Positions 1 to 64,000 of a stretch of DNA of 64,000 nucleotides are shown here, piece by piece; the first letter of the stretch is position 1; each line of letters opens with the position of its first letter. Source of the stretch: Moorella thermoacetica (GTDB lineage Bacteria > Bacillota > DSM-521 > Neomoorellales > Neomoorellaceae); assembly GCF_001267405.1 (NCBI RefSeq), contig NZ_CP012369.1, forward strand, positions 1,142,001-1,206,000, given 5' to 3'. Under the pieces are notes generated by a model, which made no database searches, was not told where the DNA came from, and was given only the letters and a program-made list of their open reading frames with translations. A program made the position numbers and the translations under genes.

Positions 1-1
1 G

Positions 2-226
2 AAGTACCAGCCGGACATCGTGGGCATGTCCGCCCTGTTAACCACCACCATGATGAATATGAAATCAACCATCGATGCCCTGATCGCCGCCGGGCTGAGG
101 GATCGGGTAAAAGTAATCGTCGGCGGGGCGCCCCTCAGCCAGGATTTTGCAGATGAGATCGGAGCCGACGGGTATGCTCCGGACGCCGCTTCGGCCACCG
201 AGCTCTGCAGGCAGCTGCTTGAGTAA
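2..226 (+). CDS. mtaC: Corrinoid protein, C-terminal part (MtaC-like)
   Basis: Partial gene entering from the left edge; about 74 residues remain. They match the C-terminal half of a Rossmann-like cobalamin-binding domain: a PDIVGMSALLTTTM strand-turn, then VKVIVGGAPLS and a closing IGADGYAPDA stretch, as in methanol and methylamine corrinoid proteins. The His ligand to cobalt (DxHxxG) would lie upstream, outside the window. Such proteins carry the methyl group on Co(III) between the substrate methyltransferase (MtaB) and the MtaA-type enzyme. The mtaB gene follows 109 bases downstream, so this is most likely mtaC of one methanol operon. The symbol rests on that linkage; a methoxyaryl corrinoid protein would look similar in this region. 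Confidence 0.8.
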   Translation, partial: KYQPDIVGMSALLTTTMMNMKSTIDALIAAGLRDRVKVIVGGAPLSQDFADEIGADGYAPDAASATELCRQLLE

Positions 227-261
227 GACGGCCGGCCGGGTAGACCTGTCGAAGTAGGAAA

Positions 262-279
262 CCCGGGCGGCAGCCCGGG
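262..279 (+). other. GC-rich hairpin between mtaC and mtaB
   Basis: Perfect 7-bp inverted repeat CCCGGGC/GCCCGGG with a 4-base loop in the mtaC-mtaB spacer. There is no U-tract after it, so it looks more like an mRNA stability or processing hairpin than a terminator. Confidence 0.5.
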
Positions 280-335
280 CTATAGCCGGATGACCCTCAC
301 GGAACCATGGATTAATAATTATGGAGGGAGCCATA

Positions 336-1766
336 ATGGATTACAAGCCTGTTAAAACCTTTAGTGAACTGGAGGTCAAATCCCTGGATGATTTCGTCTA
401 CGGGATTGCGCCCCATCCCGTAAAAGCAAAGAACGGCATGGTGATCGGCGCAGGGACGGTTTACCCCGAGATCAACATGACCCTCCCGCCGATGAATATT
501 GAGGAAAGCACCATGCCCGAAGTCAGAAGGCAGTATGCGGAGATGATTGAGGGGATTTTAAAGAGGGCGAGGGACCTGTACGCCCCCGGCATCATCGTGG
601 AACTGGAACTGCTCCCGGAGACTACCATGAAGCCCGAGTGGGGGATCGAGATTAACAAGATCCTGCGGGACAAGATGCACGAGTACGAGGATAAGTACGG
701 GCTAAAAAGCCTCCTCAGGTGTACCCCCAACGACACCAGGGAGATTCTCAGGCCGCCGCTGATGAAACGGGGCGAACTCCTGGAAAACATGTTCATCACC
801 TTTGAGAAATGCGCCGAGGACGGGGCTGATATCCTTTCCATCGAGTCCACGGGCGGTAAGGAGGTCCACGATGAAGCGCTTGTCACCTGCAACATCAGGA
901 AGGCCATCTTTGCCCTGGGTGTCCTGGGGGTCAGGGACATGCGGTTCCTCTGGTCCAATATAGTCAGGATCGCCGAACGGACCGGCGCTATAGCCGGTGG
1001 AGATACGGCATGCGGGTTTGCTAACACCGCCCTCGCCCTGGCGGAACAGGGAATGATCCCCAGGGTGTTTGCGGCAGTGGACAGGGTGGCCACCATCCCC
1101 AGGAGCCTGGTGGCATTCGAAATGGGTGCCATAGGGCCTGATAAGGACTGCGGCTATGAGGGGCCATACATGAAAGCCATCGCCGGGGTACCCATTTCCA
1201 TGGAAGGCAAAACGGCGGCATGTGCCCATTTAAGTGCCATCGGCAACATCGCCGCCTGTGTGTGCGACATGTGGAGCAACGAATCCGTCCAGAACGTCAA
1301 GCTGCTGAGCGCTCCGGCACCCGTGGTATCCACGGAACAGCTCATCTACGACTGCCGGCTGATGAACGAAGCGGCGGCGGACGGGCGCAGCTTCGCCCTG
1401 AAGATGCGGGACTGGCTGACAGCCTCCGATTCCAGGCTGGATCCCCAGGCCTACGTCCTGAGGCCGGACATAGTGCTGGAGATCAGCCAGGAATTGGTTA
1501 AGGAAAAGGACGCTTTCATTGCGACCAAAAAGGCGGCCGCCCTGGCGGCGGAGGTCATTAAGCGGGGCCTGGCCCGGGGCGAAGTTCAGGTGTCCTCCAG
1601 AGAGAAGAAGTGGTTGGACATCATCAGCTCCCAGATTGAAACAATACCCGACGATTGGGAAGAGTTCTGGTACGAAATACAAAAAGAACTGGACCTCGAA
1701 AAATTTAGGCCGGAGGAATATGATTTAGAGGTAATCATGGCCAGAGGAGCTTCCGCAGGGAATTAG
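336..1766 (+). CDS. mtaB: Methanol:corrinoid methyltransferase MtaB
   Basis: 476 aa. Catalyses transfer of the methyl group of methanol to the Co(I) corrinoid of MtaC, the entry step of methanol use in acetogens and methanogens; cytoplasmic, zinc-dependent. The three zinc ligands known from Methanosarcina MtaB are recognisable: Glu at about 170 (IESTGGKEVHDE), Cys at about 226 (GGDTACGFANTA) and Cys at about 272 (PDKDCGYEG). Start chosen at ATG 336: the in-frame ATG at 321 lies on the ribosome site itself (ATGGAGGGAGCCATA), which is spaced correctly for 336. It follows the corrinoid protein gene, as expected for an mtaCB transcription unit. The mtaA gene is not in the window. Confidence 0.92.
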   Translation: MDYKPVKTFSELEVKSLDDFVYGIAPHPVKAKNGMVIGAGTVYPEINMTLPPMNIEESTMPEVRRQYAEMIEGILKRARDLYAPGIIVELELLPETTMKPEWGIEINKILRDKMHEYEDKYGLKSLLRCTPNDTREILRPPLMKRGELLENMFITFEKCAEDGADILSIESTGGKEVHDEALVTCNIRKAIFALGVLGVRDMRFLWSNIVRIAERTGAIAGGDTACGFANTALALAEQGMIPRVFAAVDRVATIPRSLVAFEMGAIGPDKDCGYEGPYMKAIAGVPISMEGKTAACAHLSAIGNIAACVCDMWSNESVQNVKLLSAPAPVVSTEQLIYDCRLMNEAAADGRSFALKMRDWLTASDSRLDPQAYVLRPDIVLEISQELVKEKDAFIATKKAAALAAEVIKRGLARGEVQVSSREKKWLDIISSQIETIPDDWEEFWYEIQKELDLEKFRPEEYDLEVIMARGASAGN

Positions 1767-1833
1767 TTATTGGAGAGAGGCCCTCCTGTACTTGCCTGCC
1801 AGCAAGGCGGACCGCTGTATAACAGGATTACAC

Positions 1834-1866
1834 CTGGCCCCCTTCTTTCCTCCCCGAGGGGGCCAG
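1834..1866 (+). terminator. Hairpin after mtaB
   Basis: Nine-bp inverted repeat CTGGCCCCC/GGGGGCCAG with a 15-base loop, 68 bases after the mtaB stop. It lacks a clear U-tract, so it is a weak or factor-assisted terminator candidate. Confidence 0.4.
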
Positions 1867-1903
1867 CCATTCCTCCCTACACAACTTTATAATTTTTATT
1901 TCT

Positions 1904-1929
1904 AAAAAGAAGCTCCCCATGGGGGAGCT
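1904..1929 (-). terminator. Intrinsic terminator of the small zinc-ribbon gene
   Basis: On the minus strand AGCTCCCC pairs with GGGGAGCT across a short loop, followed by TCTTTTT. It overlaps the stop codon of the gene at 1928-2047. Confidence 0.65.
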
Positions 1930-2047
1930 AGGAGTTGCTCGCATCTTTTTTTGTAAAGGAATCCTTGGCGCTACACTCGGGGCATTTCCGGGGCTTGCAA
2001 CGGGCCTCTTTTTCGTAACCGCATTGGGTGCATTGCCAGACTGCCAT
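1928..2047 (-). CDS. Small rubredoxin-like / zinc-ribbon protein
   Basis: 39 aa. Contains two metal-binding knuckles, CTQCGY near the N-terminus and CKPRKCPEC further on. This resembles the short rubredoxin-like proteins of Clostridia (MxxWxCxxCGY followed by CPxC) and predicts one tetrahedral Fe or Zn site. The start at 2047 was chosen because the protein then begins MAVWQCTQCGY, as in the family, and an AGGCAGG ribosome site lies upstream; a longer frame to 2116 adds residues without similarity. Role unknown; possibly electron transfer or a structural zinc protein. It stands alone, and a terminator overlaps its end. Confidence 0.7.
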   Translation of the reverse strand: MAVWQCTQCGYEKEARCKPRKCPECSAKDSFTKKDASNS

Positions 2048-2195
2048 TATTTTTTTACCTGCCTTTCTGATAATCATTACTGTTATTATATTAATCCACC
2101 CAGCTTCAGATGTCAAGATTTTATTTATCTTGACGGGTGAACCAAGGTATGGAAAAATATATTTATCTATGTATGGCCATAAGGGAGGTCTTTTA

Positions 2196-3791
2196 TTGTT
2201 GCAAAATGATGCTTACCCGGCGCCGAATCCCCGGCGCTGGCTCATACTATTTGCTGTTATGGCCGCCGGGATTATGGGGCCCATTGACGGCAGTGTTGTC
2301 AACGTTGCCCTACCCACTATAGGACGAGTTTTTAATGTTGACTTAAATACCGTAGGCTGGGTATCCATGGCCTATCTTCTGGTCCTGGGAAGTTTAATCT
2401 TGACCTATGGTCGACTGGGAGATATGTACGGCTTTCGCCGGGTGCTTTTAACGGGTATTGTCATATTTACAATAGCATCCGGCATTTGCGCCCTGGCACC
2501 CAATATCTGGGTTCTCATAGTTTTCCGGGCTGTCCAAGCTATCGGGGCGGGCATGTTTATGGCCATGGGCCCGGCCATAATTACCTCAGTATTTCCGCCC
2601 TACGAGCGCGGTCGTGCCCTTGGAACCAACGGGATGATTATTGCCGTAGGTCTGGCTTTGGGACCGACCCTGGGCGGTTTTCTGGTTACGGTGGCCGGTT
2701 GGGAGGCTATTTTCACCATTAACATTCCCATCGGGATCATCAGTTATATTATGTGCCGGCAGGTAGTACCGGAATCCAGGGATTTAAAACCGCAACAATT
2801 TGATCTCATTGGCGCGGCTATGGGCTTTATTTCCTTGAGTGCTTTCCTCCTGGCCGGGAGTTATGGCGAAGAGTGGGGTTGGACCTCGCCGGCTACCCTG
2901 GTGTTAAGCGTGGTATTTCTTGTTGGCGGGTGGCTTTTTTTACGCTGGGAAAAACGCGTGCAGGAGCCAATGCTTGATTTAACCCTTTTTCACAATAAAG
3001 TCTTCAGCGCCGCCAATTTTGCCGCCTTGATGAATTTTATGTCCCAGTATGCCCTAATTTTTTTGCTCCCCTTCTATTTACAGCAGATATTAAACTATAC
3101 CGCCGGGCATACCGGTTTGATTCTTACGGCTTCCCCATTGGTGGTTTTAATGTTGGCGCCCGTGAGCGGTGCCTTATCAGATCGCCTGGGGACCCGTTGG
3201 CTGGCTTTTACCGGCCAGGCCATCGTCAGTCTGGCCCTTTTCCTGATGGTGGGTCTGAAGGTTACGTCCCGGGCCTTTGATATCATCTGGCGTCTTTGCC
3301 TCTTCGGACTTGGTACCGGTATTTTTCAATCTCCCAATAATAGCGCTGTTATGGGTAGTGTCCCTCGCCATCGTCTGGGTATAGGTTCCGGTGTCCTGGC
3401 CACAGTCCGCAACGTGGGGATGGTCTTGGGTATCGCCGTGAGCAGCGGGGTGTTTACGTGGCAGCGTTCAGCTAAGCTGGTAGCTTGGGGGCCCGGAAGT
3501 GCAACTGCGGCCTTTATGGCTGGCATGAAGTCCGCCTTCCTTGTTGGAGCCATACTTGCGGCTGCCGGCGCCATAGCTTCCCTGGTCAGGAGCGATAATT
3601 TCCCCCCGGCGAGCATTAAAGTATTGCGTGCCGGAGCCGGGCGTGATAAAATAGGTGTGTTAGCAGCGGGATGTAGCTCAGTTTGGCGAGAGCACCTGCT
3701 TTGGGAGCAGGGGGTCGCAGGTTCAAATCCTGTCATCCCGACCACTGTAGTATGCCAACGTAGCTCAGCTGGTAGAGCAGCTGACTTGTAA
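2196..3791 (+). CDS. MFS drug-efflux transporter (DHA2/EmrB type)
   Basis: Major facilitator family protein with about 14 predicted membrane segments, of the DHA2 EmrB/QacA drug:H+ antiporter type. The motif LTYGRLGDMYGFRR (loop 2-3) and the motif-C-like GLALGPTLGGFL are visible. TTG 2196 (or 2199) is the chosen start because AGGGAGGT lies just upstream; the upstream in-frame ATG codons have no ribosome site. The end is odd. The last membrane helix finishes near AGAIASLV, but no stop follows for about 60 codons: the frame runs through all of tRNA-Pro and stops in the anticodon arm of tRNA-Thr, adding about 40 residues that are translated tRNA. The normal stop seems lost, or a frameshift hides it. 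Confidence 0.85.
   Translation: MLQNDAYPAPNPRRWLILFAVMAAGIMGPIDGSVVNVALPTIGRVFNVDLNTVGWVSMAYLLVLGSLILTYGRLGDMYGFRRVLLTGIVIFTIASGICALAPNIWVLIVFRAVQAIGAGMFMAMGPAIITSVFPPYERGRALGTNGMIIAVGLALGPTLGGFLVTVAGWEAIFTINIPIGIISYIMCRQVVPESRDLKPQQFDLIGAAMGFISLSAFLLAGSYGEEWGWTSPATLVLSVVFLVGGWLFLRWEKRVQEPMLDLTLFHNKVFSAANFAALMNFMSQYALIFLLPFYLQQILNYTAGHTGLILTASPLVVLMLAPVSGALSDRLGTRWLAFTGQAIVSLALFLMVGLKVTSRAFDIIWRLCLFGLGTGIFQSPNNSAVMGSVPRHRLGIGSGVLATVRNVGMVLGIAVSSGVFTWQRSAKLVAWGPGSATAAFMAGMKSAFLVGAILAAAGAIASLVRSDNFPPASIKVLRAGAGRDKIGVLAAGCSSVWREHLLWEQGVAGSNPVIPTTVVCQRSSAGRAADL
3667..3744 (+). tRNA. tRNA-Pro (anticodon TGG)
   Basis: Complete cloverleaf. The acceptor stem is CGGGATG/CATCCCG, the anticodon loop TTTGGGA between CCTGC and GCAGG gives anticodon TGG (3702-3704), the T-arm contains GGTTCAAATCC, and the CCA end is encoded. 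It lies inside the open frame of the upstream MFS gene. Confidence 0.97.
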
Positions 3792-3829
3792 TCAGCAGGT
3801 CAGGGGTTCGAATCCCCTCGTTGGCTCCA
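3754..3829 (+). tRNA. tRNA-Thr (anticodon TGT)
   Basis: Complete cloverleaf. The acceptor is GCCAACG/CGTTGGC, the anticodon loop CTTGTAA between GCTGA and TCAGC gives TGT (3787-3789), the T-arm is GGTTCGAATCC, and CCA is encoded. It starts nine bases after tRNA-Pro and is probably co-transcribed with it. Confidence 0.97.
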
Positions 3830-3840
3830 GAAATATCCAA

Positions 3841-3861
3841 GGCCTCCGGGATACGGAGGCC
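3841..3861 (+). terminator. Hairpin after the tRNA pair
   Basis: GGCCTCCG/CGGAGGCC inverted repeat with a 5-base loop, eleven bases after tRNA-Thr. No good U-tract follows; it may end or help process the tRNA transcript. Confidence 0.45.
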
Positions 3862-4295
3862 TCCATAATAAACGGCAACTGACGATAGTTTGACGACAAC
3901 GCCAGGGAGATGTAGCCCTGAGGCGCTAAATATCCTTTTAAAGCTAGCCTTCCCTGAAATTAAGATGAGGGAAGGCTATTTTGCGACGGCATCCTACACA
4001 TCCAACTTGTTGACGAATACCAGACCACTGTCCTGATAGGCCGATTCTGCCAGCAGTCTTTCCTGGGCCGGGTTTTCCAGCGTGTTAATTCCCGGGCAAT
4101 TTTCAATAGTGACTCCTCCCCACCTGTCGTGTTTCCTCGGCATTTTAGAGGCCTGTAGGGAATCATTCCATTAAAGAGCTTGAAGGTTTGCGCCGATGTA
4201 ATTCGCGAACGATGGCCCCCCTGCCTCCCATGACGACTTTCGACGCGTATACTACCTGGTCACGGAGTATCTCACCAGTGCTAGTTACGACGGGC
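3862..4295. other. Gene-free stretch with a possible gene relic
   Basis: No complete gene is seen here. On the minus strand, about 4100 down to 3993, one frame reads like the tail of a real protein, with the pieces LENPAQERLLAESAYQ and DSGLVFVNKLDV before a TAG stop. It is open for only about 40 codons and has no start. The AYQDSGLVF piece resembles a segment of phage tyrosine recombinases, while VFVNKLD resembles a GTPase motif; neither can be settled by eye. Another open frame (4163-4393, minus) has no recognisable content. The position beside tRNA genes would fit debris of an integrated element, but this is inference. Confidence 0.35.
3945..3983 (+). terminator. Strong intrinsic terminator
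   Basis: Perfect 11-bp stem TAGCCTTCCCT/AGGGAAGGCTA with a 12-base loop, followed by TTTTG on the plus strand. It probably ends transcription from the tRNA side, and the minus-strand relic ends close by. Confidence 0.7.
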
Positions 4296-4826
4296 TTAAA
4301 GTTGCATGGGATTATTCCACCGGTCCAGGTGGACCCTGGAGGGGTCGAACCGGTTAGCCGGGGGTTTGTTTTCAGCCGGGTGCCCAACGGCAATCAGGGA
4401 AAGAGGTATTATATGCTCGGGAAGGCCCAGGAGTTTTTGTAAACCGGCAACCCTTTCTTCGCGGGGGTAAACTCCCAGCCACACGGTGCCCAGCCCCTTG
4501 GCCTGGGCGGCAAGGAGGATATTCTCGGTAGCCGCGGCGCAGTCCTGCACCCAGTAACCCTTATGTTTTTGCCGTTGCAGATCGCCGCAAACCAGGATAG
4601 CTGCCGGAGCTTCCTTCAGCATTTGGGAATAAGGATGTACTTTCGGGATCTCATCCAATATCCGCCGGTCAGTTATGACTACGAAGTGCCAGGGCTGCTC
4701 ATTGCCGGCTGAGGGGGCGCTCATGGCTGCTTCCAGGAGCTCTTTGATATCCCCGGTGGCGACAGGTTCGCCAGTATACCTGCGGATACTCCGGCGGGCA
4801 AGGATGGACTTCAGGATGGTATCCAT
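4296..4826 (-). CDS. Nitroreductase-family FMN oxidoreductase
   Basis: 176 aa, usual length for a single-domain nitroreductase. Family signs are the N-terminal RRSIRRY phosphate-binding motif, the APSAGNEQPW loop at about 40-50, and GTVWLGVYPRE near 115, which contacts FMN. These enzymes are homodimers that use NAD(P)H to reduce nitro groups, quinones or flavins; the physiological substrate cannot be told. ATG 4826 follows AAGGAAGGAG. It is transcribed alone, with the methyltransferase gene ending 88 bases upstream on the same strand. Confidence 0.88.
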   Translation of the reverse strand: MDTILKSILARRSIRRYTGEPVATGDIKELLEAAMSAPSAGNEQPWHFVVITDRRILDEIPKVHPYSQMLKEAPAAILVCGDLQRQKHKGYWVQDCAAATENILLAAQAKGLGTVWLGVYPREERVAGLQKLLGLPEHIIPLSLIAVGHPAENKPPANRFDPSRVHLDRWNNPMQL

Positions 4827-4914
4827 TTTACTTTAGCTCCTTCCTTTGTTCATGAAATTCACAGCAGACTTTTTATCCGCATGTTCACCTTCTCATGTAT
4901 GAGCCCTGGCAGTG

Positions 4915-6426
4915 TCAGGGCTTACCCGTTTCTATGACAGTTAGAATCTCATTTCCCAGAATATCAACTACCTGGACGGCAATGGTCCTTTCTTTTTTTG
5001 CTGCCAGGATGGCCCGGGCCTGGACCGGTACTGGCGGTTCGTTTTTGCTGTAACCCCGCCACGCCTGCCAACTGCTCTTAAAAATACGCCCGTCGTAATC
5101 CCAGTCCACGGCCCAATAATCGATAATAAGGGCGAAATTCTCCCGACTGGCTCTTGTGGCCGTCTTCAGGTCGCTCCTACCTTTACGGGATAACCGGTTG
5201 GCCGGAATTGCCGGCAGGTGATACCCTTTCAGGTCGATGGTCACCTCTTCCAGGCCGTTATCCACCGGGGTTCTAGTCGCCTTCGCCAGCAAACGGGGCA
5301 GTCTCTGGGCAACGGTTCCCGAGTCGTTTTGATAGAGAACGACAGGCGCTAAACCGGCGGCTGGCTGGTTTGCCGGCTGCACTACCTCAATAAAGAAGGG
5401 GCCGGCTCCTGCCGCTACCAGACGCTTGCGGGCTACCTGAAGACCGGTCCACCCTATTTCACAACCCAGCCATTTCCGGTCCAGGGCTTCGGCGGCCACC
5501 AGAGTGGTACCGGAACCGCAAAAAAAGTCAGCCACCAGGTCTCCGGGGTTGGAAGAAGCCTTGATAATCCGCCGGAGGAGGCTAAGGTTTTTTTGGGTGG
5601 CAAAGCCAGTCTTCTCCCGGGAAAAGCTTTTGATCTGGATGGAATCCAGGCTTTCTTCCCCTTTTAATTCAAATTCGAATGGATTGGCATTCCAGACGTC
5701 ATCCAGAGGATAACCCTTCCCCTTTGTTTCCCGGCTGCCGCGTCGCCGGTAGCCGGGCGGGTAGGGAAGGTACTCTTTATTAAAGGTGAACCTGGCCGGG
5801 TCCCTGACATAGAAAAGCAGGGTATCGTGATTACGAACCCAGTTGCGGGCAGCGCTTTTATAACCGGAGATCCAGCCAATACGCCAGATAATCTCCCGCT
5901 GGAAACATTCCGGACCGAAGATTTCATCCATTATTACCTTAATATAGTGGCTGATACTGGCATCCAGATGAACGTAAATGCTACCATTCGACGCCAGTAG
6001 CCTTTTCATCAGCTGGAGCCGGGGGTACAGCATATCCAGATAGGCATCAATTCCCCCCCTCCAGGTGTCCCGGTAGGCCGCCCGTTCTATGACCCGGCGT
6101 TCCTGGCCGGCGGCCGTCCCGGCGAGGGGAACCCGGTGGCTGTAATTGTCCTGGCTGAAAAAAGGTGGATCGATATAAATAAGATGGATTTTACCTTCAT
6201 ATCCCCTGTCCAGGAGCCCCTGCATGGCTTGGAGGTTGTCGCCCTGGATTAGGAGGTTGCCTTCTGACTCTGATAATAAGGATTGCTGCCGGTCCAGGCC
6301 ATTTCCTGCCGTTGGTATAACCAGTTCTTTTGGTTGTAAGGCATATTTACCCTGATGGATTTCTCCTGCCGTTTTTGTATCCCAAACCAGGCAGGCCGAA
6401 CCGCGGGTTGTCAGACGTTTAGCCAA
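4915..6426 (-). CDS. Orphan adenine-specific DNA methyltransferase (type III Mod-like)
   Basis: 503 aa. Beta-class amino-methyltransferase: the catalytic DPPF motif (about 86-89, within IYIDPPFF) comes before the SAM-binding FxGxG motif (DFFCGSGTT, about 300-308). The segment between them is the expected target-recognition region. About 190 extra residues follow the SAM motif and contain the aromatic stretch DYWAVDWDYDGRIF. This motif order is typical of type III Mod and of solitary N6-adenine methyltransferases. The TTG start follows AGGAGG. No restriction (res) gene is adjacent, so it may be an orphan epigenetic methylase or the remainder of a split restriction system. Confidence 0.85.
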   Translation of the reverse strand: MAKRLTTRGSACLVWDTKTAGEIHQGKYALQPKELVIPTAGNGLDRQQSLLSESEGNLLIQGDNLQAMQGLLDRGYEGKIHLIYIDPPFFSQDNYSHRVPLAGTAAGQERRVIERAAYRDTWRGGIDAYLDMLYPRLQLMKRLLASNGSIYVHLDASISHYIKVIMDEIFGPECFQREIIWRIGWISGYKSAARNWVRNHDTLLFYVRDPARFTFNKEYLPYPPGYRRRGSRETKGKGYPLDDVWNANPFEFELKGEESLDSIQIKSFSREKTGFATQKNLSLLRRIIKASSNPGDLVADFFCGSGTTLVAAEALDRKWLGCEIGWTGLQVARKRLVAAGAGPFFIEVVQPANQPAAGLAPVVLYQNDSGTVAQRLPRLLAKATRTPVDNGLEEVTIDLKGYHLPAIPANRLSRKGRSDLKTATRASRENFALIIDYWAVDWDYDGRIFKSSWQAWRGYSKNEPPVPVQARAILAAKKERTIAVQVVDILGNEILTVIETGKP

Positions 6427-6502
6427 GGGTTACCTGCCTCCTGATTATTAGTTCCTGGGAATGCAAACAGGGAAGGCAAGGTAGAATTCCCCTGGCAGCC
6501 AT

Positions 6503-6955
6503 TCAGGAGGCCAGGATCTCTTTGACCAGCTCGTTGGCTTTTCGGCCATCAGCACGGCCGCGGATTTTAGGCATCAGGGCTGCCATAACCTTCCCCATTT
6601 CCCTCTTCGAGGTGGCCCCTGTCTCTTGGATGGTTTGCTGAATTATTTCCTTGAGTTCAGCTTCCGTGAGCTGCCGGGGTAAATAATCCTCCAGGACCTT
6701 TAGTTCAGTCCGGGTTTGTTCGACCAGATCCTCCCGGCCGCCCCTGGAGAACTGTTCCAGAGAATCCTGCCGCATCTTTATTTCCTTTTGTATAACACCG
6801 GCAATCTCCTCTTCGCTGAGGGGGTGTTGCTTATCGATCTCGACATTTTTAATACTGGCCAGCACCATCCTGATAGTCTGGAGCCTGATTTTGTCATGGG
6901 CCTTGAGGGCCTCTTTCATATCACGGGTTAACTTTTCCTTCATGTTCTCTGCCAT
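6503..6955 (-). CDS. GatB/YqeY domain protein
   Basis: 150 aa, full length for YqeY. The helical family pattern is clear: an N-terminal DMKEALKAHDKIRLQTIRM helix, the central YLPRQLTEAELKEII, and the C-terminal GKVMAALMPKIRGRADG signature. The domain is shared with the tail of the amidotransferase subunit GatB, where it binds tRNA; the function of stand-alone YqeY is not established, and a role with tRNA is only inferred. It lies 77 bases upstream of the methyltransferase gene on the same strand. Confidence 0.92.
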   Translation of the reverse strand: MAENMKEKLTRDMKEALKAHDKIRLQTIRMVLASIKNVEIDKQHPLSEEEIAGVIQKEIKMRQDSLEQFSRGGREDLVEQTRTELKVLEDYLPRQLTEAELKEIIQQTIQETGATSKREMGKVMAALMPKIRGRADGRKANELVKEILAS

Positions 6956-7131
6956 TTTTCTACCTCCCGGGTACTCATGGGTGTGCCTGCTGCTTCCAGC
7001 ATGGCTTAGCTTTTCCAGGTTACCAGTTAATTATTTTCTACAAAACCCTTTTAAGTCCTGCCCCAGAGCTTAAAATAGCTATGATACTGCACCGGTAACC
7101 CCGTCCTGTATCTTGGCATACCTTCTACCCC

Positions 7132-8031
7132 TCACTTGCCGGCCAGATAAGTGCCAAGCAGGACAATAATGCCCCCGGTTATGGTAAAGGTTCCGGGTAT
7201 TTCCCGGAGAAAAAGAGCGGCAATAATGGCAGTTATAACCGGCAACAGGTACAGGTAAACCCCGGCGGTAACGGCTGGCACCCTGGTGAGGACGGTATTC
7301 CAGATCAAGTACGCCAGGGCGGAAGCCAGTAAACCCAGGTACAAGACGTTGAGCCAGCAGGAGATATCAACGGCTGCCCAATTTATAGGAGATTCGAGGA
7401 GGGCCAGGGGGAACAAGAAAATGGTACCTGCTATTGTCGAACAGGTCAGGACAGTAACCGGCGTATAACGATTAAGCAGCCGTTTAAGGCTGATGCTATA
7501 GACCGCCCAGGAGAGGCCCGTAAGGAGGACGAGGAGATCGCCATACAATCGGGCCGGGTTTAAAACCAGTCCTTCCGGGGAGCCGTTGGTGGCCACCAGG
7601 ACCGAGCCGCTAAAGGCCATGATAATGCCTGCCACCTGGCGCCGGGATATCCTTTCCCTCAGCAATAACCAGGCCAGCAGGGCGATAAACACCGGCGCCA
7701 TGGCTGCCAGAATGGCAGCATCGGTGGCGCCGGCATACTTTAATCCCTGGTTTTGCAGGAAATTATAGAGGGTGATACCAGTTAAACCTGTCAGGCCTGC
7801 CAGGGGCCAGTCCTGTCGCTTCACAAATGGCTGGCGACGCCAGATAAGATGAAGACCCAGAACAATACTGGCCACCAGGAAGCGTAAAAAAGCCAGGGTG
7901 TTGGGGGGCACCTGGAGGAGGACTATCTTGATATTGATAAAGGTGCTGGCCCAGATGGTAACCGTGAGAAGTAAGCTCAGATGGTCTTTGATTGATGTTG
8001 AGGTTTTGGGAGCGGGTAAGGGTAAAGACAA
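7132..8031 (-). CDS. EamA/DMT-family transporter
   Basis: 299 aa with about ten hydrophobic helices in two repeats, as in EamA (RhaT/YdcZ-like) drug/metabolite transporters. The first repeat has FLRFLVASIVLGLHL, and the second ends with ALFLREIPGTFTITGG, a typical EamA loop. It is probably an exporter or permease for a small metabolite; the substrate is unknown. TTG 8031 is preceded by AGGAGGGG. It is divergent from the acylphosphatase gene and shares a 126-base promoter region with it. Confidence 0.88.
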   Translation of the reverse strand: MSLPLPAPKTSTSIKDHLSLLLTVTIWASTFINIKIVLLQVPPNTLAFLRFLVASIVLGLHLIWRRQPFVKRQDWPLAGLTGLTGITLYNFLQNQGLKYAGATDAAILAAMAPVFIALLAWLLLRERISRRQVAGIIMAFSGSVLVATNGSPEGLVLNPARLYGDLLVLLTGLSWAVYSISLKRLLNRYTPVTVLTCSTIAGTIFLFPLALLESPINWAAVDISCWLNVLYLGLLASALAYLIWNTVLTRVPAVTAGVYLYLLPVITAIIAALFLREIPGTFTITGGIIVLLGTYLAGK

Positions 8032-8157
8032 GTGATGGCCCCTCCTTTTATAGGCAGGATATATTATACTCCTTCCGGTTGCCCGGCGTCACCTGGGTTG
8101 TCCCCTTCACCAGATTATGCTATCTTTTTACTGAGATTTTTCGAGGGAGGTTTCACT

Positions 8158-8439
8158 TTGTCCCTGGTTAGAGCACATTTCCTGGTAAAAGGTTTTGTGC
8201 AGGGAGTTGGGTTTCGTTATTTTGTCCTCCGCCAGGCGGCAGCTTTGCAGCTTAACGGCTGGGTACGCAACCGCTATAATGGTAGCGTTGAGGGGGTTGT
8301 TGAGGGGCCGGAGGCTGAAGTGAAAGAATTCCTTGACCGATGCCGCCGGGGGCCGGCCTGGGCTGAAGTCAAAGAAGTCAAGGTCCAGTATGAGGAACCC
8401 CGGGGTGAAACGACCTTTAGAATAAGGAGTTCGGTATGA
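8158..8439 (+). CDS. acyP: Acylphosphatase
   Basis: 93 aa, typical size. Hydrolyses carboxyl-phosphate bonds such as acetyl phosphate and 1,3-bisphosphoglycerate. The signature GFVQGVGFRYFV supplies the phosphate-binding Arg, and GWVRNRYNGSVEG supplies the catalytic Asn. TTG 8158 is chosen because GGGAGGT sits just upstream; the open frame extends to 8032 but that part is non-homologous leader. Confidence 0.93.
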   Translation: MSLVRAHFLVKGFVQGVGFRYFVLRQAAALQLNGWVRNRYNGSVEGVVEGPEAEVKEFLDRCRRGPAWAEVKEVKVQYEEPRGETTFRIRSSV

Positions 8440-8547
8440 AGTCAAGCCCTGGTAATTCATATGGGAGCCGGGTTAAATCCTGCGGGAAGGACGGGAAGTA
8501 TGGGTCTCCGGGTAATGGAGGGTTGGAAATGGGGGTGTAATATGGGC

Positions 8548-9135
8548 TTAACGCCTCTCCTTTAGATTATAAAAAAGGCTGATTACCAGGGGACCGTGCC
8601 GCAAGAGCATAATTGCTGCCAGGCCCAGGCCAAAGGCAAGATAACAGCCCGGGCCTTCGCGCCACCAGAAATAGATGGGTAGAGCGCTAAAGGTCAGAAG
8701 GGTGGCCAGGTCGGTATTGCGGGTCAGAAAGGTTAGCAAACCCATGAGAGCAGCTCCTGGAGGCACTGCGGCAGGATAGACGGCCAGGGCCACCCCCAGA
8801 CTGGTGGCCAGGCCCTTACCGCCCTGAAACCGCCAGTAAAGGGGCCAGTTGTGGCCGGCAACAGCCGCCAGGGCCATGAGGACACCAAGTTCAGCCCCGC
8901 CCCCCTTCAGCCCCAGGGTTACCACCAGGAAGCCCTTGGCTGTATCCCAGATGAAGGTCATTATACCGGCGGCGATACCCAGGTTGCGGAGCACGTTCAT
9001 GGTGCCGGCATTACCGCTCCCTACCTGGCGCACATCAGCATTATACAAGATTTTACTTAAAAAATGACCGCCTGCAAGGGAACCCACAGCGTAAGCCATA
9101 AAGATGCCTGTCAGGATAACCGTCCAGGATAACAA
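8548..9135 (-). CDS. plsY: Glycerol-3-phosphate acyltransferase PlsY
   Basis: 195 aa integral membrane enzyme, five or more helices. It transfers the acyl group from acyl-phosphate to sn-glycerol-3-phosphate, the first step of phospholipid synthesis. The three PlsY motifs are present: GSLAGGHFLSK then GSGNAGTMNVLRNLG (motif 1), GHNWPLYWRFQGGKGLAT (motif 2), and a C-terminal region around the last helices. TTG 9135 has AGAGGAG upstream. Monocistronic as far as the window shows. Confidence 0.93.
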   Translation of the reverse strand: MLSWTVILTGIFMAYAVGSLAGGHFLSKILYNADVRQVGSGNAGTMNVLRNLGIAAGIMTFIWDTAKGFLVVTLGLKGGGAELGVLMALAAVAGHNWPLYWRFQGGKGLATSLGVALAVYPAAVPPGAALMGLLTFLTRNTDLATLLTFSALPIYFWWREGPGCYLAFGLGLAAIMLLRHGPLVISLFYNLKERR

Positions 9136-9351
9136 AGGTATGCACTCCTCTTTACTGCTGTGCTTTTTGCTGACGTGATACCCTTAAACTTTGCTTTAAT
9201 AATACATAGGCTCAGAAAACCCTTTAGCATCTCCCCTCAATGCAGCATAGGATAAGGTAAACCCGCTCTTTTATGCGGGGTAAGGCCCGGTTCTACCCAT
9301 ACCTGACAAAGAGAAGAAAACCAATAGGTCCGGGAAAGGGGGGAAATGTAC

Positions 9352-9783
9352 ATGGAAGATCTCAGCCGCTTTTTTACCATTATCGGGGCGGTTTTCGCGG
9401 CTGCGAAGGGCATTACCGACCTCTTTAAAGCCCACTGGCCATGGTTGGGCGAACCCCTTGACAACCCCCAGGAAGAAAAAAAGCGGGAGCTCCGGGTAGT
9501 TTTATTTAACGCCCTTATTTCCGCTTTGCTGGCCGGCTTCGCTTCAATAGATGTTTTTGCGCTCCTGGGGCTCAATACCTTTGCTGGCCTAAAAGCAACC
9601 ATTCCCGCTCTGTATTTATTAATTAATATGCTGACTGTGGGTTTGATGGCGACCTTTGGCAGTCCCTTTCTCCATGAACTACTATCGATCTTGATTGAAT
9701 TCAAAGAAAATCTTCGCCTGCGCAATCAGGCGGCCACTCTGCAACTCCTGCCGGCAAGAAAAACAGAAAACACCCTTAAATAG
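9352..9783 (+). CDS. Hypothetical membrane protein
   Basis: 143 aa, not recognised. It has three hydrophobic segments (FFTIIGAVFAAAKGI at the N-terminus, VVLFNALISALLAGF, and IPALYLLINMLTVGLMATF) joined by a charged stretch (DNPQEEKKRELR), then a polar tail ending in lysines. Start at the second ATG (9352) because the purine-rich ribosome site GGGGGGA is too close to the ATG at 9346. It is convergent with the cbiO gene, whose end it overlaps by eight bases. Confidence 0.6.
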   Translation: MEDLSRFFTIIGAVFAAAKGITDLFKAHWPWLGEPLDNPQEEKKRELRVVLFNALISALLAGFASIDVFALLGLNTFAGLKATIPALYLLINMLTVGLMATFGSPFLHELLSILIEFKENLRLRNQAATLQLLPARKTENTLK

Positions 9784-10630
9784 CCAGTCGGGACCTGGAA
9801 CGATAAGGAATGAGAGCCAGGAGCTCGTCTCTACTCTTCGGGACTGGCGCCTCTAACGGCAGCCAGCCTTTGTTTTTTAAGTCCTCATAGACATCCAGCA
9901 ACCATGGCCGGGCCAGGTCGGCAGCTTCCAGGAGAGGGGCATCCCTAAAGACTTCAGCCGGCGTCCCGGCGCCGATTACCTGGCCCGCGGCCAGGACATA
10001 GATATAGTCGGCCCAGGTATAGGCAATGTCCACATCATGGGTTGATAGAATAATTGTCGTCCCTTTGCGGCTGATAGTCTCCAGCAAGGCCATCACTTCC
10101 CGCGTTGAGCGCGGGTCCAGATAGGCCGTGGGCTCGTCAAAGATGATTACCCGGGGTTCCATGGCCAGGACGCTGGCGATGGCCACCCGCTTTTTCTGGC
10201 CGTAGCTCAAAAAATGGGTCGGTTTATCCCCCAGGTCTTTTACCCCCGTAGCTGCCATGGCCGCCTCGACCCTTGCCAGTACCTCCTCCTTTGACAGCCC
10301 CAGGTTTAAGGGACCAAAGGATATCTCCTGGCGTACACTGGCGGCAAAAAGCATGCTGTCAGGGTCTTGAAAGACGATGCCCACCTGCTGGCGCAATTGC
10401 TGCAATGCGGTATGGCTGTAGCTGATCCTGGCTCCGGCAAAGTAGATCCATCCCTCCTGGGGTCTCAAGATACCGTTAAAATGGAGGAAAAGGGTTGATT
10501 TGCCGGCGCCATTGGGACCAAGGACGGCGATCTTCTTCCCTTCCGGGATGCTCAAGGTGACATTTTGCAGGGCCCGGGTACCGTCAGGATAAGTAAAGGA
10601 AACTGCTTCTGCTTCTAAAAGGGCGGCCAA
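9776..10630 (-). CDS. cbiO: Cobalt ECF transporter ATPase CbiO
   Basis: 284 aa. ATPase of the CbiMNQO cobalt importer. Walker A GPNGAGKST, Q-loop VGIVFQDPD, ABC signature LSYGQKKRVAIA and Walker B RVIIFDEPTAYLDP are all intact, followed by the H-loop STHD. TTG 10630 is preferred to the longer frame (to 10708) because GGAGGTGG precedes it and the protein then begins at the usual point, just before VSFTYPDG. It overlaps the end of cbiQ by 16 bases, suggesting translational coupling. Last gene of the cobalamin-riboswitch operon. Confidence 0.93.
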   Translation of the reverse strand: MAALLEAEAVSFTYPDGTRALQNVTLSIPEGKKIAVLGPNGAGKSTLFLHFNGILRPQEGWIYFAGARISYSHTALQQLRQQVGIVFQDPDSMLFAASVRQEISFGPLNLGLSKEEVLARVEAAMAATGVKDLGDKPTHFLSYGQKKRVAIASVLAMEPRVIIFDEPTAYLDPRSTREVMALLETISRKGTTIILSTHDVDIAYTWADYIYVLAAGQVIGAGTPAEVFRDAPLLEAADLARPWLLDVYEDLKNKGWLPLEAPVPKSRDELLALIPYRSRSRLAI

Positions 10631-11409
10631 AGGGTCCACCTCCAGGTAATAAACATCAGGCTCAGCAGGGCGAGATCGAGGCCGGCAGCCAGGAATAAAA
10701 AAGGCCACGAGAAAGGTTTGGGAACTTCGAGCACTTGCAGCTCTTCCCCATAGCCGCGGGCCGTCAGGGTGGTAAACAATTCCTGGGAACGGCGGTGGGT
10801 TTTGATAAAAAGGTTGGCTACCAGCTGTCCCAGGGAGTGATAAGATGTGCGCAGGGAGGCATAGCCCAGGCGGGCAGCCTGGGCGGTATATATGTCGTTG
10901 ACGGTTGCCAGGAGGACAAAAATAAAGCGGTAAGTAAGGCTGATTAAGTCCACCAGCAGGGCCGGGACGCGGAGTTTCTTAAGCACGGTCAGGATATCTA
11001 CCATGGGGGTCGTGAGGGAAAGAAAGTAAAGGCAGGATACGGCTCCCAGGGACTTGAAAAAAATTTTTCCGGCCAAGTGGATACTGGCGGGAGTGACTCC
11101 CAGAGTCCAGCCCAGGAGAGTCAGACCCTTTAACCCGGCCAGGGGCTGGTTGGTAATGGTGAGGGCGATCATGGCCACCCCGGCTATCAAAAAAGACAAG
11201 AGTATCAGGAAAAGCTGCAGGTAAAACCGGGCCGGGATGCCGGCAGCCCCAATGCTAGCCCCGGCCATCAGGGCGATGATGATGGCCGGTAAGGCGGGTT
11301 GGGGCGCCACCAGGGCGATCAGGAGGGTTGCCAGGGCAAAAGCCATTTTTTCGCCCGGGTGAACCTGTTTGAGGCGGTTGCTGTAGGCGTACTGGTCAAT
11401 GTTAAACAT
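10615..11409 (-). CDS. cbiQ: Cobalt ECF transporter transmembrane protein CbiQ
   Basis: 264 aa. Energy-coupling membrane component with five to six helices. The cytoplasmic coupling motifs that contact the ATPase are seen as AARLGYAS and TARGYGE (the family's two A-R-G boxes). The N-terminus NRLKQVHPGEKMAFAL is typical of CbiQ. The start ATG directly follows the cbiN stop codon (TAGATG). It couples ATP hydrolysis by CbiO to cobalt release from CbiM/CbiN. Confidence 0.93.
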   Translation of the reverse strand: MFNIDQYAYSNRLKQVHPGEKMAFALATLLIALVAPQPALPAIIIALMAGASIGAAGIPARFYLQLFLILLSFLIAGVAMIALTITNQPLAGLKGLTLLGWTLGVTPASIHLAGKIFFKSLGAVSCLYFLSLTTPMVDILTVLKKLRVPALLVDLISLTYRFIFVLLATVNDIYTAQAARLGYASLRTSYHSLGQLVANLFIKTHRRSQELFTTLTARGYGEELQVLEVPKPFSWPFLFLAAGLDLALLSLMFITWRWTLWPPF

Positions 11410-11697
11410 CTACTTTGACTCCTGCTGTTTCTTGCCCTTGCTGTAGCCCAGGAAGTAGCAGACGATACCGCTGCCGATGGCTGCCTGGGAGGCAAAAAGG
11501 AAGGTTTCCACTTCCCCGCTGGGCGGTTCCCAGACAGGTTTAACCCAGGGCTTATAGTCGGGACGGATCTGGGTGATGGCCTCTGCCGCCCGGTCGTCGG
11601 CACCGGCAAACTCCGCGCTCCGGTGTATGAGGAAAGGCACTGCGGCCAGGAGAATAACCATAAGGAGTAACAAGAAATTTTTATGGGCGGTACTCAT
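11410..11697 (-). CDS. cbiN: Cobalt transport protein CbiN
   Basis: 95 aa. Two membrane helices flank an extracytoplasmic loop with the CbiN hallmarks FAGADDRAAEAI, RPDYKPWVKPVWEPPSGE and the second helix FASQAAIGSGIVCYFLGY. CbiN works with CbiM to load Co2+. It is separated from cbiM by 257 bases of non-coding sequence although these genes normally abut; the gap holds a repeat-like element. Confidence 0.93.
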   Translation of the reverse strand: MSTAHKNFLLLLMVILLAAVPFLIHRSAEFAGADDRAAEAITQIRPDYKPWVKPVWEPPSGEVETFLFASQAAIGSGIVCYFLGYSKGKKQQESK

Positions 11698-11954
11698 TAA
11701 TTACGCCTCCTCCGAAAATAGGGTTTTAGCAAAAATGGCGATTGCTGGTTGGGCTGTACTCCAGCTTCTAATGGGCTGGATGGTACAGTCTGCGGGCTCC
11801 GGTGGTTCTCGGCTAGCAAACTTCGCGCTTAGCCTTGCTCGGCGGCGGGGGTGGCTTGATTTTTATCGTGATGGGGGCGCCAGCCCCCATGAGTGGCTCC
11901 ACTGAACAACTGCCATATTTGAAGTGTTGCGATAGGGACGTTCCGGGCGTTCTT
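11698..11954 (-). repeat. Possible dispersed repeat inserted between cbiM and cbiN
   Basis: Non-coding insertion in an otherwise tightly packed operon. It contains GGCTGGATGGTACAG followed about 35 bases later by AAACTTCGCGC, and a GGGGGCGCCAGCCCCC-type hairpin near 11875-11893. The region at 18712-18923 carries GGCTGGAGGGTACAG and AAACTTTGCGC at similar spacing and another GGGGCTAGCGCCCC hairpin. The pairing of the two elements was found by eye. Confidence 0.4.
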
Positions 11955-12734
11955 TTACCGGCTGTACTGCCGGCTGGGGCCACCTTCAGCCGCCGTCTTC
12001 CCCGGCATGATTGACAGCTCCTCCAGGTCGTTTTTGTTATAGGTGGCCAGAAGGTTAAAGACGATGACCGTTAAAAAGCCCTCACTGATGGCCAGAGGTA
12101 GTTGGGTAACGGCAAAGATGCCCATGAATTTGAGCATGGAAGCTACCACTCCCCCGGCCTGGGCCGGGAAAGCCAGGGCGAGCTGGAGGGAGGTGGTGAC
12201 ATAGGTCATCAAATCACCCAGGGTGGCAGCCAGGAAGACGGCCAGGGGCATTGACCCTTTGAGCTTTCTTACCAGGCGGTAAAGGCCGTAGGCCACAAAG
12301 GGACCGACGACGGCCATGGAAAAGGTGTTGGCGCCCAGGGTACTAAGACCCCCGTGGGCCAGTAACAGGGCCTGGAAGAGGAGAACAATGCCCCCCAGGA
12401 TGCTCATGGCTGCCGGGCCGAAGAGAACGGCCCCCAGGCCGATGCCGGTAGGATGGGAACAGCTCCCGGTCACTGAAGGGAGTTTCAAGGCCGAGAGGAC
12501 AAAGGTATAGGCGCCGGCCAGGCCCAGGAGCATTTTCAGGCCGGGGTTACTTTTAACGGTATGCCGGATGGAGCGCAGGCCCCAGATCCAGAAGGGCAGG
12601 ACGACGATAAACCAAAAGGCGGCCCAATTGAAAGGCAGGAAGCCTTCGGCGATATGCATGGCAAAGGCCGGCCGGGCCAGCGCGGCCATAGCCAGGAGAA
12701 GATACAGTGTTAACCAGGTTGTACGGCGGAACAT
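11955..12734 (-). CDS. cbiM: Cobalt ECF transporter substrate-binding protein CbiM
   Basis: 259 aa. Begins with a cleavable signal ([18 protein letters not shown] to PAFA) directly before MHIAEGFLP, the conserved mature N-terminus of CbiM whose Met-His coordinates Co2+. About seven helices follow, with the conserved [15 protein letters not shown] and [18 protein letters not shown]. The start is ATG 12734 with AAGGGGGT upstream; a GTG at 12752 would place that ribosome site inside the gene. Transcribed after cbiJ. Confidence 0.92.
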
Positions 12735-12748
12735 CGTATGTACCCCCT

Positions 12749-13543
12749 TCACGTCTCATTTCCCACATCTAATTGCGGAGGCGCTATCTTTTGCAGCAGG
12801 GCGACGGCTTCAGAAACTGTATAGACAGGGTAACGGTACTGAATGGCAGGCCGCTTGATTACTACTACCGGTATTTTTAGCGCCAGGGCGGCGGCGATTT
12901 TGGCCTCGGTGCCGCCAGCCGGGCCGGCATCGCGGGTGACGACGACGCCAGCCTTGCAGGCTTTAAACATGGCTTTATTTATTTCTTTGGAGAAAGGCCC
13001 CTGCATGGCGATAATGTCGCGGGGCGTCAAGCCCAAGTCCTGGCATTTTTTAATTACCTGGTGTTCAGGTAATACCCGGACCACGATTCGCTTGCCTTTT
13101 AGCAGCGGGTTTTTGACGAAAACTTCCAGGTTATTGGTACCGGTTGTTAAAAAAATGGTCTCTCCCAGCCGTGCGGCTGTTCGAGCGGCTTCGTCCCAGG
13201 TGGCCACCTGATAGATGAGATTGTCATCCGGCAGCCTTGTCTCGGCACGTAAAAAACGCAGGTAATATATCTGTTGTTGCCGGCACCAGGCTTCCAGGGT
13301 CCGGGATATATGGTTGGGATAAGGTAGGGTGGCATCAATGACTGCTTCCAACTGCCTGTTACTCTCCAGGGCAGCTAGATTATCCTCCGTAAAAGGACCT
13401 GTTAATATTGCTACCGCCCCATCCTGCCGGGCCAGCTGCTCTCCGTAGGTACTGTCAGCCCAGGTTACAATTTGATAACCGGCCTCCCGGAGGCTGCGGG
13501 TTAACTGCCTTCCCTCCCCGGTACTCCCTACCACCAAAATCAA
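12749..13543 (-). CDS. cbiJ: Cobalt-precorrin-6A reductase CbiJ/CobK
   Basis: 264 aa. NAD(P)H-dependent reduction of (cobalt-)precorrin-6A in corrin ring synthesis. The N-terminus [14 protein letters not shown] is the nucleotide-binding turn; family motifs [33 protein letters not shown] and [17 protein letters not shown] are all present. TTG 13543 is preceded by AAGGAGG. It is the first gene after the cobalamin riboswitch, so expression should fall when coenzyme B12 is ample. Other cbi biosynthesis genes are not in the window. Confidence 0.9.
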
Positions 13544-13567
13544 GAGGCCATGCCCTCCTTGCGAAAA

Positions 13568-13594
13568 CTAAAATCCCCGGCAATAATGCCGGGG
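13568..13594 (-). terminator. Second terminator-like hairpin upstream of cbiJ
   Basis: CCCCGGCA/TGCCGGGG with a 4-base loop followed by ATTTTAG on the minus strand, just before the cbiJ ribosome site. Confidence 0.6.
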
Positions 13595-13810
13595 AGCGAA
13601 TGGTGCTGCCGTCAAACAGGCATGCCTCAATACACCACCTCCCCGGGTTAATCCCCTGGTGGAATTCAGACAGGCTAGCCTGTTGGCCGGGCATCATCGG
13701 TGGCTGCAAGTCCCCGCTTCCAGGCGGCGTTTTGCTCCACCTCTCCCCTGCCGGCGGCTGAATTTAAGCCCGGTCTACTCGAGACCGCGCACCCACTCTG
13801 TATGCAATTT

Positions 13811-13845
13811 AAAAACCCCCTGCTCCTACCTAAAGCAGAGGGTTT
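13811..13845 (-). terminator. Terminator of the cobalamin riboswitch
   Basis: On the minus strand ACCCTCTGCT pairs with AGCAGGGGGT across a 9-base loop, followed by TTTTTAAA. It lies 56 bases after the aptamer and is the likely OFF-state terminator. Confidence 0.75.
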
Positions 13846-13900
13846 GCTTGCCATGATTCTGGCCAACCACCCCCTATCCGACGTAGGGGTAAAGGTTTCC

Positions 13901-14117
13901 CAGGCAACCGGTATCCTGACTCGGGCTCACAGCTACCGCACCGCCTTCCCAGTCCAGCACTCAACCCCTTTAGCTAAACCGTCCCGGCTAACTTCTGAAC
14001 GAAGTTAACCCGTAACGGCAGGATTTTGCTGAGTGTGGGCCAGTGGCTTATGGTGCCTGCTCCCCCTCACAGTGGCGGGACCGTGTCAGATTTGCACTGA
14101 CTTCCCGTATTTGCCTG
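13901..14117 (-). promoter_or_regulatory. Cobalamin (AdoCbl-type) riboswitch
   Basis: All conserved blocks of the B12 aptamer are present on the minus strand. P1 is closed by CAGGCAA (14117 side) and TTGCCTG (13901 side). Between them are GGTCCCGCCACTGT (B12 box), ATAAGCCACTGG, then GGGAAGGCGG and GAGCCCGAGTCAGGATACC. The peripheral P6-like arm is long. It precedes cbiJMNQO, the expected target. By family knowledge it should repress cobalt import and corrin synthesis when coenzyme B12 is high. Confidence 0.93.
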
Positions 14118-14202
14118 GAACATATTCATTTTAAGGCTATTTTATCATAACCTGGGTAGGATGTCCAGGGGTACTAATTCAGATTATATGTGTATTAAAA
14201 AG

Positions 14203-15528
14203 CTAAGCCAGCCCGGCTCTGTGGGCGACACGCTGGATGGCCTGGTTGGCCTTCCGCCGGACTTCATCGACATCTATGGTCTTCAGTTCGCCCTTCTCCA
14301 TGACGATTTTGCCGTCGACCATGGTCAGGGTGACGTCCGACCCTTTAGCCTGGTAGACCAGCTGGGTGTAGACGTTAACGCCGTCTTCTGGCTGGGTATG
14401 GAGGCCATCCACGGAGACCAGGGCCAGGTCAGCCTTCTTCCCCACTTCCAGGCTGCCGATTTCCTTTTCCATTCCCATGGCTCGGGCCCCACCCAGGGTG
14501 GCCATTTCAAAGATTACAGACGCCGGCATGGACGTAGGGCCGTGGACAGGCTTTTGAATTAGCGCCGCCAGCCGCATTTCCATGAAAGCGTCCAGGTTGT
14601 TATTGCAGGGCGCGCCATCGGCGGCCAGGGAAACCACCGTCCCCCGGCTCAAAAGATCCGGTACGGGGCAGATACCGGAAGCCATCTTTAAGTTAGAGGA
14701 AGGGCAATGAACCACCTTGGTACCAGTGCGAGCCAGAATATCTTTCTCTTCTTCATCGAGCCAGATGCAGTGGACAAGGATGAGGCCGGGGCCGGTGAGG
14801 CCGATATCGTCAAGATAGAGGACGTTACGCCGGTGGTGGAGCTTTTCCACCAGGGCGCATTCACCCAAGTTTTCCGAGGCGTGGGTATGGATTTTAACAC
14901 CGTACTTGCGGGCGAGATCCCGGACCTTTAATAATAATTCCTCGGTACAGGAGACCACAAAGCGGGGCTCGAAGGCGTACTGGATGCGGCCGTTATCGTG
15001 CCCGTGCCACTTCTCAAGCAATTGGACGCTCTCCTGCAGGGATGCCTCCGTGGTTTCCCTGAGGGTCTCCGGAACGTCTTCGCCAAAATCCATCATCACT
15101 TTGCCGGTGATGGCTCGGATGCCGCTTTGGGCGATGGCCTCGATGGCTGCCTCTGTATGGTGGACGGTTTCCATATCCACGATGGTAGTGGTCCCGCTCA
15201 GGAAGAGTTCACCTATGCCGAGGAGGGCGGAGTAATAAAGGGACTCGGGATCGTGGGCACCCTCCAGGGGCCAGATACGCAGGCGCAACCAGTCCAGGAG
15301 TTCCAGGTCGTCGGCGCGGCCGCGGAAGAGGGTCTGACAGAGGTGGATATGGGGCTGGACGAGGCCGGGGATGACTAACTGGCCCTTAGCCTCGATGATC
15401 CGGTCGGCGGTGGCCGGCGTCTGGCCGATGGCGGCAATGCGATCGTCTTCAATATAGATGTTTCCCTGATACACCTCCCGCTGGGGGTTCATGGTGACCA
15501 GGGTGCCGTTTTTGATTAATATAGTCAT
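14203..15528 (-). CDS. Amidohydrolase/deaminase (SsnA / guanine- or MTA-deaminase-like)
   Basis: 441 aa metal-dependent amidohydrolase of the TIM-barrel superfamily. Metal ligands: HxH at 60-62 (QPHIHLCQT), His in KIHTHASEN, His in LVHCIWLD, and Asp in SLAADGAPCNNNLD. The N- and C-terminal beta-sandwich parts (NGTLVTMNPQR; GKKADLALVSVDG) are typical of the TrzA/AtzB, SsnA and MTA/SAH-deaminase group. It deaminates or hydrolyses a ring-bound amine. Its start overlaps the stop of the upstream molybdenum hydroxylase gene (ATGA), so they form one operon behind a guanine-class riboswitch; a purine deaminase role is therefore the best inference. Confidence 0.85.
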   Translation of the reverse strand: MTILIKNGTLVTMNPQREVYQGNIYIEDDRIAAIGQTPATADRIIEAKGQLVIPGLVQPHIHLCQTLFRGRADDLELLDWLRLRIWPLEGAHDPESLYYSALLGIGELFLSGTTTIVDMETVHHTEAAIEAIAQSGIRAITGKVMMDFGEDVPETLRETTEASLQESVQLLEKWHGHDNGRIQYAFEPRFVVSCTEELLLKVRDLARKYGVKIHTHASENLGECALVEKLHHRRNVLYLDDIGLTGPGLILVHCIWLDEEEKDILARTGTKVVHCPSSNLKMASGICPVPDLLSRGTVVSLAADGAPCNNNLDAFMEMRLAALIQKPVHGPTSMPASVIFEMATLGGARAMGMEKEIGSLEVGKKADLALVSVDGLHTQPEDGVNVYTQLVYQAKGSDVTLTMVDGKIVMEKGELKTIDVDEVRRKANQAIQRVAHRAGLA

Positions 15529-16529
15529 TGTCTCTCTCCTTCTTTTGCCCGCAGTGCGGCCAAAATTTTTTCCGGTGTAGCCGGTAGCTCGGTAATGCGG
15601 ACGCCGATAGCATCGTAGATAGCGTTAATTATGGCCGGTACAGTGGGAATGGTGGCCGGTTCTCCCACCCCTTTGGCACCGTAGGGGCCGGTTGGTTCAT
15701 AGGATTCCACGATTAAAGGCTGCACCTCGGGCATATCCAGGGTAGTGGGTATTAGATAGGTGGAAAAGGAATTGTTGATAATTCGCCCCTCCTTTAGGTG
15801 CACCTTTTCCATTAGGGCCATACCAACGCCTTGGCCGATGCCGCCGGCGATCTGTCCTTCAACCCCCTGACGGTTGACGGCCCGGCCTACATCATGGGCG
15901 GCTACGAGCTTTAGAACCCGTACCTCCCCTGTTTCTGTATCTACTTCCACTTCAGCAATTTGGGTACCGAAGGCATAGGGCCAGTAGGGGGCTCCCTGGC
16001 CGGTCTCCCGGTCGACGGCCGTGGTATGGGTGACGAAGGTTCCCTGCCCTACCAGCCGGTAACCGGCCAGGCGGGCCCGGGCGGCTGCTTCGGGATAGGT
16101 TATATGCTTTTCCGGGTAACCCTTAACGTAGATAACTCCATCCCTGGCCACCAGGCCGGCGATGGTGTTGACTCCTAAGATGGTGCGGGTGTACTCAAAA
16201 AGGGTTTCCCGGGCCTGGCGGCAGGCGGCCTGCACGGCGTTGCCGGAGGCATAGGTCTGGCGGGTGGCCGCGGTAGTGCCGGCATCGGGGGTGGTGTCGG
16301 TGTCGGCGCTGACCACTGTTACCCAGTTGTATGGGATACCGAGTTCCTCAGCAGCGATCTGGGCTAGGACTGTATTAGAGCCCTGGCCGCAGTCTACTGC
16401 CCCGGTGTGGACGGTGGCCGAACCGTCATCGTGGATTTCCACGTTGGCCGTGGAAACATCGGGAAACCCGTTGCCGTAGCCGGTACCGTAGAAGAAGCAA
16501 GCCATGCCGGTGCCACGTTTTTTACTCAT
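15525..16529 (-). CDS. Molybdenum hydroxylase, C-terminal half of the large subunit
   Basis: 334 aa. Corresponds to the last domain of xanthine-dehydrogenase-type molybdopterin subunits: the Moco contact DCGQGSNTVLAQIAAEELG, TTAATRQTYASGNA, HDVGRAVNR, and the catalytic Glu in YGAKGVGEPATIPT. It begins MSKKRGTGMACFFYGTGYG, exactly where the domain starts. It has its own ribosome site (GGGAGGG) inside the end of the previous gene, with an ATGA overlap. Together the two proteins make a full-length subunit. Eubacterium barkeri nicotinate dehydrogenase has its Moco subunit divided in a similar way (about 50 and 37 kDa). Confidence 0.85.
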   Translation of the reverse strand: MSKKRGTGMACFFYGTGYGNGFPDVSTANVEIHDDGSATVHTGAVDCGQGSNTVLAQIAAEELGIPYNWVTVVSADTDTTPDAGTTAATRQTYASGNAVQAACRQARETLFEYTRTILGVNTIAGLVARDGVIYVKGYPEKHITYPEAAARARLAGYRLVGQGTFVTHTTAVDRETGQGAPYWPYAFGTQIAEVEVDTETGEVRVLKLVAAHDVGRAVNRQGVEGQIAGGIGQGVGMALMEKVHLKEGRIINNSFSTYLIPTTLDMPEVQPLIVESYEPTGPYGAKGVGEPATIPTVPAIINAIYDAIGVRITELPATPEKILAALRAKEGERQ

Positions 16530-17806
16530 CCTAGCTTCCCTCCCGGTAGCAAATTGTCAGGGGACCAGCCGGCAGCCCGGGCTGCCTGGAGCATAGTTTC
16601 CGTAAGACCGACGCTACTTTCCAGGACCTGGCCGGTAGCGGTTACATCCCCCTGGCGGAAAGCGTTGAGCCAGCGGATGGTAAAGGGGTGAATGCCCAGC
16701 TGCGCAGCCAGTTCGTCCATCTGGCTTTCATAAGCCAGGGGCGGCTGGGTGGCGCCAAAGCCGCGCATAGCCCCCGTAAAGGGGTTGTTGGTATAGACGG
16801 CATAGGCATCGATCTTGACGTTGGGGATGACATAAGGCCCGGTGGCATGGATGGCCGCCTTACGCAGTACATTGGGGGCCCAGGAACAATAGGCGCCGCT
16901 GTCGCCGATAATTTCGGCTTCCAGGGCCGTTAATTTCCCCTCGCGTGTAGCCCCGGTCTTATAGCGCATAATCATGGGATGCCGTTTGCTGTGGGCGAAA
17001 AAGGATTCTTCCCTGCTGAGAACCATTTTGGCCGGCCGGCGGGTATGGACGGCCAGCAAAGCCACCAGGGTCTGCAGGGTCATATCTTCCCGGCCGCCGA
17101 AGGCACCCCCCACCGCCGGAGCCACAATGCGGACGCGATCCTGGTTCCAGCCCAGCACCCGTGCTACTTCCGTCCGATCCCAGTGGACATACTGGGTGGC
17201 CACATAGATTATAAGGTGGCCGCGCTCGTCCAGCCGGGCCACTGCGGCTTCCGGTTGGAGGAAGGCGTGGTCCAGGAGCTGGGTACGGTAGGTGTTTTCC
17301 ACAACCACGTCGGCAGCGGCGAAACCGGCCGCCACGTCGCCCCTCCTGATGGGCAGGTGGTAAATAATATTCTCCTGGTCGGGATGGACCCGGGGCGCGC
17401 CCGGTTGCATCGCGGCCACCGGGTCCAGGAGGGCCGGTAGTTCCTCATAGTCCACCTTTACCATAGCGGCCCCTTCCCGGGCCGCCGCCGGGGTGGTAGC
17501 CCCCACCAGGGCTACGACGTCGTTAACCGAGCGCACCTCGTTTCCGGCGAGGACGGGCATATCCTGGAAAAGAACACCCTGGCCGTTGTGTCCGGGAATA
17601 TCCCGGGCGGTAAGCACGCAGAGGACCCCGGGTACCTTCAGGGCTGCGGCGGTGTCGATATTGACAATCCTGGCGTGGGGGTGGGGGCTGCGAATAGCCT
17701 GGCCGTAAATCATGCCCGGGAAGACGATATCAGCCGGGTAGATGGCCTCACCGGTGACCTTGGCTCGGGCATCACCTCTGGCGGGGGAAGCACCGATCAC
17801 TCCCAT
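16526..17806 (-). CDS. Molybdenum hydroxylase, N-terminal half of the large subunit
   Basis: 426 aa. N-terminal part of a xanthine-dehydrogenase-family Moco subunit: VTGEAIYPADIVFPGMIYG at the start, DHAFLQPEAAVA, the GGAFGGREDMTLQ Moco loop, and the AMRGFGATQPPLAYE motif near 350. It ends at LPGGKLG, a natural domain boundary. ATG 17806 has AAGGAG eight bases upstream. No [2Fe-2S] or FAD subunit lies next to it, so electron-transfer partners must be elsewhere. Substrate unknown; a purine is suggested by the riboswitch upstream and the amidohydrolase downstream. It could also act on nicotinate or another N-heterocycle. Confidence 0.87.
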   Translation of the reverse strand: MGVIGASPARGDARAKVTGEAIYPADIVFPGMIYGQAIRSPHPHARIVNIDTAAALKVPGVLCVLTARDIPGHNGQGVLFQDMPVLAGNEVRSVNDVVALVGATTPAAAREGAAMVKVDYEELPALLDPVAAMQPGAPRVHPDQENIIYHLPIRRGDVAAGFAAADVVVENTYRTQLLDHAFLQPEAAVARLDERGHLIIYVATQYVHWDRTEVARVLGWNQDRVRIVAPAVGGAFGGREDMTLQTLVALLAVHTRRPAKMVLSREESFFAHSKRHPMIMRYKTGATREGKLTALEAEIIGDSGAYCSWAPNVLRKAAIHATGPYVIPNVKIDAYAVYTNNPFTGAMRGFGATQPPLAYESQMDELAAQLGIHPFTIRWLNAFRQGDVTATGQVLESSVGLTETMLQAARAAGWSPDNLLPGGKLG

Positions 17807-17834
17807 GTGGATCACTCCTTCATATAGAGTTTAT

Positions 17835-17904
17835 AAAAAACCAGGCAACCGGCGCGCAGCAACGAAGATATACCTTCGTAGCCGGGCAATTTGCGGTTGC
17901 CTGG
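17835..17904 (-). terminator. Terminator overlapping the purine aptamer
   Basis: On the minus strand CCAGGCAA (17904-17897, the 5' strand of aptamer helix P3) pairs perfectly with TTGCCTGG (17848-17841), followed by TTTTTT. The nested pairs CCGGC/GCCGG and CGAAG/CTTCG lie inside. Forming it would destroy P3 and the P1 3' strand, so ligand binding should prevent termination. Confidence 0.65.
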
Positions 17905-17942
17905 TAGAAACCCCCGGTCCCTATTGCCGGGGATATACGAAG
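17874..17942 (-). promoter_or_regulatory. Purine riboswitch aptamer, guanine class
   Basis: Minus strand. P1 is CTTCGTA/TACGAAG; the conserved core is GTTTCTACC (J2/3), then the P3 region GGCAACCGCAAATTGCC, then CCGGCTACG. The base before TACG in J3/1 is C (the C74 equivalent), the specificity base for guanine/hypoxanthine rather than adenine. It stands directly upstream of the split molybdenum hydroxylase and amidohydrolase genes. Confidence 0.9.
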
Positions 17943-18321
17943 TTAAGACTGGCTTTATTGAGCTGTTTAATTGAAACCTATTTTAAATATTCTCCCCTTA
18001 TCCTCTGATTCCTGCCTGGAGTTAAAGAAAAATGTAGTGGCTGAATTTCATTTTGTCCCTTACTAAGTCTATTTAGGCCGTTCTGGCCATGAGGAGCATC
18101 TCTTTCCATTGAACAGGGAACTGCCGCATGATGGGGGTTGCGGTTAAAGAAGTTTATATATTGACAGCAATTGCCAATAAGGAGGGCATCTAACCCTCGT
18201 TCATGAGACTAAAGATATCTACCTGGCCGCCCTCACGCAGGTAAAAATCCTCAAGATTTATAGCGATGATGACAGCTATAACTTTATACTGGTATAATTG
18301 TTAGCGGAGGTGGTATGCCAG

Positions 18322-18708
18322 ATGGCTGAGTGTCAGGCCTGTGTTCTAACCTGTATGGATTTTCGCATTCAGGGTCCTGTTGCTGCTTGGTTACGGGAGA
18401 AGGGGTTGGCCGGAAAGTATGATTACTTGTCCCTTCCAGGCGCCAGCCGCAATTTCCTCAATGAAGGCAAACTAACCCTGGTTGAGGATTCTTACCGGCT
18501 CCATCACATTAAAGAAGTCTATTTAATTCACCACGAAGACTGTGGCGCCTACAACCTGGGCGACCTGCCCGTCGAAGAACAACTGGCCCGCCAGCGCCAA
18601 GATATGGAATTGGCTGCCAGGATATTAAAAGAACGCCTTCCGGAACTGAAAGTATACCTTGCCTTCCTTTACCTGGATGGCCACGTCGTTGAACTGACTT
18701 CCATATAG
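18322..18708 (+). CDS. Beta-carbonic-anhydrase-like protein
   Basis: 128 aa, shorter than true beta-carbonic anhydrases (about 170-220). It keeps the zinc-site pattern: CMDFR at 11-15 (the Cys and Asp-Arg pair) and HHEDCGAY at 70-77 (His and Cys ligands), plus the LSLPGASRN loop. Small archaeal and clostridial proteins of this type exist, and their activity is not established. ATG 18322 follows GGAGGTGG; the frame extends to 18298 without a better start. Monocistronic. Confidence 0.75.
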   Translation: MAECQACVLTCMDFRIQGPVAAWLREKGLAGKYDYLSLPGASRNFLNEGKLTLVEDSYRLHHIKEVYLIHHEDCGAYNLGDLPVEEQLARQRQDMELAARILKERLPELKVYLAFLYLDGHVVELTSI

Positions 18709-18711
18709 CCA

Positions 18712-18923
18712 CCTATTATCCCGCTATTTAAGAAGAAGCCCTCATTGGGGCTAGCGCCCCCGCCAGCGAACCATGAAATTGTAGGCTGAGGCAAGAGGCT
18801 GGAGGGTACAGGTGGGGGGCGACTCGGTTCGGGGCGTAAACTTTGCGCGAAGGGGATTTATAGGAAAAACCTTAATTGCCTGCCTGTGGTCGAGCGGAAC
18901 ACTGGTGGGGGTCGTCATTTATC
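18712..18923 (+). repeat. Possible second copy of a non-coding repeat
   Basis: Non-coding stretch with a GGGGCTAGCGCCCCC hairpin at about 18746-18760, then GGCTGGAGGGTACAG (about 18790) and AAACTTTGCGC (about 18838). The last two motifs also occur, in the same order, between cbiM and cbiN (11698-11954). Similarity outside these blocks is weak. Confidence 0.35.
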
Positions 18924-19922
18924 TCACTTGAACAACAGCTTTACCGGCAGGCAGGAACCACCGGGAGACATAAAAAGCATCTCGGTGATGCCCTCGGGGA
19001 CCGTGGTTCCAAGATAAACAGCCTGGGCTGGTGAGGAAATAAAGCCCTCTAACGGTACCGACACCTCCCCGGCGTTAAAAATCAGGGTGCCCCCAAAACT
19101 GCCCCCGGCAGGGATTAAATAAACTCCTGTTTTTTTATCTGATTTGATTTTTAGCCGGTAGAGCATGCCGTAATTACCTGCGTTCCAGACCGACGAACCG
19201 GTAATCCCATCCACCCCGGCCATATACTTATCATCGCTGCCGTCAGCCAGTAAAATGGAACCGGTCTTTGCCCCCCGGAGGTCGATGGTCATTTCCCTGT
19301 CGGCTGCGGCAAACGTACCCCGGACGTGCACACCGTCCCTGGGAAGCACTCCCAGCCGGCTGTAGGCTTCCAAGACATTTACCGTAGCCGGGACGGCCAC
19401 AAAGGCCACCGTAATTTCCTCACTGGTTTTCAGGTCGATAATGCCGTGGACCACTTGATAGCGTACCGCTGCCGGGGCACCGGGATTGAGCACTAAAATT
19501 TGCCCTGGTTTGAGGGTATACCTTCGCTGCCCCTGGGAATGGTAGTAAGCCGTAAAGGCCGTCCTGGCGACAAGGTATACGTTATTCGAAGGCCCACCGT
19601 AACCTTCCTTAAGGATACTGACTTCTGCTTCCCTGGGGCTGGTATTTATAGCCAGGACATACACTTTCAATGAGCCTGGGGAGTTAACGTCATGCCAGAA
19701 ATAGAGCCTGCCTTCCCCTTTTAATTTATCCCGGTAGAGGATACCCGGCTTCTCTATGTATTCCGGGTCGTCACTAAAAAGCAACCGGGGACCACTATCC
19801 GCCTTTACGGGCTTCAAGGTATTTTCGGCCTGGCCCATGATATTTTCTACTATTTCTCCCGGCCGGGGAACATCAGTCGCCGGCCGCGGCAGGACCTTTA
19901 TTTCCCGCACATAGGGTTTGCT
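18924..19922 (-). CDS. C-terminal part of a stalk-domain protein, after an in-frame amber codon
   Basis: About 332 codons in the same frame as the upstream gene, from which only a TAG at 19923-19925 separates it. A GTG at 19910 could be read as a start but has no ribosome site. Content: a beta-rich region with PGILYRDKLKGEGRLYFWHD, then INTSPREAEVSILKEGYGGP, as in the C-terminal halves of Moorella-type copper-amine-oxidase stalk-domain proteins. No catalytic motif is recognised. Most simply this is the second half of one extracytoplasmic protein of about 560 residues, made only by readthrough or lost by a nonsense mutation. Confidence 0.6.
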   Translation of the reverse strand, partial: SKPYVREIKVLPRPATDVPRPGEIVENIMGQAENTLKPVKADSGPRLLFSDDPEYIEKPGILYRDKLKGEGRLYFWHDVNSPGSLKVYVLAINTSPREAEVSILKEGYGGPSNNVYLVARTAFTAYYHSQGQRRYTLKPGQILVLNPGAPAAVRYQVVHGIIDLKTSEEITVAFVAVPATVNVLEAYSRLGVLPRDGVHVRGTFAAADREMTIDLRGAKTGSILLADGSDDKYMAGVDGITGSSVWNAGNYGMLYRLKIKSDKKTGVYLIPAGGSFGGTLIFNAGEVSVPLEGFISSPAQAVYLGTTVPEGITEMLFMSPGGSCLPVKLLFK

Positions 19923-20603
19923 CTAGCTACCACGGCTGTCCTTCACTTTCAGGGTAACAGAATAAACCCCGGGCGATGGGAAGATATTCTTCTTGTTTAA
20001 CCACTGGCGTTCGACAATTGCATCGCCGTCACCGTCGCTACTTTTGTCTATGTACTTCACTTCTTCCCCGGCATACACCGGCTCCTGGACGTCAAAATAA
20101 GCAGTCGGCGGCTGATTATCGCTTCCCAAAAGGTAAACTCCCTTTTCTCCTTTACTTTCTGCCATCGGTACCCGGAAGGCATCTTGGAAAAAAGCGGTGG
20201 GAACAAAGATGAGGCCATCTTTTTGCTGGACCTCGGCCGGAAGGATTACGGCCCGGTAGTCAGAACCCGTAAGAAAGACTACCCAGGTGCCCGGGTACAT
20301 TTCCGCCCGCAGGTTGCCGGAATTTACGACAATAGACTGGGGTGGTCCCTCTTGCCATTGGACCGTAAAGCCTAGTTCGTCAGCCAGCCTCCTCAGGGGG
20401 ACCATGAGAACGCCGTCAGAAACATAGGGTGCCGCTGGCAGGGTTGCTTTTTCCCCGTCAACCCAGATCTCCGTTGATCCCGGGGTTAAAATTATTTGCT
20501 TGGCCGGCGGCGAGGCGGCAAGGGCCGTATTTAAAAATGTAGCCATGCAAAGCAGGAGGGCAATTATTGTTACAGGTAGCAAGCGGGTGTTTATACGCTG
20601 CAT
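19923..20603 (-). CDS. Secreted protein with copper-amine-oxidase stalk domain and PKD domain
   Basis: 226 aa to the TAG. An N-terminal signal peptide (LPVTIIALLLCMATFLNTALA) is followed by the copper-amine-oxidase-like N-terminal (stalk) domain: VDGEKATLPAAPYVSDG, MVPLRRLADELG, and FVPTAFFQDAF. A PKD-like beta domain starts near QPPTAYFDVQEP and ends at YSVTLKVKDSRG, where the amber codon cuts in just before the expected last strand. It is probably a cell-surface protein. The sequence after TAG continues the reading frame in a homologous way, so the stop looks secondary. Confidence 0.75.
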   Translation of the reverse strand: MQRINTRLLPVTIIALLLCMATFLNTALAASPPAKQIILTPGSTEIWVDGEKATLPAAPYVSDGVLMVPLRRLADELGFTVQWQEGPPQSIVVNSGNLRAEMYPGTWVVFLTGSDYRAVILPAEVQQKDGLIFVPTAFFQDAFRVPMAESKGEKGVYLLGSDNQPPTAYFDVQEPVYAGEEVKYIDKSSDGDGDAIVERQWLNKKNIFPSPGVYSVTLKVKDSRGS

Positions 20604-20661
20604 CTCTTCTAAACTCCCAAGGTGATTTTGGCGGTCAGGGCGAAGGTTGTTTATGTTTAAT

Positions 20662-20693
20662 AGCCACCATACTGTATAAACTTTATGGTGGCT
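20662..20693. repeat. 10-bp perfect inverted repeat, possible operator
   Basis: AGCCACCATA and TATGGTGGCT separated by 12 AT-rich bases (CTGTATAAACTT), 59 bases upstream of the stalk-domain gene. The AT-rich centre could hold a promoter -10; either a regulator site or an mRNA hairpin. Confidence 0.4.
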
Positions 20694-20840
20694 CCTGGCA
20701 AGTAAAAATAAACCCGCCCTGGCTGGAAGGAGTGGACTAGAGGAGGATTAGGTGGAGATAAAACGGCTTTATATATAATTTTCCCTGCAAGCCTACCCGC
20801 ACGCCCATACTGGCGCGGGAACGCGGTACTAAAACCCAAA

Positions 20841-20867
20841 GACCCGGCAGATTGTCCTTGCCGGGTT
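20841..20867. terminator. Bidirectional terminator-like hairpin
   Basis: ACCCGGCA and TGCCGGGT with an 11-base spacer, followed on the plus strand by TCTTTAT and preceded by A-rich sequence. Confidence 0.5.
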
Positions 20868-21057
20868 CTTTATAGCTGGGCTTATGTTCCCCTTATTTAC
20901 CGTGATGGAACGCGGTATGTTGGCGCTAGACCATAATCCCGGGTATGCCCTAGATGTTCTTCCGGGAACTGGAACGCAGGACGGCCACAGGTAGATGGGG
21001 GCGCGGAGGCCCTCTACTACTAGCCTTTTATTGTTCGATGATGGTGTTTATTACCAG

Positions 21058-21071
21058 CAAACATTTGTTTA
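21058..21071. promoter_or_regulatory. LexA/SOS box, upstream copy
   Basis: CAAACATTTGTTTA resembles the Gram-positive LexA consensus CGAACN4GTTCG with mismatches in both half-sites. It lies just upstream of the -35 box. Confidence 0.5.
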
Positions 21072-21079
21072 TCAATCCC

Positions 21080-21108
21080 TTGTTCGGGACGCCCGGCCAG
21101 GGTATAAT
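21080..21108 (+). promoter_or_regulatory. Promoter of the Y-family polymerase gene
   Basis: TTGTTC (21080-21085), a 17-base spacer and TATAAT (21103-21108). Confidence 0.65.
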
Positions 21109-21113
21109 ATACG

Positions 21114-21127
21114 CAAACATTTGTTCG
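21114..21127. promoter_or_regulatory. LexA/SOS box, downstream copy
   Basis: CAAACATTTGTTCG differs from CGAACN4GTTCG at one position. It starts six bases after the -10 box, where bound LexA would block transcription. Confidence 0.7.
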
Positions 21128-21135
21128 GGGTGAGG

Positions 21136-22338
21136 ATGGTGTCCAGCGATTGTTCCATTCTCCTGTGCGATGCTAACAGTTTCTTTGCCTCTGTGCATCA
21201 GGCCCTGGACCCGGGTTTACGCGGGCGCCCGGTTATCGTCGCCGGCCGGGAGGCTACCCGCCACGGCATTGTCCTGGCAGCCAGCTATGAGGCCAAGCTG
21301 GGTTACGGTATCAAGACCGGCATGACGGTCCGGGAAGCCAGGGGCCTTTGCCCCCACGGGGTCTTTATTCCTCCCCGTCATGACCTGTACATCGAGTTTT
21401 CTACCCGGATCTTACGTATTATGCGGGACTTTACTCCCCTGGTAGAGCCCTTCTCTATAGACGAAGCCTGGCTGGATGTCCGCGGCTGCCGGGATCTCCA
21501 CGGCTCGCCCCTGACCGTAGCCCGGCGGCTGAAGCAAAGGATCAGGGAGGAAGTGGGGATTACCACCAGCGTCGGCCTGGGGCCTTCTAAACTCCTGGCC
21601 AAGATGGCCGCTGAGATGCAGAAGCCTGATGGTCTGACCGTCCTGGATTACGCCGATGTTCCCGGGAAGATGTGGCCCCTCCCCGTCCGGGAACTCTTCG
21701 GCATCGGCCCCCGTATGGAGGCCCACCTGGCCAAACTCGGTATCCATACCATCGGGGAGCTAGCCGGTTTCCCTGTTGAGGTGCTCATTAAGCGTTTTGG
21801 GGTTGTGGGCCGGATTCTCCACCAGTGTGCCCGGGGCATCGACTACAGTCCCGTGGACCCCCATTCCCTGGACACAGTTAAATCCATCGGCCACCAGATC
21901 ACCCTGCCCCGGGACTACCGGGGCTACGAGGAAATCGAGGTGGTCCTGCTGGAACTGGCTGAACTGGTGGCCCGGCGGGTGCGCCTGGGAGGTTATCTGG
22001 GCCGGACGGTGGCTATAAGCCTCAAGGATCCGGAGTTTCACTGGCTGGGGCGCTCCCGTACCCTGCCCCATTATACCGATACCGCGGGGGATATTTACGC
22101 CGCGGCCCGGCATCTCCTGCACCGCCACTGGCCGGAATGGCGAGCCGTGCGGCTGGTCGGGGTCAGCCTGGCCGGCCTGGTGCCGGCGACGGTGCGCCAG
22201 GAAGATCTTTTCGGCCGGGTGGAAAGGCAGGCCCGCCTTGATCGGGCCTGCGACCAGTTAAAAAACCGCTACGGTGAAAGGGTTATTCACCGGGCGGTAT
22301 CTTTAACCGAGGCGGGGGTGCTCTATGGGGGGAGCTAA
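21136..22338 (+). CDS. Y-family DNA polymerase (DinB/UvrX-like)
   Basis: 400 aa translesion polymerase. Palm motifs: ILLCDANSFFASVHQ (first metal Asp) and PFSIDEAWLDV with the catalytic SIDE. Also present are the SYEAKLGYGIKTGMTVREA finger segment, TTSVGLGPSKLLAKMA, the helix-hairpin-helix region around LFGIGPRMEAHLAKLGI, and a C-terminal little-finger domain. The N-terminal CDANSFF instead of VDMDAFF recalls the UvrX/UmuC subgroup. ATG 21136 is chosen for homology at the N-terminus; the ribosome site (GGGTGAGG) is close, and GTG 21139 is an alternative. Two LexA-like boxes flank the promoter, predicting DNA-damage induction. The next gene overlaps its end. Confidence 0.9.
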   Translation: MVSSDCSILLCDANSFFASVHQALDPGLRGRPVIVAGREATRHGIVLAASYEAKLGYGIKTGMTVREARGLCPHGVFIPPRHDLYIEFSTRILRIMRDFTPLVEPFSIDEAWLDVRGCRDLHGSPLTVARRLKQRIREEVGITTSVGLGPSKLLAKMAAEMQKPDGLTVLDYADVPGKMWPLPVRELFGIGPRMEAHLAKLGIHTIGELAGFPVEVLIKRFGVVGRILHQCARGIDYSPVDPHSLDTVKSIGHQITLPRDYRGYEEIEVVLLELAELVARRVRLGGYLGRTVAISLKDPEFHWLGRSRTLPHYTDTAGDIYAAARHLLHRHWPEWRAVRLVGVSLAGLVPATVRQEDLFGRVERQARLDRACDQLKNRYGERVIHRAVSLTEAGVLYGGS

Positions 22339-22621
22339 CGCTTTATATGAGGGCCACCGGCTGATGTTGCCGGGGCTTAAAGACCGGGCGGCGGCCACCT
22401 GCCAGGGCTGTCGCTTCTATGTCCCAATTCTTGGCCGGCAAGAAACGAGACCGGCCTGCCTGGCGGACCTGGACATCTACCTGACCGGTGCCCGCCGGAT
22501 ACCGGCCCACCTCCGGGCCGGGGATTTTATCTGGCAGGCCGGCAAAGAGGCCCTCGTTAAGGCGGTAAATAAGGTGCGGCCGGAAGGCCAGGCCTGCGGT
22601 TTTTATTGCCCGCGGGGGTAA
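22325..22621 (+). CDS. Small Cys-rich protein co-transcribed with the Y-family polymerase
   Basis: 98 aa, not recognised. Five cysteines, in CQGC (26-29), a single Cys at about 45 and C-x3-C near the end (GQACGFYCPRG), could bind zinc or an Fe-S cluster. It overlaps the polymerase gene by 14 bases and has GGGGGTG as ribosome site, so it belongs to the same SOS-type unit. Bacillus polymerases of this type have a small partner (YolD/YqjX), but there is no visible similarity. Its end overlaps the convergent M48 protease gene by 19 bases. Confidence 0.65.
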   Translation: MGGANALYEGHRLMLPGLKDRAAATCQGCRFYVPILGRQETRPACLADLDIYLTGARRIPAHLRAGDFIWQAGKEALVKAVNKVRPEGQACGFYCPRG

Positions 22622-23844
22622 GCCTCCGCCGCCCGGATTCTCTTCAGGGTGGCTGGGTGGGAATAGGTCAGCCATTCGATAAAGGCCGGGGGGGCCACGT
22701 CGGCCAGATTTTTCCGGGCCAGATCCACCTGGAGACGGATCATGGCTCCGGGGTTGCCGGTAAGTTCCAGAGCTACCTGGTCGGCTTCGGTTTCATAGCT
22801 GCGGGAAATGGCATTCTGGATGGGTTGGCCCAAGAAGGAAACCAGTTGCAGGAAGAGGAGTATGACTATCAGGATTTGGGGCGGGTATGGTCCCGGCCGG
22901 GTGATTTCGTAGGTAAATGTGACCCTTAATACGGCATACAGAAGCCCCGTGAGAAAGAAATTGGCCAGTATGCCCCACAGGGATCCCCTGATTATATGGC
23001 CTCGTTGCCAGTGGGCTATTTCATGGGCGATTACCGCTTCAACTTCATCGCTGGGATAGTTATCCACCAGGGTGTCATAGAGGACGATGCGTTTGGTGGC
23101 CCCCAGGCCGGTAAAATAGGCGTTGGCCGTGGTAGTCCGGCGGCTGGCGTCCATGATCAGGATCTGGTCTATTTTCAGGCCGGCTCGGTTGGCCAGGCGG
23201 GTGACCATGGTCTTTATCGGTCCCGCGGTAACCGGCTGGAAGCGGTTAAAAATGGGAGCGATGATCAAGGGCCAGATGAAGGTGGAAATAAAGAGCCAGG
23301 CTGACAGGAAGAGGCCGGCGGCCACCCACCAGGTGCAGGGCCAGCGACCGGTAGCCCAGAAAAGGAGAAGTACGCCGGCTCCGGACAGGACCAGGTCCAG
23401 GAGGGAACCCTTGAGGTAATCGCTCCACCAGGAGGCCAGGCTCTGGGTGGCCAGGCCCCACTGGTGCTGGACGATGAAGCTGCCGTAAAAGTTAAAAGGC
23501 AGGCCAATGGCTTTCAGTAGCAACCATATCAGGCAGAAGTACACCAGCAGGGCCGGATAATAGCGCCCGCCTGTCAGGCGCAGAACCCTCTCGGACCAGG
23601 CGCCGGAGCGGGTGCTGTAGACCAGCCAGACCAGGAAGGCCGTTTTGGCCAGGAAAGCCAGGATGGCCACCAGGCCCATGATCTGCTGGTAACGCCGCGC
23701 CCTTTCCACTTCGGCCGGGGTGAAATACTGCCAGACTGCAGCCGGTATCTGCCCCGGTAAGAGGGTAAAGAAGATGAAGACCAGGCTCAAGATGGCGGCC
23801 ATGATTAACAGGGTGGACCAGATAATGCCAGCCCTGGCACTCAT
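22603..23844 (-). CDS. M48-family membrane protease (Ste24/CAAX-protease-like)
   Basis: 413 aa. Zinc metalloprotease with about seven membrane helices. The active site is VIAHEIAHWQRGH (HExxH), and the third ligand is the Glu in SRSYETEADQVALEL. The long hydrophobic N-terminal half with a TGRWPCTWW loop matches the Ste24 branch rather than HtpX (about 290 aa). Likely quality-control protease for membrane proteins; bacterial substrates are unknown. ATG 23844 has GAGGGGG upstream. Confidence 0.9.
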   Translation of the reverse strand: MSARAGIIWSTLLIMAAILSLVFIFFTLLPGQIPAAVWQYFTPAEVERARRYQQIMGLVAILAFLAKTAFLVWLVYSTRSGAWSERVLRLTGGRYYPALLVYFCLIWLLLKAIGLPFNFYGSFIVQHQWGLATQSLASWWSDYLKGSLLDLVLSGAGVLLLFWATGRWPCTWWVAAGLFLSAWLFISTFIWPLIIAPIFNRFQPVTAGPIKTMVTRLANRAGLKIDQILIMDASRRTTTANAYFTGLGATKRIVLYDTLVDNYPSDEVEAVIAHEIAHWQRGHIIRGSLWGILANFFLTGLLYAVLRVTFTYEITRPGPYPPQILIVILLFLQLVSFLGQPIQNAISRSYETEADQVALELTGNPGAMIRLQVDLARKNLADVAPPAFIEWLTYSHPATLKRIRAAEAYPRGQ

Positions 23845-23944
23845 TGCTATTTTCCCCCTCTGTTTTTAGGCATAGCCTTGCTTTATGCACTATCATATTC
23901 GTTCTTATCTCCCTTATTCCTACCCGCGGGTATACGCGGCATAA

Positions 23945-23976
23945 TCAATAAAAAATCCGGCCCCGTAGGGCCGGGT
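23945..23976 (-). terminator. Intrinsic terminator after the purine permease
   Basis: On the minus strand CCGGCCC pairs with GGGCCGG around a 4-base loop, followed by ATTTTTTATT. It lies about 30 bases after the permease stop. Confidence 0.85.
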
Positions 23977-24005
23977 CCAAGAGCAGGGGGATCTGCTCTG
24001 GCTAA

Positions 24006-25331
24006 CTAAGCAAAGAAACGAATGATAAAGAGAACCGCCAGAATCCACATGGTAATGCTGATCTTTTTCGTATTGCCGGTAACCAGGTGCAGGAAGACGT
24101 AGGCCAGGACGCCCCACACGATACCCTCGGCAATATTATAGGTAAAGGGCATCATAGCAATGGTTAAAAAGGCCGGGGCTGCTTCCAGGAAATTGCTAAA
24201 ATCGATTTTCATGATCGGTTCCATCATAAAAATACCGACGATGATCAGGATGGGCGCGGTAGCTACCGCCGGTACGATGCCCACCAGGGGCGAGATAAAC
24301 AAACAAGCCAGGAATAAAATAGCAACTACCAGACTGGTCAATCCTGTACGCCCACCTTCGGCTACACCGGCAGCACTCTCGATATAGGCTGTCAGGGTAC
24401 TGGTTCCCAGGATGGCACCCAGGGTGGTACCTACAGCGTCGGAGATCAGGGCTTTGCCGGCCCTGGGCAGGTTGCCGTTTTCATCCAGTAAGTTAGCTTT
24501 ACTACTGACGCCGATCAAGGTACCGATGGTATCGAAGAGGTCGACAAAGGTAAAGGTAAAAATTATGGGAATGAGACCGGTGGCCCATAGGCCCGGCAGG
24601 CCCCTGGTAAAGGCCCCGAATGTAGGAGCCAGGCTGGGCGGCAGGCTCAGGAGCTTGAAACTGTCGATTTTGGTAACTCCCATGGGGATGCCGATTATAG
24701 TGATGATAATGATACTCAGGAGCAGTGCCCCCCGGACCCGGAGGGCCACCAGGAGGGCCGTAATTACCAGGCCCATGGCCGCCAGCAGGACGGGAGGCTT
24801 ACTCAAGTCGCCCAGTTGAACCAGGGTATCGGGATTGGGCACTACCAGGCCGGCATTTTGCAGGCCGATCAGGGCGATAAAAAGGCCGATACCGGCACTG
24901 ATCGCCAGCTTGAGGGACAGGGGGATGGAGTTAACAATAGCCTCCCGGGCTTTAGTAAGGGTCAAGATGATAAAGATAACGCCGCTCATAAATACTGCTG
25001 CCAGGGCTACTTCCCAGGGGTAATGCATTTGCTTTACAATAGTAAAGGCAAAAAAGGCGTTGAGACCCATACCGGGCGCAATGGCAATAGGGTAATTGGC
25101 GCTAAAACTCATGATCAGGGTGGCTATGGCCGCTGAAAGGATGGTAGCCACCATTACCGCGCCGAAATCCATGCCGGTGCTACTGAGAATCGTCGGATTT
25201 ACAAAGATAATGTAGGCCATGGTCATAAAGGTTGTAACGCCGGCCAGCACTTCGGTTCGGGCGTCAGTACCGTTGGCCCTCAACTTAAAGGTCTTTTCCA
25301 GGAAGCCCGCCCCTTCTTGTTGTCCAGACAT
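24006..25331 (-). CDS. NCS2 purine permease (AzgA/PbuG-like)
   Basis: 441 aa with 12-14 membrane segments. It belongs to the AzgA branch of NCS2 transporters, proton symporters for hypoxanthine, guanine or adenine. Signs are the start LEKTFKLRANGTDARTEVLAG, MAYIIFVNPTILS, GMGLNAFFAF, FTFVDLFDTIGTLIGV and TAYIESAAGVAEGGRTGLTS. ATG 25331 lies behind GGGGTGAT. A guanine-class riboswitch sits 160 bases upstream, supporting guanine/hypoxanthine as substrate. A terminator follows. Confidence 0.92.
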   Translation of the reverse strand: MSGQQEGAGFLEKTFKLRANGTDARTEVLAGVTTFMTMAYIIFVNPTILSSTGMDFGAVMVATILSAAIATLIMSFSANYPIAIAPGMGLNAFFAFTIVKQMHYPWEVALAAVFMSGVIFIILTLTKAREAIVNSIPLSLKLAISAGIGLFIALIGLQNAGLVVPNPDTLVQLGDLSKPPVLLAAMGLVITALLVALRVRGALLLSIIIITIIGIPMGVTKIDSFKLLSLPPSLAPTFGAFTRGLPGLWATGLIPIIFTFTFVDLFDTIGTLIGVSSKANLLDENGNLPRAGKALISDAVGTTLGAILGTSTLTAYIESAAGVAEGGRTGLTSLVVAILFLACLFISPLVGIVPAVATAPILIIVGIFMMEPIMKIDFSNFLEAAPAFLTIAMMPFTYNIAEGIVWGVLAYVFLHLVTGNTKKISITMWILAVLFIIRFFA

Positions 25332-25464
25332 ACCATGGATCACCCCGCTTTTTTAATGCCAACCGGGTAGCAGGCTTTGATAAAAGCCTCCCTCCTTCCC
25401 GCCGCTTTATACTCCCCGGCCGGTAGTCTCAGTATAAATATAGAATCCTGGTAGAATCAAATAT

Positions 25465-25502
25465 AAAAAACCCGACGACGAAGAATAACCTTCGTAGCCG
25501 GG
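25465..25502 (-). terminator. Terminator overlapping the second purine aptamer
   Basis: Minus strand: CCCGGC (aptamer P3/J3-1) and ACGAAG (P1 3' strand) pair with CTTCGT and GTCGGG, followed by TTTTTT. It cannot coexist with the folded aptamer. Confidence 0.7.
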
Positions 25503-25558
25503 CAATTTACGGTTGCCTAGTAGAAACTCCCGGACCGCATTTCCGGGAATATACGAAG
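25490..25558 (-). promoter_or_regulatory. Purine riboswitch aptamer, guanine class
   Basis: Minus strand. P1 is CTTCGTA/TACGAAG; P2 is TCCCGG/CCGGGA; the core is GTTTCTACT, then GGCAACCGTAAATTGCC and CGGCTACG. C at the position-74 equivalent marks guanine/hypoxanthine specificity. It precedes the NCS2 permease gene. The aptamer closely matches the one at 17874-17942. Confidence 0.92.
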
Positions 25559-25639
25559 CAGGGTTAAATTATTTTTTATGATTATATTTCGTTATTAAGT
25601 CGTAAATTCCTGCTTAGCTATAGTTAAATATCATAATTT

Positions 25640-25849
25640 TTATAAAGAGTTTTTAAACCCAGGTTTAATTCCCTGTAAAACCTTAAAGCCTACCGGGACG
25701 GGAATTTCACAAGCTTGCTTTTGGGGTTGCAGCGCAGATCGTAGTCTGGCAGCTGTATAGACCTGAGAGTCGGAGAAGTTGTCCTGGATTACTTTACACA
25801 AAAGCCCGGTGACTTGATGGGCGATTAACCAGGATATAAGCACCGACAA
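25640..25849 (-). CDS. Doubtful small ORF after queT
   Basis: 69 aa frame starting at a TTG, 17 bases after queT. The ribosome site is poor and no family is recognised. The composition is plausible (VIQDNFSDSQVYTAARLRSA), with no long hydrophobic region. It could be a real small protein or chance; base composition is more AT-rich than its neighbours. Confidence 0.25.
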   Translation of the reverse strand: MSVLISWLIAHQVTGLLCKVIQDNFSDSQVYTAARLRSALQPQKQACEIPVPVGFKVLQGIKPGFKNSL

Positions 25850-25866
25850 AGGCTCATTCTGAAAAA

Positions 25867-26322
25867 TTACTGCCCAACGTTTATTTTTTTAATTTGTTTT
25901 AGCAGGGGTATTCCCAGGGCCAGGACGGCGATGGCCTCGCCCGTGGCGACACTTCCCATGGCCAGGAGGATATGGACGTGCAATAAGTACGATAGATAAG
26001 CACCTACAATGACACCGTTTAAGAGAATGGGCGGCAGGTAAGCAATCCAGCTCCGCCGCCAGACATAGGTCAGCCAGGCGGCTGCCAGGGTGGTGAGACT
26101 GCCCAGGAAGATATCGATGGGTCCCAGGCCGCCGTAAATGTTACTTATTAGGCACCCGATAAAGAGCCCCGGAACGGCTTCCGGGTATAGGATGGGTAAT
26201 AGGGTAAGGGCTTCTGCCACCCTCACCTGAAGGTAGCCGAAGCTAATTGGTTTAAGGATTATCGTTACCACCGCATAGAGGGCGGCGATAACGGCTCCCC
26301 GGGCGATTTTAGCGGTTATCAC
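25867..26322 (-). CDS. queT: QueT-family ECF substrate-binding membrane protein
   Basis: 151 aa, five or six helices. Typical QueT pattern: ARGAVIAALYAVVTI at the N-terminus, SFGYLQVRVAEALTLLP, PGLFIGCLISNIYGG and DIFLGSLTTLAAAWLTY. QueT is the predicted S-component for a queuosine precursor, sharing the ECF energising module encoded elsewhere. Many relatives lie behind a preQ1 riboswitch; I looked for one in the 250 bases upstream and did not see it. Confidence 0.88.
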   Translation of the reverse strand: MITAKIARGAVIAALYAVVTIILKPISFGYLQVRVAEALTLLPILYPEAVPGLFIGCLISNIYGGLGPIDIFLGSLTTLAAAWLTYVWRRSWIAYLPPILLNGVIVGAYLSYLLHVHILLAMGSVATGEAIAVLALGIPLLKQIKKINVGQ

Positions 26323-26573
26323 GAATTACCTACCTCCATGGAAGGGATATTTTCTTGGAGATGGCCCCTGGCCCCACTCTTATGCTCCCTGGCTGTGACG
26401 AGGTCTTTTTCCCCCTCCAGACCAGGCCGGGAATGTTGCTTTCGTGGGGGTTCGGGCTTCCTTCGGCCATCCAGTTGCACCCTGTCCTGCCGGCCATTCT
26501 CCAGGGCACGGCTGGGTACCAGTAGTATTCCCCCGGACAGGGCAAACCTTGTCCGGGGGATGTAAAGCCATTT
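26323..26573 (-). other. GC-rich untranslated region before queT
   Basis: About 190 bases between the PFK terminator and queT without a supported gene. It includes GC-rich segments capable of pairing (for example GGCCGGCAGG and CTTCCTTCGGCC-like blocks). No known riboswitch consensus was recognised. Two open minus-strand frames cross it but lack ribosome sites. Confidence 0.4.
26530..26559 (-). terminator. Terminator hairpin after the PFK gene
   Basis: Perfect 10-bp stem CCCCCGGACA/TGTCCGGGGG, 10-base loop, 15 bases after the PFK stop. The U-tract is poor (AATACTACT). Confidence 0.6.
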
Positions 26574-27803
26574 CTAGTCTGGATCTTTAACCGGGTGACA
26601 GGCCAGGTTCACATAAGCAGGAAGGCCGTTGGGGAAAGGAATGCTTACTTCCCCCTGAATCAGGGGGCGAACGTAGTTAATAAAATGGTCAGTCACATCG
26701 TTCCCCTGCTCGTTGATCCAGGCCCGGGGGAGCTTTTTTTCTTTATTGGCCACCTGGTCAAGGTCCACAAGTTCGTAGGTTACCTGATAAGTATCACCTT
26801 CCAGGCGCCTTATGGCCACCATCTGGCCGCTGGCCCCCTTTACGGCCGCTTCTACGGCTACCCGGCCTACGGCCCAAGCTTCTTCAGCATCCGTCCGGGA
26901 GGCCAGGTGCATGGCGCTGCGCTGGCTGGTTGCCGGGAGGATTACCCGGCCCTTCAGGTTTAACTCCCTCTCGATTTTATTTAACAGGAACTGCCCCAAT
27001 CCCCCCAGGCGCTGGTGGCCGAAAACATCTACGGTGGCGGCATCGTTAAATACATAATTACCGTTTTTATCTACCAGGCCTTCAGATACAACCACCAGGG
27101 CGGTACCGTATTGCCGGTAGGCTCTTTCCACATCCGCCAGGAAGGCGGCCATATCAAAGGCCACCTCCGGCAGGTAGATATAATGGGGGGCGTCGCCGGG
27201 CCGGCGCCGGGCCAGGGCTGTAGCCGCCGCCAGCCAGCCGGTGTTGCGACCCATGGTTTCCACAATGGCCACCTTGGTAGAGGTCACGATGCATTTCAGA
27301 TCAAGCCCCATTTCCAGGACGCTGGTGGCCAGGTATTTGGCGGCGCTGCCGTAACCGGGGCAGTGATCCGTCTGGGGCAGATCATTATCAATTGTTTTGG
27401 GGATGCCGATGACCCGCAGGTCATATCCTTCCTCCAGGGCCAGCCGGTTGACCTTTGCGGCCGTATCCATGGAGTCATTGCCGCCAATGTAGAAAAAATA
27501 GCGGATATTGTAGCGGCGGAAGATATCCAGGAGTCGGTCATAGTCCTCCTGGTTTTTTAACTGGTACCGGTAGGACCCAAGAGCTGCTCCGGGTGTGTAG
27601 CGCAGGCCCTGAATGCTGGCAGGATCTTCCCGGCGCAAGTCGCAGAAATCTTCCCGCAGGATACCCAGGACACCGTGGCGGGCGCCATAAACCTCCTTTA
27701 TAGCTTCACTGCCCAGGGCGGCTTCAATTACACCCCCCAGGCTATTGTTAATGACCGCTGTTGGTCCGCCCGACTGGGCCACAACACAGTTCCCTGTTAG
27801 CAA
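26574..27803 (-). CDS. PPi-dependent 6-phosphofructokinase
   Basis: 409 aa. Phosphorylates fructose-6-phosphate with pyrophosphate, a reversible glycolytic step. The donor-site sequence is GGNDSMDTA (about 108-114): Asp110 replaces the Gly of ATP enzymes (GGDGS). The catalytic loop is IPKTIDND with Lys136, where ATP enzymes have PGTIDND. Both substitutions mark the PPi class. The length (about 400 aa) also fits the PPi-PFK group. TTG 27803 with GAGAGGGG upstream. Monocistronic. Confidence 0.9.
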   Translation of the reverse strand: MLTGNCVVAQSGGPTAVINNSLGGVIEAALGSEAIKEVYGARHGVLGILREDFCDLRREDPASIQGLRYTPGAALGSYRYQLKNQEDYDRLLDIFRRYNIRYFFYIGGNDSMDTAAKVNRLALEEGYDLRVIGIPKTIDNDLPQTDHCPGYGSAAKYLATSVLEMGLDLKCIVTSTKVAIVETMGRNTGWLAAATALARRRPGDAPHYIYLPEVAFDMAAFLADVERAYRQYGTALVVVSEGLVDKNGNYVFNDAATVDVFGHQRLGGLGQFLLNKIERELNLKGRVILPATSQRSAMHLASRTDAEEAWAVGRVAVEAAVKGASGQMVAIRRLEGDTYQVTYELVDLDQVANKEKKLPRAWINEQGNDVTDHFINYVRPLIQGEVSIPFPNGLPAYVNLACHPVKDPD

Positions 27804-27942
27804 TGTTTTTACCCCTCTCCCGATCGCGTTTTATGTTTTCTTTATTATAACTTGCCCCGGGCTTTCTGGCTACTGGGAGTGACATCTTGGAGGCCCAGAG
27901 AATAAGCTACTATAGATTAAACCTGATGGAGGTGCTTAAAAT

Positions 27943-28080
27943 ATGGTTGAGGAAGGCGGCAGCTTTTTCGGCCCGAAAAAGGGTGGCCAGGAGAGCAGCC
28001 TGGGTTTCACCTTCCCGGGTGGCAACATTGCCTTTATCCTGTTTTTAATCCTGATCCTGTTATTCTTTGGTGACAATTAA
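27943..28080 (+). CDS. Small single-helix membrane protein (YjcZ-like)
   Basis: 45 aa, preceded by a good ribosome site (GGAGGTGC, then ATG after 8 bases) and followed by a terminator. The N-terminal half is Gly/Ser-rich (GGSFFGPKKGGQESS), and the C-terminal half is one hydrophobic helix (IAFILFLILILLFFG) ending DN. Similar tiny proteins are common in spore formers (YjcZ/YuzJ group), where they occur in the spore or cell membrane. The assignment rests on size and layout only. Confidence 0.7.
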   Translation: MVEEGGSFFGPKKGGQESSLGFTFPGGNIAFILFLILILLFFGDN

Positions 28081-28090
28081 TTCTCTGCTT

Positions 28091-28116
28091 TGCCCCGCTG
28101 AAGGCGGGGACTTTTC
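28091..28116 (+). terminator. Intrinsic terminator after the small membrane protein
   Basis: CCCCGC and GCGGGG around a short loop, followed by ACTTTTCTTATT. Confidence 0.8.
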
Positions 28117-28137
28117 TTATTGGGCAAAGGGCAATTT

Positions 28138-29568
28138 TTATACCAGTTCCACTGGAACGCCGGTACTTGCCGCCAGGCTCAGGTAATGCTCACCAACCAG
28201 GTCCCGTCCCCGGTAGTCGAAGGCGATGGACGGGAGGATGATGAGATCAGCCGGGCCATTATTCTTCTGCCAATCCTGCCAGGCGGCCTGGAAATCAGCC
28301 AGGGTTAACAGGCCGGCACAGCCGATGGACCCGCCGAAGAAACGGCTGGGGGTGACGACTACCTCCAGGGAAAGAGATAGTCGGGCCACGGCCTCCTTTA
28401 TCACTGCCACAGCCAGCCTGGAAGTAAGGATTAAAACCTTCCGGGCGCCGTGGCGCCGGCATGCCTTTTCTACTTCCGGCAGCAGGTCCGGGTCGAAATC
28501 CCAGGCAAAGGTCAAACCGCTGCCCTCCCGACCCACCTCCAGCTCATAAAGTGCCCCCCGGATACCCTCCAGTTCTGAGCTGCTTCTCGTATTTTTCACT
28601 TGTTGCCCGCCGGTTAACTTTATTTCAGCGGGGCCGTAATTTTTTCCCTGATGCCTGCCGACCAGGAGGCGCCGCCGGCCGGGGACGGCGGCCCACCGGT
28701 AAGCCTCTACCCGGCTGCGGGGCTTTTGGCCATCTATTTCCAGGATCAGATCGCCCCGCTTCAACCCGGCCCTGGCTGCTGGCGTTCCGGGGATAGCTCC
28801 TTCTATTTCCGGCAGCAGGTTGTCAAGAAGAGGAGGTTCCAGTAACAGGGGGACATCGGTTAAAGAACGGAGTTGTTCCAGCTCCTCCTCTATTTGCCGG
28901 CGGAGGCCAGGGGGAAAACGTAGCTCTGGCGGAGCCAGCCGGGTGTAACCGGGTAAAAAAACACGGATGGTCCTGGCCCCCGCCCGGGCCAGGTAGAGGA
29001 TAGTTTCACGAAAATCGTCCCAGCCCACCAGCCATGGACAGGCCACCAGGCTGCCTTGGTAGATTATCCCTGCCTGCTGTAAAGCCATGGGAGCCTGGAG
29101 AGCAGCACCGGGATTCCTATCTCCCATCAGCCGCCGGCGTCCCTCCGGGCTGGCACTGTTGAGGGAGAGATTTATTTCCAGGGGCTGCAAATCAGCCAGT
29201 TCTCTGATCAAGTTCGGGGTTAAGAGGGTGCCGTTAGTGGTAATCTCCAGCCTTGCCCGGGGAAAACGCCGTCGTACTTTACGTATGATTGCCAGAAAAT
29301 CGGGATGAGTCAGAGGTTCTCCCTCAATCAGCCGGGTGGCTGACTCGCCGATTACTATTTTTCGGTCACCGTCCAGGTAATCCAGGAGGTTGTCTATCTC
29401 CTCGCCCTTGAGTGGCTGCAGGCGCCAGGTTTCAACTCCCGGGGGGTTCTGGCGATGGCTGCAAAAAAGGCAGCCCAGGTTGCAGGTGGAGGTGAGGGGG
29501 AGGATATTGTACCTGGAAGCTGTCATTAGGGCCAGGTGAAAGTTATCCACGTTTTTCCACCTTATCAA
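28138..29568 (-). CDS. Radical SAM protein with internal PDZ domain
   Basis: 476 aa. An N-terminal radical SAM domain carries CxxxCxxC at 29-36 (TCNLGCLFC); later SAM-fold strands include LEITTNGTLL and LEINLSLNSASPEGRRRL. A PDZ domain follows at about 265-310 (IPGTPAARAGLKRGDLILEIDGQ). The C-terminal third ends with VLILTSRLAVAV, RFFGGSIGCAGLLTLADF and ILPSIAFDYRGRDLVGEHYL, which resembles the end of DUF512 proteins, whose PDZ precedes the radical SAM part instead. Substrate unknown. It overlaps nothing and is divergent from the phosphate transporter genes. Confidence 0.85.
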   Translation of the reverse strand: MIRWKNVDNFHLALMTASRYNILPLTSTCNLGCLFCSHRQNPPGVETWRLQPLKGEEIDNLLDYLDGDRKIVIGESATRLIEGEPLTHPDFLAIIRKVRRRFPRARLEITTNGTLLTPNLIRELADLQPLEINLSLNSASPEGRRRLMGDRNPGAALQAPMALQQAGIIYQGSLVACPWLVGWDDFRETILYLARAGARTIRVFLPGYTRLAPPELRFPPGLRRQIEEELEQLRSLTDVPLLLEPPLLDNLLPEIEGAIPGTPAARAGLKRGDLILEIDGQKPRSRVEAYRWAAVPGRRRLLVGRHQGKNYGPAEIKLTGGQQVKNTRSSSELEGIRGALYELEVGREGSGLTFAWDFDPDLLPEVEKACRRHGARKVLILTSRLAVAVIKEAVARLSLSLEVVVTPSRFFGGSIGCAGLLTLADFQAAWQDWQKNNGPADLIILPSIAFDYRGRDLVGEHYLSLAASTGVPVELV

Positions 29569-29620
29569 GAAAATTATTTAATGGTCCCTGCTATGCATAT
29601 GATTAAACCGGGGGTACCCG

Positions 29621-30280
29621 ATGTTCAGGTTTAAAGGTATTGATGATGAGTTTTTCCATTTATTTGAAGAGGCGGCAGCTGCCCTGCACCGGGCTGTCCA
29701 GAGTCTTAAATATACCTGGGAACACCATGACGCTTCTCCCGAAAACCTGAAGGTCCTGGCGACCCTTAAGCCCGGGGTTGAGAGGATCACCGGAGCGATC
29801 ATCAAGAAGCTTGGTGAAACCTTTATAACCCCCTTCGACCGGGAAGATATCTACGGTTTAGCCCGGGGGTTTAATGATATAGCCTTAACAATAAATAGTG
29901 CGGCCTTAAAAATGACCCTTTACGAAACGGGTCGCCCTCCCCGGCGGTTGCTGGAACTGCTGGAGGTCCTGGTCAATACGACCGGCACATTAAAAAAATT
30001 GGTGACGGCTATGCGAAACCTTAAAAAGAATACGGTTTTAATTTTACGCCTGGTGAACTCCATTAAAAAATACCGGGATCGCGGGGATGAATTATACCAC
30101 CTGGGCCTTGGGGAGCTGTATAAAAGCCGTGAGGGTTATTATACAAACCTCAATAAGGATTTTCAAGATTTACTGGCAGTTATGAAGTGGAAAGAGGTAT
30201 ATGATCAAGTACAGGCTATCGCCCGCGAGTGCGCCGAGGTTGCTAGATTGATTCTCGGGATTGCAGTGAAATATGCTTGA
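29621..30280 (+). CDS. DUF47 (PhoU-like) phosphate transport regulator
   Basis: 219 aa, all-helical PhoU-related DUF47 protein. It has the family pattern FFHLFEEAAAALHRAV at the N-terminus, ITPFDREDIYGLARGFND in the middle (putative metal-binding acidic residues), and YRDRGDELYHLGLGELY. DUF47 proteins pair with PiT transporters and are thought to control them. The stop overlaps the PiT gene by eight bases. Confidence 0.9.
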   Translation: MFRFKGIDDEFFHLFEEAAAALHRAVQSLKYTWEHHDASPENLKVLATLKPGVERITGAIIKKLGETFITPFDREDIYGLARGFNDIALTINSAALKMTLYETGRPPRRLLELLEVLVNTTGTLKKLVTAMRNLKKNTVLILRLVNSIKKYRDRGDELYHLGLGELYKSREGYYTNLNKDFQDLLAVMKWKEVYDQVQAIARECAEVARLILGIAVKYA

Positions 30281-31253
30281 GTTACTTTTAGTAATCATCC
30301 TGGCCCTGGGGTTTGACTTTATCAACGGTTTTCACGATACCGCCAATGCTATTGCTACCTCCGTCGCCACCAGGGCGCTCACCCCCTCCCGGGCTATTAT
30401 TATGGCGACCGCCCTCAATTTTGGCGGCGCCATGGTCAGCACCAGGGTTGCCCGGACCATTGGTAATAATATTGTCAGCCCCGCTTCCCTCGATAATCAA
30501 GTAATAATTGCCGCCTTAACAGGCGCTATAGCCTGGAACCTCTTTACCTGGTACTTCGGCCTGCCCAGCAGTTCCTCCCACGCTCTTATCGGCGGCCTGG
30601 CCGGGGCGGCAGTCACCGGGAAAGGTCTGGCCGTGCTCAACACCCGCGAACTGGTAGAGAAAATCGTTCTTCCTTTGTTTGGCTCGCCGCTCCTAGGCTT
30701 TACAGCCGCTTATGCCCTTATGACTTGCATCCTTTTGCTGGCAGGTTATACCCCACCGCGGCGATTAAACGGCCTTTTCTCACGACTGCAGGTTTTGTCG
30801 GCCGCCTTTGTGGCCTTCAGCCATGGCTCCAATGATGCCCAGAAGTCTATGGGCATTATTACGGCCGCCCTCCTGGCCAGGGGGATAATCCCCTCTTTCC
30901 AGGTGCTCTATCCGGTGATCGTTGCCTGCGCGGCGGCCATGGCCCTGGGGACTTCCCTGGGGGGGTGGCGGATTATCAGGACGGTGGGGTCCAGGATTAT
31001 TAAACTGGAACCCATCCACGGTTTTGCTGCAGAGACCTCAGCAGCCATAGTTATTATCTCTGCTTCCCTCATTGGTAGCCCGGTCAGCACCACCCATGTT
31101 CTTTCCGCCGCGGTGATGGGGGTCGGGGCGACCAGAGAGTTCACGGCCGTGAGGTGGAGGGTGGCCAGGAGCATGGTCCAGGCCTGGATATTAACCGCTC
31201 CCATGGCGGCCTTGGTAGCCGGGGTCGTATATAATTTGCTGGCTTTGGTGTAA
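30273..31253 (+). CDS. pit: PiT-family inorganic phosphate transporter
   Basis: 326 aa, about ten helices. Both PiT signatures are present in the two inverted halves: DFINGFHDTANAIATSVATRAL near the start and AFSHGSNDAQKSMGII near 185. Imports metal-phosphate with protons (or Na+). Usual length for short bacterial PiT. Translationally coupled to the DUF47 gene. A terminator follows at 31301. Confidence 0.93.
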   Translation: MLELLLVIILALGFDFINGFHDTANAIATSVATRALTPSRAIIMATALNFGGAMVSTRVARTIGNNIVSPASLDNQVIIAALTGAIAWNLFTWYFGLPSSSSHALIGGLAGAAVTGKGLAVLNTRELVEKIVLPLFGSPLLGFTAAYALMTCILLLAGYTPPRRLNGLFSRLQVLSAAFVAFSHGSNDAQKSMGIITAALLARGIIPSFQVLYPVIVACAAAMALGTSLGGWRIIRTVGSRIIKLEPIHGFAAETSAAIVIISASLIGSPVSTTHVLSAAVMGVGATREFTAVRWRVARSMVQAWILTAPMAALVAGVVYNLLALV

Positions 31254-31300
31254 GCCATTTGAGGTCTACCGGCAAAGGGTAGCAAAATAAAAATATAACA

Positions 31301-31332
31301 AAACAGGCCACCTTTTCAGATGGCCTGTTTTG
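31301..31332 (+). terminator. Intrinsic terminator after pit
   Basis: AAACAGGCCA and TGGCCTGTTT with a 10-base loop, then TGCTT. A-rich on the other side, so it may also serve the tRNA-Leu transcript from the minus strand. Confidence 0.85.
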
Positions 31333-31340
31333 CTTAATGA

Positions 31341-31428
31341 TGGTGCGGCAGAAGGGATTTGAACCCCCACCCTGTAGATCAGGACTAGAACCTGAATCTA
31401 GCGCGTCTGCCAATTCCGCCACTGCCGC
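31341..31428 (-). tRNA. tRNA-Leu (anticodon CAG)
   Basis: Class II tRNA on the minus strand. The acceptor is GCGGCAG/CTGCCGC, the anticodon stem CTAGA/TCTAG encloses TTCAGGT with anticodon CAG (complement at 31392-31394), there is a variable arm, the T-arm is GGTTCAAATCC, and the CCA end is encoded. Confidence 0.96.
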
Positions 31429-31483
31429 ATATCTTTGACTCCCCCAGGAGCAAGTTATATTATATCAGCCCGTAAGCCGCCTG

Positions 31484-33427
31484 TCAAGGGTCCCAGCGCA
31501 ATGTTACGGCATCGCCTTCTGCCAGGGGGGTGGTGAACTCCGCCGGGCGGCCGTTGACCTCCATGACCAGGGTCTTGCGGCCTGGCGGCGGGCTTGAGGG
31601 GAAATCCAGGTAGTTAAAGACATCGGTAAATAAGGCTTCTCCCGCCTGGACCCTGAGGGTGGCCGGCCTGCCGTTAATGGTGATGTTGATGTTCCGGCCT
31701 GTCGCCCCGGCACCGGTGACCAGGTTATCGCCGTCTTTAATTGGGGCCTCCGGCCGTACCTGCTGGCCGTTTAAAAGGACGGGTCCGTCTAAGGGCTCTC
31801 CCAGGTATTCCAGGACCCGGGCCACGGTGTCAAGGGGGTTATAGGTGATCCGGGCCTGATCCTGGACTGGCGTCCGGTAATCGACCCGATTACCATTCAT
31901 AATAATCTCCGGTTCCAGGGTTATCCGGCGGCCATTAAAGGTAATGGTTTTAGGGGCCAGTTCCGGTACCAGGTCGCCAACGGTACCCCAGGCGTCGGCG
32001 CCATCTCGTCCAGGGGTGACGATAATGTGATCCCCAGCCTTGACAACGGTTTCCAGGGTGGCCGGGGCCTCATTAACCAGGATTTTACCCGGCTCCCCGG
32101 GCTGGCCGCGGAGAAAGGTTAGACGGCCGTTGACCTCTACTCCCAGGCCCCTGCCGGGACGACCATAGAGGTGGCGGGCCGGGATACCCGCCGCCAGGAG
32201 CGCCTGGGTAACAGTCATTTGCTGGCCGGCCAGGAAATGAACCGGGCGGCCGTTGACAATGACCCGCGCCAGGCCCAGGCCTTCCCGCTTCAGGGCTGTT
32301 ATGGCGATGCCTATGGGGGTAATAGCCTGGGGCCCCTGGAGATTTTTGGCACCGCTGATGCCGTTTAAGACCTCCCGGCCTCGCACAGCCACTCTCTCGG
32401 GGGAAATCTCCAACTGGCCGGCCAAGGCTGCCGCCAGCCCCGGGGTCAGGCTACCACCGCCGATCAGGAGGACGGCCTGGGGCGGCTTTCCGTTGAGGAG
32501 GATGATCTGGGTGGCAACCTGCCGGGCCAGTTCGGTTACTGCCGGTTTAATTATCTCCATCAGCTCTGCTGCTGCCAGGGTGTGTCTCTGGCCGACGACG
32601 TCGGTAAAAGTCAGGTTCTCCCGGGTCGATAACTGCCTTTTGACCCTTTCAGCCGTGTTAAAATCCAGGATGAGGGCCGAGGCCAGGGCTTCCGTAATTT
32701 CGTCGCCGGCCGAGGGGACCATGGCGTAACCGCTGATGGTACCCTGGCCGGTGATGGCGATATCCGAGGTGCCGGCCCCGATGTCCACCAGAGCCAGGTT
32801 CAGGCCCCGCATGGCAGCCGGTACGGCTACGGCACTGGCGGCAATGGGCTCCAGGGTGAGGGAGTGCATGGCCAAACCCGCTCGCTCCAGGGCCGTTACC
32901 AAGGAATCGACCACGACCCGGGGCAGAAAGGTGGCTATTACCTCGGCGGTCATACTCTGGCCCCGCTGCCCCACCAGGTTGCCGATGGGGTGGCCGTCTA
33001 AATTGTAGCCAACTACGCTGTAGCCGACACAGTGATAGGCCAGTGGTTGTTCGCTGGCCTCCAGGAGGAGCTTTTCGGCCTCCTGGACAGCCGCGGCCTC
33101 CAGGGCCAGGACGGCCTGGGGGGCTATTTCCTGAGCCGGCGATAACTGGGACGTAGCGCTGGCCCGCCAGGTTTTTAGAGCCCGGCCTGCTGCCGCTACG
33201 GCTGCCTCTTTTAAAGATATATGTAACTTTTTCTCCAGCTGCCCCTTAACGTCCTGGATGGCCAGGGCTACCTGGGGGATATCGTGAATCTGGCCGTCAA
33301 GCATGGCCCGCTGCTGGTGCTCGACAACCGCCGCAGCCTGTATATGATATCCCTTTTTCCCCTGGGCCAGGACCAGGCCGGCAACTTTGCGAGTACCTAC
33401 ATCCAGGGCAAAGATTGCTTCAGCCAT
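31484..33427 (-). CDS. FtsA-like actin-family ATPase with long C-terminal extension
   Basis: 647 aa; FtsA is about 420. The first 370 residues are FtsA/PilM-like: phosphate-1 FALDVGTRKVAGLV, an SHS2-like insert, phosphate-2 LALVDIGAGTSDIAI, and the adenosine motif AVLLIGGGSLTPGL. The remaining 270 residues repeat a short beta module of the form (I)xxNGRPxxx ... GDxhxxxW: VNGRPVHFLAGQ, TINGRPATLRVQAGE, MEVNGRPAEF and others, which look like small beta-grasp or SLBB-type units. No Ftsz or division genes are nearby. It may be a clostridial FtsA paralogue; its function is not known. Confidence 0.8.
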   Translation of the reverse strand: MAEAIFALDVGTRKVAGLVLAQGKKGYHIQAAAVVEHQQRAMLDGQIHDIPQVALAIQDVKGQLEKKLHISLKEAAVAAAGRALKTWRASATSQLSPAQEIAPQAVLALEAAAVQEAEKLLLEASEQPLAYHCVGYSVVGYNLDGHPIGNLVGQRGQSMTAEVIATFLPRVVVDSLVTALERAGLAMHSLTLEPIAASAVAVPAAMRGLNLALVDIGAGTSDIAITGQGTISGYAMVPSAGDEITEALASALILDFNTAERVKRQLSTRENLTFTDVVGQRHTLAAAELMEIIKPAVTELARQVATQIILLNGKPPQAVLLIGGGSLTPGLAAALAGQLEISPERVAVRGREVLNGISGAKNLQGPQAITPIGIAITALKREGLGLARVIVNGRPVHFLAGQQMTVTQALLAAGIPARHLYGRPGRGLGVEVNGRLTFLRGQPGEPGKILVNEAPATLETVVKAGDHIIVTPGRDGADAWGTVGDLVPELAPKTITFNGRRITLEPEIIMNGNRVDYRTPVQDQARITYNPLDTVARVLEYLGEPLDGPVLLNGQQVRPEAPIKDGDNLVTGAGATGRNINITINGRPATLRVQAGEALFTDVFNYLDFPSSPPPGRKTLVMEVNGRPAEFTTPLAEGDAVTLRWDP

Positions 33428-33517
33428 AAAATAGCCTCCTTTGGAAGGAAACTCAGATTTATTTCTCCTAAATTAAAGGGAAATCCTCTTTCTTCCCGGA
33501 AATATTACCCGGGTGAC

Positions 33518-33543
33518 AAAAAAAGCAGGAGTATGGCTCCTGC
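33518..33543 (-). terminator. Intrinsic terminator after the small paralogous pair
   Basis: Minus strand: GCAGGAG/CTCCTGC with a 5-base loop, followed by TTTTTTT. Confidence 0.85.
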
Positions 33544-33557
33544 ACCTTTAACCTGTA

Positions 33558-33794
33558 CTAATCTTTTTCACTGTAAGGGGGATATCCCGAAGGTCCCGCC
33601 GGGCCGGGATACCAGCCGCCGTGGGAAGTCAGAATTGACTGCAGGGCGCGCATTTCTTCCCTTTCACGTTCCATCATGGCCCGGATAATTGCTCGCAGTT
33701 TTTCCGAGGGAGCACCGGCAGCAATTTCGGACCAGAGGGCCAGTTCCGTTTGATCGAGTTCCAGGACACGCCGAATTTTATCCCGCCAGTCCAT
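33558..33794 (-). CDS. Small paralogous protein 2 (MDW-KIRR family)
   Basis: 78 aa, function unknown. It starts MDWRDKIRRVLELD and shares this N-terminus and an amphipathic helical middle with the gene just upstream. It ends in a Gly/Pro/Tyr-rich tail (GWYPGPAGPSGYPPYSEKD). ATG 33794 has GGAGGG, which overlaps the stop of the upstream gene (one base between them). Pro/Tyr-rich tails are common in spore-coat proteins, but a coat role is only a guess. Confidence 0.7.
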   Translation of the reverse strand: MDWRDKIRRVLELDQTELALWSEIAAGAPSEKLRAIIRAMMEREREEMRALQSILTSHGGWYPGPAGPSGYPPYSEKD

Positions 33795-33795
33795 T

Positions 33796-34077
33796 TTAAC
33801 CCTCCTCAACTTCCTTTTTATCCGGCTTTTCACTCACGGCATAAGGTGGGTCGGCGTAGGGCGGGCGAGGTGGCGGCGGGTAAGGCGGATACGCCTGCCA
33901 GCCGTCGCAGGCAGCCAGGATGCCATCCCAGAGACTGGCCTCCCGCATCTCCGAAGCAATCATCCCCAGCATCTGGTGGGCTACAGGTACCGGTGCCTCC
34001 CGGGCCGCTTCAGCAAATAACTTGATTTCTTCCATGTCCAGGTCAAAAGCTCTTCTAATCTTGTGTAACCAATCCAT
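33796..34077 (-). CDS. Small paralogous protein 1 (MDW-KIRR family)
   Basis: 93 aa. Begins MDWLHKIRRAFDLDMEE, like its downstream partner; the helical centre FAEAAREAPVP also aligns. A proline/tyrosine-rich tail (YPPYPPPPRPPYADPPY) is followed by a charged end. ATG 34077 with AAGGGGGG upstream. The two genes are a tandem duplication transcribed together and end at the terminator at 33518. Confidence 0.7.
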   Translation of the reverse strand: MDWLHKIRRAFDLDMEEIKLFAEAAREAPVPVAHQMLGMIASEMREASLWDGILAACDGWQAYPPYPPPPRPPYADPPYAVSEKPDKKEVEEG

Positions 34078-34211
34078 CCAGTTGCCCCCCTTTATTTGAT
34101 TTACATTCCACTATATGCCAGATGCTTCCGGAGGGTGATGGTTATATCACAACGGGATTGACGTTGAATGGGGCTTATTATAAGATTGAACAGGTAAGGA
34201 GGGGCTTGCTG

Positions 34212-34934
34212 GTGCATCCACAGGCAGAAGCAAGTACTATAGAAGAGAATTTTAGCTTTTATTTCACCCAGGGGTTCCGGGCCGCCCTGCCCATTGTCCT
34301 TGGTTATTTACCCCTGGGTTTTGCCTATGGTGTCCTGGCCCGGGAGGCAGGGTTCAGCCTTTGGGAGACGGTACTTTTGTCCGTGTTTCTCTATGCCGGT
34401 TCCGGCCAGTTTATCGCCGTCAGCCTCTTCAGTAACGGCGTTGCCCTGGCAGCTATTATTTTTACCGTCTTCCTGGTAAACCTGCGGCATCTTCTTTTCA
34501 GTGCTTCCTTTGTTCCCCACCTGCGGCGTTTCAAGCCGGCCGTTCTAGCTCTCCTGGCGGCCGAGATTACCGACGAGACCTTTGCTGTCGCCATCAGTCA
34601 CTATGCCGACCACGATCCCCGTCTTCCCTATCACTTCGGTCTCCACCTGACAGCCCACTCGTCCTGGGTCCTGGCTTCTTTGCTGGGCGGGCTGGCCGGC
34701 AACCTCATAGGTGATCCGGCTCGTTTCGGCTTTAACTTTGCCCTGCCGGCCATGTTTATCATCCTCCTCGTTATGCAGTTAAAGGATAAAAAGACACTGC
34801 TGGTCGCCGGGCTGGCGGCCATCTTTTCCGTCGCCATCGCCATGGTTTGGCCTGGGAACTGGAACATTATCCTGGCTACTGTCCTGGCAGCTACACTGGG
34901 GGTGATCCTGGAACCATGGACAGGTAAATCTTGA
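34212..34934 (+). CDS. azlC: AzlC-family branched-chain amino acid exporter subunit
   Basis: 240 aa membrane protein. AzlC signs: FTQGFRAALPIVLGYLPLGFAYGVLA, FLYAGSGQFIAVSL and FLVNLRHLLFSASF. It forms an exporter with AzlD. GTG 34212 is preferred because AAGGAGGGG lies nine bases upstream; the frame extends to 34122 without homology. The stop overlaps the azlD start (TTGA). Confidence 0.9.
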   Translation: MHPQAEASTIEENFSFYFTQGFRAALPIVLGYLPLGFAYGVLAREAGFSLWETVLLSVFLYAGSGQFIAVSLFSNGVALAAIIFTVFLVNLRHLLFSASFVPHLRRFKPAVLALLAAEITDETFAVAISHYADHDPRLPYHFGLHLTAHSSWVLASLLGGLAGNLIGDPARFGFNFALPAMFIILLVMQLKDKKTLLVAGLAAIFSVAIAMVWPGNWNIILATVLAATLGVILEPWTGKS

Positions 34935-35233
34935 TCCTCATCCTGGGTACGGCCCTGGTAACCTACCTGCCGCGCATGCTCCCCCTGGTTGTTTTAAGCC
35001 GTGCCCGGCTGCCGGAGGTTTTTTTGCGCTGGCTGGGCTTTATCCCTGCGGCTGTCCTGGCCGCCCTCCTGGCCCCGGGGTTGCTGTTGCCCCAGGGTAA
35101 ACTGGCTCTTACCGGTAACCCTTACATCCTGGCGGCCATTCCGGCCGGTCTCGTGGCCGTCAAGACCCGCAGTATGGCCCTGACCATCGTGAGCGGTATG
35201 GCGGCCATGGTGTTATTTCAGTACTGGTTATAG
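34931..35233 (+). CDS. azlD: AzlD-family branched-chain amino acid exporter subunit
   Basis: 100 aa, four helices. TYLPRMLPLVVLSRARLPEVFLRWLGFIP is the classic AzlD pattern, followed by NPYILAAIPAGLVAVKTRSM. It starts at TTG overlapping the azlC stop, so it is translationally coupled. Confidence 0.9.
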   Translation: MILILGTALVTYLPRMLPLVVLSRARLPEVFLRWLGFIPAAVLAALLAPGLLLPQGKLALTGNPYILAAIPAGLVAVKTRSMALTIVSGMAAMVLFQYWL

Positions 35234-35270
35234 GTAATTTTAGAGCCGGGAAGAAAGGGAGGTTTAACTG

Positions 35271-37259
35271 TTGACCGCCTATCATTCTGTCTGCCCTTTC
35301 GACTGCCCCGATGCCTGCGGCCTGCTGGTGGAGGTTAATGATGGCCGGATTACGGGGGTCAGAGGGGACCCGGAGCATCCCTACACCAGGGGCTTTATCT
35401 GCGCTAAGATGCGTTATTACGGTAAACTGGTGCATTCTCCGGAACGTATACTCACGCCTCTGAAACGTAGCGGTCCCAAGGGGAGCGGCCTCTTTACACC
35501 TATCTCCTGGACCGAAGCCCTGGAGACCATTGCCGGACGCTGGCAAAAAATTATGGCTGACTATGGCTCCGAGGCCATCCTCCCCTATTCCTATGCAGGG
35601 GTCATGGGCCTGCTCCAGCGCAACGCCGGCCATGCCTTCTTCCACCGATTGGGGGCTACGGAACTCCAGTGGACTATCTGCTCCCCGGCGGCAGAAGCTG
35701 GCTGGCAGCAGGTGTTGGGGGCGACCTGGGGCAATGACCCGGAGACAATTGTAGCTTCGGACCTGGTCATTATCTGGGGAATGGATCCGGCCGCTACCAG
35801 CATCCATTTCCTCTCCCTGGCGCAGCAGGCCCGAAAAAATGGAGCCCTAATTGTTGTTATCGACGCCTATCGCACCCGTACGGCGGCCCTGGCCGACGAG
35901 GCCATCCTGGTGCGGCCGGGAAGCGATGCCGCCTTGGCCCTGGGTTTAATGCAGGTCCTGGTGACAGAAGAAATGGTGGATAAAGACTTTCTCGCCGCCC
36001 ACGTTCTTGGCTACGAAGAACTCCGGGATAAAGTTCTCCCCCTTTATACCCCGGACCGGGTCGCCGCCCTTACCGGGGTGCCGGTAGCGACCATTGTCAA
36101 CCTGGCCCGGGCCTACGGGCGGGCCAGGGCGCCCTTCATCCGCATCGGTTACGGCTTTTCCCGCCACCGTGGAGGCGGTATGGCGGTACGGGTCATTGCC
36201 TCCCTGCCGGCCCTGGTAGGGGCCTATGGTAAACACGGCGGCGGAGCCCTGCAGAGTTCAGGTACCGGCAGCGCCGTCAGGTTGGAGGTCGTGACAAGAC
36301 CCGACCTGCGCCGAAAACCGGTACGGGCCCTAAACATGGTCCAACTGGGCCGGGCTTTGACCGGCAGCCTGGAGCCGCCTGTTATGAGTCTTTATGTCTA
36401 TCACGGCAATCCGGCAGCCGTGGCACCGGATCAAAACCGTATCCTGGCGGGCTTGCGGCGGGAGGATCTCTTCACAGTAGTCCATGAGCGTTTCCTGACG
36501 GATACGGCCCTCTATGCCGATATCATCCTGCCGGCCACCTTTTCTGTGGAACAGGAAGACCTCTACCGCAGTTACGGCCACTATTACGTCCAGCGCAGCC
36601 GGGCCATCCTTCTTCCCCCCGGGGAAGCGAAGAGCAACTGGCAGACCTTTTGCCTCCTGGCTCAGTCTTTGGGTTTTGAGGAGGATATTTTCCGGCGTTC
36701 CGAAGCCGAAATGGTCGCAGCGCTGATAAAGGAGATCAAGCTGGAAGCAGAGGACCGGGAAGCCCTGGCTGGCGGCAGGCCTGTAAAACTAAAACCTGCG
36801 CCTGGTTTTGCCACCCCCAGCGGGAAGATCGAACTCCTGCCGGCCGGGGCGGGGCTACCAGGTTACCGGGAGCCGGATGACGGCCATATTGTTGAGCGCT
36901 ACCCCTTTCAACTCTTGACAGCCCCGGCCCATTTTGCCCTTAATTCTAATTTCTGGCAACTGGAAGAACTCCGGCAGCGGGTGGGTGGCCCCTGGGTCCT
37001 CGTGAACCCGGGAGACTGCCAGTGCCGGGGGCTGGTGGAGGGGGCCTGGGCCCAGGTGGCCAACCAGCGCGGTTCCTGCCTCCTAAGGATAAAGGTCAGT
37101 TCCGATGTGCCCCCGGGTATCGCCGTCGTCCCGGGCGTCTGGTGGTGTCAGCACTCACCTGGTGGCCATAATATCAACAGCGTTATCGGCGATGAGTTAA
37201 CCGACCTGGGCGGCGGAAGCACCTTTAATGACCATCGCGTAGATATCCGTCCGCTATAA
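35271..37259 (+). CDS. Molybdopterin oxidoreductase (DMSO-reductase superfamily)
   Basis: 662 aa. Binds one [4Fe-4S] cluster (CPFDCPDAC, then Cys in GFICAKM about 30 residues on) and bis-MGD. The probable Mo ligand is the Cys in TICSPAAEAGW near 143. Other family motifs are VIIWGMDPAATS, GIAVVPG and the C-terminal GHNINSVIGDELTDLGGGSTFND. TTG 35271 has AAGGGAGGT. No signal peptide (Tat motif), so it is cytoplasmic, and no FeS or membrane subunit gene is adjacent. Reaction unknown. A terminator follows. Confidence 0.87.
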   Translation: MTAYHSVCPFDCPDACGLLVEVNDGRITGVRGDPEHPYTRGFICAKMRYYGKLVHSPERILTPLKRSGPKGSGLFTPISWTEALETIAGRWQKIMADYGSEAILPYSYAGVMGLLQRNAGHAFFHRLGATELQWTICSPAAEAGWQQVLGATWGNDPETIVASDLVIIWGMDPAATSIHFLSLAQQARKNGALIVVIDAYRTRTAALADEAILVRPGSDAALALGLMQVLVTEEMVDKDFLAAHVLGYEELRDKVLPLYTPDRVAALTGVPVATIVNLARAYGRARAPFIRIGYGFSRHRGGGMAVRVIASLPALVGAYGKHGGGALQSSGTGSAVRLEVVTRPDLRRKPVRALNMVQLGRALTGSLEPPVMSLYVYHGNPAAVAPDQNRILAGLRREDLFTVVHERFLTDTALYADIILPATFSVEQEDLYRSYGHYYVQRSRAILLPPGEAKSNWQTFCLLAQSLGFEEDIFRRSEAEMVAALIKEIKLEAEDREALAGGRPVKLKPAPGFATPSGKIELLPAGAGLPGYREPDDGHIVERYPFQLLTAPAHFALNSNFWQLEELRQRVGGPWVLVNPGDCQCRGLVEGAWAQVANQRGSCLLRIKVSSDVPPGIAVVPGVWWCQHSPGGHNINSVIGDELTDLGGGSTFNDHRVDIRPL

Positions 37260-37269
37260 CCAAAAACCA

Positions 37270-37302
37270 ACAGGGCCTTGAACGTCATTGCTCAAGGCCC
37301 TG
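37270..37302 (+). terminator. Hairpin after the molybdopterin oxidoreductase
   Basis: CAGGGCCTTGA and TCAAGGCCCTG, perfect 11-bp stem with an 11-base loop. No long U-tract follows. Confidence 0.6.
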
Positions 37303-37440
37303 CTGGCTCAAGGAGGTCTTTGAAGAAGTGAGTGTGTATTCCTAGTATAACCTCCCCGGTAAATGTTATACATGGTTACCAGAAAAATTTTTTATAAACC
37401 GATTCGGGGGCAGCGATTGGTGTTATCATTGCACCAACGG

Positions 37441-38766
37441 TTAGCTATCACCAATGGCAATCCCTTTAAAAGCCTCACGGGCGGCGGCGATGGTGCAGTC
37501 GATGTCATCCTCCCTATGGGCCAGGGACATGAAGGCAGCCTCAAACTGGGAGGGGGCCAGGTAAATGCCCTGACGCAACATAGCCCGGAAAAAGGCGGCA
37601 AAGGCCCTGGTGTCGCTGGCTGTGGCTGTGGCATAATCCGTTACCGGTCCCGGGTTGAAGAAGGTAGTGAACATGGCTCCCACTCGGTTGAAGGTTACCG
37701 GCACCCCGGCCTCTGCAGCAGCTTCCTTAAGTCCCTTTTCCAGGCGGGCGGAGAGACTTTCCAGGCGTTCGTAAGTGCCTGGTTTTTTTAATACCTTCAG
37801 GGTGGCCAGACCGGCGCTTACGGCCAGGGGGTTGCCGGACAGGGTGCCGGCCTGGTAGATCGGCCCCGACGGGGCCACCCTCTCCATGATCTCCCGCCGG
37901 CCGCCGTAGGCTCCTACCGGTAGGCCGCCGCCGATAATCTTGCCCAGGCAGGTGAGATCAGGTCTAATGCCATAGAGGGCCTGGGCGCCGCCAAAGGCAA
38001 CGCGGAAACCGGTCATTACTTCATCGAAGATTAACAGGCTGCCGTATTCTTTCGTTATGGTCCTTAACCCGGCCAGGAAACCCGTCAGGGGTGGCACACA
38101 ACCCATGTTACCGGCTACAGGCTCAACGATCACGGCGGCAATCTCTTCCCCTGCCTTCTGGAAGATATCCTCCACGGCCGCCAGGTCGTTATAGGGGGCG
38201 ACGATGGTGTTGGCGGCTACGGTTGCCGGGACGCCAGGGCTGTTGGGAATGCCGAAGGTCAGGGCTCCGGAACCGGCCTGGATGAGGAAGTAGTCGGCAT
38301 GGCCGTGGTAACAACCGGCAAACTTGACGACCTTTTCCCGGCCGGTATAACCCCGGGCCAGGCGCAGGGCGCTCATGGTCGCCTCCGTACCGGAATTTAC
38401 CAGGCGGACCATCTCTACGGCCGGCATGGCGGTAGTGATTTCCCGGGCCAGCTCGTTTTCCAATTCCGTAGGGGCGCCGAAGCTGGTCCCCATCTCGCGC
38501 AGGGTTTTTTCCAGGGCGTCTACGACCTCCGGATGGCGGTGCCCCAGGATCAGGGGACCCCAGGAAGAAACGTAGTCGATATACTTATGGCCGTCTATAT
38601 CATAGAGATAGGCCCCCTCTCCCCGCTGGATAAAGGGCGGGGTCAGGCCTACGGATTTAAAAGCCCGTACCGGGCTGTTGACGCCGCCTGGCATGAGTTT
38701 GACAGCCTCGGCAAAGGCGGCTGCCGAGCGGGGCCAGGCTTCCGAATCAGTCAAGGATGATCCCAC
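37441..38766 (-). CDS. hemL: Glutamate-1-semialdehyde 2,1-aminomutase HemL
   Basis: 441 aa. PLP enzyme making 5-aminolevulinate from glutamate-1-semialdehyde. Signs are [37 protein letters not shown], the PLP Asp in [13 protein letters not shown], and the Schiff-base Lys in [17 protein letters not shown]. Start uncertain: GTG 38766, or TTG 38754 with AAGGTGGG upstream. Last gene of the tetrapyrrole operon. Confidence 0.93.
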
Positions 38767-38805
38767 CTTCCCAATATTTATTCTCCGATTATCGCACGGC
38801 GGGAT

Positions 38806-39813
38806 TTAATTGTCGTGCGCCGCCGCGTCCTGCCGGCCCTGGTAGAGGCACCAGGGTTCTTCGGCCATATAATCGCCGTGATAATACCAGGCCCGGGCCC
38901 GGCAGCCGCCGCATATCTTTTTATAGCCGCAGCGACCGCAACCGCCGCTGTACTCTTCCGTGCGCAGGCGCTGGAAGACCGGGCTCTCCCGCCAGAGTTG
39001 GCTGAAGGGTACCTCCCGCACGTTGCCCACCGGCAGGTTCAAGTAGGCGCAGGGCTGGACATCCCCCCGGGGGCTGATGATGCAATAGGCGATACCGGCC
39101 AGGCAGCCGCGCTGGTAGCGCACCGGTATCCCCAGCTGGCGGGCCAGACGCATAAACTGGGGAGCACAGGTAGGCTTTAACTCGATCTTCACCTGTTGCT
39201 GCTTTTGTAAAATGCGTTTAAGGGTGGCCTCGTATTCGGCGGCCCGCAGCGACTCGGCTTCGATACTCGCTGCCCGGCCGGTGGGCACCAGGAAAAAGAA
39301 GTGATGGGCCACGGCTCCCAGTTCCACCGCCAGATCGGTCAGTTTTTCCAGTTCGTCCTGATTCCAATCAAATACAGTTGTATGGACCTGGAAGGGAAGG
39401 CCGGCTTCCCGGCAGGCCGCCATTCCGGCGACGGCCTTTCGCCAGGCACCCTCCTTTTGCCGCAGGCGGTCGTGGCGGGCGGGATCGCAGCTGTCCAGGG
39501 AGATGCCAACGGCCAGGGCTCCGGCAGCCTTTAATTCTCGGGCCAGTTCGGTGGTGAGGAGGGTACCATTGCTTCCCAGGACCGGGCGCAACCCCCTGGC
39601 TGCCGCCCGGCTCACCAGCTCCGGCAGGTCGGGCCGCAGCAGGGGTTCGCCGCCGCTAAAGATCATAATCCTAAAGCCGGCTTTGGCGGCTTCGTCTATT
39701 AGATTGCCGGCCTCGGCGGTGGTCAACTCGTCCTCTACCCTGGCGCCGGCATCCCGGTAGCAGTGATCGCAGTAAAGATTGCACTGGTTGGTCGTATTCC
39801 AGGATAAAAGCAC
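38806..39813 (-). CDS. Radical SAM heme-biosynthesis protein, NirJ2 type (AhbD-like)
   Basis: 335 aa. Radical SAM CxxxCxxC at 11-18 (CNLYCDHC), MIFSGGEPLLRPDL and SNGTLL, then a C-terminal SPASM-type Cys cluster (GCGRCGYKKICGGCRA). It belongs with the NirJ2/AhbD group that modifies propionate or acetate side chains of siroheme-derived intermediates on the way to heme b. GTG 39813 with AAGGAGG upstream. Between hemB and hemL in the tetrapyrrole operon, a firm contextual link. Which of the two Ahb steps it performs cannot be decided here. Confidence 0.85.
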   Translation of the reverse strand: MLLSWNTTNQCNLYCDHCYRDAGARVEDELTTAEAGNLIDEAAKAGFRIMIFSGGEPLLRPDLPELVSRAAARGLRPVLGSNGTLLTTELARELKAAGALAVGISLDSCDPARHDRLRQKEGAWRKAVAGMAACREAGLPFQVHTTVFDWNQDELEKLTDLAVELGAVAHHFFFLVPTGRAASIEAESLRAAEYEATLKRILQKQQQVKIELKPTCAPQFMRLARQLGIPVRYQRGCLAGIAYCIISPRGDVQPCAYLNLPVGNVREVPFSQLWRESPVFQRLRTEEYSGGCGRCGYKKICGGCRARAWYYHGDYMAEEPWCLYQGRQDAAAHDN

Positions 39814-39916
39814 GGCTTATAAAACCTCCTTACTGCCGGCAGGACCTGTCCACCATGGAGGGGTGCCCCGTCCGGCAGCGTGGCCGCCATCACCCTTCCC
39901 CCTATCAGGGGTGAGA

Positions 39917-40894
39917 TCATTTAAGCCACTTGACTACATCTTTAGCGTAATAAGTGATAATAAGATCCGCACCGGCCCTTTTGATGGCCGTCAGGGCTTC
40001 GAGGACGCTCTTCTCTTCATCCAGCCAGCCGTTGGCGGCGGCGCTTTTCAGCATGGCGTACTCGCCACTGACCTGGTAGGCCGCCAGGGGGACGTTAAAG
40101 TTATCTTTCACCCGGCGGATTATATCCAGGTAAGGCAGGGCCGGTTTCACCATGACCATGTCGGCCCCCTCCTGGAGGTCGAGTTCCACTTCCCGCAGGG
40201 CCTCGTCGCTGTTGGCAGGGTCCATCTGGTAGCCCCGGCGGTCGCCGAACCGGGGTGTCGAACCGGCAGCATCCCGGAAGGGCCCGTAAAAAACGGAGGC
40301 ATACTTGGCCGAGTAGGCCAGGATGGGGGTCTGGGTAAAACCGTTGGCGTCCAGGAGCTTGCGGATGGCCCCCACCCGGCCGTCCATCATATCCGAGGGC
40401 GCTACGATATCGGCCCCGGCTTCGACGTGGGAGAGGGCGGTTTTAGCTATTAACTCCAGGGTAGGGTCGTTGAGGACCTGGCCGTCGTCCACCAGGCCGC
40501 AGTGGCCGTGGCTGGTGTACTCGCACAGGCAGACATCGGTGATGATCAGGAGTTCCGGGTAGGCCTTTTTCAGGGCCCGCACGGCCTCCTGGACGATGCC
40601 GTGGGGGTCGTAAGCCCCGGAACCGACCTCGTCCTTGGTAGCCGGGATGCTGAAGAGAAGGACTGCCGGGATGCCGGCGGCCACCACTTCCCCGGCTTCC
40701 TGTACCAGATTATCGATGGAAAGCTGGTAAACGCCGGGCAGGGAGGGTACGGGATTCTTTACTCCCCGGCCGTGGATGGCAAAGAGGGGATAAATCAGGT
40801 CGCGGGGGTTAATTTCCGTCTCCCGGACCATGGCCCTCAGTGTTGCGTTCTGCCGCAGGCGCCGCGGCCGGCAAATAGGAAAACCGGTCATCAA
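39917..40894 (-). CDS. hemB: Porphobilinogen synthase HemB
   Basis: 325 aa. Condenses two 5-aminolevulinates to porphobilinogen. The zinc Cys triad is in [14 protein letters not shown] (about 120-131); the two Schiff-base lysines are in AYSAKYAS (about 195) and [10 protein letters not shown] (about 250). Typical length. Starts two bases after the nirJ1 stop. Confidence 0.96.
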
Positions 40895-40896
40895 AA

Positions 40897-42075
40897 CTAC
40901 CTCCTATCTGATATTTCCCCGTCCGTCAAATAACAGGCTGGGTCGGATTCCCAGAAGTCGCCGGTGACGCTTTCCGCCCGGGCGCGGCAGTTGCCATTGC
41001 ACAAGTCCAGCCAGGCGCAGGTACGGCAGCGACCCTTCAACAGGGGTTTGCGGTCCCGCAGGCCCTTCAGCAGGGGGTTGCTGAGATCCGTCCATATCTC
41101 GCCGAAGGGGCGTTCCCGGACGTTCCCCAGGATGTGGTGCATGGTGAACTGGTCCGGATGGACGGCACCGGCCCAGTCGACGGCGCCGATGGCGATACCG
41201 CTGCGGTTACCGCCATTCAGGCGCAATAGCTCCCGGACGGCCACCGCCCGTTCCGGGTCTTCCCGGATTAATTTCAGGTAGAGGTAGATTCCGTCGGCAT
41301 GATTGTCCACCGTTAAAATCTCGACTTCCCGGCCCTGCTTTTTCAGGCGCCTGGCGGCTGTAATCAGAAAATCCATAACCGCCCGGCTTTCTTCATGATT
41401 CAGGTCTTCAACGGCCAGTTCACTGCCCCGGCCGCTGTAAACCAGGTGGTAGAAACAGGCCCGGGGAATGTTCTCTTCCCGGATCAGGTAAAAAATTTCC
41501 TCCAGCTGGTCGACATTGGCCCGGCTGATGGTAAAGCGCAAGCCCACCCGCTGGTCTACCGCCAGGCAGTTGCGGATGCCTTCCAGGGTTGCCTGGAAGG
41601 CCCCCTTCACGCCCCGGAAGGCGTCATGTTTGGACTCAATGCCATCCAGGCTGATACCCACATAGCTGATGCCGATTTTTTTCAGTTCCCGGGCGGTGCT
41701 GCGATCAATAAGGGTGCCGTTGGTGGAAAGGGTGACCCGCAGTCCCCCCTTGACGGCGGTGGCCATCAGGTCAAAGATATCCGGCCGTACCAGGGGCTCG
41801 CCCCCTGATAAGAGGAGGACCGGCACCCGGAAAGCTACCAGCTGGTCCAGGAAGTCCCTGGCCTCCGGTGTCGTCATTTCGTCCCCGGCCACCCCGCTCC
41901 CGGCACCGGCATAACAATGCCGGCACTTGAGGTTGCAGTCCCGCGTGCAGTTCCAGACAACCACCGGCCCGCTATCCCGGCGGGCGCCGGCCGTCGCCTC
42001 ACGGACAGCCTGGCTGTAACGCAGGTTGTCGCCAAAGTAGTTATCATCAAAAAGCAGCTTTGTGAGACTGATCAG
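40897..42075 (-). CDS. Radical SAM heme-biosynthesis protein, NirJ1 type (AhbC-like)
   Basis: 392 aa if started at CTG 42075. Radical SAM Cys at 47, 51 and 54 (CNLKCRHC), [14 protein letters not shown] and STNGTLI, and a C-terminal Cys motif ([18 protein letters not shown]). The conventional GTG at 41964 would cut off the N-terminal segment [20 protein letters not shown], which is in frame and family-like. An in-frame TGA lies two codons before the CTG and there is no ATG/GTG/TTG between, so initiation at CTG (behind GGGTGAGG) is the best fit. Likely acts before AhbD-like NirJ2 in siroheme-to-heme conversion. Confidence 0.82.
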
Positions 42076-42102
42076 TTTTCCTCACCCGCCTTGCGGTTAC
42101 TC

Positions 42103-43665
42103 TTAAAGGCTCCGGGATTGGTTGCTATCTCCGCCCCCGGCCCTTATGGTTGTATAATAGTTTTCCATGGCCCGCACCAGCCCCTCTTCTGTATACTCGC
42201 CGGCCGTGGCGGCTACCTGCAGGCCGGCCTCCCGGGCTGTGGCCGCCGTGACCGGGCCGAGGCAAAAAACGTCTATTCCTTGCACTAAATCCAGGGCCCC
42301 GTCCTCGAGCAGGTCAAGGAAGGCCCGTACCGTCGAAGAACTGGTAAAGGTGACGGCGGCTACTTTACCGGCGGCCAGCATTTCTTTAAGGGACCCGGCG
42401 TTTTCTTCATTCTTTACCGTCCGGTAGGCCGTTACCTCCGTTACTTCTGCCCCCTGGCGGCGGAGGTCCACGGCCAGGAAGGGCCGGGCGATATCAGCCC
42501 GGGGTAGGAGAACCCGCCGGCCCCTGACCCGGGGTCCCAGTCCGGAAGCCACGGCTTCGGCTACATATTCCCGGGGTTGCCAATCGGTCAGGAGGCCCCG
42601 TTCCTTCAGGGCACGGGAAGTGGCCGGCCCTATGGCCGCAATCCTGATTCCGGCCAGGGAACGGATATCCTGGTGTCGTTCCAGAAGTCGTCGCCAGAAG
42701 TAACGGACACCGTTGGCACTGGTAAATATGATCCAATCAAACTCCCCGATAGCGTCCAGGGCGGTATCTAAGGGGTGCCAGTCGGCCGGAGGTTCCGTCC
42801 TAATCACCGGGAAATTTATGACTTCCGCCCCCAGGTCCGCCAGGCTTCGGGTCAAGCCTTCTGCCTGGGCCCGTGGGCGGGTAACGATCACCCGCCGGCC
42901 AAAGAGGGGTTTATCCTCCAGCCAGGCCAGGGTTGAACGCAGGTTGACCACCTGGCCGATGATGATAATGGCCGGGTTGCGGAAGCCGGCTTCCTGGGCC
43001 CGGCCCTCGATATCCGCCAGGGTGCCGGTCAGCGTCTCCTGCTCGGCCCTGGTGCCCCAGCGGATGAGAGCCACCGGTGTATCGGGAGAGCGACCGCAGG
43101 CCAGGAGGCGGCTGACAATGTAGGGCAGGTTGGCCATACCCATTAAAAAAACCAGGGTGTCAACGGCCCGGGCCAGACCCTCCCAGTTAATGGCGCTGTT
43201 TCCTTTCCGGGGGTCTTCGTTGCCAGTTATGAAGGCCGCCGTTGAAGCCAGGCCCCGGTGGGTTACCGGAATACCGGCATAGGCCGGCACGGCCACGGCG
43301 GCCGTGACCCCTGGCACTACTTCGAAGGGGATGCCGGCAGCTCGTAGGGCCAGGGCTTCTTCCCCGCCGCGGCCAAAGACAAAGGGGTCGCCCCCTTTAA
43401 GGCGCACCACCTGTTTCCCCTGCCGCGCCAGGTTCACCAGGAGGTCGTTGATCTCGTCCTGGCTTAAGGCATGGCGATCCGGCGCTTTACCGACGTAGAT
43501 CTTAACAGCCTCCGGCGGGGCATATTCCAGTAAAGCAGGGTTGAGCAAGCGATCGTAGACTACAGCCCCGGCCCGGGCCAGGCACTCCCGTCCTTTGACA
43601 GTCAACAGGCCCGGGTCGCCGGGGCCGGCACCAACTAAAAAAACTTTACCCCTGGTATTTTCCAC
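42103..43665 (-). CDS. cobA-hemD: Fused uroporphyrinogen-III C-methyltransferase / uroporphyrinogen-III synthase
   Basis: 520 aa. Residues 1-245 are SUMT: VFLVGAGPGDPGLLTVKG, VRLKGGDPFVFGRGGEEA, VPGVTAAVAVPAYAGIPVTHRG. It methylates uroporphyrinogen III to precorrin-2. Residues from about 255 are HemD (LFGRRVIVTRPRAQAEGL, DWIIFTSANGVRYFW, VTFTSSSTVRAFLDLL). The fusion is common in Clostridia. GTG 43665 with AGGAGG upstream; the longer frame to 43794 lies inside hemC. Overlaps hemC by 20 bases. Confidence 0.93.
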   Translation of the reverse strand: MENTRGKVFLVGAGPGDPGLLTVKGRECLARAGAVVYDRLLNPALLEYAPPEAVKIYVGKAPDRHALSQDEINDLLVNLARQGKQVVRLKGGDPFVFGRGGEEALALRAAGIPFEVVPGVTAAVAVPAYAGIPVTHRGLASTAAFITGNEDPRKGNSAINWEGLARAVDTLVFLMGMANLPYIVSRLLACGRSPDTPVALIRWGTRAEQETLTGTLADIEGRAQEAGFRNPAIIIIGQVVNLRSTLAWLEDKPLFGRRVIVTRPRAQAEGLTRSLADLGAEVINFPVIRTEPPADWHPLDTALDAIGEFDWIIFTSANGVRYFWRRLLERHQDIRSLAGIRIAAIGPATSRALKERGLLTDWQPREYVAEAVASGLGPRVRGRRVLLPRADIARPFLAVDLRRQGAEVTEVTAYRTVKNEENAGSLKEMLAAGKVAAVTFTSSSTVRAFLDLLEDGALDLVQGIDVFCLGPVTAATAREAGLQVAATAGEYTEEGLVRAMENYYTTIRAGGGDSNQSRSL

Positions 43666-44587
43666 TTTGGGCCTTAACCTCCTGCAAAATCTCACCCGCA
43701 CCCCGGGCGAGGAGTTTCCGGGCCAGTTCCCGGCCGGCAGCCTCCGGGTCCCGGGTACTCCCGGAAGCAATATCCCGCAGCATTTCCCGGCCATCCAGGC
43801 TGGCCACCATTCCCTGCAACACCAGGGCAGTATCCTCCACGGTGGCCAGGGCGGCGATGGGAACCTGGCAGCCTCCCTCCAGGGCGCGTAAGTACGCCCT
43901 TTCCGCCCGGACGGCGGCAGCTGTGGGGGGATGGTTGATGGCGGCCACCAGTTCGGCCACCCGGCGGTCGCCGGCCCGGATCTCCACGCCGATGGCCCCC
44001 TGACCTACGGCCGGCAGGCAGATATGGTAGGGAATGGGTTCCCCCAAAACCTGGCCGTGGTTCAGTCGCTTCAACCCGGCGGCAGCCAGGACAATGGCCG
44101 TCAAACCGTCCCGTTCTATTTTGGCCAGGCGGGTGGGGACATTACCGCGCAGGTCGACCAGTTCCAGGTCCGGCCGGGCATAGGCCAGCTGGGCCTTGCG
44201 CCGCAGGCTGCTGGTTCCTACCCGGGCCTTAATGGGCAGGGTGGCCAGGGTGTAACCCTCCGGGGAAACCAGGACGTCGGCCGGGTCTTCCCGTGGCCCG
44301 ATGGCGCCGATGACCAGGCCTTCCGGCAGAGTCGTGGGCATGTCCTTCATGCTGTGGACGGCCAGGTCGATAGCCCCGTCCAGGAGGGCCAGTTCCAGTT
44401 CTTTGGTAAAAAGGCCCTTATCGCCAATCCGCGCCAGGGCCACATCGAGAATTTTATCCCCCTTGGTTTTAAGGGTTACCAGGCGGCAGCTAAGCCCGGG
44501 CCAGGCCTTCTCCAGGGCCTGGATCACCCAGCGGGCCTGCCAGCGGGCCAGTTCGCTCTCCCGGGAGCCCACTTTAATTTCAATCAA
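43646..44587 (-). CDS. hemC: Hydroxymethylbilane synthase HemC
   Basis: 313 aa. Polymerises four porphobilinogens. VGSRESELARWQARWV at the start, VHSMKDMPTTLPEGL (catalytic Asp), RVGTSSLRRKAQL, and the cofactor Cys in RALEGGCQVPIAALA. The start overlaps the hemA stop by four bases (ATGA). Confidence 0.96.
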   Translation of the reverse strand: MIEIKVGSRESELARWQARWVIQALEKAWPGLSCRLVTLKTKGDKILDVALARIGDKGLFTKELELALLDGAIDLAVHSMKDMPTTLPEGLVIGAIGPREDPADVLVSPEGYTLATLPIKARVGTSSLRRKAQLAYARPDLELVDLRGNVPTRLAKIERDGLTAIVLAAAGLKRLNHGQVLGEPIPYHICLPAVGQGAIGVEIRAGDRRVAELVAAINHPPTAAAVRAERAYLRALEGGCQVPIAALATVEDTALVLQGMVASLDGREMLRDIASGSTRDPEAAGRELARKLLARGAGEILQEVKAQSGKYQG

Positions 44588-45909
44588 TACTTCCGGCCTC
44601 CTTCCACCGAAACGGCCATATCCGGGCCGGGGAGGGTGTGATCGACCCTCAGCTCGAAAAGTTCCTGCAATGCCTCTACATAGAGGTGACCCCGGGGGGT
44701 AAGTGCAGCGGCTTTTAAATTGACAATGGCGTCATGGAGGAGCTGGTTTACAATAGTTGTGGCCATGGAAGTGATTATCTTTTGCTCCCTGGTTGTCAAT
44801 TGCCCCAGGCGGTTACAGGCTCGGCGCACCTCGGCATTTTTAATAGCCTCGGCCTTTTCCTTCAGGGCCACAATGGTGGGCACGACATAGAGGGATCCCA
44901 GCCACTGGAAAAAGGCCTCCGCCTCGGCCGCAATAATCCCCTCCGCCTGCCGGGCTGCTTTTTTCCTTTCCTCCAGGTTGGCCAGGACCACCTGCTGGAG
45001 ATCGTCAATATCATAGAGCTTTACCCCCGGCAGGTCGCCGGCGGCAGGTTCGATATCCCGGGGTACGGCAATATCAATGAGCATCAGGGGCACCCCGGGG
45101 CGCGCCGCCACGGCCCGGGCCACCTGGTCCCGGTGCAGGATATAATGGCTGGCCGCCGTACAGCTGATGACGATATCAGCCCGGGGTAAATAATCCTCCA
45201 GGGCGTCCAGGCGTACGGCCTGTCCGCCTATGGTGGCAGCCAGGGCCACGGCCCGGTCGTAAGACCGGTTGGAAACCAGAACAGTAGTGACGCCTTTATC
45301 CTTAAGATAACGGGCCGCCAGGGTGCTCATCTTTCCGGCGCCGATTACTAAAACCGTCCGGCCGTCCAGCTCATCATGAAAAACCTGGCGGGCGAGTTCT
45401 ACGGCCGCATAACTGACGGATACTGTATTGGCATCAATCCGGGTCTCCGTGCGCACCCTTTTGCCGGCGTAAATAGCCTGCTGCCAGAGGGTGTTGAGGA
45501 CGTTATTAGTAGTCCCCGTTTCCCGGGCCACCTGGTAGGCTTCGGCTACCTGGGCCAGGACCTGGTCTTCACCCAGGATCATCGAATCCAGGCCCGCAGC
45601 CACGCGGAACAGATGGCGTACAGCATGGTGAGTATTTAAAGTATAGAGATACCCTTCCAGGTCTGCCAGGGCCAGCTTACAGGAGCGGCCCAGGAAGTTT
45701 TTAGCCGCCTTTAGGCCAGCTTCCTCCTGGTTACAGGCTATATATACTTCAGTGCGGTTGCAGGTACTGAGAATAACGCAACCCTCAACGCCAGCCTCTT
45801 CCTTTAGACGGCATAAAGCAGGCGGCAGGCCGTGACGAGCAAAGGCCAGCTGCTCCCGGATAGCTACCGGCGCCGTGCGATGATTTAGACCGGCGGCAAC
45901 GACAAACAC
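44584..45909 (-). CDS. hemA: Glutamyl-tRNA reductase HemA
   Basis: 441 aa. First committed enzyme of the C5 pathway. Active-site Cys50 in ILSTCNRTEVY; NADPH-binding VLVIGAGKMSTLAARYL; C-terminal dimerisation helices. GTG 45909 overlaps the end of sirC by 25 bases. Together with HemL it makes 5-aminolevulinate. Confidence 0.96.
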   Translation of the reverse strand: MFVVAAGLNHRTAPVAIREQLAFARHGLPPALCRLKEEAGVEGCVILSTCNRTEVYIACNQEEAGLKAAKNFLGRSCKLALADLEGYLYTLNTHHAVRHLFRVAAGLDSMILGEDQVLAQVAEAYQVARETGTTNNVLNTLWQQAIYAGKRVRTETRIDANTVSVSYAAVELARQVFHDELDGRTVLVIGAGKMSTLAARYLKDKGVTTVLVSNRSYDRAVALAATIGGQAVRLDALEDYLPRADIVISCTAASHYILHRDQVARAVAARPGVPLMLIDIAVPRDIEPAAGDLPGVKLYDIDDLQQVVLANLEERKKAARQAEGIIAAEAEAFFQWLGSLYVVPTIVALKEKAEAIKNAEVRRACNRLGQLTTREQKIITSMATTIVNQLLHDAIVNLKAAALTPRGHLYVEALQELFELRVDHTLPGPDMAVSVEGGRKY

Positions 45910-46529
45910 TGCTTGACCCGCTCCTTTGCCAGTTCTTCTTTACCCCGGGCCACCAGGCGGAATAGGATTTCATCACCGGCCAGGCGGCGCAGGAGTTCCT
46001 CCCGCCTTTTTTGATCGTTGGGCCAGACGCTTTTGAGCAGGGGGCGTATTTCACCTAAAAAATCTACCCAGGGCCCGTACTCCGGGCCAATTTCGGCTTC
46101 TAGCTGCTTACGTAACTGGCGGGCCAGGGCCGGGCTCTTGCCGGCGGTGGAGATGGCTATCTGTAAATCGCCCCGCCTGACAACCGCCGGGACGTTGAAG
46201 GTGCATAACTCCTGGTTATCGACCACATTAACCAGGATGCCGGCCTGGTGGCAGGCTACGGCTATCCGCGCGTTAAGCTCGGGATCATTGGTAGCAGCAA
46301 AAACCATGGTCATACCCTTCAGGTCGCCCTCCCGGTACTCCCGCCGCCACCATACTACCTGGCTGGCCAAGGCCAGGTCGGCGAGGGTACGGGTAACTAC
46401 AGGGCTGACCAGGGTGATTCTGGCCCCGGCTTCCAGTAAATTCAAAACCTTACGTTCACTAACAGTACCGCCTCCAATCACCAGGCAGGGGCGGTCAGTC
46501 AGGTCAATAACCAGTGGGTAAAAGCCCAT
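45885..46529 (-). CDS. sirC: Precorrin-2 dehydrogenase SirC (CysG N-terminal-like)
   Basis: 214 aa. Oxidises precorrin-2 to sirohydrochlorin with NAD+, and may chelate iron. N-terminus MGFYPLVIDLTDRPCLVIGGGTVSERKVLNLL is the classic NAD-binding start; VVDNQELCTFNVPAVVRRGDLQIAISTAGKSP is the family signature. It shares one base with the stop of the upstream prenyltransferase gene. Precorrin-2 from CobA is thereby split between corrin and siroheme routes. Confidence 0.92.
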   Translation of the reverse strand: MGFYPLVIDLTDRPCLVIGGGTVSERKVLNLLEAGARITLVSPVVTRTLADLALASQVVWWRREYREGDLKGMTMVFAATNDPELNARIAVACHQAGILVNVVDNQELCTFNVPAVVRRGDLQIAISTAGKSPALARQLRKQLEAEIGPEYGPWVDFLGEIRPLLKSVWPNDQKRREELLRRLAGDEILFRLVARGKEELAKERVKQCLSLPPV

Positions 46530-47497
46530 TAAAAACCACGCGTCCTTATATAATACGTCAGGCTTGTGAGGGTATCCCTGGCCACACCCGGAGGCAGGTA
46601 GGATGCCTGCTTTCTGGCCCTTTCCAAATACCCCTCAGCTATATCCAGGGCATACTTGATACCGCCACAATCCTTGATAAGCTGGATTGCTTCCTGGATC
46701 TCCGCCTGGGTTTTATCCCTCTTCCCCAGGAGATGGATGAGTTTTTGTTTTTTGGGGCTGGCCTGCAGGGCATAAATGGCCGGCAGGGTAATAACCCCCT
46801 GACGCAGGTCACCGCCAATGGGCTTACCCAGCTGTTCCGGGTCGGCTACCATATCCAGTACGTCATCGGTAATCTGGAAAGCCAGACCCAGGTTGCGACC
46901 ATAATAGCGCAGGTGGCGTATAGTCGCTGTGTCCGCCCCGGCGGCAATAGCTCCCAGCTCACAACTAGCGGCTATCAACAAGGCGGTTTTGCGGTAAATG
47001 CGATCCAGGTAATCCCGTAGGGTAATATCCAGGTCGAAGGCCGCTGCCATTTGCTGGATTTCCCCTTGTACCATCTTCACACTGACACTGGCCAGGACCG
47101 AGGGTATTCGCGGGTCGTCATAGGTAGCTACCAAAATCAGGGAACGGGCAAAGAGATAATCACCGGTATGCAGGGATAGCTCCTGGCCCCACCGGGCCCA
47201 GACCGTCGGTCGTCCCCGCCGGATGGGGGAAGCGTCAATAACGTCATCATGGACCAGGGTGGCCATATGGATCATTTCCAGGGCCACCGCCAGGGGTAGG
47301 ATGCGTTCCAGGGGGGCGCCGCAACACCTGGCCGCCAGGATGGCGAAAGCCGGGCGGAGTCTTTTTCCCCCCGCCTGGACCAGGTGGCGGGCGGCCTGGC
47401 TAAGAACCGGGTCCGGGGCGTCCACCTGCCGTAAGAGTTCGGCCTCTACCTGTTGTAAATCGGCTTGTACCTCCTGCCAGAGGGCTAACTCCTTCAT
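46529..47497 (-). CDS. Polyprenyl diphosphate synthase
   Basis: 322 aa trans-prenyltransferase. First Asp-rich motif LVHDDVIDASPIRRGRPT (DDxxD), second LAFQITDDVLDM. AGGKRLRPAFAILAARCCG precedes the first. Of the heptaprenyl/octaprenyl synthase group that makes the menaquinone side chain. First gene of the tetrapyrrole operon; cytochrome and quinone supply would be co-expressed. Confidence 0.9.
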   Translation of the reverse strand: MKELALWQEVQADLQQVEAELLRQVDAPDPVLSQAARHLVQAGGKRLRPAFAILAARCCGAPLERILPLAVALEMIHMATLVHDDVIDASPIRRGRPTVWARWGQELSLHTGDYLFARSLILVATYDDPRIPSVLASVSVKMVQGEIQQMAAAFDLDITLRDYLDRIYRKTALLIAASCELGAIAAGADTATIRHLRYYGRNLGLAFQITDDVLDMVADPEQLGKPIGGDLRQGVITLPAIYALQASPKKQKLIHLLGKRDKTQAEIQEAIQLIKDCGGIKYALDIAEGYLERARKQASYLPPGVARDTLTSLTYYIRTRGF

Positions 47498-47579
47498 AAT
47501 TTCATTATACCACCTGTAGCTTTTCTTGCCGAGTATTTTTCCCCATACACGCTCTTTAGCATCGCGTGGCGTGTCTTTA

Positions 47580-50078
47580 CTATTTAGAGAGAACAGGCAG
47601 AGTTTTTAACTGGTCGTATTCCTTAGCCAGGCTGGTGTTGGTCTTCTGGACTTCGGCCAGCAACCGGCTAGACAGGAGGCCGTCACCATGGTGAAAGGCC
47701 ATGACGGCCTGCCATAGCCGGGCCTCGGCCTGCAGGTTGGCGTCCCTTGCTGCCGCCTCAAGATTAATAGCGGCTTCTTTTTCCTGACCCAGGAAGTACT
47801 GGGCGATCCCTGCGCGGAGCTGAATGGCGGGACTGAGGGCTACTCCGCCGGGTTGATGGAGGTCTTTAAAATCTCCCAGGGTATCCACCTTGGCTTGGAT
47901 AGACTCCGGCAGGGCCGCCGCTTCCTGGAACATTTGCCGGGCCCTATCCTTCTGTCCGGCCTGAAGGTAACTGATGCCGGCGGCATCGTAAACCTGACCC
48001 AGGTTTTCCCAGACAGCGCCGACCCAGGGGGCCAGTTGCCGGGCCCTTTCCATGGTGGCCACGGCCTCCTGAGCCGACCCCTCCTGCCAGTAGACTTCAG
48101 CCAGGCGGTTTAAGATTGCCAGATTATAAGGTTCTTTGGCGCTGGCAGCCAGGGCCTGGTTCAGGGCCTCCTTAGTTTTTCCTTCTTGTAGATAAATACC
48201 TGCCAGATCGCTGTTATAAGAAGCTGTAAAGGGATCGTAACGGCTGGCCTCTTCCAGGTAAGCTGCCGCAGCTGGGAGGTTGTTTTGCTGCAGGGCGGCA
48301 GTAGCCTGGCGGTAACTGGAAACCCCGGCCAGGTACGAGCCGGCAAATAGAATCAGCACCAGGGTTGCCAGGGAGACGGCTGTTATACAGGGCAATTGCC
48401 GGTTCTTAAAAATTAACGGTGGGAGGGCCGGCTCCGGCTCCAAACGCTGGCCTTCAAGGCTACGGGCCAGGCCGAAACAGGCCCAGAGCATTATCGACAC
48501 CGCCCCCAGGGCCAGGTCAAAGTCAATGGCCGCGTGAAGTCCCAGGTTGACGGCAGCTGCGCCGACGGCCAGGGCCTGGAGGCGACCTTGACCCTGGCTA
48601 TGTCGGTAGTTGCCGGCCGTGACCAGGAGGAACAACAACCACACCGCCGCTAGGACGACCAGACCGACCAGACCTGCTTCTACGGCCACCTGGGCATAAT
48701 CGTTATGCACCTGGGTGGAGTTGTAGTAGTACCGCTGGTACTGGCGATAGGCTGCTTCCCAGCCGCCGCCGCCAAAGCCCAGGATGGGGCGCTGCCGCAC
48801 CATCTGCAGGGCATCCTGGGTCCAGATAATCCTCTCCCGGCTGCTCCTGGTCTTAAGGTTAATATCCTTGAGGCGAGATACAACCTGGGGCGGCAGGATT
48901 TTGCCCAGGACGCCGGGGACCTGTCCCCCGGTAGATGCCGCGCTAATTCCCGGCTGGTGCAGGACAAAGACGGCAGCGCCTCCTACCAGGATGACCAGTA
49001 TAACCAAACCGGCTGCCATCCTGGCCCGGGGGGTCGTTAAAACCCTTCCGGCCCCCTGGATAAGCAACTGGCCAACTAGGGCCACCATCAGCCCCAGGGT
49101 AAACCAGCCCCAGGCCTGCCCGTGGGCCTTGGCTAAGGCCAGGGGGATAAAACGGGCAACGCCCAACAGGGCGGCGGCGCCGCAGGCCACCAGGTGGGCC
49201 AGGGTATTCAGCCGGTAGCCGCCCGGCGCCAGCAACCAGTACAGGAAAACCACCGCCGGGAAAATCAGGTAGGCCCCACGGGAGCCAGTCCCCAGGAAGA
49301 CCATGAGCAAGAGGTAGTTGGCGGCAGCGTAACCATAGCGCCACCGGTTTCCTGACCATGCCCAGAGATAAAAACCGATGATGCTGGCGGCGCCGACATA
49401 ACTGGCCAGGGCGTTGGGATATTGCAGGGTGGAGAAAAAACGACCGCCAACAAACCCGTCTTTAATGTAAACCAGATCGGTAGCCGCGAGGAGGGCGGCC
49501 AGAGCCGCACCAACACCGGCCAGGTAAAGGGCATGCAGCAGGTAAAGGGTTCGGCGCTGCCCTCCCAGGCGCGAAACAAGCCAGAAGGTCAAAAAATAGA
49601 GCAGCACCTTCGCGATCTCGGCCATGGCCAGGCCCCGGCTAGCCGGTTTTATGGCCGCCAGGATATAGACCACTACCAGGGCAGCCGCCGCGAAATCAAG
49701 GGGCCGGTTGAGAAAGGCGATCTCCCGGCGGGAAAACTTCCACAGATAAGCGAAGAAAAAGATGACGGCAGCCAGTATCAGCGTCCAGCGCTGTTCCACC
49801 GGGAAGAACAGGCCGCGAAAGAAGGGCGGGTAGAAAAGAAGCAAAATTAGCCCGCTAAAGGCCAGGGCAAATAAAGTTCGATTACCCTTATCCGGCCAGA
49901 AGGTCTCTTCAGCGACCTGATCTTCCGTCCGGCGGCGCCAGGGGGACACCTGGCTACCAGCGTCACTTTCCCCGTGCGCCTTATTATCCGTCTTGGTTTT
50001 TCGCCCTTTATTGACGGCACTCTCCAGGGAAATAACCTTTCCCCTGCCGTTGTCTTTAATTTTCTTTTTATGTGCCAT
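47580..50078 (-). CDS. O-antigen-ligase-like membrane protein with C-terminal TPR repeats
   Basis: 832 aa. A basic cytoplasmic N-terminus is followed by about 12 membrane helices and the Wzy_C/WaaL loop (RERIIWTQDALQMVRQRP, LGFGGGGW, VHNDYAQVAVEAGLVGL). From about 600 on, TPR units follow (EASRYDPFTASYNSDLAGIY, ALAASAKEPYNLAILNRLAE, LAPWVGAVWENLGQVYDAAG). It probably polymerises or attaches a surface glycan, or glycosylates pilin-like proteins; substrate unknown. Such fused proteins are common in Clostridia. Monocistronic, divergent from the MBL gene. Confidence 0.85.
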   Translation of the reverse strand: MAHKKKIKDNGRGKVISLESAVNKGRKTKTDNKAHGESDAGSQVSPWRRRTEDQVAEETFWPDKGNRTLFALAFSGLILLLFYPPFFRGLFFPVEQRWTLILAAVIFFFAYLWKFSRREIAFLNRPLDFAAAALVVVYILAAIKPASRGLAMAEIAKVLLYFLTFWLVSRLGGQRRTLYLLHALYLAGVGAALAALLAATDLVYIKDGFVGGRFFSTLQYPNALASYVGAASIIGFYLWAWSGNRWRYGYAAANYLLLMVFLGTGSRGAYLIFPAVVFLYWLLAPGGYRLNTLAHLVACGAAALLGVARFIPLALAKAHGQAWGWFTLGLMVALVGQLLIQGAGRVLTTPRARMAAGLVILVILVGGAAVFVLHQPGISAASTGGQVPGVLGKILPPQVVSRLKDINLKTRSSRERIIWTQDALQMVRQRPILGFGGGGWEAAYRQYQRYYYNSTQVHNDYAQVAVEAGLVGLVVLAAVWLLFLLVTAGNYRHSQGQGRLQALAVGAAAVNLGLHAAIDFDLALGAVSIMLWACFGLARSLEGQRLEPEPALPPLIFKNRQLPCITAVSLATLVLILFAGSYLAGVSSYRQATAALQQNNLPAAAAYLEEASRYDPFTASYNSDLAGIYLQEGKTKEALNQALAASAKEPYNLAILNRLAEVYWQEGSAQEAVATMERARQLAPWVGAVWENLGQVYDAAGISYLQAGQKDRARQMFQEAAALPESIQAKVDTLGDFKDLHQPGGVALSPAIQLRAGIAQYFLGQEKEAAINLEAAARDANLQAEARLWQAVMAFHHGDGLLSSRLLAEVQKTNTSLAKEYDQLKTLPVLSK

Positions 50079-50276
50079 TGGACGGCCCCTTTCCTATGAC
50101 TGCTTTCTCTCCCTTCTATTCATTCGCCGCCGATCAGCCTTTTCCTGCCAGGAGGGAGAATCGAGGCCCTGGCGAGATTTTTTTGACGCCGCGACCGGCA
50201 GGTGCTATTCTTTAAAAAGAAGGGAACCCGCCCGCCAGGCGGTTTGGTAGTTTGCCAGCATATCGGGGGAGAAAAA

Positions 50277-51323
50277 ATGATGACATTAAGCATTCTGGCC
50301 CTGCTGGTGGCCGTTTTGCTAACAGTAAACTCCGGCTGGTACTTTATCCGCCGCGCCGGTAAAAAAGCCAGGCGCCAGGCCCTCTATGCCCTCCTGGCGT
50401 TTATCATTTCCGTAGCGGCAGCTGCCGGCCATCCCGGTGGAGGTCCGGGCCCGTCCGGCAGCCTACAGTCCCAGCCACGCAGCCAGGCCCAGGCCCCTGT
50501 GCAGGCGCCAGCCGGTACACCCCTGTCGCGGGAATCTCAGACGAACCCTTCTCCACGCCGGGAAGAAGCCGGTAAATTACGCGTCCATTTCCTGGATGTA
50601 GGCCAGGGTGATGCCATCCTGGTGCAATTGCCCGGCGGCCAGAATATTTTAATCGATGCCGGCACCAATGAAGCCGGTCCTGTTGTGGTCCAGGACCTGA
50701 AACAGTATGCCGTTGCAAAACTTGATTATGTCATCGGGACCCATCCCCATGAAGACCATATTGGCGGCCTGGACCAGGTCATCAATACTTTTCCGGTAGG
50801 CAAGGTTTACCTGCCCAGGGTGACCAATAATACGGCTTCCTACAGGGAACTGCTGCTGGCAATAAAAAACAAGGGCCTCAAGGTTACAGAGGCCCGGGCC
50901 GGAGTTAGCATCCCCCTGGGCGACGGCGTCCAGGCCCTTTTTATCAACCCGGCGAAGAAAAACTATGATGACTTGAATGACTGGAGCGCCGTCCTGCGCC
51001 TGACTTATGGGCAAACCTCTTTTCTCTTTACCGGCGATGCTGGCAGCGCCGCCGAGGAAGAGATGCTGGCCAGCCACCAGCCCCTCAGGGCCGATGTGCT
51101 TAAAGTAGCCCACCATGGCTCCCGTACCGCCACCGGCACCGCCTTTTTAAAGGCCGTAGCACCTGCATACGCCGTCATCTCCGTCGGTAAAGGAAATGAC
51201 TACGGCCATCCCCATGCCCAGACCCTTAAGCGCTTGCAACAGGCCGGGGTTAAGGTATATCGCACCGACCGCGATGGTACCATAACGGCCGTCTCCGACG
51301 GCCGGGAGGTAATCATGCCCTGA
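50277..51323 (+). CDS. Metallo-beta-lactamase-fold hydrolase (ComEC/Rec2 C-terminal-like)
   Basis: 348 aa. An N-terminal helix and signal-like segment is followed by a low-complexity Gly/Pro/Gln linker, then an MBL domain (LRVHFLDVGQGDAILVQLPGG, THPHEDHIGGLDQ, FTGDAGSAAEEEML, KVAHHGSRTATG) like the nuclease-like domain of ComEC, without the channel. Probably anchored outside the membrane; it may cut DNA or phosphodiesters. ATG 50277 with GGGGAG; the frame to 50202 is unsupported. DUF3006 follows, as often seen. Confidence 0.87.
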   Translation: MMTLSILALLVAVLLTVNSGWYFIRRAGKKARRQALYALLAFIISVAAAAGHPGGGPGPSGSLQSQPRSQAQAPVQAPAGTPLSRESQTNPSPRREEAGKLRVHFLDVGQGDAILVQLPGGQNILIDAGTNEAGPVVVQDLKQYAVAKLDYVIGTHPHEDHIGGLDQVINTFPVGKVYLPRVTNNTASYRELLLAIKNKGLKVTEARAGVSIPLGDGVQALFINPAKKNYDDLNDWSAVLRLTYGQTSFLFTGDAGSAAEEEMLASHQPLRADVLKVAHHGSRTATGTAFLKAVAPAYAVISVGKGNDYGHPHAQTLKRLQQAGVKVYRTDRDGTITAVSDGREVIMP

Positions 51324-51423
51324 CCCTTGAGACGAAGACCCGCCCCCCTTTCCGGCCAGATCGATAAACCCTTTGAGTTTTATACAACAAATGGTTTCAA
51401 GTAAAGAAAGGAGCACTATAACC

Positions 51424-51642
51424 ATGCGCCGCCACGAATTGCTGGTTATTGACCGTTTTGAAGATGATATGGCCGTTATCGAATACGGCCAGCGCACCTT
51501 TAACCTCCCCCGTTCCCTCTTGCCCCGGGCCGCCAAAGAGGGTGATGTAATTAAGCTTGCCGTCGTCTTGGACCCGGAAGCCACCGCCAGGCGCAAAAAA
51601 GAAGTCCGCTCCCTGGCGGACGAGGTGTTTGAGAAGGGATAA
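51424..51642 (+). CDS. DUF3006 family protein
   Basis: 72 aa. Small beta-barrel-like protein (LLVIDRFEDDMAVIEYGQ, FNLPRSLLPRAAKEGDVI) of DUF3006, regularly found next to ComEC-like MBL proteins in Firmicutes. ATG 51424 with AGAAAGGAG upstream; the frame from 51373 has no ribosome site. Function not established. Confidence 0.88.
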   Translation: MRRHELLVIDRFEDDMAVIEYGQRTFNLPRSLLPRAAKEGDVIKLAVVLDPEATARRKKEVRSLADEVFEKG

Positions 51643-51654
51643 AACGCCTTTGCG

Positions 51655-52416
51655 TTATTTTTTAATTGCCGGGAAGTGTTCCCGCTGGAATTTCTGGATT
51701 CCTGGATCATGGCCGGCCAGGATATAATCGGCGTACTGACGGATTCTGGCAAAGCTTTCAAAGTTGGCGCCAACATCGGTTACTATACCCACTGGCCGGT
51801 CCTCATTAATATTTTCTACCAGGTTGACAACGTCACCGGAAACACAGACCACACCCTCGGCTGTTTTCACCAGTACCGACTGGTGGCCCGGAGTGTGCCC
51901 GGGGGTTGGAATGAGTTTGACCCCGGGGACCACATCGGCATAGCCGTTGACAAATCGCCAGGCGAAGAAGTCCACACCCCGCTGGTCGTAAAGGAAGCGG
52001 GTGTCGTTGTAAATCCATTCCTGGCTTTTCAATGGATGGAAGGCATATTCCCATTCCAATTGTTGGACATAGAAAACGGCATTTTTAAAGATACGGTTAT
52101 TTCCAACATGGTCATAGTGTAAATGGGTATTGATAACGATATCCACTTCTTCCGGGTCCCATCCGGTAGCCTTTTTCAAAGCTACAGCCATCTTTTCATC
52201 TTCCTGCTGCTGACAGGGATCCACGTGCTCATTTACCCAGTTCCGGTCGTGGATGCCGGTGTCGACAACGATTTTTGCCTCCGCGCCGATAATGGCTGCC
52301 GCCCAGATGGGAATGGTAATCATTTTACCGAAGTCCTTGGCATAGGTCAGGGTCGATTTGTCGACATAGAGTTCGCCCATCTTAAGAGCAACAACTTGTA
52401 AGGGGTTAATTCCCAT
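51655..52416 (-). CDS. MBL-fold lactonase-like hydrolase
   Basis: 253 aa. Complete AHL-lactonase-type metal site: NTHLHYDHVGN (HxHxDH), His in TPGHTPGHQS, Asp in CVSGDVVN, and His in ILAGHDPG. Relatives open N-acyl-homoserine lactones, gamma-butyrolactone or other esters. ATG 52416 follows GGGAGG; the longer frame to 52488 lies inside the MFS gene. Last gene of the LacI-controlled operon, 19 bases after the transporter, so it likely hydrolyses the imported compound. Confidence 0.87.
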   Translation of the reverse strand: MGINPLQVVALKMGELYVDKSTLTYAKDFGKMITIPIWAAAIIGAEAKIVVDTGIHDRNWVNEHVDPCQQQEDEKMAVALKKATGWDPEEVDIVINTHLHYDHVGNNRIFKNAVFYVQQLEWEYAFHPLKSQEWIYNDTRFLYDQRGVDFFAWRFVNGYADVVPGVKLIPTPGHTPGHQSVLVKTAEGVVCVSGDVVNLVENINEDRPVGIVTDVGANFESFARIRQYADYILAGHDPGIQKFQREHFPAIKK

Positions 52417-52435
52417 ACTTACTGCCTCCCGGTAA

Positions 52436-53824
52436 TTACTTAACGAAGATAGATTCATCCGATTTGGCAAAAATACCTGCTTTTTCAACTGTAAACAATT
52501 GTAATACTACTCCCATAAGGGCGCAGGCGGCCATGGCAAAGAAGGTATAGATATAACCTGTCGGGCTATTCCAACCACCGCCGAGGCCAATCAACCAACC
52601 CATTAATACCGGGGAGATGCCGCCACCAATAAACATGGCCGTAGTGATAATGCCATTGGCAGTAGAGGTAGCAGCCTTTTCGGCCGAGTCGGAGGCCATG
52701 GCATAGTAAATTGGCCAAACAGCATTGGAAACAACACCGAAAAGTAACTGGATTAATACGAGTTTACTCATATTGGTGGCAAAATAGAAGGCAGCGATAC
52801 CGGCGCTCATCCATAAGCCGCAGACAACCAGGGTCCATTTTCGACCCAGGTAGTCTGACAGCCAGGGCCAGAGGATCTGCCCGAAGGCGCCAGTCAGGGT
52901 AAAGATAATACTCAATCCTGCCGAAGCGGCTACGGAGAACCCGACTACATAATGGAGATAAGGAGTTAAGACTACATTAATGCCCATATAAACAATCTGG
53001 GTTAGAAGGGTATTCCCGGCAGTTAAAGAGACATTTTTATTTTTAAGGGTTTTAATAAAAACATTCATACCCTGTCCTTTACCTACGTTGACCCCTACAT
53101 CGAGTTCCGGTTTAGTTAGACCTTTAGCTTCAATATCCTTATATAGGGTATCTACCCGTTCCGGGGTTGAATACCACAGCCAAAAGAGCATAATTGGGAC
53201 GGCAATAATGGCGAAAAAGAAGCTATAACGCCAATTTTCGGCTCCAAAGGTACTCAGTACATAGCTGGCGACAACGCCACTTAATAAAGCACCAATGGGA
53301 TAACCTGTATGATGGACACCCAGCGCAAAACCGCGGTTTTCTACCGGCCACCACTCGGCCGTATTACTGACGCCAACCGGTTCGCCCCAGCCGGCACCCA
53401 GGTTGACTCCAACCCGCCAGGCAATAAAATGGCTCAACTGGGCACTAAGGGCACGTAAACCTGATAGGAACGACAAAACTGTATACCCGATTACAATTGG
53501 CACCTGAAAACGGGCCCGTTTCCAGCCGGAACCGTAGCGATCGCTCATAATACTGCCCGGTATATCCAACACAGCCAGGGCCAGCATAATGAGGGCCACC
53601 ATATTGCCCCATTGTTCCGGGGAAAGGTGAAACTCTTCGGTAATACTGGGCCCGAGGCGTAAGATAATCTCGCGATCAAAGGCGTTGATTACCCAGATAC
53701 CCCAGCAGACAAGCAGGGAAACCCAGGAGTATGGGTGCACAGATCTTGGTATCCAGGAACTCTGGACGTGTTTCTTAAGGTCGCCTTCTTTCTCAACCCT
53801 GCGTCCCAATGTTTCTACTGCCAC
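52436..53824 (-). CDS. MFS organic-anion transporter (ACS-like)
   Basis: 462 aa, 12 membrane segments. The WGIWVINAFDREIILRLGP start and GAGWGEPVGVSNTAEWWP signature resemble the anion:cation symporter group (hexuronate, phthalate and tartrate carriers). Likely importer of the operon's carboxylate or lactone substrate. Co-transcribed between the SDR and the lactonase-like gene. Confidence 0.85.
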   Translation of the reverse strand: MAVETLGRRVEKEGDLKKHVQSSWIPRSVHPYSWVSLLVCWGIWVINAFDREIILRLGPSITEEFHLSPEQWGNMVALIMLALAVLDIPGSIMSDRYGSGWKRARFQVPIVIGYTVLSFLSGLRALSAQLSHFIAWRVGVNLGAGWGEPVGVSNTAEWWPVENRGFALGVHHTGYPIGALLSGVVASYVLSTFGAENWRYSFFFAIIAVPIMLFWLWYSTPERVDTLYKDIEAKGLTKPELDVGVNVGKGQGMNVFIKTLKNKNVSLTAGNTLLTQIVYMGINVVLTPYLHYVVGFSVAASAGLSIIFTLTGAFGQILWPWLSDYLGRKWTLVVCGLWMSAGIAAFYFATNMSKLVLIQLLFGVVSNAVWPIYYAMASDSAEKAATSTANGIITTAMFIGGGISPVLMGWLIGLGGGWNSPTGYIYTFFAMAACALMGVVLQLFTVEKAGIFAKSDESIFVK

Positions 53825-53986
53825 AGGATTTCCTCCTTATCAAGAAGTAAATAAAGTAACGTAGATAAAGGATTTTAAAAAATACTTGAGTTTACCAGTC
53901 AAACAATGGCTTTCATAACTTTAAGGCGAATTTTTCTAGGGGTTCATCCCCCCTTTCTATTTTATCATACCGCTCATTTACCTGGT

Positions 53987-54727
53987 TTAGAGAACCATCC
54001 CACCCCCTACATTGATTACTTCCCCGGTTATATATCCTGCTTCTTCGGAAGCCAGGAAAGCGACAAGGTTGGCCACGTCCTCGGGTTTGCCCGCCCGGCC
54101 CATAGGAATTTTGCTGATCATAATATCCCAGACCTTTTCCGGTACTCCCCTGGTCATATCGGTATCGATAAATCCCGGGCAAATGGCATTAGCGGTGATA
54201 CCTTTCCGGGCCAGTTCCCGCGCTGCCGTTTTGGTAAGACCAACAACACCGGCTTTGGAGGCAGCATAATTTGCCTGACCTATATTACCCAACCAGCTGG
54301 CTGAAGCAATATTGATAATCCTACCTGTTTCCCGTTCCCGCATCAGCTGGGCAGCCACCTGGGTACAGTGGAAGGTCCCGGTAAGATTTACCGCAATGAC
54401 CTGATCCCACTGCTCCATAGTCATTTTGTGGAGCATAGCATCACGATTAATACCGGCATTATTTACCAGGCAGTACAGGGGACCTAGATTTTCTTCAACA
54501 AATTTAAACATGTCTTCTACTTCCGTGCGATTAGCAATATTGCATTGATAGGCTACAGCTTCCCCCCCACGGGCCTTAATTTCAGCTACAGTAGCTTCAG
54601 CATTATCCATGATAACATCAGCTACAAGGACCTTTGCCCCTTCATCGGCCAGTTTGATGGCGATACCTTTACCAATCCCCCGACCGGCACCGGTTACAAC
54701 TGCAACTTTACCTTCTAACCTTTTCAT
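53987..54727 (-). CDS. Short-chain dehydrogenase (FabG / acetoacetyl-CoA reductase type)
   Basis: 246 aa, classical SDR. NADP-binding VTGAGRGIGKGIA, LVNNAGINRDAML, catalytic Ser-Tyr-Lys as IASAS ... NYAASKAGVVGLTK, and ICPGFIDTDMTRG. Could oxidise a 3-hydroxyacyl-CoA to 3-ketoacyl-CoA or do the reverse. ATG 54727 (LMKRLEGK); the ORF to 54784 overlaps upstream sequence. Its setting with thiolase and CoA-transferase points to catabolism rather than fatty-acid synthesis. Confidence 0.88.
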   Translation of the reverse strand: MKRLEGKVAVVTGAGRGIGKGIAIKLADEGAKVLVADVIMDNAEATVAEIKARGGEAVAYQCNIANRTEVEDMFKFVEENLGPLYCLVNNAGINRDAMLHKMTMEQWDQVIAVNLTGTFHCTQVAAQLMRERETGRIINIASASWLGNIGQANYAASKAGVVGLTKTAARELARKGITANAICPGFIDTDMTRGVPEKVWDIMISKIPMGRAGKPEDVANLVAFLASEEAGYITGEVINVGGGMVL

Positions 54728-54786
54728 TAAACCCAACACCTTTCGTAAAAAATTTGTTGGATAAGCCATGGTTAGCAAAACCAAGG

Positions 54787-56370
54787 TTATTTTTTAGCGC
54801 TAATTATCTCTTTGAGCCCATATTTACCCTGGTTATAAATACAGGGATCGCCAACCCGTAGAGGTTCAGCAATACGCGGTCGAAATTCCATTTGGTTGAG
54901 GACATCCTTTTCCAGGTCAATTCCGGGTGCAATTTCTACCAGTACGGGTCCGTCTTCCTGAAGCTCAAAAACAGCCCTCTCGGTTATAAAGTGCACCTTT
55001 TGTTTTTTCTGACGAGCCAGGAGACCGCTGAAGGAAATTTGCTGAACTTGCTTTACCAGTTTTTTGATTGATCCTTCCTGCAAGATCTTCACTTTCCCAT
55101 CAACAAAATCGACTTTTAAGCCGCCGGTAGTAAAAGTTGAACAGAAGATTACATGCTTGGCACCCTGGGTTATATCGATAAACCCGCCGGCACCGGCTGC
55201 ACGAGACCCCATTTTAGTGGCATTGACATTTCCGTTAGCATCCATTTCCCCGGCACCCATGAAGGTGAAATCAACTCCTGCACCGGTATAAAAATCAAAT
55301 TGATCGTCGTGCCGGATTAAAGCATCGGTATTTTTGGCAATACCAAAGTCAATGCCACCGGCAGGAATACCACCGTAGACCCCAGACTCTACGGTGATTG
55401 TAATATCATCCAGGATACCTTCTTCGGCGGCAATGGGGCCGACAACGTCGTTAGGAATGCCTGTACCCAGGTTGATGATGGCATCAGGCTCCAATTCCAT
55501 CATGGCTCGCCGGCCGATTACCTTGCGGATATTCAACGGCAGGGGTTCTATCCTGGAAACCGGCACCCGTAAATCGCCACAGTAGGCAGGATCGAAAACC
55601 CAGCTGGAGGTCTGGCGGTGGTCTTCGTCAGGATTCTGGCAAACGACAATGGCATCTACAAAGACACCGGGTACAACCACCTGCTTGGGATGCAGGGTAT
55701 GGGCCTGGGCTACCCGCTTAACCTGGCAGAGGACCTTACCGCCAAAACGCTTGGCTGCCAGGACGGCTGGTAAAACCTCAAGTTTCATTCCCTCTTCTTC
55801 CGTGGTAATGTTACCGTTTTCATCAGCCGTCGTACCCCGGATAATTACGAAATCAATGGGTGGAATTTTATAGAGCAGGTACTCTTCGCCGTCCAGGGTG
55901 ACAACTTCGACCAAGTCCTCCAGGGGTTTAGTTCGCTCGTTCATCTTACCGCCCTCGATACGTGGATCGACGAAAGTGCCCAGGCCGATTTTAGTTAATT
56001 TACCCGGTTGCCCGCAGGCTACACTACGGTATATCTGCGCCAGCTGGCCCTGGGGCATACAATATGCTTCTACTTTGTTGTTGCTAATCATCTCCATCCA
56101 GCGCGGTTGCAGGCCCCAGTGGGAACCGATGATACGCGTGACCAGTCCTTCGTGGGCATAGTGCTGGATGCCCCGGTCGCGGTTACTCTGGCCGGCTGAG
56201 TGGATCAGGGTTAAATTGCGGGGATGGCCGGTTTCTAAGAAACGCTTCTCAATGCCTTTAAGGATTTCTTCGCTGGCACTTACCAGGGTCATTCCCACCG
56301 AAGCAATTACTGCCCCGTCAAAGATTAATTTGGCAGCTTCTTCACCTGTCATAAAACTGGGACGTCTCAT
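54787..56370 (-). CDS. Fused CoA-transferase (propionate/acetoacetate CoA-transferase family)
   Basis: 527 aa, alpha and beta domains fused, as in YdiF and propionate CoA-transferase. Catalytic Glu328 in TVESGVYGGIPAGGIDFG; beta-domain signatures GAGVDFTFMGAGEMDANGN and GGFIDITQGAKHVIFC. Exchanges CoA between an acyl-CoA and a free acid such as acetate via a Glu-CoA thioester. No ribosome problem: ATG 56370. A long perfect inverted repeat (56404-56445) sits just upstream. Confidence 0.9.
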   Translation of the reverse strand: MRRPSFMTGEEAAKLIFDGAVIASVGMTLVSASEEILKGIEKRFLETGHPRNLTLIHSAGQSNRDRGIQHYAHEGLVTRIIGSHWGLQPRWMEMISNNKVEAYCMPQGQLAQIYRSVACGQPGKLTKIGLGTFVDPRIEGGKMNERTKPLEDLVEVVTLDGEEYLLYKIPPIDFVIIRGTTADENGNITTEEEGMKLEVLPAVLAAKRFGGKVLCQVKRVAQAHTLHPKQVVVPGVFVDAIVVCQNPDEDHRQTSSWVFDPAYCGDLRVPVSRIEPLPLNIRKVIGRRAMMELEPDAIINLGTGIPNDVVGPIAAEEGILDDITITVESGVYGGIPAGGIDFGIAKNTDALIRHDDQFDFYTGAGVDFTFMGAGEMDANGNVNATKMGSRAAGAGGFIDITQGAKHVIFCSTFTTGGLKVDFVDGKVKILQEGSIKKLVKQVQQISFSGLLARQKKQKVHFITERAVFELQEDGPVLVEIAPGIDLEKDVLNQMEFRPRIAEPLRVGDPCIYNQGKYGLKEIISAKK

Positions 56371-56403
56371 AACATAACCTCACCCTATTTGAGTAATATT
56401 GGG

Positions 56404-56445
56404 GATGAAGTAGCTAAACCAGGGTTATAGTTTAGCTACTTCATC
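56404..56445. repeat. Perfect 16-bp inverted repeat between thiolase and CoA-transferase genes
   Basis: GATGAAGTAGCTAAAC and its exact reverse complement separated by 10 bases. No U-tract on either side. It may act as an RNA stability or processing hairpin or a regulator site inside the operon. Confidence 0.75.
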
Positions 56446-56459
56446 GGGTACGTAGTAAT

Positions 56460-57641
56460 TTAAGCTATATTTTCAAAGACCGTAGCAATACCCTGGCCGC
56501 CGCCAATACACATGGTAACGATACCATATTTAGCCTGGCGACGTACCATTTCTTTTTGTAATTTAACAGTTAAGATAATGCCGGTTGCACCGATGGGGTG
56601 ACCCAGGGCGATGGCGCCACCATTAACGTTTACCTTTTCTTCGGGAAGTCCCAGAATGCGCATAACGGCAATCGACTGGGAGGCAAAAGCTTCATTCAGC
56701 TCAAAGAGGTCGATATCAGCAAGGGTTAGCCCGGCTTTCTCGACTGCCTTCATAGTCGCGGGGGCAGGACCGATGCCCATAACATCTGGATCAACCCCGG
56801 CCACTGCCTGGCTGCGGATTAGCAGTAAGGGCTTGAGGCCAAGTTTGTTGGCTTTTTCGGCCGTCATTAGAACTACTGCTCCAGCGCCGTCGTTGATACC
56901 CGAAGAATTGCCAGCAGTTACCGTACCGCCTTCCCGGAAAGCAGGCTTTAATTTTGCCAGTTGCTCCATGGTGAGGCCAAAACGAGGATGTTCATCCTGG
57001 GCAAAAATCCTGGTTTCCCTTTTACCGGCAGGGACTTCAACCGGGAGAATTTCGTCCACAAATTTGCCAGCTTTAATGGCAGCCTCAGCTTTCTGCTGGC
57101 TCTTTAAAGCAAAGGCATCTTGTTCTTCCCTGGAGATATGGTAACGTTCAGCAATGTTTTCGGCTGTGACACCATTTGGATACGGTCCCAGGGGCCAGGT
57201 TAAAATGGTAAGCAAACCGTCTTCTAATTGGCCATGGCCAAACCCATAACCATAACGGGCTTTCCGAACATAATAGGGTAACTGGTTCATATTCTCGGTG
57301 CCGCAGGCGACGACAATTTCAGCATTGCCACTTTGAATCTCCTGAACGGCGCTGTTGATGGCCTGCAGTCCCGAACCACACTGGCGGTTTACTGAAAAAG
57401 CTGTTGTCTCCAGAGGTAACCCTGCCTTTAAAGAACACATCCTGGCGATAAAACCGTTTTCTGCAACTTGGCCGACATTGCCGACAATAACCTCATCAAC
57501 CTGGTTGCCTTCCAAACCTGCCCTCCGGACGGCCTCTTTAATCACCATGGCACCCAAGTCAGCCTGGTGGATATCCTTCAGGCTACCACCACGGGTCCCT
57601 ACCGCTGTCCTGACACCGCTAACTATAACAACATCCTTCAT
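56460..57641 (-). CDS. Thiolase (acetyl-CoA C-acyltransferase)
   Basis: 393 aa. Catalytic Cys88 (NRQCGSG), His348 (LGHPIGATG) and Cys378 (CIGGGQG) are all present. Splits 3-ketoacyl-CoA to acetyl-CoA plus a shorter acyl-CoA. RBS AAAGGGG before ATG 57641. A 14-bp LacI-type site lies 20 bases upstream (57661-57674), so this gene may have an internal regulated promoter. Confidence 0.94.
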
Positions 57642-57660
57642 TATAAATCCCCTTTCTTTT

Positions 57661-57674
57661 TGGAAGCGTTACCA
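57661..57674. promoter_or_regulatory. LacI-type operator, site 1
   Basis: TGGAAGCGTTACCA between the ligase and thiolase genes. It fits the TGGAANCGTTACCA pattern shared with two other places in the operon. Confidence 0.7.
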
Positions 57675-57677
57675 TTT

Positions 57678-59318
57678 TTATTGAAACTGTTGCCGGAGAA
57701 GCTTTTTATCAATTTTGCCATTGGCATTCTTCGGCAACTCGTTAACAAAATTGACATATTGCGGTACTTTATATTTAGCTAGTCTCGCCCTTACCCAGTC
57801 TTGAATCTCTCTCCCTGTAATGCTACTACCATGATTATTGGGAACAACTACCGCCCTGGCTACTTCCCCGTAAATAGGATCCACGGAACCAATTACCGCA
57901 ACTTCTTTTACACCCGGGTGGGAATAGATGACATTTTCAACTTCCAGGGAATAAATTTTTTCACCGCCGCGATTAATCATGTCCTTTAACCTATCCATGA
58001 TATAAACATAACCATCCCCATCTATCCGGGCTACATCCCCTGTCCTGAACCACCCTCCTTGAAAAGCCCTGGTGGTAGCTTCATCATTATTCCAGTATTG
58101 TTGGGTCACAACGGGTCCCCGGATACAAAGCTCGCCAACCCCTTTACCGGTAATATCCCGCCCTTCAGCGTCAATTACTTTACAATCGACTACTGGAATT
58201 GGTATCCCGGAAGTGCCTATCCTTGGACTTGTGGCTACGTCACCCGGGAATAAGGTTGCCGGGGAACTGGTTTCCGTTAGGCCGTAAACAGTATGAAACT
58301 CCAGTTGGGGTATCCATGTCTTAATTTTTTTTATCGTTTCTATCGGGATTGCCCCCCCGCCACAGGCTGCCTTACGTAAATCAGGTAATTGATAATGCCT
58401 GTAACCTTGTTCGAGGAGCATGATATAGACTGTGGGAGCGGCATGGAAGAAAGTAATAGAATAACATGTTAAAATATTGAGGACTTCTTGGGTGTTGAAA
58501 AAGGGTAACAGATATACTGTACCGCCAATATGCATGAAAAGCAAAAAGAGAGCAGCTAAACCTGTTATATGGAAAATTGGAACTGCAATAAGGGTACTAT
58601 CTGCTGCCGTTAACTGCAGGGTGCGCTCATAGCTGATAACACTTTGGAGGAGATTAAAATGGGTAAGATAAGCGCCTTTGGGTTTACCGGTAGTTCCCGA
58701 GGTATACATGATTACCGCGCCATCTTGTTCGTCGACAGGCGCCGGTGGAATTTCCGTTTCGCGAAAAACATTCTTTAAGGTTATTATGGAAGCGTTACCA
58801 AAATTGATATTAATTTTATCGGTAATCGGTTCGGTAACAATTATTTGTTCAATACTTGTTTCTTTGATAAAAGGCAAGACGTTGGGTAGCCACTCCGGGT
58901 TAGTTATTAAGATCCTAGCCCCCGAATCCTTGAGCATAAAATTAAGTTCAGTAGCTTTAAGTTTGGTACTCAGGGGTAAAGCTATGGCTCCCAGATACAT
59001 TGCTGCATAAAAGCTAAGGCAGAAGTCGATACTATTCACCAGCAAGAGGGCAACCACATCACCTTTTTTAACCTGATACTTATTCCACAAGCCGGATGCC
59101 AGTCGCCGTGAAGCTTCCTGCATTTCCCTATAACTTAAAGAACTATTTCCTGCACGTAGCGCCGTTTTATCAGGTTGCCTGCTGACAGAACGGGAAAAAT
59201 CTTCCCACAAATTAGTCGTACCGTGGTCGTAATACCGGTACTCAACTCCATTGAACTTGCATGTTTTTAAATCCTTTTCAGCCAACTCGAACCATTTACC
59301 ATAACCCGAAACCGCCAT
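57678..59318 (-). CDS. Acyl-CoA synthetase (AMP-forming)
   Basis: 546 aa ANL-family ligase. AMP-binding P-loop AVIMYTSGTTGKPKGAYLTH, A5-like VYGLTETSSPATL, GWFRTGDVARIDGDGY, and the C-terminal catalytic Lys in PKNANGKIDKKLL. Activates a carboxylic acid to its CoA ester; the family (fatty acid, 4-coumarate or other) cannot be resolved. Starts 35 bases after the lacI-type gene; contains operator site 2. Confidence 0.92.
   Translation of the reverse strand: MAVSGYGKWFELAEKDLKTCKFNGVEYRYYDHGTTNLWEDFSRSVSRQPDKTALRAGNSSLSYREMQEASRRLASGLWNKYQVKKGDVVALLLVNSIDFCLSFYAAMYLGAIALPLSTKLKATELNFMLKDSGARILITNPEWLPNVLPFIKETSIEQIIVTEPITDKININFGNASIITLKNVFRETEIPPAPVDEQDGAVIMYTSGTTGKPKGAYLTHFNLLQSVISYERTLQLTAADSTLIAVPIFHITGLAALFLLFMHIGGTVYLLPFFNTQEVLNILTCYSITFFHAAPTVYIMLLEQGYRHYQLPDLRKAACGGGAIPIETIKKIKTWIPQLEFHTVYGLTETSSPATLFPGDVATSPRIGTSGIPIPVVDCKVIDAEGRDITGKGVGELCIRGPVVTQQYWNNDEATTRAFQGGWFRTGDVARIDGDGYVYIMDRLKDMINRGGEKIYSLEVENVIYSHPGVKEVAVIGSVDPIYGEVARAVVVPNNHGSSITGREIQDWVRARLAKYKVPQYVNFVNELPKNANGKIDKKLLRQQFQ
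58787..58800. promoter_or_regulatory. LacI-type operator, site 2 (inside the ligase gene)
   Basis: TGGAAGCGTTACCA, identical over 14 bases to site 1, within the coding sequence. Could allow DNA looping with sites 1 and 3, as in lac, or could be coincidental coding. Confidence 0.5.
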
Positions 59319-59353
59319 AATATGTCCCCTCCATGATAGATAAATATACTTTA

Positions 59354-60367
59354 TTATTTACCGGGTTTATACTCGGCGGTACTCTCACGGATGATCAGCT
59401 TAGGTGTAAAGATAATACGTTTTGGTGCTCCTATTTTACCTTTCATTCTGTCAATTAAGACCTCGGCAGCTGTCTGGCCCATTTCATACTGGGGCTGGCG
59501 GATGGTCGTGAGTTTTACCCTTGCCAGAGAAGCCATGTCAATATCATCGTAACCTATAACACTTATATCTCGGGGTATTTCTTTCCCCTCCTCGTACAGG
59601 GCTTCTATCAATCCCAGGGCCATGAGATCGTTTCCACAAAAGACTGCAGTAATGTCTTCGTTCTGGCTTAAATATTCTTTAGCGAATTTATACCCTGCTT
59701 CCATCTGCAAATTACCATAAACTATTCTTTCTTGATTTAACTGGATACCATAATGGACATGGGCGTCGATGAAGCCACGAAGGCGATCTCGGGTAGCACT
59801 GGAGTTTTTAAAACCAGCCAGGTGAGCGATATTACGATGCCCTAGCTTGATGAGGTGCTCAGCGGCCAGGTAACCGCCTAGATAATTATCTACGGAGATA
59901 ACATCTGTCTCGACGGAGGGTAGGTAGCGATTGAGCAAAACAACCGGGCAGCGTAATTTTTCTAACTGTTGGATCAAAGCCTCGGTTTCCATGGCTGTAA
60001 TCATGATAATGCCAGCAAAGCCATATTCCTCGGCTGCCCGAATATATATCTCCTCTTTTTGCGGGTCATAATCACTATCGCTAACTACAACCATATAACC
60101 TTCTTTATTCAGGATATCTTTTACGGCACGGGTTAGTTCTGCATAGAAAGGGTTACGAATATCGCCAATTATAAGGGCAACTACGTTAATTTGGCCCATA
60201 ACCAGACCGCGGGCAATGCGACTGGGGCGGTAACCAAGTTCATCTATAACTTGCTTGACCCGTTCCCTGGTTTTGGGATCAACGTTGGGGTGGTTTGTTA
60301 AAACACGTGAAACCGTAGAACAGGATACCCCGCTTCTTTGGGCTATATCTTTGATGGTTATGCGCAT
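59354..60367 (-). CDS. LacI-family transcriptional regulator
   Basis: 337 aa. HTH at the N-terminus (ITIKDIAQRSGVSCSTVSRVLTNHPNVDPKTRERV), hinge helix and GYRPSRIARGLV, then a periplasmic-binding-protein-like effector domain (NVVALIIGDIRNPFYAELTRAV). ATG 60367 with AGAGGA; the ORF to 60430 overlaps the operator and has no ribosome site. First gene of the operon and probably autoregulated. Confidence 0.92.
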   Translation of the reverse strand: MRITIKDIAQRSGVSCSTVSRVLTNHPNVDPKTRERVKQVIDELGYRPSRIARGLVMGQINVVALIIGDIRNPFYAELTRAVKDILNKEGYMVVVSDSDYDPQKEEIYIRAAEEYGFAGIIMITAMETEALIQQLEKLRCPVVLLNRYLPSVETDVISVDNYLGGYLAAEHLIKLGHRNIAHLAGFKNSSATRDRLRGFIDAHVHYGIQLNQERIVYGNLQMEAGYKFAKEYLSQNEDITAVFCGNDLMALGLIEALYEEGKEIPRDISVIGYDDIDMASLARVKLTTIRQPQYEMGQTAAEVLIDRMKGKIGAPKRIIFTPKLIIRESTAEYKPGK

Positions 60368-60382
60368 ATTTTTCATTCCTCT

Positions 60383-60396
60383 TGGTAACGGTTCCA
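60383..60396. promoter_or_regulatory. LacI-type operator, site 3 (at the lacI promoter)
   Basis: TGGTAACGGTTCCA, on the minus strand TGGAACCGTTACCA, one base different from sites 1 and 2. It starts just after the -10 box, so bound repressor would block initiation. Confidence 0.75.
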
Positions 60397-60401
60397 TGAT
60401 A

Positions 60402-60430
60402 ATATTAACTCCCAGTCTAGAGACTGTCAA
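60402..60430 (-). promoter_or_regulatory. Promoter of the catabolic operon
   Basis: Minus strand: consensus TTGACA (60430-60425), 17-base spacer, TAATAT (60407-60402). Confidence 0.8.
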
Positions 60431-60460
60431 GATGTTTTTTAATAAAAACTTAATAAAATT

Positions 60461-60484
60461 TTAAGCCCCATAACAGGGGCTTAA
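60461..60484 (-). terminator. Intrinsic terminator after the DUF302 gene
   Basis: TTAAGCCCC/GGGGCTTAA stem around a 6-base loop, followed by AATTTTATT on the minus strand; it separates the DUF302 gene from the LacI promoter. Confidence 0.7.
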
Positions 60485-60501
60485 CATAACATGGGCTTAG
60501 C

Positions 60502-60894
60502 TTACCGGGCGGCCTCAACAATAGTTCTAATCTTTGTATCTACTTCTCTGGCTACTTCCTCTAACCTGGCATGGGGGAAGAATTGAGCCAGCATAGTTGG
60601 CCTGAGGGCGCTAATATAGGTCTTGCCGTCCCGAACGTAAACGTTGATTTTGCAGGGCATCATCAGGCTGATAAGGATGTCTTTCGCCAGGACTTCGTGG
60701 GCGTAGCGGGCGTTGCAGATTTCGATGATCTTTAAAGGATCGGAATCATACCCTTTACTCCTCAAGGTGGCCTGGACGTCATGGACGTGCTGGACTTTCA
60801 TGCCCTGGGCGGCAGTAGCCTCTTCTACGGCCTTGACGGCGGCCTCAAAATCCCTGGCCGTAGTTACGGTATAGCTGAAGTCTGGCTGTTCCAT
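60502..60894 (-). CDS. DUF302 family protein
   Basis: 130 aa. Matches DUF302: FEAAVKAVEEATAAQGMKVQHVHDV, KIIEICNARYAHEVLAKD (conserved Cys/His-type region), and MMPCKINVYVRDGKTYIS. Widespread cytosolic fold of unknown function. Monocistronic with its own terminator. Confidence 0.85.
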   Translation of the reverse strand: MEQPDFSYTVTTARDFEAAVKAVEEATAAQGMKVQHVHDVQATLRSKGYDSDPLKIIEICNARYAHEVLAKDILISLMMPCKINVYVRDGKTYISALRPTMLAQFFPHARLEEVAREVDTKIRTIVEAAR

Positions 60895-61202
60895 GGGGAA
60901 TCCCTCCGTCTGTGCTTGAAGATTATTTCCGGATGTTAATTTATCAGGTTTATATTATAATACTATTGTTATAATTCGCTGTCAATAAATATGGCGTATA
61001 TATTTCGCAAACGCCTTGCAGGAAAGGGAAAGATAATAAAAGAAGACACCCGCAGGTACCTTCTTAGTTTTCCTTTTTTACCCCGATAATAATCGCTAGG
61101 GGCTGTTTACTGCTTTTTCCGCCACTACAAAAACTTGTACCCCAGGCTTTTCCTCCACCATGATAAAATAGTAATACCAATTCCCCAGGGGGGCTGATAG
61201 CC
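60895..61202. other. Intergenic region, nothing firm seen
   Basis: AT-rich near 60950-60990 (several TATAAT-like words). No gene with a ribosome site; a minus-strand frame at 61064-61387 crosses the neighbouring gene and is rejected. Confidence 0.5.
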
Positions 61203-61874
61203 TTGTATTTTACCGGTCTGCAAATAAAAAAACGGCCCAGTCGCATTATTGTGGCCGCGCCCCACGATGGTGACGATGCCGACGGCCTTTCTGATGGCAA
61301 TAGCGGTTTGATTGCCGCCCGCCTGGCAGAGCGCCTGGGAGCCAGTTTAGTCCTGGCCCGCAATCTCCGTCGCCTGGTAGATGTCAATAAAGACCCGGAG
61401 AATGTAGCTGATCCCCGGTTGGCAGCCTGGTGTCATCGTTACCAGGAGCGCATCTTTCGTCCCCTGCCCTTGCTGGTACTGGAGATCCACGGGCATGTCA
61501 GCGGCCACTTCGACCTGGAGATTTCCACCGGCTACAGGGGTATCGATGCTGCCTATCGCGAGCGCCTGGAGCTTTACCGCCGGGACCTCCGGCAGGCTAT
61601 AGACCACTACTGGCTACCCGGCGGCCCTTTAGGGGAAATCAAGAAGCCCACCCTGGGCGTTTTCCCCCTTGACGCGGACGTAAAACTGAAGGCAACCCGC
61701 ACTTATACCTTCCAATTGCTCCGCGCCCTGCGTTTGCTGGGTCACCCTTGTTACGGCCTTCACGTGGAGATCCATCGTTACCTGCGCCTGCCCCCGCCGG
61801 GTGGACCGGACCTCCACGCCGCCCTGGTGGAAATTCTGGCCGCCGGGATTAAACGCTTTTTGCCAGGCCGATAA
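61203..61874 (+). CDS. N-formylglutamate-amidohydrolase-like protein
   Basis: 223 aa. Similar to the FGase family: PHDGDDADGLSDGNSGLIAARLAE, LVLARNLRRLVDVNKDPEN (the R-x-x-D-x-N motif), and LLVLEIHGHVSG. These are zinc-dependent amidases. TTG 61203 is preceded by GGGGGG eight bases upstream. Its end overlaps the convergent M55 peptidase gene by 26 bases. Substrate unknown. Confidence 0.7.
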   Translation: MYFTGLQIKKRPSRIIVAAPHDGDDADGLSDGNSGLIAARLAERLGASLVLARNLRRLVDVNKDPENVADPRLAAWCHRYQERIFRPLPLLVLEIHGHVSGHFDLEISTGYRGIDAAYRERLELYRRDLRQAIDHYWLPGGPLGEIKKPTLGVFPLDADVKLKATRTYTFQLLRALRLLGHPCYGLHVEIHRYLRLPPPGGPDLHAALVEILAAGIKRFLPGR

Positions 61875-62664
61875 GGCTCCGGACTGCCTGATAGGCTTCC
61901 AGGTAATCACCGCCTGTATAGGTAACGGTGACGGCGTTCAAGCGCTGGCAACGGGGCAGGATAGCTGCTGCTGCCGCCCGGGCCGGATCGTTAAACTCGA
62001 TGGTCACCCTTGCCGGAGCCGGCGCCGGCAGATGTTTAAGGTTTTTCCTGGCCAGGGCCTTGAGCATTCCCTGGAGAATTTTCGTCCGGGCCTGGCGGTG
62101 GGATAATGAACGGACAGCATGGTAATTCAGGGCTTCCTTTACAATAACTATTTCTATATTATTCCCCAGCAATTTTCTAGCCTCGCCGGCCAGAACCTGG
62201 TCCCCGCTGACCAGTACCACCGGGACGCCGAAATAACCTGCCAGCAGGGCGTTCAGGCCCAGCTCCCCCATTTCCTCCCCATTGACCTCCAAACGGTGAA
62301 CTACTTCACTATAAGTATGGGCCAGGACCCCCGGACTGCCGGCCCGGGCATGGTAACCCAGGAAGCAGGCCGCCGTAAAACCCCGGTCGATGCCCTCCAT
62401 CATCCCCAATCTTTTCGGTGTGCCGCTGATTAGCTGGGCACCGGGATGCAGGTTCTCCACAAGAATGTTGCGCATCCCGTCGTGGGCATCATTTACGCAA
62501 ACGGTGGTAGCCCCGGCCTGCAGGGCACCGTGAACGGCGGCATTTACTTCTGCCGTCATTAACTTCTGACAACGGGCATATTCCGTTCCCGCCCTGGCTT
62601 CCACCTGTTCCCAGGCGCATATACCGGCAACTCCTTCCATATCGGCCGATATGTAGACCCGCAT
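61849..62664 (-). CDS. M55-family D-aminopeptidase (DppA-like)
   Basis: 271 aa. MRVYISADMEGVAGICAWEQV is the metal-binding start (Asp-x-Glu); VNDAHDGMRNILVENL and FLGYHARAGSPG carry further ligands. Zn-dependent D-stereospecific peptidase known from Bacillus DppA, acting on D-Ala peptides. Possibly peptidoglycan fragment recycling. Confidence 0.92.
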   Translation of the reverse strand: MRVYISADMEGVAGICAWEQVEARAGTEYARCQKLMTAEVNAAVHGALQAGATTVCVNDAHDGMRNILVENLHPGAQLISGTPKRLGMMEGIDRGFTAACFLGYHARAGSPGVLAHTYSEVVHRLEVNGEEMGELGLNALLAGYFGVPVVLVSGDQVLAGEARKLLGNNIEIVIVKEALNYHAVRSLSHRQARTKILQGMLKALARKNLKHLPAPAPARVTIEFNDPARAAAAAILPRCQRLNAVTVTYTGGDYLEAYQAVRSLIGLAKSV

Positions 62665-62694
62665 CGCTGCTACCCCCCACTTGAAGTCTTATGT

Positions 62695-62716
62695 AAAAAA
62701 GGGCCGACCGGCCCTA
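62695..62716 (-). terminator. Intrinsic terminator after the HMA-like gene
   Basis: Minus strand: GGGCC/GGCCC with a short loop, followed by TTTTTTAC. Confidence 0.8.
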
Positions 62717-62728
62717 GGAGCAGCTCCT

Positions 62729-63028
62729 TCAAGCCTTCTGGATATAGTGGTACCCGAGCCTGGTGATATGGTAGCCGATGGTCTCCAGGTTCATCTGGGG
62801 TAAGTTATAAGTCACCGTCACCCGCCGGTACCCGGGGATAATATTAACACTTACCACTCCTGGTAAATTACGCAGGGTATTGCCGATCTTCTGGCAATCC
62901 TCATCTGTTTTCATATCACTGATGATCAAGGTCATAGTAACCTGCCTGTTTTCTGATGTATAACCATACTGCAAATTTTGTAATTGCCGTTGTAAACATC
63001 CCCGTGCCTGCTGGCTATACCAACTCAT
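62729..63028 (-). CDS. HMA-fold-like small protein lacking the metal CxxC
   Basis: 99 aa. The segment VTMTLIISDMKTDEDCQKI, LRNLPGVVSVNIIPGYRRVTVTY, then a helix to GYHITRLGY has the beta-alpha-beta-beta-alpha order of heavy-metal-associated domains, but the GMTCxxC loop is replaced by SDMKTDEDC with one Cys. ATG 63028 follows GAGGAGG. Paired with the next gene; function unknown. Confidence 0.65.
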   Translation of the reverse strand: MSWYSQQARGCLQRQLQNLQYGYTSENRQVTMTLIISDMKTDEDCQKIGNTLRNLPGVVSVNIIPGYRRVTVTYNLPQMNLETIGYHITRLGYHYIQKA

Positions 63029-63080
63029 TTCAAATCCTCCTCTTTTTTCAGGATGAGCGACCTGCTCACCTGCCTCCATC

Positions 63081-63356
63081 TCAGGGACTCAGACGCCGGA
63101 ATTCCACCCCTCTCTGGAGAAGCAGGTAATCTATAAAGGAAGGTGTAATCCTTTCCGGGTCGTAGATTACTTTCACCAGATTGCCGCCCTGCTGGGGCAA
63201 CTGGATCTCCCTGACCAGGGACGCGAGGGCGGAATAAACGGTTTCCCGGATGGTCGGGGTTTCGATGTGAGGGATAATATAAGTGACTTCCTGATATTGA
63301 TGGGATTGGAATCTCTCCCGGCGGGCGTCAATCCACATCCTTACCTTGGGCTCCAC
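63081..63356 (-). CDS. HMA-fold-like small protein, upstream partner
   Basis: 91 aa. VTYIIPHIETPTIRETVYSALASLV, then VKVIYDPERITPSFIDYLLLQRG, again recalls an HMA-like fold with no Cys at all. GTG 63356 with AGGAGGTG upstream. 52 bases before the next gene on the same strand, likely one operon. Confidence 0.6.
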   Translation of the reverse strand: MEPKVRMWIDARRERFQSHQYQEVTYIIPHIETPTIRETVYSALASLVREIQLPQQGGNLVKVIYDPERITPSFIDYLLLQRGVEFRRLSP

Positions 63357-63521
63357 TCCCTTCTCACCTCCTGTTCTCTGCCCTTATATCTTATGCGTTT
63401 GCCTCTCCTTTGTTAGCCCGAGAAAAATTTCCAAAATACCCCTGAATTCACTTCCCCAGGTTCATCCCACCCCTCACCGACATATGCTGTAATAGTGATT
63501 CTATGAAATGAGGGGTGAAAG

Positions 63522-64000
63522 ATGGCTAAGATTTTGCTGGGAAACACTCCCCTGTCTTTATGGGAGCTTGATGACTTCAGTAAAGCCCTGTTGCCGGTCC
63601 TCTGCCGCAATCTAGGTCTCAGTTACCTGGAGGATGATGAAGGAAACCTGATCCTGGAGCCGCCTCTGGGTAATAAGACGATTGTTTTACGCCCTTTAAA
63701 AGGTCCTGATAAAGGCTTTAACACCCTGTTAACCTCCGTGAGCCAAAAACTCCAGGGCCTGGGGGCAAATGTTTTAATTGTACCGGCCACGGCCAGGGAC
63801 GGGCGGCTCTTCCGCCTTTGGCAGACCCAGGTTCTCTTTGCCTTTTCCCAAAAAGATACTTCCGGAATTGAATCAGGCCTGCGTTTTTTTTACGCCCTCA
63901 AAAAGCGGGAAGAAAGCCTGGGTTTGATAGCCGCTCTGGTGCGGGCTATGTTAACTTCAGAGAATCCTCCTGGTTACTACATTCCAAGTCCGTGGGAGCA
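63522..64000 (+). CDS. Hypothetical protein, partial at the right edge
   Basis: ATG 63522 behind GAGGGGTGAAAG; about 159 codons remain open to the window end. N-terminus MAKILLGNTPLSLWELDDFS. The middle (GNKTIVLRPLKGPDKGFNTLL, GLGANVLIVPATARDGR) has the spacing of an amidase_3 domain but without its DPGHGG metal motif. No membrane segment. Divergent from the HMA-like pair. I cannot name it with confidence. Confidence 0.6.
   Translation, partial: MAKILLGNTPLSLWELDDFSKALLPVLCRNLGLSYLEDDEGNLILEPPLGNKTIVLRPLKGPDKGFNTLLTSVSQKLQGLGANVLIVPATARDGRLFRLWQTQVLFAFSQKDTSGIESGLRFFYALKKREESLGLIAALVRAMLTSENPPGYYIPSPWE

Follow-up and report, generated by a model that had tools for sequence, protein, structure and literature searches.

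The window, a 64,000-nucleotide stretch of the Moorella thermoacetica contig NZ_CP012369.1, contains on its reverse strand the genes of a split molybdenum hydroxylase followed by that of an amidohydrolase. The N-terminal half of the hydroxylase (17806-16526; Ald_Xan_dh_C and MoCoBD_1) begins at ATG 17806, which is preceded by the Shine-Dalgarno sequence AAGGAG (17820-17815); the list of open reading frames also offers an upstream GTG at 17815. The C-terminal half (16529-15525; MoCoBD_2) overlaps the preceding stop codon by ATGA. This division of the catalytic subunit into two overlapping reading frames is kept in relatives (L063, L075), and no gene for an Fe-S or FAD subunit is found beside it (17806-15525). 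The amidohydrolase (15528-14203) matches the 5'-deoxyadenosine deaminase model NF005557 with 733 bits. A cobalamin riboswitch (14133-13886, reverse strand; 77.4 bits) is located directly after the operon, ahead of the cobalt-precorrin-6A reductase and cbiM genes.

Aptamer, terminator and folding of the leader

The leader of this operon, also on the reverse strand, matches the Rfam Purine family (RF00167) at 17960-17859 with a score of 80.5 bits (E 8e-13), the gathering threshold being 37; this is the covariance search that an earlier note on the sequence had called for. The coordinates given there, 17835-17942, run exactly from P1 through the end of the U tract. The Rfam match and a reading of the strand place the P1 5' strand (CUUCGUA) at 17942-17936, where it pairs with the 3' strand UACGAAG (17880-17874), whose ACGAAG is shared with the inner part of the terminator. 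The P2 hairpin with loop L2 occupies 17932-17911 according to the Rfam match and folding. P3 extends over 17903-17883, with 17903-17897 paired to 17889-17883 and a single A.C mismatch (A17902.C17884); its 5' strand doubles as the 5' arm of the terminator. The joining regions are of the guanine-I type, namely an insertion-free J2/3 of 8 nt (GUUUCUAC; 17911-17904), which contains U47 and U51, and a J3/1 of 2 nt. The identities U17935 (22), U17910 (47), U17906 (51) and C17881 (74), the last being the equivalent of the C74 that specifies guanine, are likewise those of guanine-I. The one-nucleotide J2-3 insertion which, with an altered J3-1, marks guanine-II is absent, and U51 is kept where xanthine-II would show U51G with insertions in J2-3 and J3-1; C17881 is incompatible with the adenine class, which has U74. 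The guanine class proposed in the earlier note from the C at the specificity position is thus borne out by C17881, the joining regions and the Rfam score together. The usual, although not defining, guanine-I trait of repression by guanine is not what the architecture predicts here.

The aptamer is followed by an intrinsic terminator (17905-17835) composed of a 12-bp outer stem (17905-17894 with 17851-17840), an inner hairpin (17879-17874 with 17867-17862) and a U6 tract (17840-17835). The arm at 17851-17840 (CGGUUGCCUGGU) pairs without mismatch to 17905-17894 (ACCAGGCAACCG), with the remainder of U6 coming next. This outer 5' strand takes in the 5' side of P3, whose A.C mismatch is replaced by an A-U pair in the terminator; CUUCGU (17867-17862) captures ACGAAG of the P1 3' strand, which constitutes the inner hairpin. 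The perfect pairing of the arm and T6 with the P3 5' strand, as well as the mismatch inside P3, had been recognized previously, but only the last eight bases of the arm were counted rather than all 12 bp. In the window leader the energy of pairing between arm and P3 is -24.3 kcal/mol, against a mean of -14.2 kcal/mol for shuffles, and none of 500 dinucleotide shuffles of the arm does as well (p = 0.002). Neither folding nor inspection of U tracts revealed a second terminator or an antiterminator in the 28 nt that separate ATG 17806 from the U tract. The sole strong terminator of the leader is made from aptamer strands, P1 3' and P3, and operates without an antiterminator, as in pbuE-type ON platforms. 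A weak 5-bp hairpin before the U tract could form beside the intact aptamer and leak termination.

Folding of the full leader gives -52.4 kcal/mol for the terminator and -33.9 kcal/mol for the fold in which the aptamer is enforced, whereas the minimum-energy fold of a transcript ending after P1 is the aptamer. As the transcript lengthens, P1 remains stable until about nt 79 and, without ligand, is gone at about nt 82-88; a ligand bonus of -5 or -9 kcal/mol makes it last to about nt 94-97, the U tract ending at nt 109. The comparison with and without ligand that had been proposed earlier favors the terminator when ligand is absent and prolongs P1 when it is present, and, together with the covariation described below, supports the claim that terminator and ligand-bound aptamer are mutually exclusive. 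A stronger antiterminator, which would have made this an OFF switch, was sought by folding and none was found. The models used are equilibrium models from which kinetic behavior is deduced: once the final bases of the arm have emerged, P1 can hold only kinetically, and since the terminator surpasses the aptamer fold in stability by some 18 kcal/mol, the switch must be a kinetic one. Folding thus predicts a kinetic ON switch resembling that of adenine pbuE, the classical ON purine switch.

Conservation of the arrangement and rival readings

Five Purine matches are present in the same genome and two to five in each of ten other genomes of the genus, and orthologous leaders retain the same arrangement. 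In Moorella the P3 strand GGCAACCG stands opposite the arm CGGUUGCC; in leaders before the same gene in other genera, GGUGACCG stands opposite CGGUCACC. Counted over 17 leaders, 90.4% of the cells formed by the terminator arm and the 5' side of P3 pair, compared with at most 38% when the two are slid by 1-3 columns; in two of the arm-P3 pairs both partners differ, C-G being replaced by U-A and A-U by G-C. Covariation between the terminator arm and P3 extends over Moorella and its relatives. Arm pairing is weaker in some relatives (L004, L011, L074), and the U tract is poor in certain orthologues (L019, group E). The leaders L004 and L005 and their orthologues, found before bmp and xdh, have six bases (CCGGAA), not seven, in L3 and score lower against Rfam (58-65 bits).

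Direction was called throughout the sampled phylum by a rule-based classifier. Within the Moorellaceae it returned 30 ON, seven without a clean U tract, six tandem and no OFF leaders; L079, one of the seven, lies within a gene and is a spurious match to the aptamer. In this family the arms of all single guanine switches found are ON or ON-like, those not called ON failing solely for want of a clean U tract. The Moorella ON switch is part of a family-wide set and not a single case. The remainder of the sampled phylum gave 36 OFF, 49 tandem, 17 none, 13 ON and five mixed calls. Reading of the folds left six of these ON calls convincing (L227, L233, L235, L269, L271, L301), while L015, L223, L288, L316, L317, L321 and L322, in which mostly little beyond the end of P1 overlaps the hairpin, were set aside by eye as doubtful or false. 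L296, overlooked by the classifier, has the same ON layout, which brings the number outside the Moorellaceae to at least seven. The L227 aptamer, of ON layout and located before an azgA-type permease, carries extra J3/1 bases (GCAGGC) and may be a further variant. The PRPP status of tandem leaders was assigned by sequence motif only, and L003 gave no PRPP match at the Rfam gathering threshold. A DNA pattern meant to capture the ON arrangement genome-wide proved too loose: among the first 115 matches only three Moorella loci were riboswitches, and it yields names and no distribution. Matches to this pattern in Moorella records (L105, L140, L150) have leaders identical to some from genomes of the same genus as the window, in keeping with its origin in Moorella.

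Very probably, then, this is a guanine-I riboswitch on a pbuE-like strand-invasion platform that switches transcription ON. In the absence of ligand, RNA transcribed beyond P1 would first pair with the P1 3' strand (ACGAAG with CUUCGU), and invasion would then proceed through J3/1 and P3 and capture the P3 5' strand, closing the long terminator just ahead of U6. With guanine bound, or more weakly hypoxanthine or xanthine, P1 and P3 would withstand invasion until RNA polymerase clears the U tract, and read-through would lead to transcription of the split hydroxylase and amidohydrolase genes. The same arrangement would drive a coherent regulon for purine uptake and breakdown in Moorella and its relatives. 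The aptamer class, the mutually exclusive pairings, their covariation and the gene context are all evident at the level of sequence. The proposal of the earlier note that guanine should turn the operon ON is upheld in prediction by folding, covariation and gene context; ligand binding and the direction taken in practice are what we infer.

Guanine-I switches are mostly OFF (PMC9295807), and outside the Moorellaceae the 36 OFF leaders outnumber the 13 singles that the classifier called ON, from which one might expect an ordinary OFF switch whose bound aptamer promotes termination via an antiterminator/terminator pair further downstream. The interval before the ATG, however, holds no other terminator, so that such a switch would be without hardware; the one strong terminator is built of aptamer strands, and the orthologues preserve the same pairing through compensatory change. 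Folding and a search for other U tracts gave no support to this explanation, which we consider highly improbable. It is also improbable that the leader mostly terminates and switches poorly, with the promoter setting expression and the ligand contributing little. The terminator is indeed far more stable than the aptamer, and the small hairpin adjoining the U tract may terminate regardless, but the strong conservation of both P1 and the aptamer core, seen in every orthologue, would be unexpected if binding were unimportant. An ON switch with xanthine or hypoxanthine as its physiological ligand appears unlikely, though it deserves some weight: the controlled genes are xanthine dehydrogenase-like, and guanine-I aptamers discriminate only about 10-fold against both compounds (PMC9295807), whereas the binding core is that of guanine-I and lacks the U51G and the J2-3 and J3-1 insertions of xanthine-II.

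Genes and promoters of the predicted guanine ON switches

The predicted guanine-responsive ON switch has a counterpart within the window, which the earlier note did not mention. A second Purine aptamer (25576-25475, reverse strand; 81.9 bits) has P3 and P1 3' strands that form a terminator ending in U6, and on this architecture it should also be ON; the gene beneath it encodes a transporter of the Xan_ur_permease family (25343-24006, reverse strand). Elsewhere in the same genome, the genes that follow ON switches are those of a bmp-type nucleoside ABC transporter and of an xdh cluster encoding XdhA (1300 bits; cut-off 916), XdhB-like, XdhC, SsnA, YgfK and carbamate kinase, by family names a purine degradation set. 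Outside the Moorellaceae, ON switches are found before XDH FAD subunits (L269, L271; Pfam FAD_binding_5) and before an XdhA (L296; 75% identity), and homologues of the amidohydrolase lie under ON switches in other families (L301, 69%; L233, 61%); five of the at least seven examples thus precede xanthine dehydrogenase subunits or this same amidohydrolase. Possible exceptions are three loci with weak (24-28%) homology to XDH FAD subunits, the platforms of which are OFF-type or unclassified. The transporters azgA and bmp are mostly under OFF or tandem leaders in other families and under ON leaders in the Moorellaceae. These comparisons agree with the purine-catabolic context suggested earlier for the operon. 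Because the amidohydrolase trails guanine-ON switches in unrelated genera, its substrate is suggested to be guanine or a related purine rather than 5'-deoxyadenosine, and the enzyme may be a purine deaminase, possibly of guanine.

A sigma-70 scan upstream of the switch before the hydroxylase revealed no good promoter. A putative sigma-H-like promoter, AGGAATC-N11-GGAGAAT, is located at 18013-17989 (reverse strand) and fits the published consensus RMAGGRWWW-N11-12-RRMGAAW (PMC4754846) save for a C at the last -35 position. Such promoters, absent from the earlier note, were found before most ON leaders by lining up the relatives: AGGAWTT-N~11-GCGAAT, in agreement with that consensus, lies upstream of 30 of the 36, counted with a slightly looser pattern that 0.9% of shuffles match. 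As a sequence match the copy before the permease switch is imperfect. Among the genes of this genome is a sigma-H orthologue (378 bits), and the strict sigma-H pattern has 15 matches in it, compared with none for the reversed pattern. Several matches precede non-purine genes (mraZ- and fabZ-like open reading frames, identified by eye), which indicates that this promoter type is general and not specific to the purine regulon. Further sigma-H-like matches at 23921-23897 and 50146-50122 (both reverse strand) lie about 50 nt before an M48 peptidase reading frame and one of 832 residues. The tandem purE leaders carry a sigma-A-type TTGACA...TATTAT instead. Sigma-H dependence of the ON leaders is presumed from these matches.

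A wider picture, which we hold with evenly balanced confidence, is a family-wide RNA regulon in which one aptamer class is used oppositely in the same cell: guanine-I in tandem with PRPP would turn purine synthesis off from sigma-A promoters, while at sigma-H promoters guanine-I would switch on the uptake of purines and their anaerobic breakdown. Such a regulon would respond to guanine and the transition state as an AND gate, and its amidohydrolase would be a guanine deaminase. From the arrangement one would expect guanine to induce a purine catabolic regulon in acetogens, and it is of help in assigning genes of uncertain substrate.

Relation to known purine riboswitches

The earlier note held that guanine switches are usually OFF, with pbuE the known ON type. 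The first part stands, guanine-I being described as OFF, but ON behavior has already been described or predicted for guanine-II of Paenibacillus, xanthine-II and a guanosine-type variant (PMC9295807). We found no report of a natural guanine-I ON switch in the open-access literature. The novelty would reside in a known aptamer and a known platform logic in a new combination and regulon, guanine-ON as such being not wholly new. Here the commonest guanine aptamer also occurs, in nature and more than once, in a layout expected to switch genes on. An engineered chimera of the xpt guanine aptamer on the pbuE platform is cited as giving about 14-fold induction in E. coli (in PMC7707468), and the Moorella leaders offer a natural guanine counterpart for studying how the expression platform sets direction.

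The xpt-type guanine-I switches of B. subtilis (OFF) share aptamer class and binding core with the Moorella switch, the logic of which is predicted to be opposite; there is no antiterminator, and the aptamer itself would act as one. Guanine-II of Paenibacillus likewise senses guanine and is predicted to be ON, but has a J2-3 insertion and is found mostly with phosphoribosyltransferase genes (PMC9295807), whereas the joining regions here are plain guanine-I. Xanthine-II is ON before purine degradation genes (allantoinase, XDH; PMC9295807), as predicted here, with a U51G and insertions that the Moorella aptamer lacks. The Moorella guanine aptamer before purE looks like the tandem guanine-PRPP form (PMC5912903), in which guanine turns the genes off; unlike the ON leaders, the purE leader has a sigma-A-type promoter. 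The closest parallel in mechanism is the adenine pbuE switch of B. subtilis, where the terminator invades P1 and P3, ligand blocks the invasion and control is kinetic. A P3 mismatch favors invasion in pbuE-type designs (PMC7707468). Unlike in pbuE, the predicted ligand here is guanine (C74), the A.C mismatch is at the junction end of P3 and not next to L3, and the controlled genes are catabolic.
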